64,000 nt of DNA from Humulus lupulus (Eukaryota > Streptophyta > Magnoliopsida > Rosales > Cannabaceae): NCBI RefSeq assembly GCF_963169125.1, contig NC_084794.1:118396358-118460357 (forward strand). Reading direction: 5' to 3'. A program made the position numbers and the translations under genes. The notes below the pieces were generated by a model. The model did no database searches. It saw nothing but the letters and a program-made list of their open reading frames with translations, and was not told the origin of the DNA. Positions 1 to 64,000 of this stretch are shown here, in pieces (the first letter of the stretch is position 1; every line of letters starts with the position of its first letter).

Positions 1-2220
1 TGCTACAAAGTGATGCCTTTTAGATTGAAGAATGCTGGAGCCACGTATCGAAGGTTGGTTAACACAATGTTCAAAAACCAGCTTGGTCGAAACATGGAAG
101 TATATGTGGCGACATGTTGATGAAGTCCAGAACGGCACCCAACCACGTGAAAGATCTGGCGGAGGTATTCTTTGTCCTCTGCAGATTAGGGATGAAGTTG
201 AATCTCCAAAAGTGCACATTTGGGGTAGCCTTTGGGATGTTCCTGGGATTCATTGTTAGTGCCCGAGGAATTGAGGAAAATCATGAGAAGATCTGGGCAT
301 TGATTGAGACACCGTCTCCCAGGAAACACAAGGATGTTCAAAGTTTGACTGATCAGATAGTAGCTCTCAATCACAAGTGCATCCCATTCTTCAATACCCT
401 CCAAGGAGGTCAACGATTTTAATGGACAGATGAATGTGAACAGGCATTCAAGAAGCTAAAGGCACACATGGCGGATCCTCCAATTTTGTCGAAGCCCATG
501 GATGGAGAACACCTCCTCCTCTACATGGTTGACTCCAAGAACGCCATTAGTGTTGCCCTGGTTTGTGAGGAAGGTCGCATCCAGCACCCCTTCTACTACG
601 TGAGTAAATGACTCCTCGGGGCGGAATCTAGATATCTGCTCATTGAAAAGCTAACTTTCTACCTGGTGATGGCTTCTTGGAAGCTTAAGCCTTACTTCTA
701 AGCACATCCCATCAAAGTCCTTACCAACTAGCCTTTAGGGCAAGTTCCTACAGAAGGCAGAGTCCTTCAGAAGACTCCTCAAATGGGCAGTTGAACTTAG
801 CTCGTTTGACATCACTTATCACCCGAGGACTGCCATTAAAGGGCAGACACTTGCAGACTTTATCACGGATTGCACGAGAATGAATTAAAGGCTCAAAGAG
901 GCCCAGGTTGTCGGTCCCATATGGAAGTTGTTTATGGATGGTTCCTCCAATGAGAATGGGGCTGGAGCAAGCCTTATCTTGTTGTCCCCTGAGGGACATA
1001 AAGTTCATAGAGCCTTGAGATTTAGTTTTGACGCCTAAACAATGAAGCAGAGTATGAGGTATTGATTTTTGGACTTCGAGTTGCATGGAGCTTAAATTTG
1101 AGGGCCTCGAGATATACAATAATTCCCAGCTTATTGTGAACCAAGTCCTCGGAGAATACCAAGATGTCCGCTTATTTGGCCAATACCCAAGAGATGCTAC
1201 ACAACTTTAAGAGATTCACCATCCAACAAGTTCCTCGAGAGCAGAATTCTAATGATGACGCCCTAGCCAAACTTACTACCACCAAAGACGCAGAGTTTCT
1301 CAACGTGGTCTCGATTGACTACTTGGCTTCTCTGAGCATCACTGCTCCCCGAGGAGGTAGAAGTGGTACAACCTCAGGACAATTGGATGGAACCTATCGT
1401 GAGGTACCTTGTATCCGGAGTTAAGTATGCTATTATGGCAATTGAATACTTCACAAAATGGGTCGAGGTTGAACCTCTCGCTACAATCACCTCCCAGAAG
1501 GCGGTGGACTTCGTCATAAAAAATATCATTTTTCGTTATGATCTCCCAAGGAAGATAGTCTCCGACAATGACCTACAGTTTGATAGTAAGTTGTTTACCA
1601 ACTTCTGTGAAAGGCATGGAGTCATGAAGAGTTTCTCCTCCGTAGCTCATCCTCAGGAAAACAGACAAGTGGAAGTGGTCAACCAGACGCTTAAGGCCAC
1701 TTTGAAGAAAAGGCTGGAACAGGCAAAATGTGTATGGCCTGAGAAGCTACCTAAGGTATTGTGGAGTTATCGTACCACTACTAGGACCTACACTGGCCAT
1801 TCACCATTCTCCATGGCCTTCTGGAATGAAGACATGCTCCCAATTGAGGCAACAATCTCCACGCACCGATGAGATACTTACGACCCGACCACAAATCACG
1901 CTTTACTTCAAGAATCACTGGACCTTGTTGAGGAGCTCTGAGAAGCCTCACAGCTACATGTAGTGTCCTACCAACAGAAAATGGCCAGATACTTAAATTC
2001 CAAAGTGAAGGATAGAAAATCCAGAGTTGAAGACTTGGTGTTGTGAAGAGTCTTCCTCGCAACTCGAGATCCAGGTGCTAGAGTGTTGGGCCTTAACTGG
2101 GAAGGACTATACCAAGTCAAGAGCATCATGTGTCTTAGAACATACAAATTAGCCTGACTGAATGAGGAGTCAGTGCCCCATGCCTAGAATGTCGAGCACC
2201 TCCGCCGGTATTACCAGTAA
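1..2220 (+). pseudogene. Tat-lineage Ty3/gypsy pol, 3' part, decayed (element G1)
   Basis: This is the remnant of a retrotransposon polyprotein entering from the left window edge. The order is the end of reverse transcriptase (MPFRLKNAGATYRRL at about 15-60), Ty3 RNase H (about 430-870), a second archaeal-type RNase H (FMDGSSNENGAGASLIL near 930-985) and integrase (about 1420-1870), ending at a TAA at 2218-2220 after RRYYQ. The dual RNase H is diagnostic of the Tat lineage. Several frameshifts and stops break it. Near 1420 the linker jumps directly to the YFTKWVEVEPL part of integrase, so the HHCC zinc finger and the first catalytic Asp are deleted. SDNDLQF (second Asp) and QVEVVNQ (Glu) remain. 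It is homologous to the pol of the complete element at 16063-20204. Confidence 0.93.
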
Positions 2221-2415
2221 TATGAGAAGTTTGTATTTTCTAAATTTTGTAATAATTTTTAGCCTCTGGGCACCTTCATGAAAATCATGTGTGCAAAACA
2301 CAATAGATAAAATTCAAAGAATTTTCTTGTATTTTTTATTTGTTTTGCGTTTTATTACCCGAGGAGCACCCGCTTGCTGGCCTGGACAAGTGAACGCAGA
2401 CCAATCTCCGATCAT

Positions 2416-2425
2416 TTGGGGGGCA
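2416..2425 (+). promoter_or_regulatory. Internal polypurine-tract-like site
   Basis: The 10-mer TTGGGGGGCA lies about 200 bp after the pol stop. It is identical to the tract that abuts the 3' LTR of the related element at 25181-25190, and to another internal copy at 20635-20644. The role is inferred: a central or ancestral PPT. It is not adjacent to any LTR here. Confidence 0.5.
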
Positions 2426-2619
2426 TAGCTGGGTCACCTTGAGAGGTAACCGCTCACAAAGAATGACCTAGGGAATAAAGCCTATTATTGGCGGAGTAAA
2501 CCTAGTGTCAAGACTTGTGAGATTTCATGATAAATGACCTAGGGAACTCAGTTTGGGGAGCCCGTATGGGTACCCGAGAGTAAAACCAATGTCATAAGCA
2601 AACCTAAGTACCTTAAGGG

Positions 2620-3260
2620 CAGAGAAATCGAGTTACTTTCTAAGGACTAAGCGCTCGTTAAGCAACACTGAATTCTCAATTTCCAAAAAGACAAAAGGTT
2701 AATAAAACTTGAGTCATATGTACTCGGGCACAAGCCTAAATCTAAATAGCCTAATGGCAGAGAACTCAAGTTTCTTCCCAAGGACTAAGTGCTCACAAAG
2801 CAATACTAAGTTCCTGACTTCCAAATAGTGGAAGTCTAAGATCTGAGTCATCTATACTCGGATTCAAGACTTAACTTTCCTAATATTCATGCAAACAAGA
2901 TGTGAGTAGCCTATACTGGGGCACAAGTCTAAAGTTGTGTAAACTTAGACGAACTTAAGTTCCAAACTAAAGAAAAAAAGACCTAAAGTCTCCTGGACTA
3001 GGCACGAAAGCTAAGGAACTCAGAGTTACTTCTCGAGGACTGAGTGCCTGTGAAGTAACACTAAGTCCCTGAGAACCTAAATTGTTTTGGGCTTCCAAGA
3101 CCTGAGTCGCCTAGACTCAAACAAAAGCCCCAAGTTTCCTAAACTTGGACGAAGTCAAAGTTACTTCTAGAGAACCAAGTGCCCACAAAGCAACACTAAG
3201 TACCCGGAAGCCAAAATTTGTTAAAGGTTTTCAAGACCCGAGTTGTCAAGACTCAAGCTT
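2620..3260 (+). repeat. Degenerate tandem repeat, period about 135 bp
   Basis: Related blocks of the form GGACTAAGTGCTCACAAAGC followed by AA(C/T)ACTAAGT recur near 2644, 2783, 3037 and 3171, interleaved with 'CTGAGTC..CTA.ACTC' segments. Spacings of about 139, 254 and 134 bp suggest a unit of about 135 bp with one merged or decayed copy. The array sits in the 3' region of a Tat element, a known source of satellite-like repeats. Confidence 0.6.
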
Positions 3261-4284
3261 AACTCCCAAGTTGCATAAACTAAGGCATTTAAGACCGAAG
3301 TATTTTAAGAATAAGGCCCATGTACGATGGAATCAAACAAGGTTATAAAAATCATTTTTTTGATGATGTCACATTATGTTAAAAATTTGTGAAAAAACTT
3401 TTATATTTTAAGTCCAATTTGCATTATTACTAAATGTTGTGTTAACAATGTGTTGAGTGAAAAAGCAAAGAAGGCAGATAGTTAGAGCAAGCAAAAGACA
3501 TTCTAAAAAATTATGTACAACCAGGCTTGGGGGCTCGAGCAATATATTATTTGTACTGCAGATAAAAGGGAAAAGAGATGGCACGCAGGCCTAAATAATT
3601 GAAAACATAAAATTATAGTGGACAGACAGCCTAGATCTCGCCAAGAGGAACCTCTTCGATGATGTCTATGAAAGGGTCCACCTCCGGAGCTGTGTACGCT
3701 TCCTTGTCCGCGGCAGTGGCAACTTCAGCAGCCTTCGTCGCCCACAGGCACTCTTCAAAGAGTAGGCGAGTCTTCTCAACCTCCCCGGTGAACTCCAACT
3801 CCATGTTTCAGTTGTGGAACTTGGCCACATAGAATGCATCCTCAGCGATGGTGTCGACCTCTTTCTTGAGAACCTCCATATCTCGCAGGAGGGACTTGGC
3901 CTTCTCTGTGGCTCAAAAAGCTTCATCCTCAGCTGCCCGAGCCTTATTAAGTCTCATCATGGCTTCGCCACGAACCTTGGTTGTGTCCTCCGTGGCTCAG
4001 GAAGCATCTCCCATAACCTTGATAGCCTCTTCCTTGTCCTGGATAGTCTTCTCCTTAGCTCTTCGGGCCTCTTCCTTAGCGGTTTTGAGCTCCTTAGCTG
4101 CCTTTGTCGCTGCGTCCTTGATGGCCTAGGTATGGGCATGGTCCACCTCTAGAGTTGTCTACAGACATGTTAGCTCCTCTGGGGATACCTTTGCCTTCTC
4201 CCCTTCCACCTTCCCCTGGGCTCGATGGAGTTCATAGGATTTATGCATCATGATATCTCATAGTCGTTGACTAGACAAGGCCGC

Positions 4285-4355
4285 CTGCAAAGACAATTCG
4301 TTAGTTTATATAACACTATGAACCAAAAATATGAGCTGTAGAGAAGATCATTTAC
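4285..4355 (-). other. Intron in the antisense ORF of G1
   Basis: On the minus strand the segment begins GTAAATGATC and ends TGTCTTTGCAG, with coiled-coil coding sequence on both sides. This is a plausible small plant intron of 71 nt. It supports expression of the module as a spliced antisense transcript. Confidence 0.65.
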
Positions 4356-4991
4356 CCTAACTATGGCATATCAATTGGAAGATACGAGAGACGCCTCATT
4401 GCTATCACCCAACCAGGAAAAGTTGTGGGCAATAAGCTCACACATGGTCGAGATGACTCCCTGGAGGAGCTCTGCCGCCAGTGGAGCTACCACGTCCCCA
4501 AGCTTCATGGAAAACAATATTTCTAGCTGCACCCGACCTATCAAAGGTTTTGTAGGTCTCTCCCTCGGGGTTTGAGTTGCCGGAGGGCTTCTGCAGTCTC
4601 GTTCAGGACATTGTTTCCCTCCTCCATGTGCGCTTCAAAATGCTCGAGCATGGCCTGAAAGTGCTTGAGCAGTTCCCTTTCATATTTCTTCAGGTACACT
4701 AGGGGACGAGGAATGTTTTCCACCCCCGAGCTCTCCACTTCAATAACTTCCTCCCCAGCCAGAGAGGGTGAAGAAAAGATCTCAAGAACGGGCGTGTTCT
4801 CCACCTATGGAATCTCACCTAAGGGTGAGGAGGTTTGTTGCCGCTTGGAAGGCGGGGGAAGAACCACCTCCTCGCGAAGTCGCTGGGACCCTCTGGCCGC
4901 AGACTAGCTTGGCCCCTCTCCAAGCCTGAGTGTTGTACGAGCAATGTCGACTAGTGCCATTTGGTCTGGAAATGAGAAAATGGACGTTAGT

Positions 4992-6595
4992 TGATTAGTG
5001 CCTAAAAATACACATTTATTGATTTTAATAGTCAAAATAAATTAAGTTTTATTTAATATTTTCATGGAATTAATATGATTTAGTTTATAAATGAACATAT
5101 TTAATTTTTTTTATTTTGTAGGAATTAATTGGTATTTTTGGCACTTGGAAACAAAGAAAAAAAGAAAAAAGAAAGAAAGAATTAATATTGAAGAAAAGAA
5201 TGAAAAAATTGTATTTTTGGGGTCCAAGCCCAAGGTGAACCGGCCCAAAAGATTTAAGGCCCACCTGGGTTTTGTCTTTTTCTCCTTTAGCCCTCAGCCT
5301 CTCAACGCACCACCTAGCACCTTCTACATGTACCACGCATCCTCCACAAGGCCAGCTGACTCGGAGCCCCATGTCTGACCCGTGTGAGACCCATGGTTGA
5401 CCCGCGGTTGACCAGTTTGACCTGCTTGCTGCCTCGCTTCTTTCCCATGGTGAGAGTCACGCCACATGGTCATCCCCTATTGGCCGCGAGTTGGTCAATG
5501 CCACCAGCTGCCACAATTGTGTTGATAACCCATTTTGTGGCATTTTGGGCCTTGGACCCTCCCATTTTGAGCTTTAAAGCTCACATTTTGTATTAATTTA
5601 GAAAAATGGGCATGATGGCCATTTACTAAAATAACTAGGCTAATATTAATAATAAGATTTGATTTTTCAAAATCATATTTTATTATTAATGTTTCAGATT
5701 TATTTTGTAAACCTCATTTGTAGTTTGATTTCTTTTTAGTCATTTTCTTCTTCTATAAATAGGGACTCTTCTTTCACATTTGGAAGGTAATTTTTAGAGT
5801 AAAGAAACTATAGCAAAATTTCTACTCACTTTCTTATCATACTTTCCTCTTAGAATTTTGTGAGAATGATGTGCATAATGGCCTAATCTTCCTATGAAGG
5901 TTAGGGATGATTTCATATGCTAGTGATGCTATTTTGTTACTTTGATTTATTATGTTCTTAATATAATGCATTTGAGTTATTTATGTTGTTTCAATGTCGT
6001 CTTTATGTTTGCTATCTTTATTTACTTTTGCTAATAATATATAGGATTATTCATTCTCTTTCTATGTGTTTCTAATTAGTAAAAATAATATTGATACATA
6101 ATTTTATGTCTAGTCTTCCACTACATTATTTTCCTTGGGTATTTTGTCATTTTTAGATTTTTCATAAGATTAACATTGTGCTCCTAAATTAAAGAACTTT
6201 ATAACTCAAATGGACTTTTGTTGAAAAAGAATATGGACTTTAATGTTAGATTTTCCAAGTAAATGTTTGGATGTGAACTATTTACTTGTGTAACTTTGTA
6301 AACCAAGTAACTAAGTAACTAAACAAGCATATGGATGATTCTTGAAACATTTCTACAATTCAACTCTTGATTACACTTATTTTTATTTCACTTGTCTCAT
6401 TCTACCATTTCATCAAAAAGACAACAAAAAAATCTCAAATCTATTTTCATTTCCATTTCTATTTATTTCATGTTACTAAATTTTTGTGTTATTTTTCTAC
6501 TAATATTTTGGTTTTTGGTTACCTCCTTGTGGATCGACTGCCAGACTTTTACTACAACTATCGCTTAGTGGTTGTCATAATTTGGGTGTTAAACA
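4992..6595 (+). mobile_element. Solo LTR, 1604 bp, inserted next to an antisense-ORF exon
   Basis: It starts TGATTAGTGCCTAAAAATAC and ends GGGTGTTAAACA. The flanking duplications are TTAGT (4987-4991) and TTAGC (6596-6600), differing at one base. A TATA box (TTCTATAAATAGGG, 5751-5764) gives a plus orientation. There is no internal coding region and no second LTR, so it is a solo LTR. It lies just upstream (minus sense) of the acceptor near 4967, so probably within an intron of the antisense ORF. The family is not identified. Confidence 0.8.
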
Positions 6596-7672
6596 TTAGC
6601 ATTTATAAAACAATAAAAAAAAACAAGTATAATATGCAAAAAAAATTCGTAAAGTCGAGAGCACGTGGGCTTCTCGAGAAGCCCCACCACTAAGTCACTC
6701 CTCTGGGTGAAGAATCGAGAGTGTAAGCTCTCTCACGAGCCTACCCATCTCCTAGGTAGTGTTGGTATCATACTGGCAAAACTAGTTGGCATGGAAGGAT
6801 GCCACATTGTCCACTGGCACGAAGCCCCGCAGAGGTAGTCTTCTCCTCAGATGGTGGAGATAGGCATCGATCAGGTCCTGATAATCTTGGTACTTCTCCA
6901 TATTCCAAGGACGTTCTAATGTGATCCTACACTAGAGGAGTGAAGGAGAAGCCCACACGTGCTCGGGACTCACCCCATCTCCTACATATTTAGCAATATA
7001 AACTACTATGGGGGATCTATCTTGGTCTATGGAGGAAGATTCGATCCCTGCCTAGAGCTCATCCTCGAGGTCCTGGTCCTCCGAAGCTTCTTCAGCTGCT
7101 AAAACAGCTTGAGCATTCTCAAAACGCCTCTAGTTTATGCTGATTATAATGTGCACAAGCTAGTCCATCGACAAAATTGATGTGGCGAGAAGCCACCTCC
7201 CGTGAATGCTTGGAGTTCTGGTACTGAGACAGGTCAACATTGCCTATGTGTTGTCCTTGTTGAAGAAGACCATTAATAATTAAGTTCTCCTCCGTGAATA
7301 GCTAGCTCAGCTCCAGCTCCATGTCTAGAAGTTTCTTCATCGCCTGCAAGCGGTCATCGTACAATTGGATGAAGGGAGTTTGTCAATAAGGACCTAACAA
7401 AAAGGAATTAATATGTACTGGAAGGATAAATAGCATCAGAGGACGAGAGTGGGAGAGGATAAAGATACTTATGAACCCTGGAGAACTCGAGGATAAGGGT
7501 AGGGTTGGTTCGTGTCGAGAAACCATTTGTGAAGAAAAAATAGTCCTTATTATCCCACACGTGACTCTTGTTGTGATGGGGACTCTTATACACCAGGGTC
7601 TGGTTGGTGTACTTCATTAGGGTATAGTACCCATCGAGGTATCCCTGCTTCTTCTTCGGTACGGCTCGGAAT

Positions 7673-9043
7673 TGATAAGTCTATTTTAGTACTGTTTTAG
7701 AGTAGGTTTTAAGGGTGTGTTTTTAATCTTTTAAGTTGTTTTGGTGCAGAATTATGCTTGTGTTTTGTGTGTTTTTAGGTTTTAGTGATTACTCAAGGGT
7801 TGGTGTGGTTGTGGTGTAACTTAGGGCTAATTAGAAGATAAATGGCGTATTTCTTGTGTTAAATGGTGTTTGATTGTGTTGGGGCACTTTAGAAGAGATC
7901 GAGGGTCGAAAGGAAGCTTAAAATTTTGATTTTTAAGATGGAGCTATTCTGACTTAGCCAGCGCTGCGGCCCAGCTTCAATGCTGAGTCGCGGTGCTAAA
8001 TCATTTTGAGCCCCAGCGCAAGAATGTTGGGTGACGACGCCATCGAAGTTAGAGGCTCTTCGACTGGGGCTTATCGTGATAGGGCTACGGCGCTTAATTG
8101 TTGGACCGTGACGCTTGAGTTCATACAACGTACGTAAATCATATTCTTATGGGGGCAAGAAGGTCTTTTCATTGAGAATTACTAGGGTTATTATAAAAAC
8201 ATAACCATTAGCAATTCAAATGGCTTCTGGTCGCTAGAGAATAAGAGGAAATTGGAGATCAAGATTGGGGAATTCATCAAGAGTTCTTCTTATTTTCTTC
8301 TTTACTTTCTTTTTCCTATGTTATTTTCTGAATCAATGGATGTTATGAATTTAGTTATGAACTAATTTTATTTTCTAGAGTTTTAATGTAGTCTCTTGAT
8401 ACTTTATTATTAGTTAATGAAATCTCTATGATTTATTTTTCTTCATTGTGATCTATTCAATTTGTGCTTAATGAATGTGAGTAATTTAGCGTCGTTATTT
8501 GCATTGCTTATGAATTTGATTCAAAATCTGAGAGGTGAGAGTTAAATATGCAATAGTTGATAGACATAGATTTTGATATAGGATGAGAGTACCTATATGG
8601 TTTGTCTAACTTTTAGGATTTCTATTCTTAATGCTTGCCTTGTGTTAGAATTTATCACAAAGATGTAGAAGATTCACATATAGATTGAGAGATTTAATAA
8701 GAACATAGATTGTATTAGTAAATTTGTTATCACAATAAGAGAAAGAATAGTGAAATTGTATTGATGAAGTAATAAAGTGGATAAATGATGAAATTAAATA
8801 CCCCAAGTTTTCATCAATTGAATTAATTTTGCCTTTATTTGTTTATGTTATTAGTTAATTATTAGTTTTGTTAATTCTTGTTTCTGTTCTTGATATTCTT
8901 GAATCTAGAATTTATTAGCCAAATATAATTAGGAAATTAATTATTGGTAGTTAATAAACAATCTTTGTGGGAAGATACTCTACTTATCTCTATTATTACT
9001 TATCTACAATTGTGTATGCTTGCACATTGAAATTATCGCAACA
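7673..9043 (+). mobile_element. Solo LTR, 1371 bp, interrupting an antisense-ORF exon
   Basis: It begins TGATAAGTCTATTTTAG and ends TATCGCAACA, with a TATA-like TTATAAAAAC at 8191-8200 (plus orientation). The flanks GGAAT and GAAAG match only partly, so the target duplication is decayed or the ends are off by a few bases. The sequence on both sides is the antisense ORF of the host Tat element. A GC-rich dyad block (7957-8113) lies about 80 bp upstream of the TATA. Its layout resembles the solo LTRs at 4992-6595 and 43283-44690. Confidence 0.65.
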
Positions 9044-9623
9044 GAAAGCTGTGCAAGTACAAAGAAGGCATAGGCTAGTTCCTCCTCCGATACAGAACGT
9101 ATAGGCCCATGAAAACCCTGTACCCATTCGAGGAAAGCTGGAAGGGGGCAATTCCATACTTCAGGAAATCCACGAAGTACTGGTGGAAGGGCAGAGCAGC
9201 TCTGGCCTGGAGGTGAGACTGGCTTCAGGCCCCGAGGCCGTTTACATTCTGATGTTCCCTCTTCATCTCCCAGCAGAGGCGCATGAGACAGTCCCAGATA
9301 ACGTAGTGACATATAATGCACTCAATGGCCTCATAATGCTTTAGTTTGTTGGGGAGTTGCTTCACTTTGAATCCTGGGGCCTCATATCGCTGGGTAGCGT
9401 GAGGGATTGGAGCTATGATAACCTCATCCTCCTAGGCGCCCCTTTACACAAGTTTCTCTTCCACTAGAGCCACCTCTCTAACCACGACCGTCTGGGCTTA
9501 TCTTTGGGAAAGTATCTGTCTCTCTTCCCATTGCCTACCACCTTCTCAGGCCATGGAGGGTAACTCGTGGTTGAAAGCATAAATTCCCTGCTAGTGTAGT
9601 TTGTGAAGTTCCTCGGACATCTG

Positions 9624-10018
9624 AAACAAAAATCAAGCAGTTAAGCATCTTAACCCAAGGAAAATGGCCAAAACACAAGAACTCGTAAGACAACTGGTAG
9701 GGGTGGAGAAGAGAAAACATTTCTAAGGGAAATGAGTGTCACCAGAATCCTAGATCAGCTCCCTGAGACACCACCTGTAACTCAAGAACATCACTGTGAT
9801 CTGGAAAATTTCTAGAAACCAGTAGAATGTCGAGAATGCAAAAAAAAAAAAAGAAGCCTAAAAGGTCAATTTTTGGCTAGTCTTGCACTAGCACAAACCT
9901 AACATAGTACTAAAATAGGTAAAAATAACATCTTATCCCAAAATCCTAAGAGTCTAAATGTACACCCAGATAACAATAAGAAAACGAACTCCAAATAGTA
10001 AAGATGAAAGAAGCTTAC
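9624..10018 (-). other. Probable leader intron of the G1 antisense ORF
   Basis: On the minus strand a donor GTAAGCTTC lies at 10018 and an acceptor TTGTTTCAG immediately precedes the ATG at 9621. The second Tat element has the same arrangement, with its ATG also directly after an acceptor. A poly-A run (about 9840-9852) lies inside. The region 10019-10604 contains no convincing coding sequence. Confidence 0.5.
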
Positions 10019-10604
10019 TCCATATGAATCTTATGTATGTGCTAAGCCTGGTTCGGGTGCAGAAATACTTCATGCGATTAACCCAGAAGTAGCTCGATTC
10101 TCTCCAACCTCCCAGGATCACTAACAAAAAGCTTCTGGTTTGATGAACGTGCTCTTGAAAGAGAGAAAGGTTCTTCAAAGCTCTGAAATGGGAATATTTT
10201 TTAATGAGAAAGTGAAGACTGAGAGGCGAAAGTTTGAATATATATTCTTGGCCTTAGATGGGAAGTAATTGACCTGTAGCCATTGATCGCCTAAGGAGTA
10301 GGTACTCGAGTGTGATCCAATGGTCACGATTACCAAGGCATGGTTCGTGATCAAAAAATGAGAAAATGACGCCTCGGGTACAACATGAAACGATGCCTCA
10401 GGTGCGGAGTGGATGTCTTGGGCATGGAAAAGAACCCTCATTAAATGGCACTGATTGATGGGCCCAAAAATAAGCATTCGACACATGGCTCCACCATTTT
10501 AAAGGTGTCAGGTCTCGAGGAAACCCAACCATCTCAAACCGAACATGTACCACAAAAGTACTCTTCTCGCACTAAGTCTCCACTGTCTGAGGACGGGTGA
10601 AGAA

Positions 10605-10616
10605 TTGGGGGTCAAA
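10605..10616 (+). promoter_or_regulatory. Polypurine tract of element G1
   Basis: TTGGGGGTCAAA lies immediately 5' of the LTR start TGTTGTCTG. This is the plus-strand primer site expected before a 3' LTR. Confidence 0.75.
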
Positions 10617-11453
10617 TGTTGTCTGTGTTTTCAATAAGTGACATGTGGCATGCATTAGGAATAATTAGGTCCATGCACAAGCTAGTTAAGTCTCTTGGAA
10701 CTCGCCTGGATCTCCCCGGAAGGAAAGCCTTTCCTTTTTATTGACCATTCACGACCTCCGGATAAGTATGTCTTCGAGGAAGACTGTTTCCTGAGAACCA
10801 CATGCAGAATTTCCTTTGAAGATCTTCTCCTCCATTCAAGTCCTTCAGGCCTGCGAGATCCATCCTCCAGGCTTGGAGCAGGATGTCAAGTGTCAAACAC
10901 AACGACCTTGGACCATAAAAAGCTGCCTAATATTTTACTATTGCACAAGTCGTGGTGTCGAGTCCGTACAAGCGACAAAAAGGATGTATCACGACGCCGC
11001 CTGATATGGGAAAACGTGCAGCTGCCCCTAACACTGTCAGGGACGTGTTACCCCAAAAAGTAGAGTTGAAACCTCATAATTGGGCCCACTGTGATAAGCT
11101 TGTGCCCACCAGTACATTATCTATTGGAACGTCTCATTTATTATTCATTTAACATTTCATTAAGAGAAAATAATTGTAATTACTACTCATTAGAGAATTA
11201 ATTTCCCTCGAGCATCTATAAATAGGGCTAGGGCACACATTGTAAAGGATCACATATTTTTGTATTCAAAGCATTGCTAAAACGTTGCCTGAAACTCCAT
11301 AGGAGCTTGAAACCCCAAGCTTCTCTCATTCTAATACAATTGACTCGTGGACTAGGGTTAATTAATAACCTGAACCACGTAAATCTCTGTGTCTCCTTCT
11401 ATATTTCTTTAAGATTTTATTTCATTAGTTTTTAGCGAAAAAACTAGTCAATA
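10617..11453 (+). mobile_element. 3' LTR of Tat element G1
   Basis: It starts TGTTGTCTGTG right after the PPT. It contains a TATA box (CTATAAATAGGG, about 11216-11227) and ends near CTAGTCAATA, aligning with the GTCAACA/GTCAATA ends of the second Tat element. A CCTGAACCACGTAAATC motif near the end is shared in form with other LTR U5 regions. The end could be 11450 (..GTCA) instead. The 5' LTR lies outside the window, so the target duplication cannot be tested. Confidence 0.78.
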
Positions 11454-12919
11454 AATGTAAGCATGAATTTTATCATAAAGTAAGCATGCAATTTATCTTA
11501 ATGTAAACATGCAATTTATCATATCGTAAGCAGGTCACGCAAACATACAATATATTTACATATATCACAATTAAACATAACATTCGTAACTTATATCATA
11601 ACTCATACTATCATACACAACATTGTTAAACTTAAGTACGTCAATCGTACACCCTTTGTGCATGTGTCCACTCTTCTTACCTCAAGTCAAAGCAACATCA
11701 ACAATTCATGTTCCCTTCAAGTTTCCTTACTGAGCCCTAAGTCACCATATATAAACATTTACTTAAAAAAAAACTTATAACTCAACAAAATATCATGCAA
11801 TTACTCTTACTCTTTCTAAGACCCAAACCATTCTAACAGTGTCCTTAAGAAAGTTGTAAAAGTCCTCAAGAAGTCGGGGAGGAAGTCCTCAACGAACCCC
11901 GCTTGAAATAGCCTCAAACAACCTTAAAACCCCCAAAATATGTCCTTGTCACTGCCAAGTGCTGCGGCACTACTATTTGGGCATTGCGGCGCTATTCAAG
12001 CCTAGAATCCAGTGGCGTCGGGCGCTGCAGCGCTCATAAGTGGCGTTGCAGTACTAATTAGAAACTTGCTCGCCGACTCAACTTTGAACATCCATAACTT
12101 TCTCAATTTAAATATGTTTAGGACGAATCTTTTTAGGTTTTTCTCGTCTTGAATCCCTCTATATCATCATACAATTCTTAGAGATAAAAAATACCAAAAA
12201 TTCATGGGCAGCCTCCAACTCCATAACCCTAACAAATCTCATGAAATAAAACTTCTTATTTCCCAAACTATGAACATATATCACAAAACCAGTCCTTATA
12301 TCATTATTAATTCATCCCTAGCATGGTTCTAACATTAAGACATATTCATAAATACACTAGCATGAAATTCTAACAATTAATTCATAACATCTACCCTTAA
12401 ACCCCATGAACAATCATGAACATGACCTAGGGTCTAAAGAGTAATAAGATCTTACCAAAATTGATCTCTAGTCCTTCAAGCCCTTTATAGATCTGAATGT
12501 GAGAGAGAGATCTGATTATGTTGCATGAGAGAGAGGAAAAACAATAAGATTTACCTAACCCTAATCCCATCTCAATCTATTTATACAAATTCTTAAAAAC
12601 TAAAAGACTAGTTTGCCCTCAACCCTAGCTTTCCCATTATTAGGTTCAAGTCCTTTTAGTAATTTCATATTAAGCTAATAGTTTTCAAATCCCTTAATTA
12701 ATGCATGGCCCAAAAGTCTTCTAATTTATACTATGACCTATTAATACATAATTTGTGACACTTATGCCCTTACAACTTGAAGGAATTTTTGTTATTGCTC
12801 ATAAACATATTCAAATTCAATAAATGTTCACATAAACATATTCAAATAAACACATAAAATTACAAAATACCCCTACAGGATAACGAATTACAAAAATACC
12901 CCTTTTAATAAAACATATA
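11454..12919 (-). mobile_element. LTR-like fragment, minus orientation, interrupted by element G2
   Basis: This non-coding, AT-rich stretch reads as an LTR on the minus strand. A TATA box (TGTATAAATAG on minus, 12576-12586) is followed by a leader and a GC-rich dyad block (11950-12060). Repeated ACAAAATACCCCT motifs occur near 12860-12905, as in U3 ends of chromovirus LTRs. Its left end carries about three 24-bp tandem copies of TAAGCATG-AATTTATC (11457-11535). Boundaries are not resolved, and its continuation across the G2 insertion was not found. Confidence 0.5.
12915..12919. repeat. Target-site duplication of element G2, left
   Basis: ATATA precedes the TG of the 5' LTR. The same five bases follow the 3' LTR at 26101-26105. 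Confidence 0.85.
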
Positions 12920-13056
12920 TGTTATCCCCAAAATTTGAAAATGATGATGTGGCAATAGAAATGACAAGTGGCAAGGAATGGTTGGGTGACCTGGCTTAGG
13001 AGTAGCCCAGTAGGCCATTGAAGAATTTTGACTGGCTTGAGAAGTGTCATGACTGA

Positions 13057-13256
13057 CCAGGCATGACCTTGTCCGACCAGGAATGACCTTGTCTGCCCAG
13101 GAATGACCTTGTCTGCCCAGGAATGACCTTGTCTGCCCAGGCATGACCTTGTCTGCCCAGGAATGACCTTGTCTGCCCAGGCATGACCTTGCCTACCCAG
13201 GCATGACTTTGTCCGACCAAGCATGAACTTGGCCGATCGGTCATGACCATGTCCGA
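13057..13256 (+). repeat. 20-bp tandem repeats in the 5' LTR (10 units)
   Basis: Ten consecutive units of the type CCAGGMATGACCTTGTCTGC are followed by about four more degenerate units to 13345. The 3' LTR holds eight. The array lies in U3, about 300 bp upstream of the TATA box, so it may act as an enhancer array (inference). Confidence 0.92.
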
Positions 13257-13551
13257 CCAGCTAAGTGCATATCTGCCCAGTTAAGGCATGTCTGCCCAGT
13301 CAAGTGCATGATTGCCCAGTAAAGGTGTGGCCGACCAGACTGAAGGTGATATGGATCAACTAGATAGAGTAGGACTAAGTCAAGATTCCCAGAAACGGCT
13401 TCAATAAGAATCAGTCTTGGCATACATGGGAATCTCTCATTTATCCCACGAATATGGTGTACTGTTACATTTTGAATATTTTTGTAATTTAAATAAAATG
13501 TGAATAATATAATATCCTGATTATGGGGGATATCATCTGTGCGATCCTAAG

Positions 13552-13562
13552 CCTATAAATAC
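13552..13562 (+). promoter_or_regulatory. TATA box of the G2 5' LTR
   Basis: CCTATAAATAC is conserved in the 3' LTR (about 25786-25796). It fits the U3/R promoter of a plant LTR retrotransposon. Confidence 0.75.
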
Positions 13563-13870
13563 AAGGCTTATGGCATCAGAAAGGGACTTTTTTGGAATTT
13601 TGAACTTTTGATCTGAATTTTCTAGAGAGAGAGAGTACTTGTATTTGAGAGAATTCTTGTATTCTTTGAATCTACACTGAAGAAACTCAGTTGACTCAGG
13701 TTCATCTGATCTTGAGTGTAGATATATAATCATAACTCTAAGTGGATTAGGCTATTACCATCACATTGGGGCTGAACCACTATAAAATCGTCTGTGTCGT
13801 TTATTTTCTCTTGAAGGTTTTATCATTTTTGACGTTCTCACGTCATTGGCCAAAAACGCAGTCAACATTT

Positions 13871-13885
13871 TGGTGCTTTCGTTGA
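13871..13885 (+). promoter_or_regulatory. Primer binding site of G2
   Basis: TGGTGCTTTCGTTGA begins three bases after the LTR end. The leading TGG pairs with the universal CCA tRNA end; the specific tRNA was not determined. The gag ATG follows only 37 bases later, so the leader is unusually short. Confidence 0.65.
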
Positions 13886-13922
13886 GAGCCTGAAGAGAAA
13901 GACAGATGGTCCCTGAGATATT

Positions 13923-15998
13923 ATGGCGCCTAAGAACACCAATGCGGCCTCCAAGAAGACGGGCTCCTCTAAAGAGCCTGCCAGATCAGAAGGTCCTAGC
14001 CTTCAAGATTGTGAAACTGAGCCTAGAGTTGTGCTCAAGGATGTAACCCCAGAGGTTGAAGAGCTCCAAGAAGCCATGAGCGCCTTCCAGGAGGAGATGG
14101 CACAGTTCAATGCCAGACAGGAGGCGTTCGCTGAAGAAATGGCTAGGCAGAATGCCGCATTCGAGCAACAAAGGAGGGAAATGGATGCTAGGAGTGAAGA
14201 GATCCGGCGACAGCAAGAGGAGGCCAATAGGCGACATCGTGAGGCTGCACTCACTCTGGAGGCAGCTACGCAGCTGACCCAGGCCAATGCCCAAGCTGCA
14301 CCTGGAGTGGCAGCCACCCCAGGCACAAGGACCACAGAAGCTGGTCATAAGAACACTGATAGACCCAACTCTCGCGGACCAAGCAGGGGTGGTAGTCACC
14401 CACCTGGTTGTGAGGAAGATGGAGTTCGGTCGGACACTGCCTCAACTCAAAGGGGGAACTCCAGAACCCCCTCAAGGAGCCACCGATCAGAGACTTCCTG
14501 GTTAGGAAGTCATAAGTCAGGTAGCAAGAAAACACCTCCTGAGCAGGAGCACAATAGAGCTCCTCGAGGTAAAGAAACTTCCCACTTCAAAGATGGGCAT
14601 GGGCGTGATGAAGCTGACAGTCATCACACTGACCAGTCGAAGGAGAAGAATAATGACAACCATCGAGGAGGAAAAGATCACCCAGCTCAGACAAGAAGGC
14701 CACCACTGCATCCCAACCAGCGCAGTGGCAAGGAGCATGTTCCACCCAGCAAACCTTCCGAGAAGACTCGGAGTACAGTATTCGATCGATTGGGAAAGCA
14801 CACTACTCAGAAGGATCTAAGGGACATCATTGCTGATAGACGAAGGACCGTCTCAGTCGAAGGGCAAGAGCCAATCTGACCTACCAGTCGAGTAGAAATA
14901 CTCGATGATGGTTTTCCGGATAGGAGTGCCCGACCAGGCGGTCCCAAAAATGAGTCCCTAGCAGTGGCCCCAGCCATCCAAGCCCAGCTTGATGCTTTGA
15001 CAGCAGCAGTTCAGAGTCTGTCAAAATGACCATCTGCGATTGATCCAGTAGACCACAGGAGTGGCAGCCCTTTCTGTGCTCGAATTAGAGCAGCTCAACC
15101 ACCAGGGAAATACAAAGCACCGATACTGCCAGTTTATACAGAAAAGGCAGACTCGATAAGGCATGTTGGGAAGTTCGAAGATCAGATGAAGCTGCTCGGG
15201 GTGAGTGATGACTATCGCTGCAGAGTCTTCCCCACCACATTGTCCGACACTGCCCAGGAGTGGTATTGGAAGTTTAAGCCTAACTCCATCACTTCTTGGG
15301 AAAGTTTTAGAAAGGAGTTTTGCAGACAGTTTAGTGCTGCTCGGACCCCTCCTGTTTATGCCAATCACTTGGCGGATATTAAGCAAGGAAAGGATGAGTC
15401 TCTCAAGAACTACATACAAAGGTTCATGAGAGAAGATAACCGAGCTACTGCAGTTGGAGATGAGGGGAAGATGGTGGCAATTTCTTCCGGCATTATCTAT
15501 AGGAGTCCTTTGTGGGATAGCATTCATCACAACCCAATTTCAATATTACAACAATTTTTGGACCGGGCAGACAAATACATGAAGTTGGATGATGCGATTG
15601 AGAAGGGAGAGAAGGGCCTGAACAACCCGAGTGGATCGACTGATCCCCCCAAGAATGGTGGAAATGATCAAAATGGTGGTAAGAAATGTGGGAATAACGG
15701 GTCTGACCGCCACAATGAGAAGAAGGCTAAGTCGGGACCAAATGACAAGCCAACTAAGTATGAACCCCGGTTCACCAACTACACCACTCTTTCGGCGAGC
15801 CGAGCGGAGATCTATTTGGCCCGTCATCAAGAGGTCCCCTACCAGAAACCCCCACCTATCAAGAAGGAGATGAGTAAGAGAGATATGAACAAGTTCTGTC
15901 GCTTCCATGGAGACTATGGTCACGACACGAATGAGTGCAATCATCTCAAAGATGAGATAGAATTTCTCCTCCGATCGGGGAAGCTGAAGAAGTATTGA
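13923..15998 (+). pseudogene. Gag of Tat element G2, two in-frame stops
   Basis: One reading frame of about 690 codons is interrupted by TGA at 14877 and near 15027, both readable as CGA-to-TGA changes. The N-terminus (residues about 45-120) is a long Glu/Gln/Arg-rich coiled coil. It is followed by a Ser/Arg/His-rich linker (about 140-300) and the conserved retrotransposon gag fold (WYWKFKPNSITSWESFRKEF). A zinc-knuckle variant (CRFHGDYGHDTNEC, C-x2-H-x4-H-x4-C) lies near 15900. The start was chosen as the first ATG after the PBS. It makes the capsid of the virus-like particle. Confidence 0.9.
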
Positions 15999-16062
15999 GC
16001 AGAGAAGACCCGGGGAGAAGGAAGTAACAATAATCCTGGGTTCAAGTGGCAACGACCCACCT

Positions 16063-19000
16063 TTGCAACCTGAACCTGTGGACTTCACACTAGATACCAT
16101 ATGTGGAGGTCCACATCTTGCTGGAGATAGCAATAAGGTGAGGGAGAGGTATGCTCGCACCCTTCATCATAAGTTGGATGCAGCATCAACCTCCGAAGTT
16201 ATGACAGTGGAGGAGCGCCCACCGAAGAACCCAAGATACGAAATTGAGTCCCTCACTTTCACTGAAGAAGATGCTCGACACGTGAGGTATCCTCACAATG
16301 ACCCTCTTGTTGTGACAGTCCAAATTGCCAATATGAAGGTGAAGAGATGTCTGGTCGACATAGGGAGTTCTGTGAACATTATTTACAAGTCATCCTTCGA
16401 GAGGATGAAGCTATCTATCAATGACTTGAAGTCGTCCTCTCAAGTCATTTATGGGTTCACTGGAGAAGGATTGTCACCAGCTGGAACTATCAAGTTACCA
16501 GTTACGACGGGGGAGGCTCCCAAACATGAGACAGTAATGACCGAGTTTTTTATTGTTGACTACCCGTCTGCCTACAATGTGGTTATTGGTCGACCACTGC
16601 TCACAAACTTACATGCAACGGTTTCAATCTGGCACCTTTCCATGAAGTTCTCGACCAGTGTGGACATAGGTTGCGTCCAAGGAGACCAGAGGGAGGCTAG
16701 GGAGTGCTATAATGTCTCGGTAGCTAAAGCAAGGAAGGGGGCCAAAGAGAACAACATGATTGTATGTGCTGAGAGAGAGGAGGTGGACGAGATGGATGTC
16801 GACCTGAGTTTTGCAGTGGTAACCGATCAGGAAGAGATGTTAGAGGAGTTTGGCCAAGAGAGCACTCTTGGTTTAAAAGAGTAGAAAACCCCATCCGGTG
16901 ATGAAGTCACCAAATAGGGCGTTGCCCAAAGCGAGGGAAGGGACTTTGATCCTCACTTTGGGGATTATGAAAGTGATGTGGGACCATCCAAGGAGTTAGA
17001 GGAGGTCCTAATAGATGAGAATGACCCGACCAGAGGGGTCAAAATTGGAAAAAAGTTGAAAACAGAGGTGAGAGCACAGCTGGTAGAATTCTTGCGAAAG
17101 AATCAAGATGTCTTCGCCTGGTCTCACAAGGATATGGTGGGTATCTCACCAACTGTGATCAACCACGTGCTCAACGTGGATGAAAGCTATCCAGCGGTGC
17201 AGCAGAAGAGGAGATTGCTCGACAAAGATCGAGCAAAGGCTCTTAAGGAGGAGGTAGAGTGGCTAAAGGAGAATGGGTTTATAAGGGAAGCATATTATCC
17301 TGCCTGGGTTTCAAACCCAGTGTTGGTGCCCAAACCCAATGGAAAATGGAGGACTTGTGTAGATTTTACTGACCTGAACAAAGCATGCCCAAAGGATTGC
17401 TTTCCTTTACCAAGAATAGACTAGTTAGTAGATGCAACCTCTGGTTATGAAACATTGTCCTTCATGGATGCATATTCAGGGTACAACCAGATCAGCATGC
17501 ATCCTCCTAATGAAGAGCATACCAGCTTCCGAACAGATATAGGGCTATACTGCTACAGGGTCATGCCCTTCGGACTGAAGAACGCAGGAGCTACCTACCA
17601 GCGTTTGGTAAATGGTATGTTTCGTGACTTAATCAGCAAGAGCATGGAGGTGTACATAGACGATATACTGGTAAAATCAAAGGAAGCTGGAGGGCATGTG
17701 TGAGACTTGGAGGAGTGCTTTGCAATACTGAGAAAGTACAACATGAAGTTAAACCCCCTCAAGTGCTCATTTGGAGTGGGTTCTGGAAAATTTCTTGGGT
17801 TTATTGTGAACTCCCGAGGAATAGAAGAAAACCCGGAAAAGATAAAGGCTCTCATAGAAATGAAGTCTCCAGCCAGAATAAAGGATGTGCAAAGCTTGAC
17901 TGGGCAAATTGCAGCTCTAAGCAGGTTTGTCTCTAAATCAACGGACAAGTGTGTCACGTTTTTTAACCTGCTTAGAGGGAGCAAGAAGTTTGAGTGGACG
18001 GTAGAATGTGAGCAAGCTTTCCAAGCAATAAAGGAACATTTAGCCCAACCTCCTGTTCTTTCGAAGCCTGTTGATGGAGAAGATCTCTTTATGTACCTAG
18101 CAGTCACGGAGCACGCTGTTTGTGCTGCCCTAGTACGAGAAGAGGATAGAGTGAAGCATCCGGTATACTATGTCAGCAAACGGTTGATAGGAGCAGAGTC
18201 CCGGTATCCCATGATAGAGAAGTTGGCTTATTGCGTGGTACTTGCATCACGAAAATTGCGGCCGTACTTCCAGGCACCCCCCATTAAAGTCCTTACTGAC
18301 CAGCCTCTACGCCAAGTCTTACAGAAGTCGGAGTCGTCTGGTCGGCTACTTAAATGGGCAGTTGAGTTGGGCCAATTTGAAATCAAGTACCAACCGAGAT
18401 CTGCTATTAAGGGTCAGGCTTTGGCAAATTTCATTGCTGAATGTACCGGGATCACTGATGTTCCCGACCAACAAGAGCGTGTCACTGAGCAAAAAGAGGA
18501 ACTTCCTACTTGGCAACTTTTTGTTGATGGGTCATCGAATGAGCATCATTCAGGAGCTGGGATTATATTGGTCACACCAGAGAAACACCGAATTCATTAT
18601 GCATTAAGGTTCGGATTTAATGCATCTAATAATGAGGCGGAGTATGAAGCCCTCCTAGCAGGCTTGCGCCTGGCTAGAGATGTGCATGCCCGGTCGGTGG
18701 AAGTGAACAGCGATTCCCAATTGGTGGTCTACCAAGTCTTGGGGGAATATCAGGCAAGGGGCCTATGCATGGTGGCATACTTAAATAAGACCAAGCATCT
18801 GCTAGCACAATTCGAGGAGTACACCATCAAGTTAGTGCCACGAGAGCAGAACTCTAACGCGGATGCTCTAGCAAAGCTAGCTAGTGCAAAAGATGCCGAA
18901 ACTCTGAATATAGTACCGGTGGAATACTTGGCGGAGCCAAGCATTGATGAACAAGAAGCCATGCCGATCACAATAGCTGACACCTGGATGACTCCCATCA

Positions 19001-20204
19001 TTGCTTACCTTGAGCAAGGAACCCTCCCAGATGATCGTAATGAAGCAAGGAAGATTATGAGGCAAGCTGTTAGGTACACCATGATGGATGGAATGTTGTA
19101 TATAAGAGGGTACTCCCTACCTCTACTCAAGTGCATAACACCCGACCAGTCAAAAAATTTATTAGCTGAAGTGCACGAAGGGTTCTGTGGAGATCATGCT
19201 GGGGGCCAGAGTCTATCTAAAAAGATTTTGCGGCAAGGATTTTTCTGGCCTACGATGAACGAGGATTCTATGGAGTATGTGAAGAAGTGTGATAAGTGCC
19301 AGAGATTTTCTAAAGTGCCCAGGGCGCCTCCGAATGTCTTAAAGAAAATGCACAGCCCATGGCCTTTTGCAGTGTGGGGCATTGATCTGATCGGGAAATT
19401 GCCCAAAGGAAAAGGAGAAGTGCAGTTTGCAGTGGATTACTTCACTAAGTGGACTAAAGCCGAACCACTAGCCACGATCACCTCAAAGAAAGTGCTGGAC
19501 TTTGTGGTTAAGAATATAATATGTCGCTATGGTCTGCCCAAGAAGATAGTGTCTGACAACGGCACCCAATTTGCAGTGACATATTTACCGATTTTTGCAC
19601 TCGTCATGGCATCACAAAAAGTTTCTCCTCGGTAGCCCATCCACAAGCCAGTGGGCAGGTTGAAGCCATAAAAAAAACTTTGAAGGACACTCTGAAAAAG
19701 CGTCTGGAGCGAGCTAAGGGTGCTTGGGCAGAAGAATTGCCAGAAGTCCTTTGGTCATACAGGACTACTGCCCAAACAGCAACTGGCCATACCCCATTTT
19801 CTTTAGCATATGGGTATGAAGCCATGTTACCTGTTGAAGTAGACCCACCATCTCATTGAAGGACCATGTACAACCAGGAGGAGAATCATCAATTGCTAGC
19901 AGAATCTTTGGATTTCCTCGAGGAGAGACAAGAGGAGGCAAGCCTGAGAGTTGCTGCTCATCAGCAAAAAGTGGCGTGCTACTTCAATTCCAAAGTCTGA
20001 GATCGAAAGTTCCAAGTCGAAGATTTGGTCCTTAGAAAGGTGTTTGTCAGAGACCCGGCAGCTGGCGTACTAGGACCAAACTGGGAAGGACCGTATCAAA
20101 TTGAGCAAGTCTTGCCACCCAGCACCTACAAGCTTGCTCGGTTAAATGGAGAGCTAATCAGGAACTACTGGAATGGCGAGCACTTAAGGAAATACTATCA
20201 ATAA
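16063..20204 (+). pseudogene. Protease-RT-RNaseH-aRNaseH-integrase of G2, disabled
   Basis: One frame to about 19570. The order is aspartic protease (LVDIGSSVNII near 16355, with Ile in place of the usual Thr of DTGSS), reverse transcriptase with the YIDD box (MEVYIDDILVKSK, about 17645), Ty3 RNase H, archaeal-type RNase H (LFVDGSSNEHHSGAGIIL, about 18520), then integrase with HHCC finger (CDKCQRF, about 19290). Stops occur at about 16885, 16914, 17422 and 17701. A one-base deletion near 19572, just after SDNGTQF, shifts frame. Further stops lie near 19857 and 19999. The frame ends at RKYYQ. The catalytic Glu (QVEAI) survives in the shifted frame. Confidence 0.92.
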
Positions 20205-21169
20205 ATACTGCTTACAGAGTAGTAGCTTTGTATCAAGTGCTTAACTTGTTATTTAAGTTTGTATTGTTTGAGACTCGTTATTAGACACATTTTGTCATTT
20301 ATTTATTACGAGTAATAAAAGAGATCGCGCGCAGCGTGGTCGAATCTTGCTACAAATTTTGCATATGTGTTGATTATTCTTGCTTGGCAGTGTTCAACTG
20401 TCATTACAATTTAAACAAAACAGGTCTTCTAAAAATAAATATACATATATACCGGGCAGTGTTCAACTAGTCGGTATCCATCAGATGAATGACCAACGTT
20501 TAAATAGTTGCATGTTTTTGTAGTGGTTAACTGCTGAAATATGTTTGTATATTCTATGTGTTTCACGAGTAGTAACTGCTCGGACAAATTCGGTCAAGTA
20601 GCAAGTGATCAAGGATTTTTCAACCCTCAATCACTTGGGGGGCACATAGGGTATACTGGCGTGTACTTCAACACAGGCAATAAGAGCACGAGCAAAGATA
20701 TCTGTTTTTAGGCTGACTTGTAAATTTTTGAAGTCCAAAAAGGCCATTAAGCTAACTTGTTTGACAAAGCTTAAGTAACTTAAAATTTTTAAAATTTTAA
20801 GTTAGAAGCAGATATCCGTGTGATAATAAACGTTATGCTCATAAAATGTTAGAGCAATAAGAGCGTGAGAAAGTATGTTTAGTATGGACTTATGAAATGT
20901 TTAGAATTTCTAAGTTAGAAAACTAAATACTCATGTGAAAATAAAGGGCATACAGAGACTTTACTACTCACAATAAACTTGTAATGTTTTAAGTGTAAAA
21001 AGACTTAAATGTTTCAAGTTAGCTAAAAAAGAAAAGTAAAGTGCAAATTCCAAACAGCTCGATCATACGAGCAAAAGTATATAACAAAAAACAAAATAAG
21101 GTATGATAGAAGGCTGGTAGGACAACAACTTGTCTGGTCGGGTAGAAGCTTCTCTTGTAGGATGAGGGA
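20205..21169 (+). other. 3' non-coding region of G2 after pol
   Basis: Apart from an internal PPT-like site (20635-20644), this AT-rich stretch shows only short, poorly conserved repeats (TTTAAGTTAGAA-type). No coding region is supported. Confidence 0.6.
20635..20644 (+). promoter_or_regulatory. Internal polypurine-tract-like site of G2
   Basis: TTGGGGGGCA lies 430 bp after the pol stop and is identical to the LTR-adjacent tract at 25181-25190. The context AATCAC-tract-CATAG resembles GATCAT-tract-TAG in the other Tat element (2416-2425). A central or ancestral PPT is an inference. Confidence 0.55.
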
Positions 21170-21735
21170 TCACTGGTCGGCTCTAGTAGGTTGATCAACC
21201 CCCTCCTCGGTATCAACTGCTCCTTCCGGTCGGAATGATTGCGTAGGGGAAGCAGATGTAGTGCCAGTAGGATTAGCAGCTTCCTCAGCAGCCCTGGCCT
21301 CACATTTGGCGAGCTCCTCTGCCTTAATCTCCTCGGTGAGAAAGTCGAGGTTGAGAGGCTTGTTTAGCTTCCACACCTGATAAAAACAGCTGAAGCAGGC
21401 CTCCTCGTGGCGAGTCAGATCAGCTTCCTTCTCCTGCTTCAGCTCCTCATTCTCGCGAATTAATCCCTAGTTCTCGCGAGCTAACCCCTCATTCTCACGA
21501 GTCAGTCTGTCTAGCCGATCAGTCAGTGACTTGTTGGCTTGGTTAGTTGATCATTCCCATCAGCCAACCCCTTAAGAGACTCCTTTTGCTCAGCCACAGT
21601 CTTCTCTGACCGCTCCAACTTGGATTGAAAATCATCCACCTTAGCTCGAGCCTCCACTAGTTGATCATTTAAGACCTTGATCAACTCCTTGTAGTCGACT
21701 GATCGGTGCTGGGCATGACAGATGGTCATGAGCGT

Positions 21736-21807
21736 CTGCATGAAAAACAAAAGGTTACTACAAAGTATGAACATAAGTAACAAACTATCTTGTGGTAGAG
21801 CACTTAC
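21736..21807 (-). other. Intron 2 of the G2 antisense ORF
   Basis: On minus: AAT|GTAAGTGC ... TTCATGCAG|ACGCTC. Length 72 nt. The donor is a canonical GTAAGT. Confidence 0.7.
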
Positions 21808-22162
21808 ATTTGCCAACTGAGTGATCCCTCTCTCTAAGACGACATCAACACTGAGTCGAGGGAAGGATTCAAAGCCTTGAATCGTTGAAGCGTCGTGGAG
21901 GGTCTGATCAACTGCCCCCTCCCAATGGTACTAGCAGTATGTAGTGCCTCACTCGGGCTGGTCGGACGAGGGGGAGTTAGGCTCGTTGATGGAGGAAGCG
22001 AGGAAGGGGTCAACCGCGGGATCGTAACTAACCCCTCAGGTTGCCTCCCTTGGCTTGGTGGCACTATCCTCGGGACCTTGCTCGGGGGAGTGGAGCCACT
22101 TCCTTCGCCAGATTTCCTCTTCGGGGCAGGAGGAGTGATGCAGTGCCTGAACATCTCTAGAT

Positions 22163-22294
22163 CTGCAAAAGAGGAAAACACAAGATTCGTTAGAAAAAAA
22201 TATATATAATAAAATGTAGATAAGTATATTACTATTACAGTTTTATTAGTCTCAAATCACCAAGTTATCAAACATATTGCTATGACTACTAGAC
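22163..22294 (-). other. Intron 1 of the G2 antisense ORF
   Basis: On minus: TCAG|GTCTAG ... CTTTTGCAG|ATCTAG. Length 132 nt. Coding sequence flanks both ends. Confidence 0.65.
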
Positions 22295-23666
22295 CTGAGT
22301 TAAGGATCTGATCGAGCAAGTCGTCCTCGTCGTCAGATGATGAGCTGAGGTCCCTCTCAGGCTGGATGGCCTTTCCCTTCCCGGGCTGGGTGAGGATAGC
22401 AGGACTGCGCTGATACTCAGGCTGAGGCTCCCTAATGACAAGATTGCCTGGTCTACGGGAGTGTGGAGATGGCCCAGGAGAAAACTAGTTAGTCACCACC
22501 TCAGTTCCGGCGTTGGACTGATCGGTCGCATTATTCTCCTCAGTGGTACTCTCCACTGCAATGTTTTGGTCACACGGTAGTAGGCCCACCATCTGAAGGT
22601 TGTCCACGGTAACCAAAATTTTCACGTCCTTATCCTCAATACACATGTTAGCTAACGCCTTTGCTCGCTTGAACATCTCTTGAGTAGGCAAGGGTTGCTT
22701 GAACGGACCCGCATGTGTAAAAGCCAAGTTGTTGGCTTTGATGTATGATGCGAGAAAATACTCTGTGTAGTATTTCCCGAGGTTCGACTTGTGTGCGATA
22801 CCATAAAGGTATTTAACCCCCTTTTGCCTGTGAAAGAGGTGGAAAAACCCCATGTTCTTATGGCTTGGGTTAGTCCTAAAGTCGAACAAGTAATGTACCT
22901 CATGAGGAGTAGGCTCATCCCAGCCTTGTAGAGAGTAGAGAATATAAAGCGCAGACAACGCCTGAATCCCATTCGGTGCGATCTAGAAAGGGGAGACGTT
23001 GAAATAATCAGCTACAGACCGGAAAAAAGGGTGTAGCGGGAGTGTCGCTCCTGCGTAGATATGATGCCTGGACCAAGCACAGTATGGTCCGCCGGGCCTG
23101 TTGGCTCTCTGGTGAGGGCGCGGATATATCGCGTTCACCCCACTCAAACCCAAACCTTGGATGTGTTTGTCGAACATCCCGGGATTGAGTTTTGAAGGCT
23201 GGGCAGTGAACCAGGAAGGTGTTTCTTCTCTTGCCTTCCGTGGTTTTTGGATGGCCAAGTGCTGGACCTCGGTGGCAAACTCCTGGGTGATTCATCTCCG
23301 AGTCTTGCTTGATTTTGACACCTGAAGAGGTGGTCTCGAAGAAGCTGCAGTGTGGGCCTCATTGCGTTCCACCACCTTTTGCACCGCTCTGCGGGCAACT
23401 TGTGGATCTTGGTCCTGGGGAAGTCTATTGGACTTCTTCACCCTCATGGTCGACTGTGCAGCTTGTTGAAGAAACTGCTCTTCATGGAGGAAGTACAAAG
23501 CTGAACGGGGAAGGATCTGCTTGAAGCGGCGGAGGCCGTCCTTAGGAGTGCGACTGGTGGAAGACTTTGATGAGGAATTTCTGCTTTGAGGGGTCTCGAT
23601 TGACTGCGAGATAGATGTATCGGAGTCCGTGTGGTTGTCACCTCCCCTATAGTCAAAGCGATTCAT

Positions 23667-24776
23667 CTACAAAAATTAGAAAATGGGGAGGTGAGTAACC
23701 ATACAGATAAAATTCAACAAGAACAAAATTTATTTTTCTACTTAGAAAATTTTGTCTAAGTAGTGAAAATTTAGCATGCATGGAGAAAAAATAAATTTGT
23801 GCCTAAAAGTGCCTAAAAGGGGCCTAAGAAGTTTCCGTGTGTGCGTGCCTAAGGGGTTGTCCGAGGAGCCCGTGTTGTGGCCAAGCAGCTGCCCCTTGAT
23901 GTCCGAGCGGATTGGGGCTGTGTTGGGCTGTGTCCGAGCATCCAGGCCTGTGTCTGAGCGGAGTGTGGTGTCCAAGGAGCTGGCATGCACGTGATGGGTT
24001 GTTGGTGCCGAGACGTCCGAGGAGATGCGTGCATGTGTGTCTGAGGAGGAGGAGCAGCATCTGAGTAGATGGCCCGTGTCCAAGGTGCTGCCGCGCATGT
24101 GCCCGAGGAGATGCACTCCTTGCATCCGAGGATTCCAGCATCCGAGGAGCCTACGAGGGTGTCCGGTCGGACACACTTGTTGTCCGGGGAGAGGCATAGT
24201 GTCCAAGGAGTGACCCTAAGGATCGTGGGGTTCAAATGGCTCGAGCCCAAGGCAAAGGGTCCGATCGGACACGCTTGGGACTGAGGGGCTCACCTATGGT
24301 CTGATCGAATCATATGTTTATAAAGGAAAAAATGCAACAATGGCCAAACGGCCATACCTAAAGTCTCACCATAAACCCATATTTCCTTGAGCCGAAAAAA
24401 GCAAGAGCCTAAAATCCCTAACACAAACATGTTTTCTCATATAAAACACACAATCACAAGATCAAAATAGAGAAATTGAAAAGTTTTTCAATGTTCTTGA
24501 AACCACATATACCATCAAAAACCCAAAAACCAATAATCATGATTTAGGTAAAATTGACCTATTTTTCTTGAAATTCTTATGAAATTGAAGATAATGTTGG
24601 GTTACCCATAGTACAAACATCATCAAAACAGCCACCATACATATTATATCTCCAAGATTCATAGACAAAATTCAAGAAAAAGAATGCCCAAGGAATTTCG
24701 GCCATTGCATGTGCTTTCATGAAGTTTTTTTAAAAAAAAATTACAAGAACATAAGGGCATGGAAGAGAAGACTTAC
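23667..24776 (-). other. Probable leader intron of the G2 antisense ORF
   Basis: A strong donor GTAAGTCTTC begins at 24776 on the minus strand, and an acceptor TTTTTGTAG ends right before the ATG at 23666. The GC-rich repeat tract (23845-24290) lies within it. Upstream on minus a TATA-like CTTTAAATAAG (about 24960-24970) could be the antisense promoter. No coding sequence is supported between 23667 and 25180 on either strand; the longer minus ORFs here are read-through of the repeat tract. Confidence 0.5.
23845..24290 (+). repeat. GC-rich degenerate repeat tract with a GTCCGAGGAG core
   Basis: The decamer-like motif GTCCGAGGAG/GTCCAAGGAG/CATCCGAGGAG recurs roughly every 20-40 bases in otherwise AT-rich surroundings, with CCGGTCGGAC and CCGATCGGAC palindromes near its end. 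It lies in the variable 3' region of the Tat element. Confidence 0.65.
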
Positions 24777-25180
24777 CCAATATTGAAGAGCCCTTGGAGA
24801 ATGCTTGAAGAATGAAGCTTCCTCTTGAAGACCCTTGTGAGTTTCGGCCACCAAAGGAAGAAGAGAAGACCAAGGGGTTTCGGCCAAGGGAGAAAAAAGA
24901 AGAGGAAGGGTTTTTGAAATCTAATTTTTTGTGTGTATGGGAATGTGTAAGTATGGGAGCTTATTTAAAGGAAAAAAGTGAGAGTTACCACTTATTTTTG
25001 GACCCTTGGAATTCCTGGGATATTTTTTCTCCCCGCGATTATGAGCAGTAATTTGAAGTGATCGTGGTCTGTGGAGTTGTGGTCTGCTACATGGCGGGAA
25101 GATGAACAGTTATTTTTTTTTATATAGTGTCGTCAGCTGTGGAGAAAAAAGTTTATTATGTGAGATATCATATAATAAAC

Positions 25181-25192
25181 TTGGGGGGCAAA
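25181..25192 (+). promoter_or_regulatory. Polypurine tract of G2
   Basis: TTGGGGGGCAAA ends exactly at the base before the 3' LTR TG. Confidence 0.88.
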
Positions 25193-26100
25193 TGTTATCC
25201 CCAAAATTTGAAAATGATGATGTGGCAATAGAAATGACAAGTGGCAAGGAATGGTTGGGTGACCTAGCTTAGGAGTAGCCCAGTAGGCCATTGAAGAATT
25301 TTGACTGGCTTGAGAAGTGTCATGACCGACCAGGCATGACCTTGTCCGACCAGGAATGAGCTTGTCTGCCCAGGCATGACCTTGTCTGCCCAGGAATGAC
25401 CTTGTCTGCCCAGGAATGACCTTGTCTGCCCTGGCATGACTTTTTCTGACCAAGCATAAACTTGGCCAATCGGTCATGACCATGTCCGACCAGCTAAGTG
25501 CATATCTGCCCAGTTAAGTGCATGTCTACCCAGTCAAGTACATGACTGCCCAGTAAAGGTGTGGTCGACCAGACTGAAGGTAATATGGATCAACTAGATA
25601 GAGCAGGACTAAGTCAAGATTCCCAGAAACGGCTTCAACAATAATCGGTCTTGGCATACGCGGGAATCTCTCATTTATCCCACGAATATGGTGTACTGTT
25701 ACATTTTGAATATTGTTGTAATTTAAATAAAATGTGAATAATAAAATATCCCGATTATGGGGGTTATCATCTGTGTGATCCTAAGCCTATAAATACAAGG
25801 TTTATGGCATCAGAAAGTGACTTTTTTGGAATTTTGAACTTTTTATCTGAATTTTCTAGAGAGAGAGAGTACTTGTATTTGAGAGAATTCTTGTATTCTT
25901 TGAATCTACACTGAAGAAACTTAGTTGACTCGGGTTCATCTGATCTTGAGTGTAGATATATAATCATAACTCTAAGTGGATTAGGCTATTACCATCACAT
26001 TGGGGCTGAACCACTATAAAATCGTCTGTGTCGTTTATTTTCTCTTGAAGGTTTTATCGTTTTTGACGTTCTCACGTCGTTGGCAAAAATGCGGTCAATA
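25193..26100 (+). mobile_element. 3' LTR of G2 (908 bp)
   Basis: It starts TGTTATCCCC and ends GCGGTCAATA; the terminal CA of the 5' LTR is TA here, a C-to-T change. It holds eight 20-bp units (25330-25489) against ten in the 5' LTR. ATATA follows at 26101-26105. Confidence 0.95.
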
Positions 26101-26105
26101 ATATA
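26101..26105. repeat. Target-site duplication of G2, right
   Basis: ATATA, identical to 12915-12919. Confidence 0.85.
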
Positions 26106-26552
26106 TTACAACTCCCTCATTTTGTAATCACTTTTCTCCATAGTGAAAACTGTGGATATAGGCTCGAGATTATAGTTGAACCACTATAAATTTTTTGTGT
26201 TCTTCATTTGTTTTTTACCAATTATTATTTTGATCTTATTTTATGGCATTTAACTTCTCTTAGAGATTTGTGTACTTATGATTGACCATTTCATCTGCCA
26301 ACTTTAAATAGTTTACTAAATAAAGTACTAAAACATACCTAAATTCAAACAATTCAAGCGGCTTTTAAAAAAAAATTACTATGATTCATTAAAAAAAATA
26401 CTAAAAATTTATTGCAAAACATTGATAATAAAAGAAAAATATTTATTTACTTTTTTAAAAAAAAAAAAAGTGATTCATCGTAAACAAATATTTTACACCC
26501 TAAATTAATATGAAACACTTTTTTTCAAATTGTATATCATGGAAGCTTGTAT
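26106..26552 (+). other. Host flank between G2 and the CACTA element
   Basis: AT-rich and non-coding. The sequence TGTGGATATAGG...TTGAACCACTATAAA (about 26148-26195) resembles the U5 end of an LTR, so it is probably an old LTR remnant. TAT at 26550-26552 is the CACTA target duplication. Confidence 0.45.
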
Positions 26553-26582
26553 CACTACAAGAAAAAAATGCTTTTAATAACA
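26553..26582 (+). repeat. Left terminal inverted repeat of the CACTA element
   Basis: CACTACAAGAAAAA is the canonical end of many plant CACTA elements. It matches the right end at 23 of 30 positions and is preceded by TAT. Confidence 0.8.
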
Positions 26583-26990
26583 TCAAAAATGTGTTATCAA
26601 AACATACCATAATACTTTTTGATGTGTTAAGACCGACTATGTTATTGTAGGTCAGGGTATTTTACATAACACTTTATCATTGTTATACAGATGTGTTATT
26701 ATACTGTCAACGATAACACACTTTCTGTATTATTTTAATAAATAGATAAGTGTTTAATTATATTATTTATAGTCGATTATATAACACATTTCAATACTTA
26801 TAAATTTGTGTAATATAATGAAGTTTGCATAACAAAATTCTTTACTTATAAAAAGTGTTATTGTAATAGATATTATAACACATTTTTCGTATTATTTTAA
26901 TATATAAGCTTTGTATATTATTATATATAATAGATGATATAACACATCTTCATGCTTATACAAAAGTATTATAATATATTATACTTTATT
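26583..26990. repeat. Subterminal repeats of the CACTA element
   Basis: About ten copies of ATAACACA or its complement TGTGTTAT (with variants such as CATAACAC and AGTGTTAT) are scattered in both orientations. Such arrays are the TnpA-binding regions of CACTA elements. Confidence 0.65.
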
Positions 26991-28929
26991 ACTTTTCTAA
27001 CATTATTAATATTTAGATAACTTTAGTTCTTTTTGTATATATTGGCTTAGAGAAACATAATCTTTTTTTTACTTACACAAAACTAGGAAAACAAATATGA
27101 AAGTTGAAGCCAAATAAGGTAATATAAATAGATTTTTATTAATTACTCAAATGTAATTACAATATTTAGTCTACTAGTCTAGGCTTAAGAAATCATATTA
27201 CAACATAATTTATGCCCAATTCAAATTCCATTATCACTAAATACAAAACAAGAAATGTATACAAAAATTAGTGAAATACATTCTTCCATTCTAAAGGCCT
27301 TAACTACAAATGTTGTCAAGAATTTCTCCAAAGAAATCATCTCAATATACCTGCACATTGTAAAAAAAATTCCTTTTATTATTAAGAACATAAGACTTAA
27401 GCTAGTTTCCACCTGTAAGCATATAAAGTTTAAATTTAATTTGTAATAACTCCAAAACTTGAGGAAACAACAGGGTATAGCAAGATGTACTACCATGCAA
27501 AACAACGACTAAAGCACAAAAACATGCAACTTAAAACAAGGCTTGTGAAATGCATCAAGATAAAAAATATATCATGCTCAATGATCAAAAAGTATGTGAG
27601 GAAGAATTGATTCCAAAACTCTAAATTCTATCAATATATCCCCAAAAAAATTAAAGAATAAAAACAGAATCACACTTTGACTTCTTATACAACAAAATCA
27701 TAAAGAAAAATAATAAAATAAAAATGCACTTGGAAACTTCTTTAGCATCTTTAATATAAGGTTTAGCCCAATTTCTACAATAAAACTAAAAATAAAGTTA
27801 GAAAAAAGAACTCTTTCTAATAAAAAGAAAGAAGAATGTCACTTGTGCAACTAAGAAGATCCCAGAACTAAAGTCAAAGATATCAAAAAGCAGAGTTAAA
27901 AGTTCACTTTGCTACACAATATTCATATATGAATGGTTAAGAAACATATGTGTTTGAAGGCTTAAAGAATTAAACTCATGGTGTGACATATGTACCTCAA
28001 TGAGATTTTGATCAACAGCGAGGGAGTTCAGGGTAAGAGTTCAAGTTTCTCGCTGTAGAGAACATCCATTCCTACAATTTATCAATATGGAAAATTGGTG
28101 CTTTATGTTGATTTAGTTTCATTAGTGAAATAGAATATACATCTTCAATTTCTCTTTGCTTGCATGTTGAACCAGAAACACCTCAGGACTTGCTCTCTTG
28201 GTGACTCGTAGGGACTCTTTGTAAGAGCTAACTGTACATAACAATATTGGACATGCTTACATATTGACACCAATCATCTTTACTCATCTAAAGCATCTAC
28301 AAACAAGTCCAATAATAAAAAGAATATGCATCTATCTAGTTTATTATTTGCTAGCCCATAAAAAGATTACTAAAACAAAACAATAAAATATCACTATATC
28401 TAATTTGGACCTTGCCCTTGAAATGTGAAATAAATGTCAAGACTAGGTGAAAATAATTGAGGAATGAACAGAAAATAAATTTAAGGAGTAATCTACTCAA
28501 TTCACCATTAGCAAGGGCAATTGCCATCACACCTGCATCTTCCACTCCATGACAATTGCATATATATCCTTGTTAAATTTCACTTAATATTATGTAACTT
28601 ATATGAAACCACCTAGGAAGCTTTGTACGATTTCAAGAGAAAGTATAATTAAAAAAAGGATGCTTTTTAATTTTGACAAATATGAAAAACAAACACTAGA
28701 ACACAATCCTATTTTATGATAGCCATCCAATGATCAAAAGTATTTATATTTTGCTCAGTGCTCTACCCACCCAATATTTTTACATGGAAGTGGTTCATTA
28801 TAAAGAGATCTTTCTGTTTCGAATGATAATTCTTTGCAAAATGTCATTCCAAACAAGATGTCGAGCATTTTCGACGCCTGTGTTTCAAAAGGTTTTTTGT
28901 ACGATAAAAAAATGGTCAATCACTTGAAA
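26991..28929. other. CACTA interior, left part, no recognised gene
   Basis: AT-rich sequence with three short minus-strand pieces that look exon-like. A piece near 28555-28495 reads HGVEDAGVMAIALANGELS. A piece near 28255-28150 is flanked by TGTACAG. A piece near 28065-27992 lies between TTGTAG and GTACAT. None could be assigned; they may be further captured exons. The remaining ORFs are AT-driven. Confidence 0.4.
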
Positions 28930-29328
28930 ACATGCCTGCATAAAGATCCAGGGAGGGTTCCTTCACACGAATATCTGTGATAACAAAAGTAAAAAGAAAT
29001 GTTTGTGTTAATAAGAATCTCAGATTTTGCAACTCTTATCAAACTTTTAGAACCTTGTCTCACCTCATCTAATAAGCAGAGAGTATGTAGACTAAGATTC
29101 TGGTTGCTTTGAATTTTCTCATAGAAGTTGTCTGGTCTCCAGGTTTCAGTAAAGAATGGTATTGACACTGTCTCTCCATAACGATAGAGCTGCAACCCAC
29201 AAATTCCAATGGCATTCATCACCGAAGCATTGTGTATTACTTTGACAACAATACCCAATTTCTTTGCCCGAACAACAAGATCAGTGTGAGTTGTTGCTCT
29301 GAGTAGGAAATCCATATGTAAACATGAG

Positions 29329-29333
29329 GAAGA
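29329..29333. repeat. Target-site duplication of the solo LTR in DPH5
   Basis: GAAGA on the left matches GAAGA at 31247-31251. Confidence 0.88.
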
Positions 29334-29768
29334 TGTAGAGTCCAAGAACTTTACTTAGCTAGTTAGATAGTAGTATTATAGTAATTATAGTATTATCTTT
29401 ATAACTGTGGATTTATGGTTCAGACCGGGATTTATTTGGACACTCATAGTAGTACTTGTAGATTTTCTAAGTTTAACCTATAGTTTAAGAATATTGATGT
29501 TAACCTAAGGTTTGATTAATATGACTGATGTTGAGGATAATATTTATTATACTATAAGGTTTAGATAAGACCCAATAGGATTTTAAGCACATGTTATGTA
29601 TGGGTGATTAATGATTAAGTATTTTGAGGATTAAATTTATTAAAGGTAAAGTTTGAATACCCTAAGGTCAGTCAGCAGCTTTGAAAACGTTTAAGGGCTT
29701 AGTCAAGGCTGTTTACTCAATTCAAATTAAGCTAAAAATGTGTAATTTCGTGTTTAAATAATCAGCGT

Positions 29769-29901
29769 ATGCCGATATATCGCAGCTATAGGGGGCGATA
29801 TATCGCAGCACGTAGATACGGAAAACACAAAACGATGCACGTTTGCCTCGGGCATAATGGTCCAGGCGATATATCGCCTATAGGGGGCGATATATCGCCT
29901 A
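29769..29901. repeat. Palindrome block with CGATATATCG cores
   Basis: There are four copies of the perfect palindrome CGATATATCG, two of them as GGCGATATATCGCC, in pairs spaced by TATAGGG. The block starts about 310 bp upstream of the TATA box (30082). Confidence 0.85.
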
Positions 29902-30079
29902 TTTCAGCATATTTTGAATGTTTTCAAAATCGTTTCCCATTCAAACCCTTCAACCTCTTGATAAGTCTAGCACCTTTTTGAACGAGTCTTCAGCCTCTGC
30001 TGAACGATAATTCAAATTATTTTCACCTAAAAAGCCATTATTTTTATTCAAGCTAAATTAAGATCCTTTCATTCCTAAA

Positions 30080-30093
30080 CTCTATAAATAGGA
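30080..30093 (+). promoter_or_regulatory. TATA box of the solo LTR
   Basis: CTCTATAAATAGGA is conserved in the related 3' LTR at about 55063-55076. It marks the U3/R boundary region and the plus orientation. Confidence 0.7.
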
Positions 30094-30636
30094 CCTAGTA
30101 CCCAGCCATTATTCTTCTTTTACTCTAAGTTCAGAGGCTGCAAGTTGCTAGGTGAGTGTGAGAGTGTAAACACTTGGGTTGGGAATCATAAGCTTGATCA
30201 TCATAAGCTTATCAAACACTTGGGAAGTAAGGTTTTATAGTATTTCGGTTCGAGGTTTAGATTGGTAGTACAAGTCTTCAAGGTATTTCCACACCTTATT
30301 CATTGGTATTATTTTATTTTAAGTTCTCATAGTCTTCTACTCAGCCTTCTAACCTTAATCTTTATTTTGGTTAGGAAATCTAAGAACTTGCACATAAGTT
30401 TTTGGTAAGTATTTTCTCAATGGTTTAGTCCTTCCATTCCTTTCATTTCTCTTCTTCACTATACTCACTCTTTTTCAAATGGTTCTTAGGAGTGTTCCAA
30501 AGTCCCAACTCTGTCCTCATATCCCGGTATTTTGGTAAGGAAAATAGGATAGAATTTATATGTTATATGCTTGTTATATGTTATCTTGTGTTTTTATGTT
30601 ATGAAATATGTTATGTTATGGTATGTATGTTTGTAG

Positions 30637-30762
30637 GCTTGGGCATATGACCCATATGACTAACAAGCCCCAAATAGATTATGGGCATATGACCTGCTTA
30701 GCTAGTAGGACCCCACTAATCTAATGGGCATATGACTTGTTTAGTCTATGGGACCCCAAGTA
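30637..30762 (+). repeat. Minisatellite in the R/U5 part of the solo LTR
   Basis: Three units of about 50 bp are built on GGGCATATGAC...TAGTAGGACCCC. The related LTR at 54771-56209 has a different minisatellite at the same relative place. Confidence 0.6.
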
Positions 30763-32007
30763 ATAATGGCCATTATAGTATGTGTATGATATAAGTGTTA
30801 TTTTATGTTTTTATGTTTCTTATGAAATTTATGTATATGAACTATGTGTTAGATTTTCCTTGCTGGGCATTAGGCTCATTCCTTTTTGTTTATATGTGCA
30901 GGAAAATAGTCTTAGTGGCGGGAAAGGTTCTTGGAAGCTTGGAGAATGTGTATTGAGGCGGAATGGATTCAAGAGACGAGTGTTACGATTCGAGGATGTA
31001 GTTTGGTTTTTACATGTATTTTTCCGCACTTGTTATGTAATCCCTTTTTATTTTAAATTATGTTTTGTTTTGTTTTTAAAACAATGGGATCCCATATCCT
31101 AACCTAAATTTTATGTAAGTTTAACTCTTATCTTTTTACAAGTTTCTTAATAAAGTTGTGGTATTTTCACTTGTAAGTTTTATTAAGGATTAGTATGTAT
31201 AGTTTTCGTTAATGGTCCAAAAGTCTAGAGTAGTTGGGTCATTACAGAAGAATAGAGGGAAATTTAAGTAAATTGAACAAAGAATCGCATGTATATAAAT
31301 GTCATATTTGGAAAGTAAGATTGAATAAAGATTAGAGAAAATTTTGAATCTGAAAACCTAATTAATCCAACTACAATAGGATAATTTAATCTCATTGAGA
31401 AACTTGAGAAAAAAAATTATAACTTTGTCTCAAATTAGTTTTTATCCAATCCAAAACTACTTGCCAAACATGACCAAAATGAATAAAAATGAACAGTTAC
31501 AATCTAAGGACTTTCAAAGGTCCTTGTGCAGCTAAATAAGAATATTTATGATCACAATTATCTTCTTCTACATATCCATGGAATTTGAGATGGCCCAAAT
31601 CAGCCATGCATATATACATACATGTAAAATACATCTAATGAGGAAAAAAGATATAATTTCTAATATAAACAAGAAAAAAAATCACAAAGAAAAGAAAATC
31701 AGAAAATTGAACGAACATACCCAAAAGGGTCGCCAACTACAAGGAAAGCCACATCAGAAACACGAGCAGCTGAGAGTATTTCATTGGCTTTTTCCTCAAC
31801 CATTTCTCTATCGGCAAGAATCACTGGCCTTCCATAAAGTTTTTCCTGACCAATGAAAAAAGAAATTAATCAATAAAGTTGTTAGCTTTGGAAATTGGTG
31901 CAAAAGAAAGTAACCAAATTGAAGAGAAAGAGAAAGAAGTGTACCAGGGTAGAAAGGCCATCTGAAGAGATACCGAAAGAGAGAAGAGAAGTATAAGCTT
32001 CGATGTA

Positions 32008-33503
32008 GTTTGTATTCGTTGTTGGACTATATACAAAGTCATTAAAAAGCTATGAATATTTTATATACAACACGTATGTAGTTTGCAGCAATATAATATC
32101 ATTGAGTTATAATAAACAAAAAAATTAATACAACTTTGTTGTTTGCTTCTCAACCCTACTGAATTTACACTATGGAAATTAATAAAAAAAAAAGGTCCAA
32201 TCTCCACCACTTTCTGATTTATTTTAACTATCGATTGAATTTAAATGACCATAAAAAATAGAGTAACAGAAGAGAACAAAAGAGAGAAGAAACAAATTTG
32301 TTAATTTCAGTAATGGGGTTGAAGCTATATAACTCTTTATGGCTGTTATGGTGCCCACAGAGGCAAATATTGAAGAAAAAGCAATTAGTTTTTCAAGAAA
32401 ACTTTAATATTATTATGGTTGTGGCCCTTTGGAGTGGCAGATCAGTGGCCTTAAGTTCAGCATTTTTTCTTTCAAACATATCCTTGCTGCTCCCCACTCT
32501 AACTCACTCTTTCCTATTTATTTTATTCAAGATAATTCAAAATCGAATCAAAATCATAAAAGAGCTAGAATCAGAATTCAAAAGAGCAAAGGTAGAAAAA
32601 CTAATCCAAGAACTTAACCATCTTGAAGTTCAGATTACAAAAACACTAGACATACAAGTGAGCACTTTAAATCACCAATCCTATTTGCTTATAATGTCTA
32701 TATAGCTAGTACTTTTGGTCTAATTTTCTTTTCTTCGTCTTCTTTTTATTTTTATGTACAGTCAAAACAAATAAGGGAACTTGATCTTGCTAATATACAT
32801 CTACAACTTGAGGACACATAACCATATTCAATTATACTGCTTTAGAGGTGAGAGAAGTTGAATTAAAAAGTCTACAAGAAGTCCTAGATAGGCTTTGCTT
32901 TGGAAATAAATAATATGAGATAGGAGCTACGAAGTGGGGCTTGTTAAATAGAGTAAAAACTCACATTTCAATTATAGCAAAGTGTAATGAGATATGGAAG
33001 ACTGAGTAAAGAGCATCAAAATTCTACTCTGCTAATACCATTAAAACCAAACACATAAAACACTGTCTCTAAGAGAAACACATAAAACACTGTCTCTAAG
33101 AATCATTATTAATTATTCATTTATTTTTTATTTCTGATTAAAAAAAATACAAAACATAGGGAATTTATAGATAATTATTAATATATATATGATGCATTTT
33201 CTAAGAATATAGTCACTGGTCTGGTCTTATAGCAATGATATATAAAGTAATCTATGGTCAAAATTTAATGAACAAGTTAAATCTAATTATTATTTTGCTG
33301 ATAAATTGAACCAGTGACTAATACATTTTAAAGAAGTACACATATATACTAAAATGATATAGTCCCATCATTTTTATGACTTTGCAGTCAAAAATAAGAA
33401 GTTGAATTCAACTGGGGGGTCAGAAACTCTGAACTTGGTAGATTAACTAGAGACCAAAATAAAACAAAACTCATCAACTATTATATTATTAACCAGCTAT
33501 AAT
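32008..33503. other. CACTA interior between DPH5 and helicase fragments
   Basis: No gene is recognised. A plus-strand stretch near 32560-32890 encodes charged segments such as FKRAKVEKLIQELNHLEVQI and VREVELKSLQEVLDRLCFG, which look coiled-coil-like and may be another captured fragment. Adjacent ORFs break repeatedly. A direct repeat of AGAGAAACACATAAAACACTG lies around 33045-33100. Confidence 0.35.
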
Positions 33504-33660
33504 AATATGAGTTTGAACGATTCAAGGACTCCCCTGTTTGGTCCATATTCATTTATCAATATTTCATGTGGAAAAGAAGAAATAGATGGTGTTCAATATG
33601 GCTGGAAAAACATGGTTGAGGTGGCTTTAGTGATGAGAATTGTTCAGAATCTGTACAAAG
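33504..33660 (+). pseudogene. Captured exon of a SEN1-like superfamily 1 helicase
   Basis: Plus-strand coding with FGPYSFINISCGKEE and WKNMVEVALVMRIVQNLYK, resembling the C-terminal RecA-like part of plant SEN1/tRNA-splicing-endonuclease-effector-like helicases. It ends at a splice donor (AAAG|GTATCT). This is the only recognised captured fragment on the plus strand. Upstream and downstream exons are missing. The family call comes from motif memory, not a search. Confidence 0.65.
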
Positions 33661-34649
33661 GTATCTCACTGCATGCATCACTCTATTATACTTGGATTTT
33701 CTACATGCATAGCAATCTTTCATTCATGAATACATGCATGATGGATGGTTCTTATTTTCTATACAAGCTTTAAATAATGTATGACATATATATTGATATG
33801 TATATTCAACATGACAGTGCTTCTACGCAAGAGATAAACTAGTCATAAGTGTACTTACTTCTCATGGAATATGAGAATTTTTTACAAGACTTCCATGATC
33901 CAAGATTCGTGGAAATTGAACCTACAAAAACCAAACACATCAAAGTTAAGTCAAGAGATAAAATAAACCTAATATCCCAAAACTCGAAGGTAATGTGAAA
34001 TAATAGATAAAAGTGGAAGAGCCAAAACAACAAACATTATGAAGACAAAATATATACACAAATCTTAGATTTACAGTTTTTTTATATTTGAAATAGAGGG
34101 GGATCCATAACAAGAGCAAATAATACATCTAAGTACAATATTTGTGAATGTAATGAACTAGCATGAGCTTTTTTTTGTACCTTCAATACAGGACCAGAGT
34201 AAGAGAACAGTATAACCAGCCTAAAAAAATTCAAAGCTCCACAAATATACAATATATAAAGTCACTTTAAATAAATTCCATAATCTTTAATATTGTCTTA
34301 GTTTAGACAAAGTTCAAGCAAGTTTATTTATTCTCCAGAGCCACAAACAGAGAAAAACTAGGTGTTTTATATAGGAGCATTAATTAAAAGATCCAATCCT
34401 AGGAAGATCAGAGCCACAAACAGAGAAAAACTTAGAACCTGAATGCATAGGAAGATCATGAAATTTCTAGGAAGTACGAAGCATAAATGTAGAAAGACAG
34501 CTCTAATGTACTGACCTGTTTAGAAAATAAAAGTGTTACTCAATTATCAACACATAAAAAGCATAGAACAGCAAGATTCAATTGCTACTGCAAAAGCAGA
34601 AAACATAGAAACAAATGACCAAAACTCCAGACAAGAGAACTGCATGTAC
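33661..34649. other. CACTA interior between helicase and DEK1 fragments
   Basis: AT-rich, with no recognised gene. A short minus piece (about 33923-33855) reads GSISTNLGSWKSCKKFSYSM between TTTTTGTAG and GTAAG-like ends and might be an exon. A 28-bp direct repeat built on GAGCCACAAACAGAGAAAAAC occurs at about 34338 and 34411. Confidence 0.35.
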
Positions 34650-34831
34650 CATTAAACACCATTCTACATATAAAGAGCATGTTAATTGCTAAGGCAATTG
34701 CTGATACGTCGAAGAAGAAACCAGAAGGTGAATACCGCTGAGATGCCTTTGAACCAGCTGTAACATACACAGCACAAAGTTCGTACACACAAAGAAGAGC
34801 AATAGCTAAAAGTAAAAGAACAGCAACAACT
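34650..34831 (-). pseudogene. DEK1: Captured exon of DEK1 (phytocalpain), transmembrane region
   Basis: On minus it encodes VVAVLLLLAIALLCVYELCA, VYVTAG and SGFFFDVSAIALAINMLFIC, then RMVFNG up to a donor (G|GTACAT). This matches the multi-pass N-terminal membrane domain of plant DEFECTIVE KERNEL 1, a large calpain needed for epidermal cell fate. The preceding acceptor ends ..CTACAAG. Only one exon of a very large gene is present, far from the calpain protease domain. There are no stops in this exon, so capture may be fairly recent. Confidence 0.87.
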
Positions 34832-35047
34832 CTTGTAGAAGTAAAATTCAGTGAAATGTGAGTGAAACTTTTTGAAGTCAGGTAGCCAGACATAAAAATA
34901 ATATAATTCATCAAAAGCTTCATCACAATACCAACAGAGAACATTTTCCCTCATTGATCAGTGATGATAAGTACCAAGGAGGAGCAATAGCAAAGTCGTA
35001 TTTCAAATTAAAAAATAAAATCCAATGAAATTAAAGAATTAACTTAC

Positions 35048-35101
35048 CAGTCTTTGCTTCTCAAGTTGGTAGGTAAGCAGCTCATTGTATTTATTAACAG
35101 T
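35048..35101 (-). pseudogene. Captured short exon, possibly of a BRAP2/BRIZ-type protein
   Basis: 54 nt in phase 0 between TATCTGCAG and GTAAGT encode TVNKYNELLTYQLEKQRL. This resembles the coiled-coil linker of plant BRAP2-like RING proteins, but 18 residues are too few for certainty. Confidence 0.35.
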
Positions 35102-35527
35102 CTGCAGATAAAATTTAGCATTATAGGGGAATGAGCATATTACAAAATAAAATCTTAACAAATGAAGCAAAGTATTTAATAATTAAAAAGAAAAGAAAAC
35201 TACATTACAACTTCAACTTCACTGTTCAAAAGTGCTTCAGTAAATCTAAAATTAACCCGTTCACAGATTTCAGTTCCATCATTAACATCAAGACAATGAG
35301 AATTCCATTCAAATTGAGCAATTGCATACAAACACAAATATAAAAGAAAAAGTCAGAGAGAACAAATACCAACAAAAACAATAAAGGATAAATTATTACC
35401 TTCCACAGCCAAAAAAGCCACAGATAATATGCATAACAACAGACACTCAAAATCTTATTAAAACAATAACATCTCTAAAACAAATGAGTCACCGGCAACA
35501 AAAATCCAAAGTTTAAAGCACAAATAA

Positions 35528-36160
35528 GATGTTGACATCAAGTAACCCGATTTAACATCTCTGAAGTCCTCATCAACTTCTACGCAAGTAAGATGTTTGA
35601 AAATATGGGGGAAAAATGACAAGCACAAATATTCTTTAGTGTGTAAGGTCATTTTTTGTATGTAAAAAATAAATAAACAAGAGAAAATGAAACCCCTTGA
35701 AATTCTAGTTTTTTTTTTCTTTCCCCTTCTTAAAATACAATTTCCAAACATAAATGTAAATAAAATTGTTCAGATGTTAGTAAAACCATATCAAATCGAC
35801 TGAACAACGGCAATAATAGATTTGTAAAGTCCACAAGGAAATAAAAGCCCAACCTTTCGATCTTTATCACATAAAAGACCATCAAGAGCAGGGTGATTAA
35901 GAAACTGTACAGAAGAAGAAGAAGAAGAAGAAGAAGAAGAAGAAGAAGAAGAAGAAGAAGAAGAAGAAGAAGAAGAAGAAGAAGAAGGAGAAGAAAAATT
36001 ATTATTTTTAAACAATTCATTAACCAGAAAACAGAAGGCCATAATCTCTTTACAGAAGTTAAAAGGAAAGGAAAACACAAATCACTTACAGCAGTTGACC
36101 AAAAGGAAGGAATAGACTTTGCTATATCATTTCAAGAGATTCATAAAATATGGAAACCAA
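35528..36160 (-). pseudogene. Captured NAP1-related protein (NRP/SET) exons
   Basis: There are three exon pieces in order on minus. 36160-36090 carries NDIAKSIPSFWSTA before a GTAAGT donor. 35904-35854 is FLNHPALDGLLCDKDRK after GTACAG. About 35605-35528 reads FKHLTCVEVDEDFRDVKSGY. Together they follow the SET/NRP histone chaperone core. Nonsense changes precede NDIAK (a TGA where the family has Arg). The first intron carries a long (AAG)n tract. Parts of the gene before and after are missing. Confidence 0.75.
35911..35996. repeat. (AAG)n microsatellite
   Basis: About 28 GAA/AAG units lie in the intron of the captured NRP fragment. They generate spurious poly-Arg, poly-Ser and poly-Leu ORFs. 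Confidence 0.95.
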
Positions 36161-37030
36161 CCTCAAGGAACAGTGCACCTAATTGGTAACGTGACACAAA
36201 TTGAAAATGGAAAAATGTGGATAAAAACTTGCCAATTACAGTATATATCATGAAAATTGTACACTTGACCCAGTGGACACCTGACTGAAATAACCAAATT
36301 CAGTAAGCAAATGATAAATCAGCAAATACTTTAGTCCCTCTGATCGATTTGTAACAGGAATAGTCCATGCATTATAGACTAATTGTTCCCTTTTTAAAAG
36401 TTTACCGAATTGGACTAATATGCATTTTTTTGTAATAAAATAGATGGAAAACTAATTGTACAACTTTCAAAATTCTAGTACGTATAAAGCAACTTAAGAT
36501 ACACAAAAATAGAACTTTGGAACATATTATTAATAACTAGATTCTGACATGAGATTAATCATCATAGCAGAAGAGTAAACACGAACTAAGTCTCTATGAT
36601 CAAGAAAGGACTCAAGTAAGAAAAAGCACTATCAATAAGGGCCTACACTTGGCAACACCCTCCCCACAAAATGTTGAAACTTACTTTATAATAAAAAGAG
36701 TAGTAGATCAGTGATGGCTTTCTTTAAAATGTGAGAGCGGAAGTGAATACCCATTCTCCAGTTCTTAATTTCTCAAGAGCTTATAAAACCTCTTCCCCTC
36801 AGAAAAATAAATAATCACAACAACAACAATGCAGCAATGATTTAATTACAGAATTTTGGACTTATAAATCAGAATTAAAAACTTATGATTACCCTATTCT
36901 CCCCACCATGAACAAGCAGATGTCACAATAACAAGAAGCATCTCAGAACTAAAAATAAAATTAAAAACCTGAAGCATTTAAGACACATCTCTTGCAAAGT
37001 ACTGATTTAAAGAAAGGAGAACCAACCAAC
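36161..37030. other. CACTA interior between NRP and ABCC fragments
   Basis: No recognised gene. A minus piece at 36284-36228 after TTATTTCAG reads SGVHWVKCTIFMIYTVIGK without an obvious donor. It may be an unassigned captured exon. Confidence 0.35.
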
Positions 37031-37086
37031 CTGTAGAGTTGATTCAAGATAAGAGGCCCCACAAATTGAGAAAGATCATTGCCAAT
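37031..37086 (-). pseudogene. Captured exon of an ABCC1/2-type (MRP) transporter
   Basis: 56 nt between AACTTGTAG and GTTGGT on minus encode IGNDLSQFVGPLILNQL. This matches the first transmembrane-domain segment of plant vacuolar ABCC transporters (IGND.SQFVGPL.LNQLL). One base is missing near the end relative to the family. The exon is short, but the match is distinctive. Confidence 0.72.
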
Positions 37087-37937
37087 CTACAAGTTAAAAA
37101 GTGAACAAAAAAATAAAATATTAGAAAACATATTTGGTCTGATATAAAATTTACACTTAAAATAACATATTTGGAAAAGCAACGGTCTGATGTTGGTTGG
37201 TGAAAAATTAGAACACTGCTGTACTTTTTCCATATAAATGTGCAAAAAAAAATGCTTTGTGCTATGATGTTCCAAAGCTATAATTAAGAGCGAGAGAGAG
37301 AGAGAGAGAGAGAGAGAGTAGTTGAGTACTAAAACATTATGACTAGGAAACTTTTGGTCATATGAAAAAAAGATTCAGTCTTGGATACTTGCCTAAAATA
37401 TGCCAAAAGTTACCTAACATAGTGACATGGTGTGCTCAAAATATATATTATTATGGCCAATTTACCGTTAAGGAAGTATATCATTTGATAAAACACTAAA
37501 GATTATAATCAAAAACACATAATCCATTTCTTCTGAACACCTTAAGCAAGATTGGCATGTATCAATAAGGCTAAAACTAGTTCGTTTCAAAAGAATGTAA
37601 AAGAAGTTTGTCATAAGAGACACATAAATCAGGTTTATACTTTAATTACTACATCATATAAGGTACCTGGAAACATCAAATGGGATAGCCCACTTCAATA
37701 TTGACCATTCTATATGTCATGAAAGTAAAGTTAATATCTGAGGGATTCGACCACCCGTGAATATGGCAGCCATCATCCATCACAACCATTGCCCATATAC
37801 ACTATGTTCCTCAATTCCATTTTCTTGCTATGTATATATATATTGAGTTTAAAAATGAAAAATAATTAGAGAGATTTGTAAATGTAATTATAATTAATTT
37901 GGCAAAAATGGTAACAGTAAAATTAAATGATACGTAC
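37087..37937. other. CACTA interior, non-coding with (GA)n
   Basis: AT-rich, with no supported coding region. A (GA)n microsatellite occupies 37290-37318. Confidence 0.5.
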
Positions 37938-38426
37938 ATGGAGTAAGAGTTTCCTAGCAGAAAATTGATTGGCCATGACCAGAGAACCTTCACATAAACC
38001 AGGAACAATTTGAAATTGCCTGAATTCACCTCCAAACCTCTAGATATGCTGCCACTTCTGTATGAGACATAAACAAACAATCACATCAGTTTGATCAAAT
38101 AAAAAAGAACAAAGTTGAAAAAAATTTAGCAACAAGCTTGTACACCATAGACCCCCTGCCTCCAAGTGGAATACCTTGAGATGCAGATGGCTTGCAACTT
38201 TCACAATTGAAAGGATCAATTAGAGCTTTCTGCAAAGATATACAATTAAGCAATTAACTTTCAAACTCCTATGCATAAAGATTATTTCATCCAAGTGTTA
38301 ATAGTCACAACACCATACGACAAATCATTACTAAGGTAAAATAAAATAAATGAAAGAATGAAAATTTACCCTTCCATGAGAGGCTTCTTCTCTTACATAT
38401 GACCATAGCCATATACCTAGTCGAAC
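37938..38426 (-). pseudogene. Captured three-exon fragment of an unrecognised gene
   Basis: There are three minus exons, all in phase 0 and open. 38426-38370 is RLGIWLWSYVREEASHGR. 38229-38146 includes DPFNCESCKPSASQGIPLGG. 38039-37938 is FGGEFRQFQIVPGLCEGSLV and following. Acceptors (TTTTTAG, CTTTGCAG, ATATCTAG) and donors (GTAAAT, GTGTAC, GTACGT) are usable. I do not recognise the protein. The preserved phases argue for a real spliced gene piece. Confidence 0.55.
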
Positions 38427-38689
38427 CTAAAAATCAACGTCCATACACAAGTTAGAAGTTAAGCAAGACAAAAATCAACAAGCGAGCAGGAAAACTAAGA
38501 GAAGAAACCCACTCTTATATTTGATTACGCATATTCTTCTCTCCACAGCCCACCCCACACTCTCTGCCCAAAATAATTAAGCTCGTACACAGGTTACCCT
38601 TCTTCTCCACAATACCCAAAACATAACACAGAAAAATACCCAAAATTTTCCCACGACAAAGAGGGTGACACAAAAAGATTGGAGATATT

Positions 38690-39120
38690 TGGGTATCGGG
38701 TTTCACCCCAAACTCATCCTCCATGAGTGAGACAAGAGCCAAAATTTCATCATAAAACTCGAACTGGGCATAGCTCTAGATGAAAATCAAGAACGTACCT
38801 TTATCGACGGGGCAAGCAGAGCGCTTCATATCGAGAAAGAGATTGGTCATGGAGTCAAAAGAGCCAACCTTGGCGAGTTTGCGAAGGATCTCCTGGTAGA
38901 TGGAGGTAGTGGGTGAGAAATTAGGCTGTTTTGAGGCCTAGTCGAAGATGCAAAGCGAGGAGGATTCATCATTCTGGCGACGAAGGGTGTCGAGAAGCTG
39001 CTTGGAGGTGAAGTCGGGAGGGAGGGGTTGATGTTGAGACTGAGAATAAGAGAGTGAATTGGGATTGAAGTTGAAGGAGAGATGGTTGAGAGAGTGAGGA
39101 AGAGACCAAGGACAGCACAT
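38690..39120 (-). pseudogene. Captured N-terminal part of a MEE40-type PPR protein
   Basis: The start ATG (39120-39118) begins MCCPWSLPHSLNHLSF, an organelle-targeting-like, Ser/Pro-rich N-terminus. It continues with LLDTLRRQ, ASKQPNFSP, EILRKLAKVGSFDSM, SYAQFEFYDEILALV and DEFGVKPDT, matching the first part of the Arabidopsis MEE40 (At3g53700) pentatricopeptide-repeat protein. The match stops abruptly after KPDT. Two in-frame TAG codons (about 38940 and 38780) disable it. It is only about 160 bp from the right CACTA end. Confidence 0.85.
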
Positions 39121-39252
39121 GAGAGAGAGAGGCCAAAAAAAAATATAACTTTTACAAGTTATAGGCGGGCTCCCAAAATATATTACCGCCATTTTTTTTT
39201 CCATTTACCACATATACATATCATAATACTTTTTCAGTAGAATTATATTATT

Positions 39253-39282
39253 ATGTTATGAAAACAGGTATTTGGTGTAGTG
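39253..39282 (-). repeat. Right terminal inverted repeat of the CACTA element
   Basis: On minus it reads CACTACACCAAATACCTG and is followed on plus by TAT (39283-39285). The match to the left end is 23/30. Confidence 0.72.
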
Positions 39283-39285
39283 TAT

Positions 39286-40974
39286 AAGATATCAACCAAG
39301 CTTCAAATATATACAACACTTAATGGACTTGCATATTGGCAAATTGTATTATGAGAATGAGCAAGTAAGGAACTGGACACGAAGGGAGTCATTTTCGCCT
39401 TTGAAGCTTTTAGGGGGTCTTTGTTCAAGACTCATAGTGCTCGAAGTCAGACTTTGTCCCATTTTCTTTTTGCATACTTCTTGCAACTCATTCTTGAATC
39501 ACCCCTAGTTCTGGTCCTCCATGTATAATGGCCACGTTCCCTTGCACCTTAAAATCTCGTAAGGGGGCTTCCAAGGGAATGTCTTCTCTCTCCTCTAGCT
39601 TTCCTAAACGTCCTTGGTGAATCAGCTCCCCAATCTCATTCTTCAAGTGGTTTCACTCAGCAGTGATGTATCCCACGTCATAGTGGTAACAACAGAACTT
39701 GTTATGGTCTCTCTTCGATCATTCCTTTCTAATCAGTGGAGGCCACTTGAAGTGAACACAATTCTCGTTGTTGGTGAAAATATGCTCTTGAAACCTGTTG
39801 AGTTATGTGTCAAAAGTGTAATGAGCTCCTCGACTCTCCTTGCCCCTCTTCTCCTTCCTAGAATTATCCTTTCACAGCTCCTCGTGGCCTTGCTTGTTAT
39901 CCACACAAACACTTGGCGAGTTGTGCCTAACCACGGTAGGGATCCACACAACGTTCCTCTTGCTTGCATATTTTCATGCTCTTCTTCCACATGAATATTT
40001 TTTTTTCTTTCACATAGAAGTCTTCGGGGTCCTAGAGTTCCTCATTGAGCATGTTGTTCCAAAGTTTGTTCTCGAAGCTCACCTCCACTGCTATGGCCAT
40101 TTTCTGCATTTCTTTGGGCAATCTTCCCACTTTAGCGGGTTCAATATTGGAGTGTTAAATTTTAACTTTTAAGTGACTTCTGATTTCCTTTTGTGAGACT
40201 AATCGATTGGACAATATAGTATCAAAACGTGTGGTGCTGTTGGATAAACTCGTCTGTGAGTTGCATCCATGAGTGGATCAATCCTTGAGCCAACTTTTTG
40301 AACCATTTGTAAACGCCTCTAACAAGGGTCACAACGAATCATTGACATCATGCTTTGCGAGAAACATTCTTTGTTCTCATGAGGTTGTCAAAAAAGTTGA
40401 TGTGATATTAGGGATTTGTGGTTCCACCAAAGGAGTCATATGGAGCCATTGAAATTGGGTGGTAGTGGCTCGGCTTGTATATCACAACTAATAGGGGATT
40501 CATTGTCGAATTCATCAAGGCTTTTTTGCGGGCTAAGGCTACTATTCTTACCATCATGGTGACCATTTCGTTATCCAGCTCCTCTTGGCGTGTAGTCCCA
40601 ACCAAGGGGCTCTTGGCCCTCTCTTTGTGTTAGGTCTTGTTAAATCCTCTAGTCTCATTGTCTTCTTCGCGTTGATGAAGATGTTGTGCCATGATTCTAC
40701 GGGTCTTTTCCTTTTGATTTTGCTAGCCTCATGTGGGGTCGTCATTTTGATGATCTCTTGCAAGTACTCGTTCAGTTTTCCAAGACCTTCTAGTGATTTG
40801 TGAAAGCGCGCCTCGTGATGACTATGACTCCTTGATTCCTGAGTCCTCCAAGGGTCCATAAGTTTCATAGTTTTTCCAATTGTCTCTTTTTTGTGAGCTG
40901 GGCCTTTAGGCTTAGGTTGCTAGGGCTTCCTTGCGGGCAGGGGTGTATCCTCCTTACCTTGGAGTATGTTGTTA
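39286..40974 (-). pseudogene. Gag region of a minus-strand Tat element, decayed
   Basis: On minus, from about 40868 downwards: a charged N-terminal region, APYDSFGGTTNP (about 40455-40410, the YDGTTDP gag signature), and near 39700-39616 the zinc-knuckle variant FCCYHYDVGYITAE with NHLKNEIGELI, as in Tat gag. Multiple stops and frameshifts occur. The remainder of pol is missing because the CACTA element and later sequence occupy that side. The 5' end is interrupted by the copia insertion at 40975. The 300 bp next to the CACTA end show no clear coding. Confidence 0.75.
40970..40974. repeat. Target-site duplication of the copia element, left
   Basis: TGTTA here and TGTTG at 58053-58057, one mismatch. 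Confidence 0.65.
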
Positions 40975-41820
40975 TGATTGGTTAAATACATAGTGAAATT
41001 GGTTAGGCACGAAGAGGTGCAAAAACCATAACGATTTCATTGAAATCAACATGTGACAGTTGACTTTTGGTATATGCACTTATAGATCATTTTTATTAGG
41101 TCCAAAGTGTTTATTTGGAGTATATAAGAGTACCCAAAAATTTTGGATGCATTTGGGGATGTTTTGAGACAATTTTAGGGGCGCCAAGTCAGAGGGACAT
41201 GCAGTACGTTGCCTCTAAGAGGCGACGTGTTGCTGGTCCCGTGAAACATAACATAGGCAACGCATCACCTGGGTGATCCGTACAGGACAGTACAGTGACG
41301 TGTTTTTGGCCCCAAAATTCAAATTAAATGCTCTAATCTCATTAGTTGAGTCTAATGAGGGTTCATATACTATTCAAAGGGGTCATTTGAGTTTTTGGTG
41401 ATTTGATCACTCACATCTCTCTCTCTCTCTAAAACCTCTCTCTCTTTAGTTCTCAAGATTACTAGTTTTCTCCAAGATCTTCATCAAGAAAGCTTCACTT
41501 GTATGAAGATTCAAGGCTTGTGAGTCCTAATCTCATTCCATTGTAGTAGCTTCAAGAATCTCAAGGAGGAGGCTAGGGATAGAGATTTTTGGACAACAAA
41601 TTTCAATTTGTGTCAAACCTTTGTTACAGTTGTTGATTCACATAAAATCATAGATTGGTGATTTTATGTAACCAAGGTTGCACAACTCAGAGGTCCATTC
41701 TACCACTTGTTTTATTGTGTTATGTTCTTTATAATATTCTTCCATTAGATAATATATTATCTTTGTTTATTCTTTTGAATTGTAATATACAAATCTTGGT
41801 GTATAGCCTTATCCCCAACA
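40975..41820 (+). mobile_element. 5' LTR of the copia element (846 bp)
   Basis: It starts TGATTGGTTAAATAC and ends CTTATCCCCAACA. It includes a TATA box (GTATATAAGAG, about 41120-41130), a GC-rich palindrome block (41184-41310) and a (CT)n leader tract (about 41417-41452). A weak PBS-like GTATCAAAT follows at about 41855. Confidence 0.88.
41184..41310. repeat. Palindrome block in the copia 5' LTR
   Basis: A GC-rich block contains GTTGCCTCTAAGAGGCGAC, AGGCAACGCATCACC and similar dyads, flanked by conserved CCAAGTCAGA and GTGACGTGTTTTTGG. It is 127 bp long against 169 bp in the 3' LTR. Confidence 0.75.
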
Positions 41821-41898
41821 ATCAAAAAACTCAAACCCCAAACCTAAGTTTTGTATCAAATATTGTCTATCTCTAAGGTTTGTCTACTAACCAAGCCT

Positions 41899-43127
41899 AT
41901 GGAGGAAAGCTCCTCAATCTCAGCCCTCAAGTTCATGTCTCAAGATCTAGTGAGACTAGATCGATTTGATGGCTCAAATCTTGTGCGTTGGCAAGACAAG
42001 ATTATGTTTCTTCTTACAACATTGAAAGTTCACTACATTCTTGACAAAGACTTGAAGACTTTGGATGCTCCAAAGGATGTTGATACTCAAGAAGTTATCA
42101 AGGAAAGGAAGAAAAGGGAAGAATATGAGCTAATATGTAGAGGCCACATACTCAACGCCCTCTCATATCGTCTCTATGATCTCTAACATCGGCAAAGGAG
42201 ATATGGGATGCACTTGAGAATAAGTACAAAATCAAAGAAGGTTCCAAAAAATTCCTCATAACTCAATATATGGAATTTAAATTCTTTGATGGAAAACCCT
42301 TACTCCCCTAAGTACATGAGCTACAAGTTATTGTGAATAAGTTATCCATTCTTAAGATAACATTGTTGGAGTCCTTCGTTGTGGGTGGGATCATAGCCAA
42401 GTTTCCTGCATCTTGGAGAGGCTATAGAAAGATGATTCTCCATAAGAATGAGGAGATATCTTAGGAAGAGATCCTAAAGCACCTAAAGATTGAAGAGGAG
42501 TCTCGTTCTAGAGACAAGTGTATGAAAGAGTCCAATGGTGAGACATCCAAGGCTAACACCATAGAGAAACCCTCTCAATCCAAATGGAAGGTTCACAAGA
42601 AACCCCAATCAAAGAAGGAAACTTACCTAGGCCCTAAGAAGAATGAAGGGAAATTCAATGGTGTGAGAGACCCTAGTTTTGTTTGTGGCAAGGGTGGTCA
42701 CATGGCTAGGGAATGCAAGTTTTGAAAGTCCAACAACCATGGATCCAAGGTCAACACAACCGGAGAGGATTTGGTTGCTACCTTGAGTGAGGTGAATACC
42801 ATCTAAGCCAAATTGCAAGGATTGTGAATGACACCTGTGCCACCATTCGTGTAACTTATGATAGAGAGGTCTTCCAAACTTTTGAAGAATCAAAGGAAGG
42901 CCATGAGATCCAAATGGGAAATGAGCATAGATACAAAGTGTTGGGCAAGGGGGAATGTTGATCTCTACTTCACATCCAAAAAGAAAGTTCTTTTGACTTA
43001 TGTTATATGTTCCAGACATGAGTAGAAATCTTGTAAGTGGGAACTTGTTAAGCAAACCAGGCATCAAAGTGATGTATGAGTCTGTTTAGCAGATTTTGTC
43101 AAAGGGGAACTACTTTGTGGGGAAAGG
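41899..43127 (+). pseudogene. Copia gag and protease region, decayed
   Basis: It begins MEESSSISALKFMSQDLVRL and has the copia gag core (LVRWQDKIMFLLTTLKVHY). A frameshift near 42184 (LYDL) and stops near 42310 and 42463 break it. The zinc knuckle near 42680 reads FVCGKGGHMAREC, with Ser where the first Cys should be, so metal binding is lost. The protease stretch (42726-43122) is unreadable in one frame. The coding stops at the solo LTR insertion at 43128. Confidence 0.85.
43123..43127. repeat. Target-site duplication AAAGG, left
   Basis: AAAGG matches 46839-46843 exactly. Confidence 0.88.
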
Positions 43128-43282
43128 TGTTAGGCATAGTGCCCTTATAGAAATTGTAGTTGACAAATGTTTTAAATAAAATAAATAATTGAATTGAATT
43201 ATTATATTGATAAGGGTATTTTGGATATTATATATTTTATCCTTTTCACATTTAGATAATGTTCCTTTAAAGTGTTTTTACG

Positions 43283-44690
43283 TGTTCTTAGCTTTTTTTG
43301 CAAATTTTTTTATTTTTAAGTCATAAAATATTTTATAAGGTATTATTGATGAATTTGATACAATTTTGTGGTTAAAAATGAAGGTGCAATGATAGGACTC
43401 GAGAAAATGAAGTTTTGAACGAGATTGAAGTGTTTTCGAAGTCCCTAAACCCGAGGATTGAGCCTAAGTTGGAGATTATGAAGAAAAAAATATATGAGCA
43501 AAAAATGACCAGTGGCTGTGGCCACCAGCATTTACTGGCCGCGGCCTAGGAGACAGGGAGTATTGGCCGCGGCCATCATGATCTCCTAGCCGCGGCCTCT
43601 GCGCGAACATGGCCCAGAATATGACCCGTGGCCGCGACCATCAAGAATCACTGGCCATGGCCGTGCGACAAATTTTTCTTTAAAATTTAATTTTTAAATG
43701 TAATTATTAAGGGCCAAAAAAGGGATTAGGGTTAACTTTTATGATAACTTTGGATTGCGATTTTTAGAGGCTAGAGCAGCAGAGGAGGAGCAAAAAAACA
43801 TCATCATCTATATTCTTCAATCTAGTTTTTCTTTCTTCTCAAAACTCTTTAATTTTCATTGAATATTTATGTTTATGAATATGAATATGATTATGGAGTA
43901 GTTTTCTTTATAGTTAAGGGTTATTTCAAAACCTTAGACATGAGATCTTGAATGCATTGATGAATTTTATTCCTTTTATTCCCTTATATTAAATTGCTTC
44001 TATTTTTCTATTTGAATGTCATGGATCTTGTAAAATCTTGTTTAGATGGCCACTAATTAAGGTTTTGCATTGTTCTACTATCATCTTAGGATTTCTATTC
44101 ACCTAATAGTTTAGGATTCTAAGTAAAGTGATAAATTGCAATCAAGGTATTGTGACGGGTATTTTAATTGTGATGAGAAATAGAACCTAGGTTAAATGAA
44201 TTGCATGCTTAATGAATTTGTTGCCTAGATTAACATGTTTCCACAAAGTGTAATACTTTTACTAGGTTAAATATATTGCATGCTTAATGGGATTATTGCT
44301 GGGTAAAAAGGGTTAATTAAGAGCGCTTAGTTTTAATTAATTATATTAGGGAAACTGGGATAGTTGACTGCTTAAGTGTTATCTGTGGGATTAATAGTTT
44401 AATTGGGAATAGGGAATATTATTCATCATTGTTGATAGATTGATTGTTGAAAGTGGAGAGTAATTCTTGACTATTTCTTTAATATCGTTATATCCTTAGT
44501 TATTCAATCGTTGATATTTATTTCATTTTATGTTTTCAGCTATTAAAATTAAAACCTTTTTTTAATTTCAGTCTAGTACTATTTTGAATAATAATTTGAT
44601 CATAGTCCTCGTGGGTTCGACCCTTATTTACTGCTATACTGAAGTAGCTAGTGTAAGTGAATAATATATATATTTAAATTTGATAAGGCA
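43283..44690 (+). mobile_element. Nested solo LTR (1408 bp)
   Basis: It starts TGTTCTTAGC and ends TTTGATAAGGCA. TACG precedes (43279-43282) and follows (44691-44694), so a 4-5 bp duplication is likely. It contains a palindrome block with GGCCGCGGCC cores (43511-43669). Its AT-rich distal half resembles the solo LTR at 7673-9043. No coding sequence. Confidence 0.65.
43511..43669. repeat. Palindrome block with GGCCGCGGCC cores
   Basis: Six or so copies of TGGCCGCGGCCA-like dyads (intact at about 43537, 43565 and 43588; variants elsewhere) are spaced 20-45 bp apart by non-GC spacers. Confidence 0.85.
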
Positions 44691-46062
44691 TACGACACGC
44701 ATCATATATATATAGACTATGTCCGATATTATGTTGATAATATTAAGTAAATATCATAAAATTCCAAAGTTCATCTATGTGGTCTTAATCTCATATTGGT
44801 ATAAGAGGATCGAGATTGAGATAATGAATTTAAAACAGTTCACAATAAAATAAAGTTACGAAATTTTTAGATTAATTACTGCTAGTACGGTTCACTAGTA
44901 TTATGAATACAAGTGACCTAGATCCGGGTCACTAGTGTAGTAGGACACTTTAGTTAATGTACTTTATATATAGTGATATATAGAACTAGACTAAATGTGA
45001 TTTGTTAATACTTGTTTAAACATTGTTTCATATTATTAATCAAACGATGATCATATACACGAAGATTTTAATCATGAGGTGACTATGAACTCCTATATAT
45101 GTCATATGATCCTTTGATTCATGCGTGAAGATTTGTCAGAATGATCAGGCTAAGAACAATTGTTTTTGGGACTCAATGATATTATATATGGATGGGGACA
45201 TAGTTTAACAGATATGGAATCTATACCTTCTTATAGATTGAATAATGGTTCCCTACTTTTGGGACTAAAAAGGTTATGAGCGCTCACGTCGCAAAATTGT
45301 TGTGACACAACCTTCACTAGTAAAGTCAACGGTACACTAGGAGCTAGATATAGTTAAAAGGGTAAAACAATAATTTTATTCCCTTTTAATTATAAATTAT
45401 TAATAGAGGATTAACGTTGTATGTAATGATTATATCAATGGACACTTTATTCTTTAATAAAGTACTCTGTAAATATATGTCTATAAGTATCAAGATTTCA
45501 ATCTCATATTTATAGTGGAGTAATCATGAGATTAATAAATATGATTATTTAATCAAAGAGCTTTGATTAATAATCTAATATTTATTGGAGCTTGAAATTA
45601 TAGGTCCACAAGGTGGCTCTATCAACATCATATCAAGGTAAGAGTCGATACAAGGGTAAAACTATAATTTGAAATTTTGAGAAGAATTTTATTCTTCAAG
45701 TCAAATATACAATTATATGATAATTGAGGTTGAATAATTAATTTGGATTTAATAATTTTTTAAAATATATTTATTTATTTAAATATATAATTTTTGAAAG
45801 ATATATATAACAATAAATAAATTAATTTTTGAAATTAATTCTTTTATTTGAATGGGAGAAAATAAAAATGGTAAGTCAAAATAGTTTTTATTTTTAAAAA
45901 GATGATGATAATGATGATCATTAATTTGAATTTTGAATTTAAAATTTAAATTTGAATTATGGTTGTGATATTTTCCTTAAAAAGATGATACTATATTTTG
46001 TGGGAAGGATTTATTCAAACAAATAAAAGAAAAATGCAATATTCCCTGAATGAGAATAGTGC

Positions 46063-46122
46063 TACACGCATGACACAGTCCAAGGACTGTGCCATGCGTG
46101 TATATGATACTAATAAAGTATC
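46063..46122. repeat. Two adjacent inverted repeats (hairpins)
   Basis: The first has 19-base arms with a 2-base loop: ACACGCATGACACAGTCC (46064-46081) against GGACTGTGCCATGCGTGT (46084-46101), with one mismatch. The second is TGATAC-TAATAAA-GTATCA just after it. They lie in the distal part of the copia solo LTR. Confidence 0.85.
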
Positions 46123-46212
46123 AGTATTATTTTTATTTATTTATTTAATTAATAATTTGAAAATAATTTTTTTCAAATTTGGTAAGTTAGACATTGCCTA
46201 AGTCAATTCCTA

Positions 46213-46254
<42 letters not shown>
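46213..46254. repeat. (ATT)n microsatellite
   Basis: About 13 ATT units. Confidence 0.95.
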
Positions 46255-46256
<2 letters not shown>

Positions 46257-46843
46257 AGGTAATAAACAATCTATATATATATTATAGAAAGGACAATGGT
46301 GATTCAGAAGAGTTTCAGAAAATTGTCAGACAAGAAATTCTCAACTTCTTCTCTTATTTTTCCAAGATTTCTCAAGCCATAATCCAAGTACTCATGTGTT
46401 GAGATAAACTTGTGATTTCTATATTACATACCCTTGTTCTCTATGTGCCATCCCACATCTTGAGATGTAGAGAACACTCCGCAAGATCGTGATCTGATTA
46501 CTCAAAGCGTTGGATAGGAAGATCATTATTTATACAAAAAAGACTCAAGGATATTTGATAGACTTCAAGAGGTAAATATTTATGTCCTTAAATATTTGTA
46601 TACGTGTACATGTAACATATAGTTGTGTGTGTATATATATGTATGCGTGTATATCTATATATATACATGTGTGGGCGTGTATATATATGTTGCATGATTA
46701 ATGATATTGCATATTAATGGTTATTGCTTGTATTCTTGAACATATAAATTGTTTATATGAGAGGTGGACAAAAATTTGTTGTTATTAAACTAGTCCCACC
46801 ATGCTATTTTGCTGCGCACTCTGATTGTTTTTCCAACAAAAGG

Positions 46844-49154
46844 GTATGTGTGTGATGGAATGATTAAATTGTTTACCAAAGACTCAAGTTTTGATAATAA
46901 TGCATGCAAATATTCCTCTTATATGCTTGGCTTTGAGTCTATTATTTTGTGGCATAATAAACTTGCTCGTATAGGTTATAGTACAATTAAAAGAGTTATC
47001 AAATGTGGTTTAATTGTATGCAATGATGTTGAGCATGATAAATGTGAATTATGTATTAAATCTAAGATGGTAAAGAAACCTTATCCAAGTGTTGAAAGAG
47101 AAACTACCTTGTTAGATTTGATACATAGTGATTTATGTGAATTGAATGGAATAATTACTAGGGGTGGACATAGGTATTTTATTACATTTATTGATTATTG
47201 TTCTAGATACACATATGTGTACTTGCTCAAGAATAAGGATGAAGCCTTTAGCTTATTTAAAATCTATAAAGTTGAAGTTGAAAATCAATTGGAAAAGATA
47301 ATTAAAGTGATTAGAAGTGATAGGGGCGGAAAATACTTTTCCAATGAATTCAATGTGTTTTGTGAAATGCATGGTATAATACATGAATGCACAACCTCTT
47401 ATACACCCCAACAAAATGGTATAGCAGAAATAAAGAATAGAACTTATGTTGAAATAATAAATGTTATTCTATTACATGCAAATTTGAGTTTTGCTTTGTT
47501 GGTAGAAGCCTTGCTATCCAATTGTCATATTCTAAATCGGATTCCTCTAAAGAAGAATCAAATTTGATCATATGAGATATAGAAAGGAAAAAGGCCTAAC
47601 CTAGGGTATCTCAAAGTGTCGGGGTGCTCTTCCTATTGCAAGAGTATGGAGCGTAAAAGGACCAAGTTGGGTTCAAGGGCTATCAAATGTGTATTTGTAG
47701 GCTATGCCTCAAATAGCAAGGCCTATATGTTATTAAACTTGGAGTCTAATGTGATAATTGAATCAAGAGAAGTTGAGTTCTTTGACAATTTTTTGTATAG
47801 TGACAATAAGCCTCAAGAATCGATCTCATTAGAATGAACTTAAGAGGAGTTACCTTCAAGGGTTGTAGAGCAACCGAAATTTCCTAGAATAAGCCAAAGG
47901 CTTAAAGAGAGTGGATCACAAAAGAAAACCTCTCAAGTGGAGACCCTTTACCTAGTGGAGGGAAATCACAAGGAATACATTTGGAAGTATCAAATGGTAT
48001 TTCAAGTGGAGGATGATCCTAAAACATTCCAAGAAGTCATGTCTTTAAGGGACTCTAATTTTTGGAAGGAGTCAATAAATGATGAGATGAATTCAATTAT
48101 TTCTAAGCACGCTTAGGAGATTGTTGATCTACCACAAGGATCAAAGCCAATAGGTTGCAAGTGAGTATTTTGAAGAAAGTACAAAACTAATGGATTCAAG
48201 CCTATAAGGCAAAGTTGGAGGCCAAAGAGTTTAGACAAAAGGAAGACATAGATTATTTTGATACCTATGCACCGGTAGCAAAGACAACGTCTATAAGATT
48301 TTTATTTTCCTATCATCAATACACAACATGTGTGTTCATCAAATGGATGACAAAATGACATTCCTAAATGGTAACCTCGATGAGGAGGTTCACATGGAAC
48401 AACCAGAAGGGCTTGTTCTAAGGGGAAATGAACATAAGGTGTTTAAGCTTGTTAAAACATTATATGGTTTAAAACAAGCACCAAAACAATGGCATGAGAA
48501 GTTTGATGAAGCCATTCTTTCGGATGGGTTTAGAAATAATAGTGTGGACAAGTGCTTATACTCTAAGACTTGTGATGACTATGTCTTCTTGATGTGTCTA
48601 TATGTTGATATTAAGTAATGACATGAAATGCATATTAGAAACAAAGAGGTTTTTATCTTCCACTTTCAAAATGAAAGACCTTGGAGAGGTCGATACCATA
48701 CTAGGTATCAAGATTAGAAGAAATGTGGATGGATGTGTCTTAGATTAAGCTCATTATATTGAGAAGATACTTGAAAAGTTTGGTCATCTTAATATCAAAG
48801 AGGCAAACACACCATTCGATTCAAGTCTAAAGCTTGAAAAGAATGAAGGGAGAGTGGTGGCTCAACAAGAGTATGCAAGTGCAATTGGAAGTTTGATGTA
48901 TGTTGCACATTGTACTAGAGCGAATATTGCATTTGTGGTTAGTAAACTAAGTAGGTTTACTAGCAATCCAAGTATCAAACATTGGAAGGTCGTAGAAAGA
49001 GTTTTTGAATACCTCAAAAGAACCAAAGAATTGTGCCTCCAATATTATAAGTTTCCTAAGATACTTGAAGGATATTTCGACGCAAGTTGGATATCCGGTG
49101 TAGGAGATAATCTCTCCACAACCGATTGGGTGTTCACCCTTGGTGGGGGTGCCG
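46844..49154 (+). pseudogene. Copia integrase and reverse transcriptase region
   Basis: The GAG-pre-integrase and HHCC region (LWHNKLARIGY...KCELCIKSKM) is followed by an integrase core open to about 47567. SDLC, SDRGGKYFSNEF and NGIAEIKNRT give Asp, Asp and Glu with exactly 35 residues between the second Asp and the Glu. RT then decays: FVGYASNSKAY, stops near 47836, 48116 and 48166, FKLVKTLYGLKQAPKQWHEK, and the YVDD box is destroyed by a frameshift (LYVDIK, about 48615). QEYASAIGSLMYVAHCTR begins the RT-RNase H connection, cut at GGGA by the chromovirus. Confidence 0.88.
49150..49154. repeat. Target-site duplication of the chromovirus, left
   Basis: TGCCG here; TGCCA at 56210-56214, one G/A difference. 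Joining the sides restores the copia GGGAISWGS region. Confidence 0.8.
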
Positions 49155-49608
49155 TGTAGAGTCTCATAATGTTTACTTAGTTAGCTAGTTAGTAGTAGTT
49201 GTAGTATTTTAGATTTCGTGGATTTTGGTTCAAACCGGGACTTAGTTGGAAACTCCTAGCAATAGTAATGGATTTTATAAGTTTAACCTATAGTTTAAGA
49301 ATATTAATTATAACATAAGGTTTGATTAATATTGCTGGTCATAAATATTATATTTATTATAACCCAAGGTTTAGATAGAGCCAATAGGATTATGACACTT
49401 TTCATAAGCATGATTATTAAGGAATTAGTATTTTAATGATAAAGTAAGGAAATATAAGCTTTAGTCTTCACCAGAAATTGTTAGGGTCGTAGTTTGATTC
49501 AGTCAAAGCAGTTATCCAACCTTAATTATGCTTAAAAAGTGCAATTACATGTTTAAAATATTCACATATGCTGATATATCGCAGCATTGGAGCCGATATA
49601 TGATTGTA
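49155..49608 (+). mobile_element. Truncated 5' LTR of the chromovirus
   Basis: It matches the LTR start (TGTAGAGTCTCATAATG, TACTTAGTTAGCTAGTTAG) and runs into the palindrome block (GATATATCGC, CCGATATAT). It stops there, and the TATA, R and U5 parts found in the 3' LTR are absent. A deletion or internal rearrangement removed about 1 kb. This copy therefore lacks a 5' promoter and an obvious PBS. Confidence 0.75.
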
Positions 49609-50093
49609 CTTAGTGAAAACTGTTTTTCCAAATTAATATCATTGTTATTTTAATGCATGTATGAGTTTGATTTTATTTTGCAATCATAAGAAATAATAAA
49701 TTTAATAAATAATGACTAAGTTCAGTGAGGGTGGATACAAATCAATGAACCAGGGTTCTATATTGAGAGTTAGGGGGCCATAGTAGTGGGAACGATTTTA
49801 CTGATCCCAGCCCTCCCTCGGTATGGTTAACTTTGGAACAATGATGAGTTTCGAGCCTGAGAATTAAGTCATATAAGATGATTAGAAACACACTTAGAAA
49901 ATAATAAAGATGGCTTATTTTTCTAAGTTTAGAAACACACCCTAATTATAAAGAAGGCTTACATAATTTTTTTTTTCATAAGAAGTCATAATTAATAGAT
50001 CTGAGTTATGTTTGCTTAGATTAAGTTTTTGTTATAGATCCTATTAAGGTAAGTTCTAACATGTTTCTCTCAACTGTTAGAACTCTGTTGAAG
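49609..50093 (+). other. Leader of the chromovirus, rearranged
   Basis: Non-coding sequence between the LTR break and gag. No LTR 3' end or TGG-type PBS could be located in it. Confidence 0.5.
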
Positions 50094-53000
50094 ATGTCAC
50101 TTAGAAGATCTGCTCGCAACAATGACAATGCCTCCAACGTCTTTCTTGAGACGAATGAAGCCCCTCCAGTTCGGAGAAGGGGAAGGCGTGCAACCAATGC
50201 TACTGTTAATGAAGGTACGTCGCCGCCACCGGTTGACAACACTGCAAAAATTGCCAGGCTTCAGCAGCAAGTTGAGGAATTACTGTAACAGCAGCAACAA
50301 TAGGCTTAACCTCAGACTCAGCCTCAGCCACAACCCCAGCCTCAACATATGGCTCAAACACCCCATCAAGTAGGTCCTTATGGGGAATGGCCAATGGCGA
50401 ACTATGCACCATATCCAGCTCAGCACATGGAGCCAATTTACGAGCAGTTTCAAAAGCAACACGCTCCAAAATTTGAAGGGACAACCGACCCCTTCGAGGC
50501 GGAAGAATGGCTCAGAAATGTAGAGTCGATCCTTGTACACATGAATCTCGGCAATGCGGACCGCATATCCTGTGTTTCGTCTCTTCTCAAGAAGGATGCA
50601 AGAATATGGTGGGACCTAGTACAGCAAACTCATGATGTCGCCACCATGACTTGGACCAAATTTGTGGAGCTGTTCCACAAAAAGTACTACAACTCAGCTG
50701 TCATCGCTTCAAGGGTCGAGGAGTTCGCTAGTCTAAAGCAGGGCAACTTGACGGTAGCAGAATATGCTCGGTAGTTTGACCGATTAGCTAACTTTGCATC
50801 AGAAATGGTTCCAACTGATTTTTTGAGGGTGACCAAGTTTGTTAGAGGACTTTGACCAAAGATTGAGCTAAGGGTTAAGCTTGCAAACTCAGGAAATACT
50901 ACTTATGTCGATGTTATAGAAACGGCAATAGAAGTGGAAAGGCTTCAGGCGAATGTTAGTAAAGAGGAGGTCAGTAAGCCTGAGCCTAAACAGTCAAATC
51001 AACCCCAGAATGGTTGGAACAACCATAACAACAACAACCAGCAGTCCAACAATAGTAATGGTCAGAAAAGAAGGCATCCTGACAACAAGCAGTCTGACAA
51101 CGATAAAAGGGCACGGACAAACAATGGAGGCAATAGGCCGGGTTATGTAGAATACCTGCAATGTGTTAAATGCCAAAAGAAACATCCGGGTGAGTGTCGT
51201 GCAAACACTAAGGGATGCTACAACTGTGGTCAGGAAGGTCACCAAAAGAAAGAGTGTCCCCAGCTCAAGTTAGAAAGAAAAAGAGACGATAATATGCTTC
51301 CTGCCAAGGTTTTTGCGTTAACCCAAGGAGAAGCTAATGCTAGCAATAAAGTGGTTACAGGTCAGGTTTCTATCCTCAATGATGTATGTTTTCTATTGTT
51401 TGATTCGGGAGCCACTCATTCGTCTATCTCGTTAATAATGATAGGAAAATTAGACAAACCTTGTGAAAGATTTAGAACTAGGTTTGAAACAGAATTACCT
51501 TCGGGTGAAATAGTCCTATCATCACGGGTAGTACAAGGCGTACCAATCAAGATTGAGGATGTAGAATTAGAAGGAGACCTGATAGAACTGGAGATTAAAG
51601 ACTTCAACGTGATACTAGGAATGGACTGGCTAGCAAAGCATGGCGCAACCATCGACTGCAAATGCAAGAAAGTAACGTTTGAGACTCCTGACGGGCAGAG
51701 ACTATGTTTTATGGGATAGGTTTCAGGTCTACGCACACCGATTATTTCGTCACTCAAAGCTCAGAAGATGATAGAAAAAGGATGTCAAGCATTTCTGGCT
51801 AGCGTCACGGATGTGGTAAAAGAAACACCACTAAAAGTTGGAGACGTTCATATTGTAAAGGAATTTCCAGAGGTATTTCTTGACGACTTGCTAGGATTGC
51901 CGCCGACTCGGGAAATTGACTTCACAATTGAACTAGTACCGGGCACCGAGCCTATCTCCAAGGCAACATATCAAATGGCACATACTGAACTCAAGGAGTT
52001 AAAGACGCAGCTACAAGAACTCCTAGACTTGGGTTTCATTAGACCGAGCCATTTTGCCATGGAGAGCACTGGTTCTTTTTGTGAAGAAGAAGGACGGGAG
52101 TATGCGGATGTGCATAGATTACCGCGAGCTAAATAAGGTGACGATTAAGAACAAGTACCCACTACCCCGGATTGATGACTTGTTTGATCAATTCCAAGGA
52201 GTGACCGTGTTCTCAAAGATTGATTTATGGTCCGGGTATCATCACCTCAAGGTACGGGAAGAGGATATTTCCAAGACAGCTTTTAGAACTCATTATGGGC
52301 ATTACGAGTTTTTAGTTATGTCTTTCGGTCTTACCAACTCTCCAGCCGCGTTTATGGATTTAATGAATAGGGTCTTTAAGGACTACTTGGATAAATTCGT
52401 TGTAGTATTCATCGACGATATCTTGGTGTACTCAAAGGATAAAGTTGAGCATGAGAAACATTTAAGGTTAATCTTGCTACGACTAAAGGAGCATCAACTA
52501 TACGCCAAATTCAAGAAGTGCGAAGTTTGGCTTTCACAGGTAGCATTTCTCGGCCACATAGTCTCCAAGGACGGAATTGCTGTAGACCCATCTAAAGTAG
52601 AGGCTATGAAGGATTGGCCAAGACCCAAGAATGTGTCTGAAGTAAGAAGTTTTCTGGGACTAGCAGGTTATTATCGGAGGTTTGTAGAGGGTTTTTCTAA
52701 GATAGCCACTCCACTTACCAACTTGACCCGGAAGCAGCAAAAGTTCAACTAGACAGATAAGTGTGAAGACAGTTTCCAGTTGCTTAAGGATAAGTTATGC
52801 TCAGCACCAGTACTTTGTGTACCGACACCCAATGACAAGTTTGTAGTCTACTGTGATGCATCGAAGCAAGGGTTGGGTTGTGTGCTGATGTAGAAAGACA
52901 AAGTGATAGCCTACGCCTCAAGGCAGCTAAAGGAATACGAGCAACGCTATCCAACACACGATATGGAGTTGGCAGCAATGGTCTTTGTGTTGAAAATCTG

Positions 53001-54734
53001 GCGTCACTATCTTTATGGAGAACAGTGTGAGATTTATACGGACCACAAAAGCTTAAATTATTTCTTCACTCAAAAAGAGCTTAACATGAGGCAGCGCAGG
53101 TAGTTAGAGCTAGTGAAGGATTATGACTGTGAAATTCTATACCACCCGGGAAAGGAAAATGTAGTTGTCGATGCGCTAAGTAGAAAGAATTATGGAAGTC
53201 TAGCATCATTAGCCAGAATAGAAAAGCCGCTACAGCAGCAACTGATCAATGCTGGAATAGAGGTAGTCATTGGTAAACTAGCTAACTTGTCCATTCAGTC
53301 AAGTCTGTAAGAAGATATACGGATTAGGCAAGTGCATGATGACACGTTAGTAACACATATGGATGCGGTTAGAGAAGGGAAGGCCACTGATTTCTCAATA
53401 TCAAGTCAGGGGTTATTAAGATATAAGGATCGGGTATGCGTGCCAAACGATCAAGGGATTAAGGTGAAGATTTTAGAAGAAGCGCACAATACCCCATACT
53501 CAGTTCACCCAGGGTCGACCAAGATGACTCACGACATCAAGGCAATGTATTGGTGGCCAGGAATGAAGAAAGATATAGCGGAGTACGTGTCTAAATGTCT
53601 AGTATGCCAGCAAGTGAAAGCAGAACATCAACGGCCTGCAGGCTTATTGCAACCACTTAGCATTCCAGAATGGAAATGGGACGACATAGCCATGGATTTC
53701 ATGACGGGTTTGCCTCGAACGAATAAGCAACACGACTCGGCTTGGGTAGTAATAGATAGATTAACCAAGTAGCTCATTTTCTGCCTGTCAAGACTTCATA
53801 TATAGCAGAACAATACGCATATATTTATGTTCAAGAGATAGTAAGGCTGCATGGAATCCCTAAGACAATAGTGTTCGATAGAGGATCGATGTTTATGTCG
53901 AGATTTTGGAGAAGCTTGCAGCAAGCTATGGGCACCAAGTTAAGTCTTAGTACAACATTTCATCCACAGACTGATGGTCAGTTCGAGCGTACCATACCGA
54001 TTTTAGAAGATATGTTGCGCGCTTGTGTACTTGATTTCGGAGGATCTTGGAGTAAGTACTTGCCGCTGATAGAATTCTCCTACAACAATAGCTACCAGTC
54101 AACGATCGGGATGGCACCTTACGAGATACTTTATGGAAGGAGGTGTCGATCGCTGTTACATTGGGATGAGGTAGGAGAAAGGCAACTACTTGGACCCAAA
54201 GCTGCTAGAGAAGCTCAGGAAGCAGTAGCACTGATTAGAAAGCATATGCTCGCTGCTCAAAGTCATTAGAAAAGTTATGCGAATGCCAAGCAGCGTGATG
54301 TGGAATTCAAAGTCGGAGATCAAGTCTTCTTAAGAATATCTCCTATGAAGGGTGTGAAGCGGTTCGGGAAGAAAGGAAAGCTTAGTCCCAGGTTTATAGG
54401 TCCTTTTGAGATATTTGACAAAGTGGGAGAAGTTGCATATAGATTAGCGCTACCGCCAGCTCTAGCAGATAGTCACAATGTGTTCCACATCTCGATGCTG
54501 CGTAGATATGTGTTAGACCCATCTCACGTCCTCAAGTATGATACGATAGCACTCCAGAAAGACTTGAGTTACGAGGTACAGCCGGTTAGCATCCTAGATA
54601 GAGGGATGAAGGAATTACGTTCTAAGAGTATTCCGTTAGCCAAAGTCCTATGGAGAAATAGTTCTGAACGGGAGGCAATGTGGGAGTTGGAGGAGGACAT
54701 GCAAGATCGGTATCCGAAATTGTTTGGTAAGTAA
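50094..54734 (+). pseudogene. Chromovirus gag-pro-pol, multiple stops
   Basis: It starts MSLRRSARNN. Gag includes FEGTTDPFEAEEWLRNVE, a basic Asn-rich linker and a CCHC knuckle (CYNCGQEGHQKKEC, about 51217). Then come protease (LLFDSGATHSSIS, about 51400), RT ([10 protein letters not shown], about 52418), RNase H (YCDASKQGLG...[10 protein letters not shown]), integrase HHCC (KCLVCQQVK) and DDE with 35 residues between FDRG and QFERT. The C-terminal chromodomain-like tail ends at KLFGK. Stops lie at about 50286, 50301, 50772, 50853, 51717, 52750, 52891, 53101, 53308 and 54268. Frameshifts lie near 52060 and 53770. Confidence 0.92.
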
Positions 54735-54756
54735 ATTTCGGGGACAAAATTCTTTG

Positions 54757-54770
54757 TAGTAGGGGAGAAT
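54757..54770 (+). promoter_or_regulatory. Polypurine tract of the chromovirus
   Basis: AGTAGGGGAGAAT-type purine run ending at the base before the LTR TG. Confidence 0.75.
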
Positions 54771-56209
54771 TGTAGAGTCCCGGAATTTTTACTTAGTTAG
54801 CTAGTTAGTAGTAGTTGTAGTATTTTAGATTCCGTGGATTTTTGTTCAAACCGGGACTTAGTTGGAAACACGAATAGGGCAGAGCCGATATATCGCCACA
54901 TAGGGGCGCTATATCGCCCTAAATTATTATTATTTTTTAATAAGCTTTGACTCCTTAGACCTGCCCTGGATAGTTTTGACCGAGTCTTCAGCCTTTGATT
55001 GACGAATATTCAATTATTTTCATTTTTATTCAAAGACAAAAAGAAGATATTTATTCCTAGAACTCTATAAATAGGACCTAGTACCCAACCCTTCCACTCA
55101 TTCTTCAGCTGTGATCAGACTCCAAGGTGCTAGTACTACCATAGAGTGATAAACACTTGGGTTGGGAAAAAGCTTTGCCATTCTTAAGCTTTATAAAATA
55201 TTTGGGAAGTGAGGTTTAGTGTATTTTCGTATTGGAGTTAGACCAATCCATAAGGTCAACTAAGGTACTCTTATTCTTTAAGTTGAATCCCTTAAAACTC
55301 TTTAGTTTTCTTTAGTCCTTTTATTCAGATCCTAACTTTGATATTGGTTTTTGATTAGGTTCGTGAAACTTAAAGATCTTCCTTGGTAAATTTGTTTTGA
55401 AGGTTTAGTTTCCACAATTATACTTTACTCTTTAGAAATACTCACCATTTTTATTGCTGGTTTTAGGAGTGTTCCAAGTCCTGTATTTGTTCTCAAAAAT
55501 CTTGGTTTTGGTAAGGAAAATAGGATAGTTTTTATATGCTTGTATGTTATGATTATGCTATAATATGTTATGTTATGATATGTTATAGTATATATGTTTT
55601 GGGGCTTATAGTTGCTTAAATAGCAAACCCCAACACTTTTATGTTCTTGGGGCTTATAGTTGCTTAGTTAGCAAACCTCATTGTATTTTGAGGCTTATAG
55701 TTGCTTAGCTAGCAAACCCCAATATTCACCATGTACATGGGCTATAGTTGAGATATATGTTTTATAGTGTATGTTTTGTTATGATCTTATGCTTACGTTT
55801 GATGCTATATATATGTTGGTAGATTTTCCTTATTGGGCATTAGGCTCATTCCTTTTTCTTTCTAGTGTGATGCAGGAAAATAGATACAATGGCAGAAGGA
55901 TTCTTGGAAGCTTGGTGTGTGTGTTGAGATGAATGGAGTGGATGGGCTGCGTGTCGATTCGAGGATAACGTTATTTATCTTTAGTCTCTCTAAATTATGT
56001 TTTTATGTATTTTCCGCATTTAGCTTTGTAAACAATTTCATTTAAAGTTATGTTTTATTTTAAAACAATGAGCTCATTCATGTATTACAAATATTATTTT
56101 AAAGTTTTCAATAAAGTTATGAATTTTTCTCATGTATGTTTTATTCAAGGTAGTAGTTATGTCTAGTAGGGTTAATGATCTAAGTTTTAGAAAAAGTTGG
56201 GTCATTACA
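54771..56209 (+). mobile_element. 3' LTR of the chromovirus (1439 bp)
   Basis: It starts TGTAGAGTCCCGGAATTT and ends TTGGGTCATTACA. It carries a TATA box (about 55063-55076), two CGATATATCG-type palindromes (54885-54920) and a 45-bp minisatellite (55601-55725). Compared with the solo LTR at 29334 and the 5' LTR start, about 280-430 bp of 5' U3 are missing after GGAAACAC. Confidence 0.9.
55601..55725 (+). repeat. Minisatellite in the chromovirus 3' LTR
   Basis: Three units of GGGGCTTATAGTTGCTTAG with AGCAAACCCCA, period about 45-50 bp. The sequence differs from the repeat at the same place in the solo LTR (30637-30762). Confidence 0.7.
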
Positions 56210-56214
56210 TGCCA

Positions 56215-56599
56215 TTTCTTGGGGATCTAATAAACATGTATATGTCACTCAACCATGGAGTCCGAGTTTGTAGCTCTAGCAACAACCGGCAACGAGGCCG
56301 AGTGGCTAAGATATCTCATGATGGAGATATCGAAAACCACGGTGGATGTATCGACATTCTTGATACATTATGATAATCAAGCCACTTTGGTTAGATCTTA
56401 CAATAAGATATATAATGGGAAGTTTAGACATATAAGTCTAAGACATGACTACGTGAGAGAATTTATTGATAAGAGTGTGATATCAATTTCGTATGTCAAA
56501 TCATATGAGAACTTAGCAGATCAATTTACCAAATCTCTAGGGAGAGATTTGGTGAGTTCTACAAATAAAAGGATGGGACTAAAACTCATTGACCAATAG
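56215..56599 (+). pseudogene. Copia RNase H, 3' end of the interrupted pol
   Basis: It continues the copia frame after the chromovirus. MESEFVALATTGNEAEWLRY, then IHYDNQATL, FRHISLRHDYVREFI and YENLADQFTKSL are the conserved C-terminal RNase H segments of Ty1/copia. The join just after the insertion is shifted, but 56255-56599 is open. Confidence 0.88.
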
Positions 56600-57147
56600 A
56601 TTCCCCAATGATGGCAACCCAACTCAAAACTTGTATACATCCAGTGTAGAGTTCAATGGATAAGAACAAGTTGTTGATAATGGAATAATTTACAAAATTA
56701 AGGACTTAAAAGTCTCATCCAGGATGAGTTAATGTTGGTTGTTACCGGACATGAAGGTTAAGCCATAGGCTTTTAATGATATTTAGTTGAAGAGCAACAA
56801 GCATCTCTAAAGGTAACAAAGATGTTGTAAGAATTTCACCTATATGAACTTAGAGGTGGTGCCGTCTCTAAAGAGAGTAAGAGTTTTTCTCTGGATGGTT
56901 CATGAATGGATAAGCACAATGCCATAAAAGTGCTAAGACCAAAAACCGGGAAATGCATGAGTAATCAATTAGAAGTGTGTGAGACATTAGCGATTTTTAT
57001 CACTAGGAATGTTGGGTTCAATCTTTTAAGAATACCTTAGCATTTCAATATAAGCTTTGTAGTGTTTTCACTATGATAAAGTTCAAAAGGTACTTTATTT
57101 TATGCACTAGTATCGTTCGAGCTAGAGGATTGAGGATGTATCTAACC
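56600..57147 (+). other. Copia 3' non-coding region
   Basis: Between the RNase H stop and the PPT. No coding region or structured repeat is supported. Confidence 0.6.
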
Positions 57148-57163
57148 AAGTGGGGGATAATTA
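57148..57163 (+). promoter_or_regulatory. Polypurine tract of the copia element
   Basis: AAGTGGGGGATAATTA lies directly before the LTR TG at 57164. Confidence 0.75.
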
Positions 57164-58052
57164 TGATTGGTTAAATACATAGTGAAATTGGTTAGGTACG
57201 AAGAGGTACAAAAACCATAACGGTTTCACTAAAGTCAACATGTGAAAGTTGACTTTTGGTTAGGCATCTAAAAATCATCTTTATGAGTCTAAAGTGTTTC
57301 TTTGGAGTATATAACAGTACACAAAAAGTTTGAAGGAATTTGGGGATGTTTTGAGACAAGTTTTGGGGCGCCAAGTCAGAAGGACCTGCGTTGTGGCGCC
57401 TCTGGAAGGTGACGCATCGCAAGTCCCTGGAAATGCAACAGGTTATGCATCGCCTGCACGGTGGAGATGCATTGCCTAGGTGCAGGTGACACGTTTCCTG
57501 GATGGTCTGTACATGACCGTATAGTGACGTGTTTTTGGCTCCAAAATTCAAATCAAATGTTCTAATCTGATTGGTTGAGTCTAATGAGGGTTCCTATACT
57601 ATTTAAAGGGGTCATTTTAGTTTTTGGTGATTTGATCACTCACCTCTCTCTCTCTCTCTCAAACCTCTCTCTCTCTCTCTAGCTCTCAAGATTACTGGTT
57701 TTCTCCAAGACCTTCATCAAGAAATCTTTACTTGAATGAAGATTTAAGGCTTGTGAATCCCAATCTCATTCCATTGTAATAGCTTTAAGCAATCGCAAGG
57801 AGGAGTCTAGGAATAGAGATTTTTGGACAACAAATCTCAATTTTTGTCAAACCTTTGTTACATTTTTTGATTCACATAAAATCATAAACTTGTGATTTTA
57901 TGTAACCAAGTATCTATAACTCAAAGGAAAATTCTTCCACTTGTTTTATTGTGTTATGTTCCTTGTATTATTCTTCCATTAAAGAATAGATTATATTTGT
58001 TTTTCTTATGAATTGTAATATACAAAGCTTGGTGTATAGTCTTATCCCAAAC
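57164..58052 (+). mobile_element. 3' LTR of the copia element (889 bp)
   Basis: It starts TGATTGGTTAAATAC and ends CTTATCCCAAAC. The TATA (GTATATAACAG) lies at about 57307. It is 43 bp longer than the 5' LTR, 42 bp of which lie in the palindrome block (57371-57539). Confidence 0.85.
57371..57539. repeat. Palindrome block in the copia 3' LTR
   Basis: It contains GGTGACGCATCGC, TTATGCATCGCCTGC and GATGCATTGCC-type dyads between the conserved CCAAGTCAGA and GTGACGTGTTTTTGG borders. One extra unit of about 42 bp is present compared with the 5' LTR. Confidence 0.75.
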
Positions 58053-58298
58053 TGTTGACAGTGAGAAGTCGTCAACGATATAAGATTGGAAAACTCAAAG
58101 CGTATTATATAAACTAGGTAACTAGAATTTATGAAAAGCTTGAAAAAGAAGAGTGTTGAACAGTAACAATGGAGGAAAACATGTATATTGCTTAACTGCC
58201 TGTGTATACAATGAATTTTCCCAACCTCTTAGTTTGAGGGGTCGAAGCTTATTTATAGATGGGCTCTAATGGCCCCTGATACATGGCGGTCCCAAGGG

Positions 58299-58303
58299 AC
58301 AAG
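58299..58303. repeat. Target-site duplication ACAAG, left
   Basis: ACAAG matches 61732-61736 exactly. Confidence 0.85.
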
Positions 58304-59013
58304 TGTTAGGAAACAATAGATTGCCTCAATGGAAATGGGTAAGAATATTACAACTCTATGCAATAATATAACAAATAAATATAGATTGATTAAATAAGGT
58401 TACAACTCTATAACTGAAAACTACAAATAAACAAAGAAAAGGAAGAAGATGATGAAGAAGAAGAGAATAGTGATACAACTCTAAGCAAAAGATTACAAGT
58501 AAAATAAAGTGTTTGGACCAAAAGAAAAGATCACAACTCTTAAACAAAATATACAAGTAAATAGAACAAGAGACTAAGAAGAAAACAATATAATAAAATG
58601 AAGAACAGAAACACAAGTAAACTCTCACTTACACAACCTAAGTGAAGAGAGTTGGGGATCACCAACTTGAACAAGGTTTAAAACCTTTGTCCAAAAGCTT
58701 ATTTCCCCCTAACTCAAGCACTAAGGGATCTCTCTCAGATATTGGAAATGCTTTATGGAATTATCAAGCCTCAAGGTGTTTCTAGCCAAGTGATCTAATA
58801 GATAGAAATATTGTGTCTTTCAAGTGAGCTATAGGCTCCTATTTATAGAGTTTAGAGACACCCTTTGAATTTCAAATTCCACCAACCCCCATGGCTATTA
58901 CCAATGGTTAATTGGATTAATATGGAATTAAAAATGAGATTTGGGAGTTATTTGGGTTTTTTGAGCCGTTCAACAAAGATTGAAAAAACTGAAGAAAAAA
59001 AATGGTCAGTTTT

Positions 59014-59090
59014 GGCCTGTGGCCGCGGCCACTACTCTCTGTCCCACTGGCCGTGGCCACCAACATTCAGTGGCCGCGGCCACTGACCAT
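59014..59090. repeat. Palindrome block with GTGGCCGCGGCCAC cores
   Basis: Two intact copies of GTGGCCGCGGCCAC and one variant GGCCGTGGCCAC lie in 77 bp. The surrounding LTR is AT-rich. Confidence 0.88.
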
Positions 59091-59295
59091 TTTCAGCACT
59101 TAAAAATGTGATGTTTTTCCAAACGGTTCCAAACCCTCCCAAATGATTTTGTAACTCTCAAAACACATTATTGGGGTTAAAATCATACTCTAACAGCCAT
59201 TTCACATATGGCTTTATGAAATTCATCTCAATATTGTGTAACACCAAATTTACACAATAAAGGGTAATATTTGGAAGTTACAAATTTTTAACACC

Positions 59296-59300
59296 AAATA
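59296..59300. repeat. Target-site duplication AAATA, left
   Basis: AAATA matches 61602-61606 exactly. Confidence 0.85.
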
Positions 59301-61601
59301 TGTAACGCCCTGGATAGCCAAGACCGTTACACTGTGTACTTATAAAGGTGCAAGACTCGCTAATCAAGTCATTATTTTAAAAACGTGTCACTAAACATGT
59401 AAGAGCTAGGGTTAAAAAGGTTTTGGTCTCAAAAGACTCATTTCATATATTTAAACTATTATGAACATGGGATCCCATAAGAAAACGAAGTTAAAATGAG
59501 TTTACAGACTCCCAAAAGTACATGAGTAACCACTAGCCATACTAAGGCAAAATAGATAGTCTTCAGGTCTCGCGTCCCTGCCTAAACCACAACCGTAGCG
59601 GCCGGGCACCTGGCTATGTACATTCTGCTCGCTGAGCTCTCCAATCAAGGCTGATCTAACTTGCCCTTGCCTTTACCTGCACCACGTAGCACCCGTGAAC
59701 CAAGGCTCAGCAAGAAAACATCTTATACAACTCAATCAATGATAACAGACAGTTAACTCATTAAGCATGTATTTCCCATCAGACAATTCACAACAGATAT
59801 TCAGCACATACATTCAGATTCAAGATATAATTAATCACATATTACACCCATATCACATAATATGTAGGGCCGACGACTTAGGCTGCACCCTCTGTTTAAC
59901 CCACTAACTCCGGCCTGCTTAAACCGAGCTCAGTGCATAATAAGCTGTCCTCGGCTACCAGTGGCCGAGTCGCGCCCTGTGCGCTAGTGAAACCCTTGGC
60001 ACCCTTAGGTCGTTGGTTCACTAAATGGCTTGCATGGCATAATACCATCTTTTCAAGCATTTACAATAGGGAGCCCTTAGTCCCGTCACATATATTCAAC
60101 TAGGTGCAGTTTTCTTACCTTTAGTCTGTACGGTTAGTGATTATGAGCCACGCCCCTCAAGCACAATTTGTTCCCGAGCCTAAGCCTTTATCACCTAGTT
60201 ACAACCAAAGTATAGGGTTCCATTAATACTCGAATATAGGTTTCCGGTTACAAAACTAACTCCCGGGAATCCGAATTCCACCAAGCACGGAGGTGAAATC
60301 AATCCCGAGCACACTAGACTACCATCCCGTGCCTAAAACCCTCAAAAACTCATGTGTGCAACCAAGGGCTGCGGCCCTTGAAGCTTAGCCGCGGCCCTAG
60401 CCTCAAAACAGAACCAGGCCCATGCTGAACAACACACGCGCCGCGGCCCTTGCCTTGGGCGCCGCGGCGCCCTCCCATGGCTGAGCCTCCTTGGCCCTTT
60501 TTCATCCTAGGGCCGCAGCGCTCTAGAACAGAGCCGCGACCCTCCCCTTCGTGCCCAGAAAACCCATCATTTCTAAGCTTGAAACCTCATCTTAAACCAT
60601 CCCAAAGCTCCCCAACTCATAACCAATTAATCCCAACTCCTTTAGCATGACTTAAACAACATAATTCCACATAAAACACAGCCTAACACACACTAATCTC
60701 CTCTTTTCAATTTCTGAAACTCAAGAGCTATAAACACTCAAACCAGCCATTCAAATCCAATTTAAAACTTCTAAACCATGAGTTGAAACTTACCTCTTCT
60801 GATGAACCACTTCACCAAGCCAAAGCCAAGCTAAGTCCCCAAGTTTCCTCCTCAATTCTGCCTTAAGACATCAAAACCATGTTTGCTTCAACATTTAACC
60901 AAAACCCAGAATTCTAACCACAGAGAAGAAGATTAAAAGCTTACCTTAACCCTATTTTAGTTCTTGATTTACTCTTGAGCTAAGCCTCCAAATCACCCCC
61001 CTTCAATCCTCCAAACTCCAGCTGAATTCTAGCAAATTCTCTTTAAGTTTCTGTGTTTCTTCCCCTTGTTTTCCTTGAGAGAGAATACAGAGGTAAGGCT
61101 GAGAAAATAAGGTCGGTTTATATTTTCTAAAGGCATCCTTATGTCTATCTTACTCGTTAAGTTAATCCCGAGGCTCGGGGTGCCGGAACCGTCCTCGAGG
61201 CCAAAATGGTAAAATCCCCCAATATTCCCGCCTAGACATCCTAACCTCAAATATATCTCCATATATTTATTTTCATGACCCGATAGTCCAAATCGCTACC
61301 CGTTATCTAAAAATACCCCCGACTTATCAAAAGTCATATCTTAAGTCCCGTTGTGACTCTTCCCGCTATCTGACCCTAGAATCGTCTCGAGTCGTGCTCT
61401 GCGAACCTGTCCACATAATAATGTGGTTCTCACATATACCACATATTTATGTCATATTACATTACCACATAATATCATCAATTATCATATAAACATTACT
61501 AAACATATAATTACTCATTTAAATCACAATTATTCCATTAATGCCCTCCTGGCACACTAAGCAAGGCCCTTAAGCCTCCTTAGCGAATTTGGGTCGTTAC
61601 A
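59301..61601 (-). mobile_element. Chromovirus-type solo LTR (2301 bp), innermost insertion
   Basis: It begins TGTAACGCCCTGGATAGCC and ends AATTTGGGTCGTTACA. On minus it starts TGTAACGACCCAAATTCGC, the typical start of Del/Tekay-like LTRs. AAATA flanks both sides. A minus TATA (GAAAATATAAACC, about 61118-61130) lies about 480 bp inside the minus start. A GC-rich dyad block (60365-60545) lies downstream of it. ORFs inside are not coding. Confidence 0.9.
60365..60545. repeat. Palindrome block with CCGCGG/GCGCC cores
   Basis: Repeated GGCTGCGGCCC, AGCCGCGGCCCT, CGCCGCGGCCCT and GGGCGCCGCGGCGCCC dyads with variable spacers, in an otherwise moderate-GC LTR. Confidence 0.85.
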
Positions 61602-62052
61602 AAATATGTTACATTATTTGGATATATCTCATATATCTAAATATTGTAACTCTCTATTATATGCTACAATATATGACACTCTTTGTCACATTTATTTAAT
61701 CTAAAACATTATATTATAAAATAATATAACAACAAGATCGTATGTAGGTACATTGTCAGGGTAGTGGTGCAGAGAGTCGTGGTGTCGGCTTTGGTACATG
61801 GTCAAGGGTATGCAAAACATGCCACCACTTCTCATACTAATTCGTGTCACCACTACTTGTCGGATATGGATGTTAGAATCGCGCCTTTGCCACCTTTATG
61901 GTCATACATCCCGTACTCATACGCGAATCTTATACCTGATGGTCGTTTTCACATTTCAAAGATACACATTTTCTCCAAGCTTCCTTACATTTTGCTAAGT
62001 GTTGCAGAACTTATGGGCTCTTTAGTAAGGTAGCATGGATTTGCTTAATGCA

Positions 62053-63126
62053 TCCCCCACATTGAGGTATTTTTGTGAAATAGGCCTCATTGGGCCAACG
62101 TACTAGTCTTGCGCCATGGTGCCTAAGTGTGCTCGACCTCACGTCTACTCCGTACCAGCCTTTCAAAGTTACTTGATGTCTATCCCTTGGAGAGGCCTCG
62201 CATAGCGAGACCCTTTTAGGCACACTTCCTGCGTACCGCGAGACTATATATCGCAGGCCAGCCCAAAGCATCAAGTTGGCGTCTGTTCCTTGGAAGGGCC
62301 TCTCATAACGACCCTTCTAGGCGCGCTTCCCACGTATCGCGAGGCCAACTTGGTGCATCGAGTTGGCTCCTATCCCTTGGAGAGGCCCCCACATAACAAC
62401 CCTTCTAGGCGCACTTCCTACGTATCGCGAGGCCAGCCTAGCGCATCGAGTTGGCACCTATCCCTTGGAGAGGCCTCGCATAGCAACCCTTCTAGGCGCA
62501 CTTCCTACGTATTGCGAGGCCAGCCTAGTGCATTGAGTTGGCACCTATCCCTTGGAGAGGTCTCGCATAGCGAGACCCCCCCTCGCATAGCGAGGCTCTC
62601 CTAGGTGCACTCCCTTGTCTCAAGTGGGCATGAGGGAGTATGCGAGGCCTTCGCCCCTTCGACGCTCACGCCCATATGCGCCTTGCACACTTGGTTATTT
62701 TGGGGGTTTGGACATGTGGGCCTTGCTATGCAAATCCCCTTTCTTCCATGGCCTTGCGCCTTCATCAATGGATGCTTTAAGGGAAATTATCCCTTATTCA
62801 CACCAACATATGCAGTTGATGACTTCCTACATGTATACTACTATAGTTTTTAGCTACTTGTTCCTCATCCACAACTCTTCTATCTTTTTGTCTTAACTCT
62901 GGGTCTTGGAGCTTGAGCTCACCATGTGTACCCATCACGCCCCTTTTTTGTTACTGTAGGTCGATGATTTGGGTTCTTGACACTCATAATTTTTCTTTCT
63001 GAGAGGAGAAGGGGGAGTCATTCGAGGCAACAACTTAGTATTAGGTGGGCTATCTTGCCCTGTAGGAGTGTTAACTTTTCCATTGTGAAGTTTCTCTCAT
63101 GCAACAATCTCAACATGAAGGGGATG
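62053..63126 (-). other. Repeat-rich internal DNA next to the Tat LTR
   Basis: GC-rich relative to its surroundings and non-coding. It begins on minus with a PPT-like GTGGGGGA abutting the LTR at 62052. An ~88-bp tandem array fills 62165-62600. It is probably the 3' region of a Tat element on the minus strand (inference). Confidence 0.45.
62165..62600. repeat. Tandem array, about 88-bp unit, five copies
   Basis: TATCCCTTGGAGAGGCC or close variants start near 62181, 62282, 62371, 62459 and 62546, each followed by CTTCTAGGCGCRCTTCC, a CGTATCGCGAGGCC segment and GCATCGAGTTGGC. Palindromic CTCGCATAGCGAG occurs in the outer units. Units are 80-95% alike by eye. Confidence 0.9.
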
Positions 63127-63955
63127 TGTTGGGAGTATAACTTATCATCACAAAGTTAATATGATAATTAAAATGAATTAAACTCTAGATAATCTCATTA
63201 CAATGGAAGAATAACACAACTTAAGACAAGAGAAAGAGATGACCTTATTTGAGAGAAACTCTAGTTACATAAAATCATAAAGTTATGATTTAATGTAATA
63301 AATCAATGGAGATGAACATGAAGGCTTGACAAAATAGAAATTTTTGTCCAAAAAACTTTATTCCTAGCCTCTCATAAGAGATTGAAGCTATTACAATGGT
63401 GGAATTAGTCTTGGGATTAACAAGCCTTGGTCTTCAAAATAGTCAAACTTTCTTAATGAAGATATTGGAGAAAACTAATAACCTTTGTGAGTTAGAGAGA
63501 GAGAGGAGGGGGGGGGGGGGGGGGGGGGGGGTTTACAGAAAGAGATTGGAGAGTGTCAGTTCACCAAAATCTCAAATGAACCCCTTAAATAGTGTAGGAA
63601 CCATCATTAGTGTTAACCAATGAGATTAGAACATTTTAAACTAAGTTTTGGAGCTAAAACACGTAACTATACGGGTTCGTACGGACGGCCCATGCGATGC
63701 GTCGCCTGTCTGGGATGTTGTAAGACAGGCAATGCAACGCCTGTTGCACTGACTTTTGACCCAGTACATCAGCCTAAAACACCTCCAAATACCACCGAAC
63801 TTTTTGGGTACTCTTATATACTTCAAAGAAACACTTTGGACACAAAAAGATAATTTGAAAATGCCTACAGCAAAAGTCAACTCACTCATGTTGACTTTAG
63901 TGAAATAGTTTATTATTTTGCACATCCTAGTGAGGTGAAGTTGTGTATTGTCTAA
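63127..63955 (-). mobile_element. Inverted copy of the copia LTR
   Basis: On minus it matches the LTRs at 40975 and 57164: the GTTGACTTTTG region, GTATATAAGAGTACCC TATA region (63818 area), palindrome block (63650-63765), CACTATTTAAGGGG, and end ACTCCCAACA at 63127. The (CT)n leader tract is replaced by a run of 24 G on plus (63508-63531). The outer end fades near 63955. No PBS or PPT is adjacent, so it is a solo or truncated LTR. Confidence 0.8.
63508..63531. repeat. Homopolymer of 24 G
   Basis: It follows a (GA)n tract at the position of the (CT)n leader of the related copia LTRs. The length may be affected by sequencing or assembly. Confidence 0.8.
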
Positions 63956-64000
63956 GAGAATTTTCACATCCTAGAGGTCTTGAAGTCCCTCCACATATTG

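What the first reader, a model, noticed from the sequence alone, without database searches (positions are those of the whole stretch)
26553..39282. CACTA transposon carrying fragments of at least six unrelated host genes
Ends beginning CACTACA, a 3-bp TAT duplication and subterminal ATAACACA repeats delimit one element. Inside are exon-intron fragments resembling DPH5, a SEN1-like helicase, DEK1, NRP/SET, ABCC1/2 and a MEE40-type PPR gene, plus unassigned exons. Five of the six recognised pieces lie on one strand with splice sites preserved, so a transcript could join exons of different genes. Pack-type capture is known for MULEs, Helitrons and some CACTA elements; this many donors in one CACTA is uncommon.
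Basis: partly seen in the sequence, partly recalled or inferred. Interest (0 to 1): 0.9.

Follow-up and report, generated by a model that had tools for sequence, protein, structure and literature searches.

The report
Hop CACTA transposon carrying many gene fragments
A jumping gene in the hop plant has picked up pieces of at least six, probably seven, unrelated plant genes and belongs to a large family of such mosaic elements, one of which carries a whole, intact-looking gene.

Summary
26553-39282 is one non-autonomous CACTA element (Pack-CACTA), about 10.8 kb plus a later solo LTR (29332-31246, GAAGA duplication). A sibling at C1:73084093-73094865 matches end to end (97.0% over 10,626 columns), with the same termini, its own ATC duplication and no LTR. 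Parent loci were found for DEK1 (346/364 bases, introns included) and PPR, and candidates for GH116. The element seems to join two separately amplified lineages: ten relatives stop at 34401-34405, six start at 34943. Exons are no more conserved than the rest; two splice sites are mutated in this copy. Precedent: soybean Tgm-Express1, five donors. Unexpected: DPH5 exon 3 lies at 20 loci; of three copies read, the intact one is in an element, and the copy lacking element flanks has stops.

The parts
26553..39282 (.). whole Pack-CACTA element (10.8 kb plus solo LTR)
   Evidence: TSD TAT, ends; full-length sibling with TSD ATC
26550..26552 (.). target-site duplication TAT, left copy
39283..39285 (.). 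target-site duplication TAT, right copy
26553..27948 (+). left terminal block shared by the wider family (query 26553-28553 had 2557 first-look candidates, 40 scored), with subterminal ATAACACA repeats
28930..28986 (-). DPH5 exon 4 (DIRVKEPSL...)
29072..29323 (-). DPH5 exon 3; splice donor GT reads AT in this copy, GT in the eight others that could be read
   Evidence: PDB 3i4t 93.9 bits
29332..31246 (.). solo LTR inserted after the element had formed, GAAGA duplication
   Evidence: sequence; absent from sibling
31711..31848 (-). DPH5 exon 2
31945..32008 (-). end of DPH5 exon 1; its start is missing here (a gap of about 785 bp at 32008 relative to three relatives)
33527..33662 (+). SEN1-type helicase exon (AAA_12)
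   Evidence: E 0.0049; hop protein P0121, 91%
34567..34930 (-). DEK1 genomic segment (one exon, 34645-34833, with both flanking introns), 346/364 identical to C8:5537033-5537396
34401..34943 (.). junction zone between the left (DPH5+SEN1) and right (NAP/ABCC/GH116/PPR) lineages
   Evidence: block edges
35048..35300 (-). two exons resembling BRAP2/BRIZ (unconfirmed; recalled resemblance)
   Evidence: one search found no match
35530..36131 (-). NAP1-related protein (NRP/SET) exons
   Evidence: PDB 7c7x E 1.8e-15; Pfam NAP 7.7e-8
37030..37086 (-). ABCC2-type exon (IGNDLSQFVGPLILNQLYR), likely
   Evidence: PDB 9li5 E 0.049
37941..38229 (-). two exons of a GH116 glucosylceramidase
   Evidence: Pfam PF12215, below its cut-off; donor candidates C2:291.99M and C3:129.0M
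38690..39141 (-). 5' part of a PPR gene, two in-frame stops; homology to C4:251002070-251002525 ends at 38690

Best explanation
A non-autonomous CACTA element of hop, presumably moved in trans by an autonomous CACTA transposase, that carries genomic-DNA fragments (introns included) of at least six and probably seven host genes. Shown: one mobile unit with duplicated target sites, relatives in many copies, no transposase matched inside it, captured pieces traceable to parent loci elsewhere. Inferred: the big cargo arose by joining two older multi-gene Pack-CACTA lineages, one contributing the left end with DPH5 and SEN1, the other the right end with NAP, ABCC, GH116 and PPR, each losing its inner end, with a DEK1 segment at the seam; the joined element then transposed. 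The exons are passengers that decay neutrally; chimeric transcripts are possible, not shown.
For: End-to-end sibling, own TSD, 97.0% identity, 95-98% in each 500-bp bin. C28:149M (ATT) and C9:197.8M (ACT) share both ends but differ inside. For 33400-36300, 40 candidates scored gave 45 rows: 3 span it whole (one is the window), 10 end at 34401-34405, 6 start at 34943. No internal CACTACA or TGTAGTG remains. DEK1 parent 346/364, ungapped through both introns. PPR parent stays open beyond the break at 38690. GH116 donor candidates continue with exons not in the element. No Pfam transposase at E up to 1 in six frames. Identity to the sibling of 14 exons (94-100%) brackets that of the rest (97.1%). 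Hybrids by complementary end loss of neighbouring elements are described in PMC13317346 (passages seen).
Against: Right-lineage elements were not fetched whole, so their own left ends were not seen. Not all left-lineage rows share one edge: six end at 34164 and five at 34113-34118, so some edges are later deletions. The DEK1 piece need not have entered at the seam: two relatives carry 34297-34839 beside part of the left block, and in four relatives a DEK1 piece lies 24-30 bp from a right-lineage block, 36762-37474 or 36768-37474 (C2:66.27M, C8:22.78M, C1:278.41M, C7:212.18M). 12 and about 160 bp between blocks stay unassigned. The same six-frame Pfam scan also missed the NAP and DPH5 exons, so the missing transposase is weak evidence. 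The autonomous partner was not sought. Parents of NAP, ABCC and SEN1 were not located (PF00956 gave five matches, on C10). One full-length sibling was fetched and aligned whole.
Confidence: 0.7

Rival explanations
1. One ancestral element gathered all donors; the separate left and right lineages are deletion derivatives of it.
For: Internal deletions are common: the C8:103M relative has lost parts of the ABCC, GH116 and PPR segments; C10:8M and C27:114M are gapped; left-lineage rows have several different edges; DEK1 pieces lie beside both left and right blocks.
Against: Ten rows share one edge (34401-34405) and six another (34943), and C10:170M, C2:282M and C1:306M continue past 34405 with a different sequence that they share and, in C10:170M, a CACTA-like right end, which plain deletion does not give.
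Confidence: 0.28
2. Helitron capture: the fragments were collected by a Helitron and the CACTA ends are incidental.
For: Seven of eight pieces (counting the likely ABCC2 and the unconfirmed BRAP2) are on one strand, a pattern recalled for maize Helitrons.
Against: 3-bp duplications and CACTA ends mark the unit in relatives; a simple hairpin plus CTRR scan found nothing inside.
Confidence: 0.02
3. Segmental duplication or decayed host gene cluster rather than a transposon.
For: Introns and exons are retained in order within each donor.
Against: Copies on many contigs with the same ends and different duplications; donors map to different contigs.
Confidence: 0.01
4. The captured exons form a new functional chimeric gene.
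For: Same-strand exons with several canonical splice sites; chimeric splicing is documented for Tgm-Express1 (PMC1947982).
Against: Exons are no more conserved than the rest between siblings; stops in the PPR piece; splice sites mutated in DEK1 and DPH5.
Confidence: 0.05

Closest known systems
Tgm-Express1, soybean CACTA (PMC1947982; abstract and passages seen)
   Same: CACTA element with intron-containing fragments of several unrelated host genes; there the exons are spliced into chimeric transcripts
   Different: 5.7 kb and five donors there; here 10.8 kb and six to seven supported donors, many mosaic relatives and a probable two-lineage origin; no expression data here
Pack-CACTA elements of Arabidopsis and maize (PMC8903248; passages and section 10 seen)
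   Same: CACTA ends, no transposase, captured coding DNA from several loci; in maize, Pack-CACTA elements hold the most loci per element
   Different: One hop element with donors, relatives and block edges laid out; relatives carrying a complete DPH5 gene
Tpn1 family of Japanese morning glory (title seen in a reference list only)
   Same: By its title, En/Spm-related elements capturing host genes
   Different: Not compared here

Membership tests
CACTA superfamily | Terminal inverted repeats starting CACTA | tested here: met
   CACTACAAG... and ...GGTGTAGTG; left end seen in 12 of 15 sibling regions fetched, largely chosen by it
CACTA superfamily | 3-bp target-site duplication | tested here: met
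   TAT here, ATC, ATT, ACT in relatives: 4 of 5 copies with both ends in hand match; C3:119M has AAA/AAG
CACTA superfamily | Subterminal short repeats at both ends | tested here: inconclusive
   Four ATAACACA near the left end, none within 600 bp of the right end
Pack-CACTA | No own transposase | tested here: met
   No transposase among Pfam hits at E up to 1 in six frames; the scan is weak, as it also missed the NAP and DPH5 exons
Pack-CACTA | Carries host gene DNA traceable to parent loci | tested here: met
   DEK1, PPR, GH116 candidates
Pack-CACTA | Mobilised by a CACTA transposase in trans | not tested
   Copies with their own duplications imply past mobility; the enzyme was not sought
Helitron | 5' TC, 3' hairpin plus CTRR, no duplication | tested here: not met
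   Duplications present; no hairpin-CTRR end in a simple scan

The most novel reading that the evidence does not exclude
Hop's working DPH5 gene may now be carried inside a decayed Pack-CACTA element, the original gene having become a pseudogene, so a transposon would have relocated a whole conserved gene. The 59 DPH5 candidates in the genome were all scored and exon 3 is at 20 loci. Of three copies whose six exons and splice sites I read, the element copy at C1:306.26M is open with canonical sites, C3:203.29M has a stop, and C8:205.35M, the copy found to lack element flanks, has stops in two exons. One further locus, C8:30.42M, was not examined for flanks.
Probability: 0.3. Interest if true: 0.75.

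Novelty: new variant of a known kind. Interest (0 to 1): 0.55.

Why it matters
It gives a case in which the growth of a gene-shuffling transposon can be read step by step: donor loci, two gene-carrying lineages that also occur apart, and a joined element that moved again. That makes the proposed joining of neighbouring Pack-CACTA elements testable in one genome. If the intact DPH5 in an element copy is the working gene, it would be a case of a CACTA element relocating a whole conserved gene.

Tried and rejected
Six-frame PDB searches with the whole 12.7-kb span as one query found only PPR and DPH5; short exon queries found the rest. Weak hits to KaiC, Cut8 and plus-strand chains were taken as noise. 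Exon-targeted insertion was considered for the C8:103M differences and rejected, because remnants of the ABCC exon and its intron remain there, so they are deletions. C8:205M as the outgroup parent of the DPH5 copies could not be shown: the nine-row tree has no supported fork. The BRAP2 assignment rests on recall; the search with one exon found nothing, and the BRAP2 family search did not complete. The NAP family search did not find the donor. The paper on Arabidopsis Pack-CACTA mobilisation is not held; its model is taken from passages of a review. Two literature searches on hop with CACTA or gene capture listed no paper on such elements in hop: one search listed 10 of 53 papers holding at least two of three terms, one search listed 10 of 13 holding at least three of four terms.

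Full report
What was checked. The window lies at C2:118396358-118460357 of a 2.48-Gb plant genome. Contig C3 has 289,954,511 bases, the same as the contig behind hop protein LOC133825698, and DEK1 exons there are up to 98% identical to Cannabis DEK1, so I take the host to be Humulus lupulus (inference).

The element. Ends and TAT duplication are at the stated coordinates. A motif-pair count shows that such ends plus a 3-bp match could occur by chance (1 of 21 pairs matches), so siblings are the proof. C1:73084093-73094865 aligns colinearly from end to end, with both CACTA ends, ATC on both sides, and no solo LTR. Over 10,626 aligned columns identity is 97.0%, and 95-98% in each 500-bp bin. C3:258129502-258178446 and C10:8113703-8137919 appear to be further copies broken up by insertions, and C9:176.29M and C4:104.60M match the whole of 36300-39282. 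Counts are lower bounds, since only 40 of 2557, 278, 1075 and 468 candidates were scored.

The donors. DPH5: two exons match diphthine synthase (3i4t, E 2.5e-26 and 3.8e-5). PPR: E 1.8e-11; the locus at C4:251002070-251002525 matches 38690-39141 at 94%, stays open where the element has its second stop and continues as PPR sequence past 38690, where homology ends. DEK1: best E 2.2e-26 among plant DEK1 proteins, 56 of 61 residues identical to Cannabis; 346 of 364 bases identical, without gaps and through both introns, to C8:5537033-5537396, upstream of the DEK1 calpain exons. NAP1-related protein: E 1.8e-15, Pfam NAP 7.7e-8. SEN1-type helicase: AAA_12 E 0.0049, below Pfam's cut-off, but 91% over 46 residues to hop LOC133825698, E 3e-17. 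GH116: PF12215 E 4.4e-4 with one exon and 2.6e-4 with two, both below the cut-off; support comes from C2:291988849-291989393 and C3:129004456-129004999, which match 37958-38503 at 95% and 93%, at loci with further GH116 exons. ABCC2: 21 residues, E 0.049. BRAP2: recall only (one search found nothing).

State of the cargo. Exons differ from the sibling about as much as the rest does (14 exons 94-100%, rest 97.1%). The DEK1 acceptor and the DPH5 exon-3 donor are changed in the window copy; the donor change was in the window alone among nine copies that could be read, a tenth giving no reading. The PPR piece has two in-frame stops. I read this as neutral decay.

How it grew. In the 33400-36300 search, 45 rows from 40 scored candidates include three that span the query (one is the window), ten that end at 34401-34405, six that end at 34164, five that end at 34113-34118, and six that begin at 34943. 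The left block (DPH5, SEN1) is present in C10:170M, C2:282M and C1:306M, which go on past 34405 with a different sequence that they share; C10:170M has a GGTGTAGTG end there. The DEK1 segment (34567-34930) lies between. No inner CACTACA or TGTAGTG remains. This fits what a review describes for hybrids formed by neighbouring elements with complementary end losses (PMC13317346, passages); here it is an inference, because right-lineage elements were not read whole, and because DEK1 pieces also lie 24-30 bp from a right-lineage block in four relatives, so the DEK1 piece may have entered earlier. Sister elements with the same ends carry other cargo: DUF707 in two and an FHA domain in one, scanning one strand of each.

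DPH5. A scan with TIGR00522 scored all 59 candidates; 20 loci hold exon 3. Of three copies whose six exons I read by eye, C1:306.26M is open with canonical splice sites, C8:205.35M has stops in exons 5 and 6, and C3:203.29M has a stop in exon 6. C1:306.26M is in the element context, with a decayed right end (TGTAGTT) and an LTR-like insertion near its left end, and has the shortest branch in a tree of nine without supported forks. C8:205.35M matches the elements only over about 2.3 kb; the rest of its fetched 4 kb does not match the three elements compared. C8:30.42M was not examined, and C2:207.33M, which showed no stop in its four matched exons, was not read. Whether the C1 copy is the working gene is open.

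Compared with the literature. Tgm-Express1 carries five donors and makes chimeric transcripts (PMC1947982, passages); in maize, Pack-CACTA elements hold the most distinct loci (PMC8903248, section 10). So the kind is known; the donor set, the probable two-lineage origin and the DPH5 copies are what is added here.

Noticed in passing
genome-wide, G000: A 172-residue stretch of DEK1 gave 153 matches (150 of 275 candidates scored); by my hand count roughly 95 of the listed rows lie in the captured exon, many ending near the same residue. Partial multi-exon DEK1 copies also lie at C1:121.30M, C28:170.73M, C3:200.61M and C2:217.53M.
   Followed up: partly
L024:476-9032 and L021:773-9087: Sister CACTA elements with the same ends carry DUF707 gene fragments, and L024 also an FHA-domain fragment (one strand scanned).
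   Followed up: partly
29332-31246: Solo LTR with GAAGA duplication inserted into the DPH5 part after the element had formed; it contains a repeated CGATATATCGC motif.
   Followed up: yes
L030 (C1:306258000-306267999): Element copy with an intact-looking six-exon DPH5 gene, a decayed right terminus and an LTR-like insertion near the left end.
   Followed up: partly
P0121: Hop protein LOC133825698 starts with nearly the same residues (MSLNDSRT) that precede the SEN1 exon in the window, so its gene model may begin in a truncated or element-derived copy.
   Followed up: no
35917-35990: Long AGA microsatellite, 72 bases longer than in the sibling.
   Followed up: no
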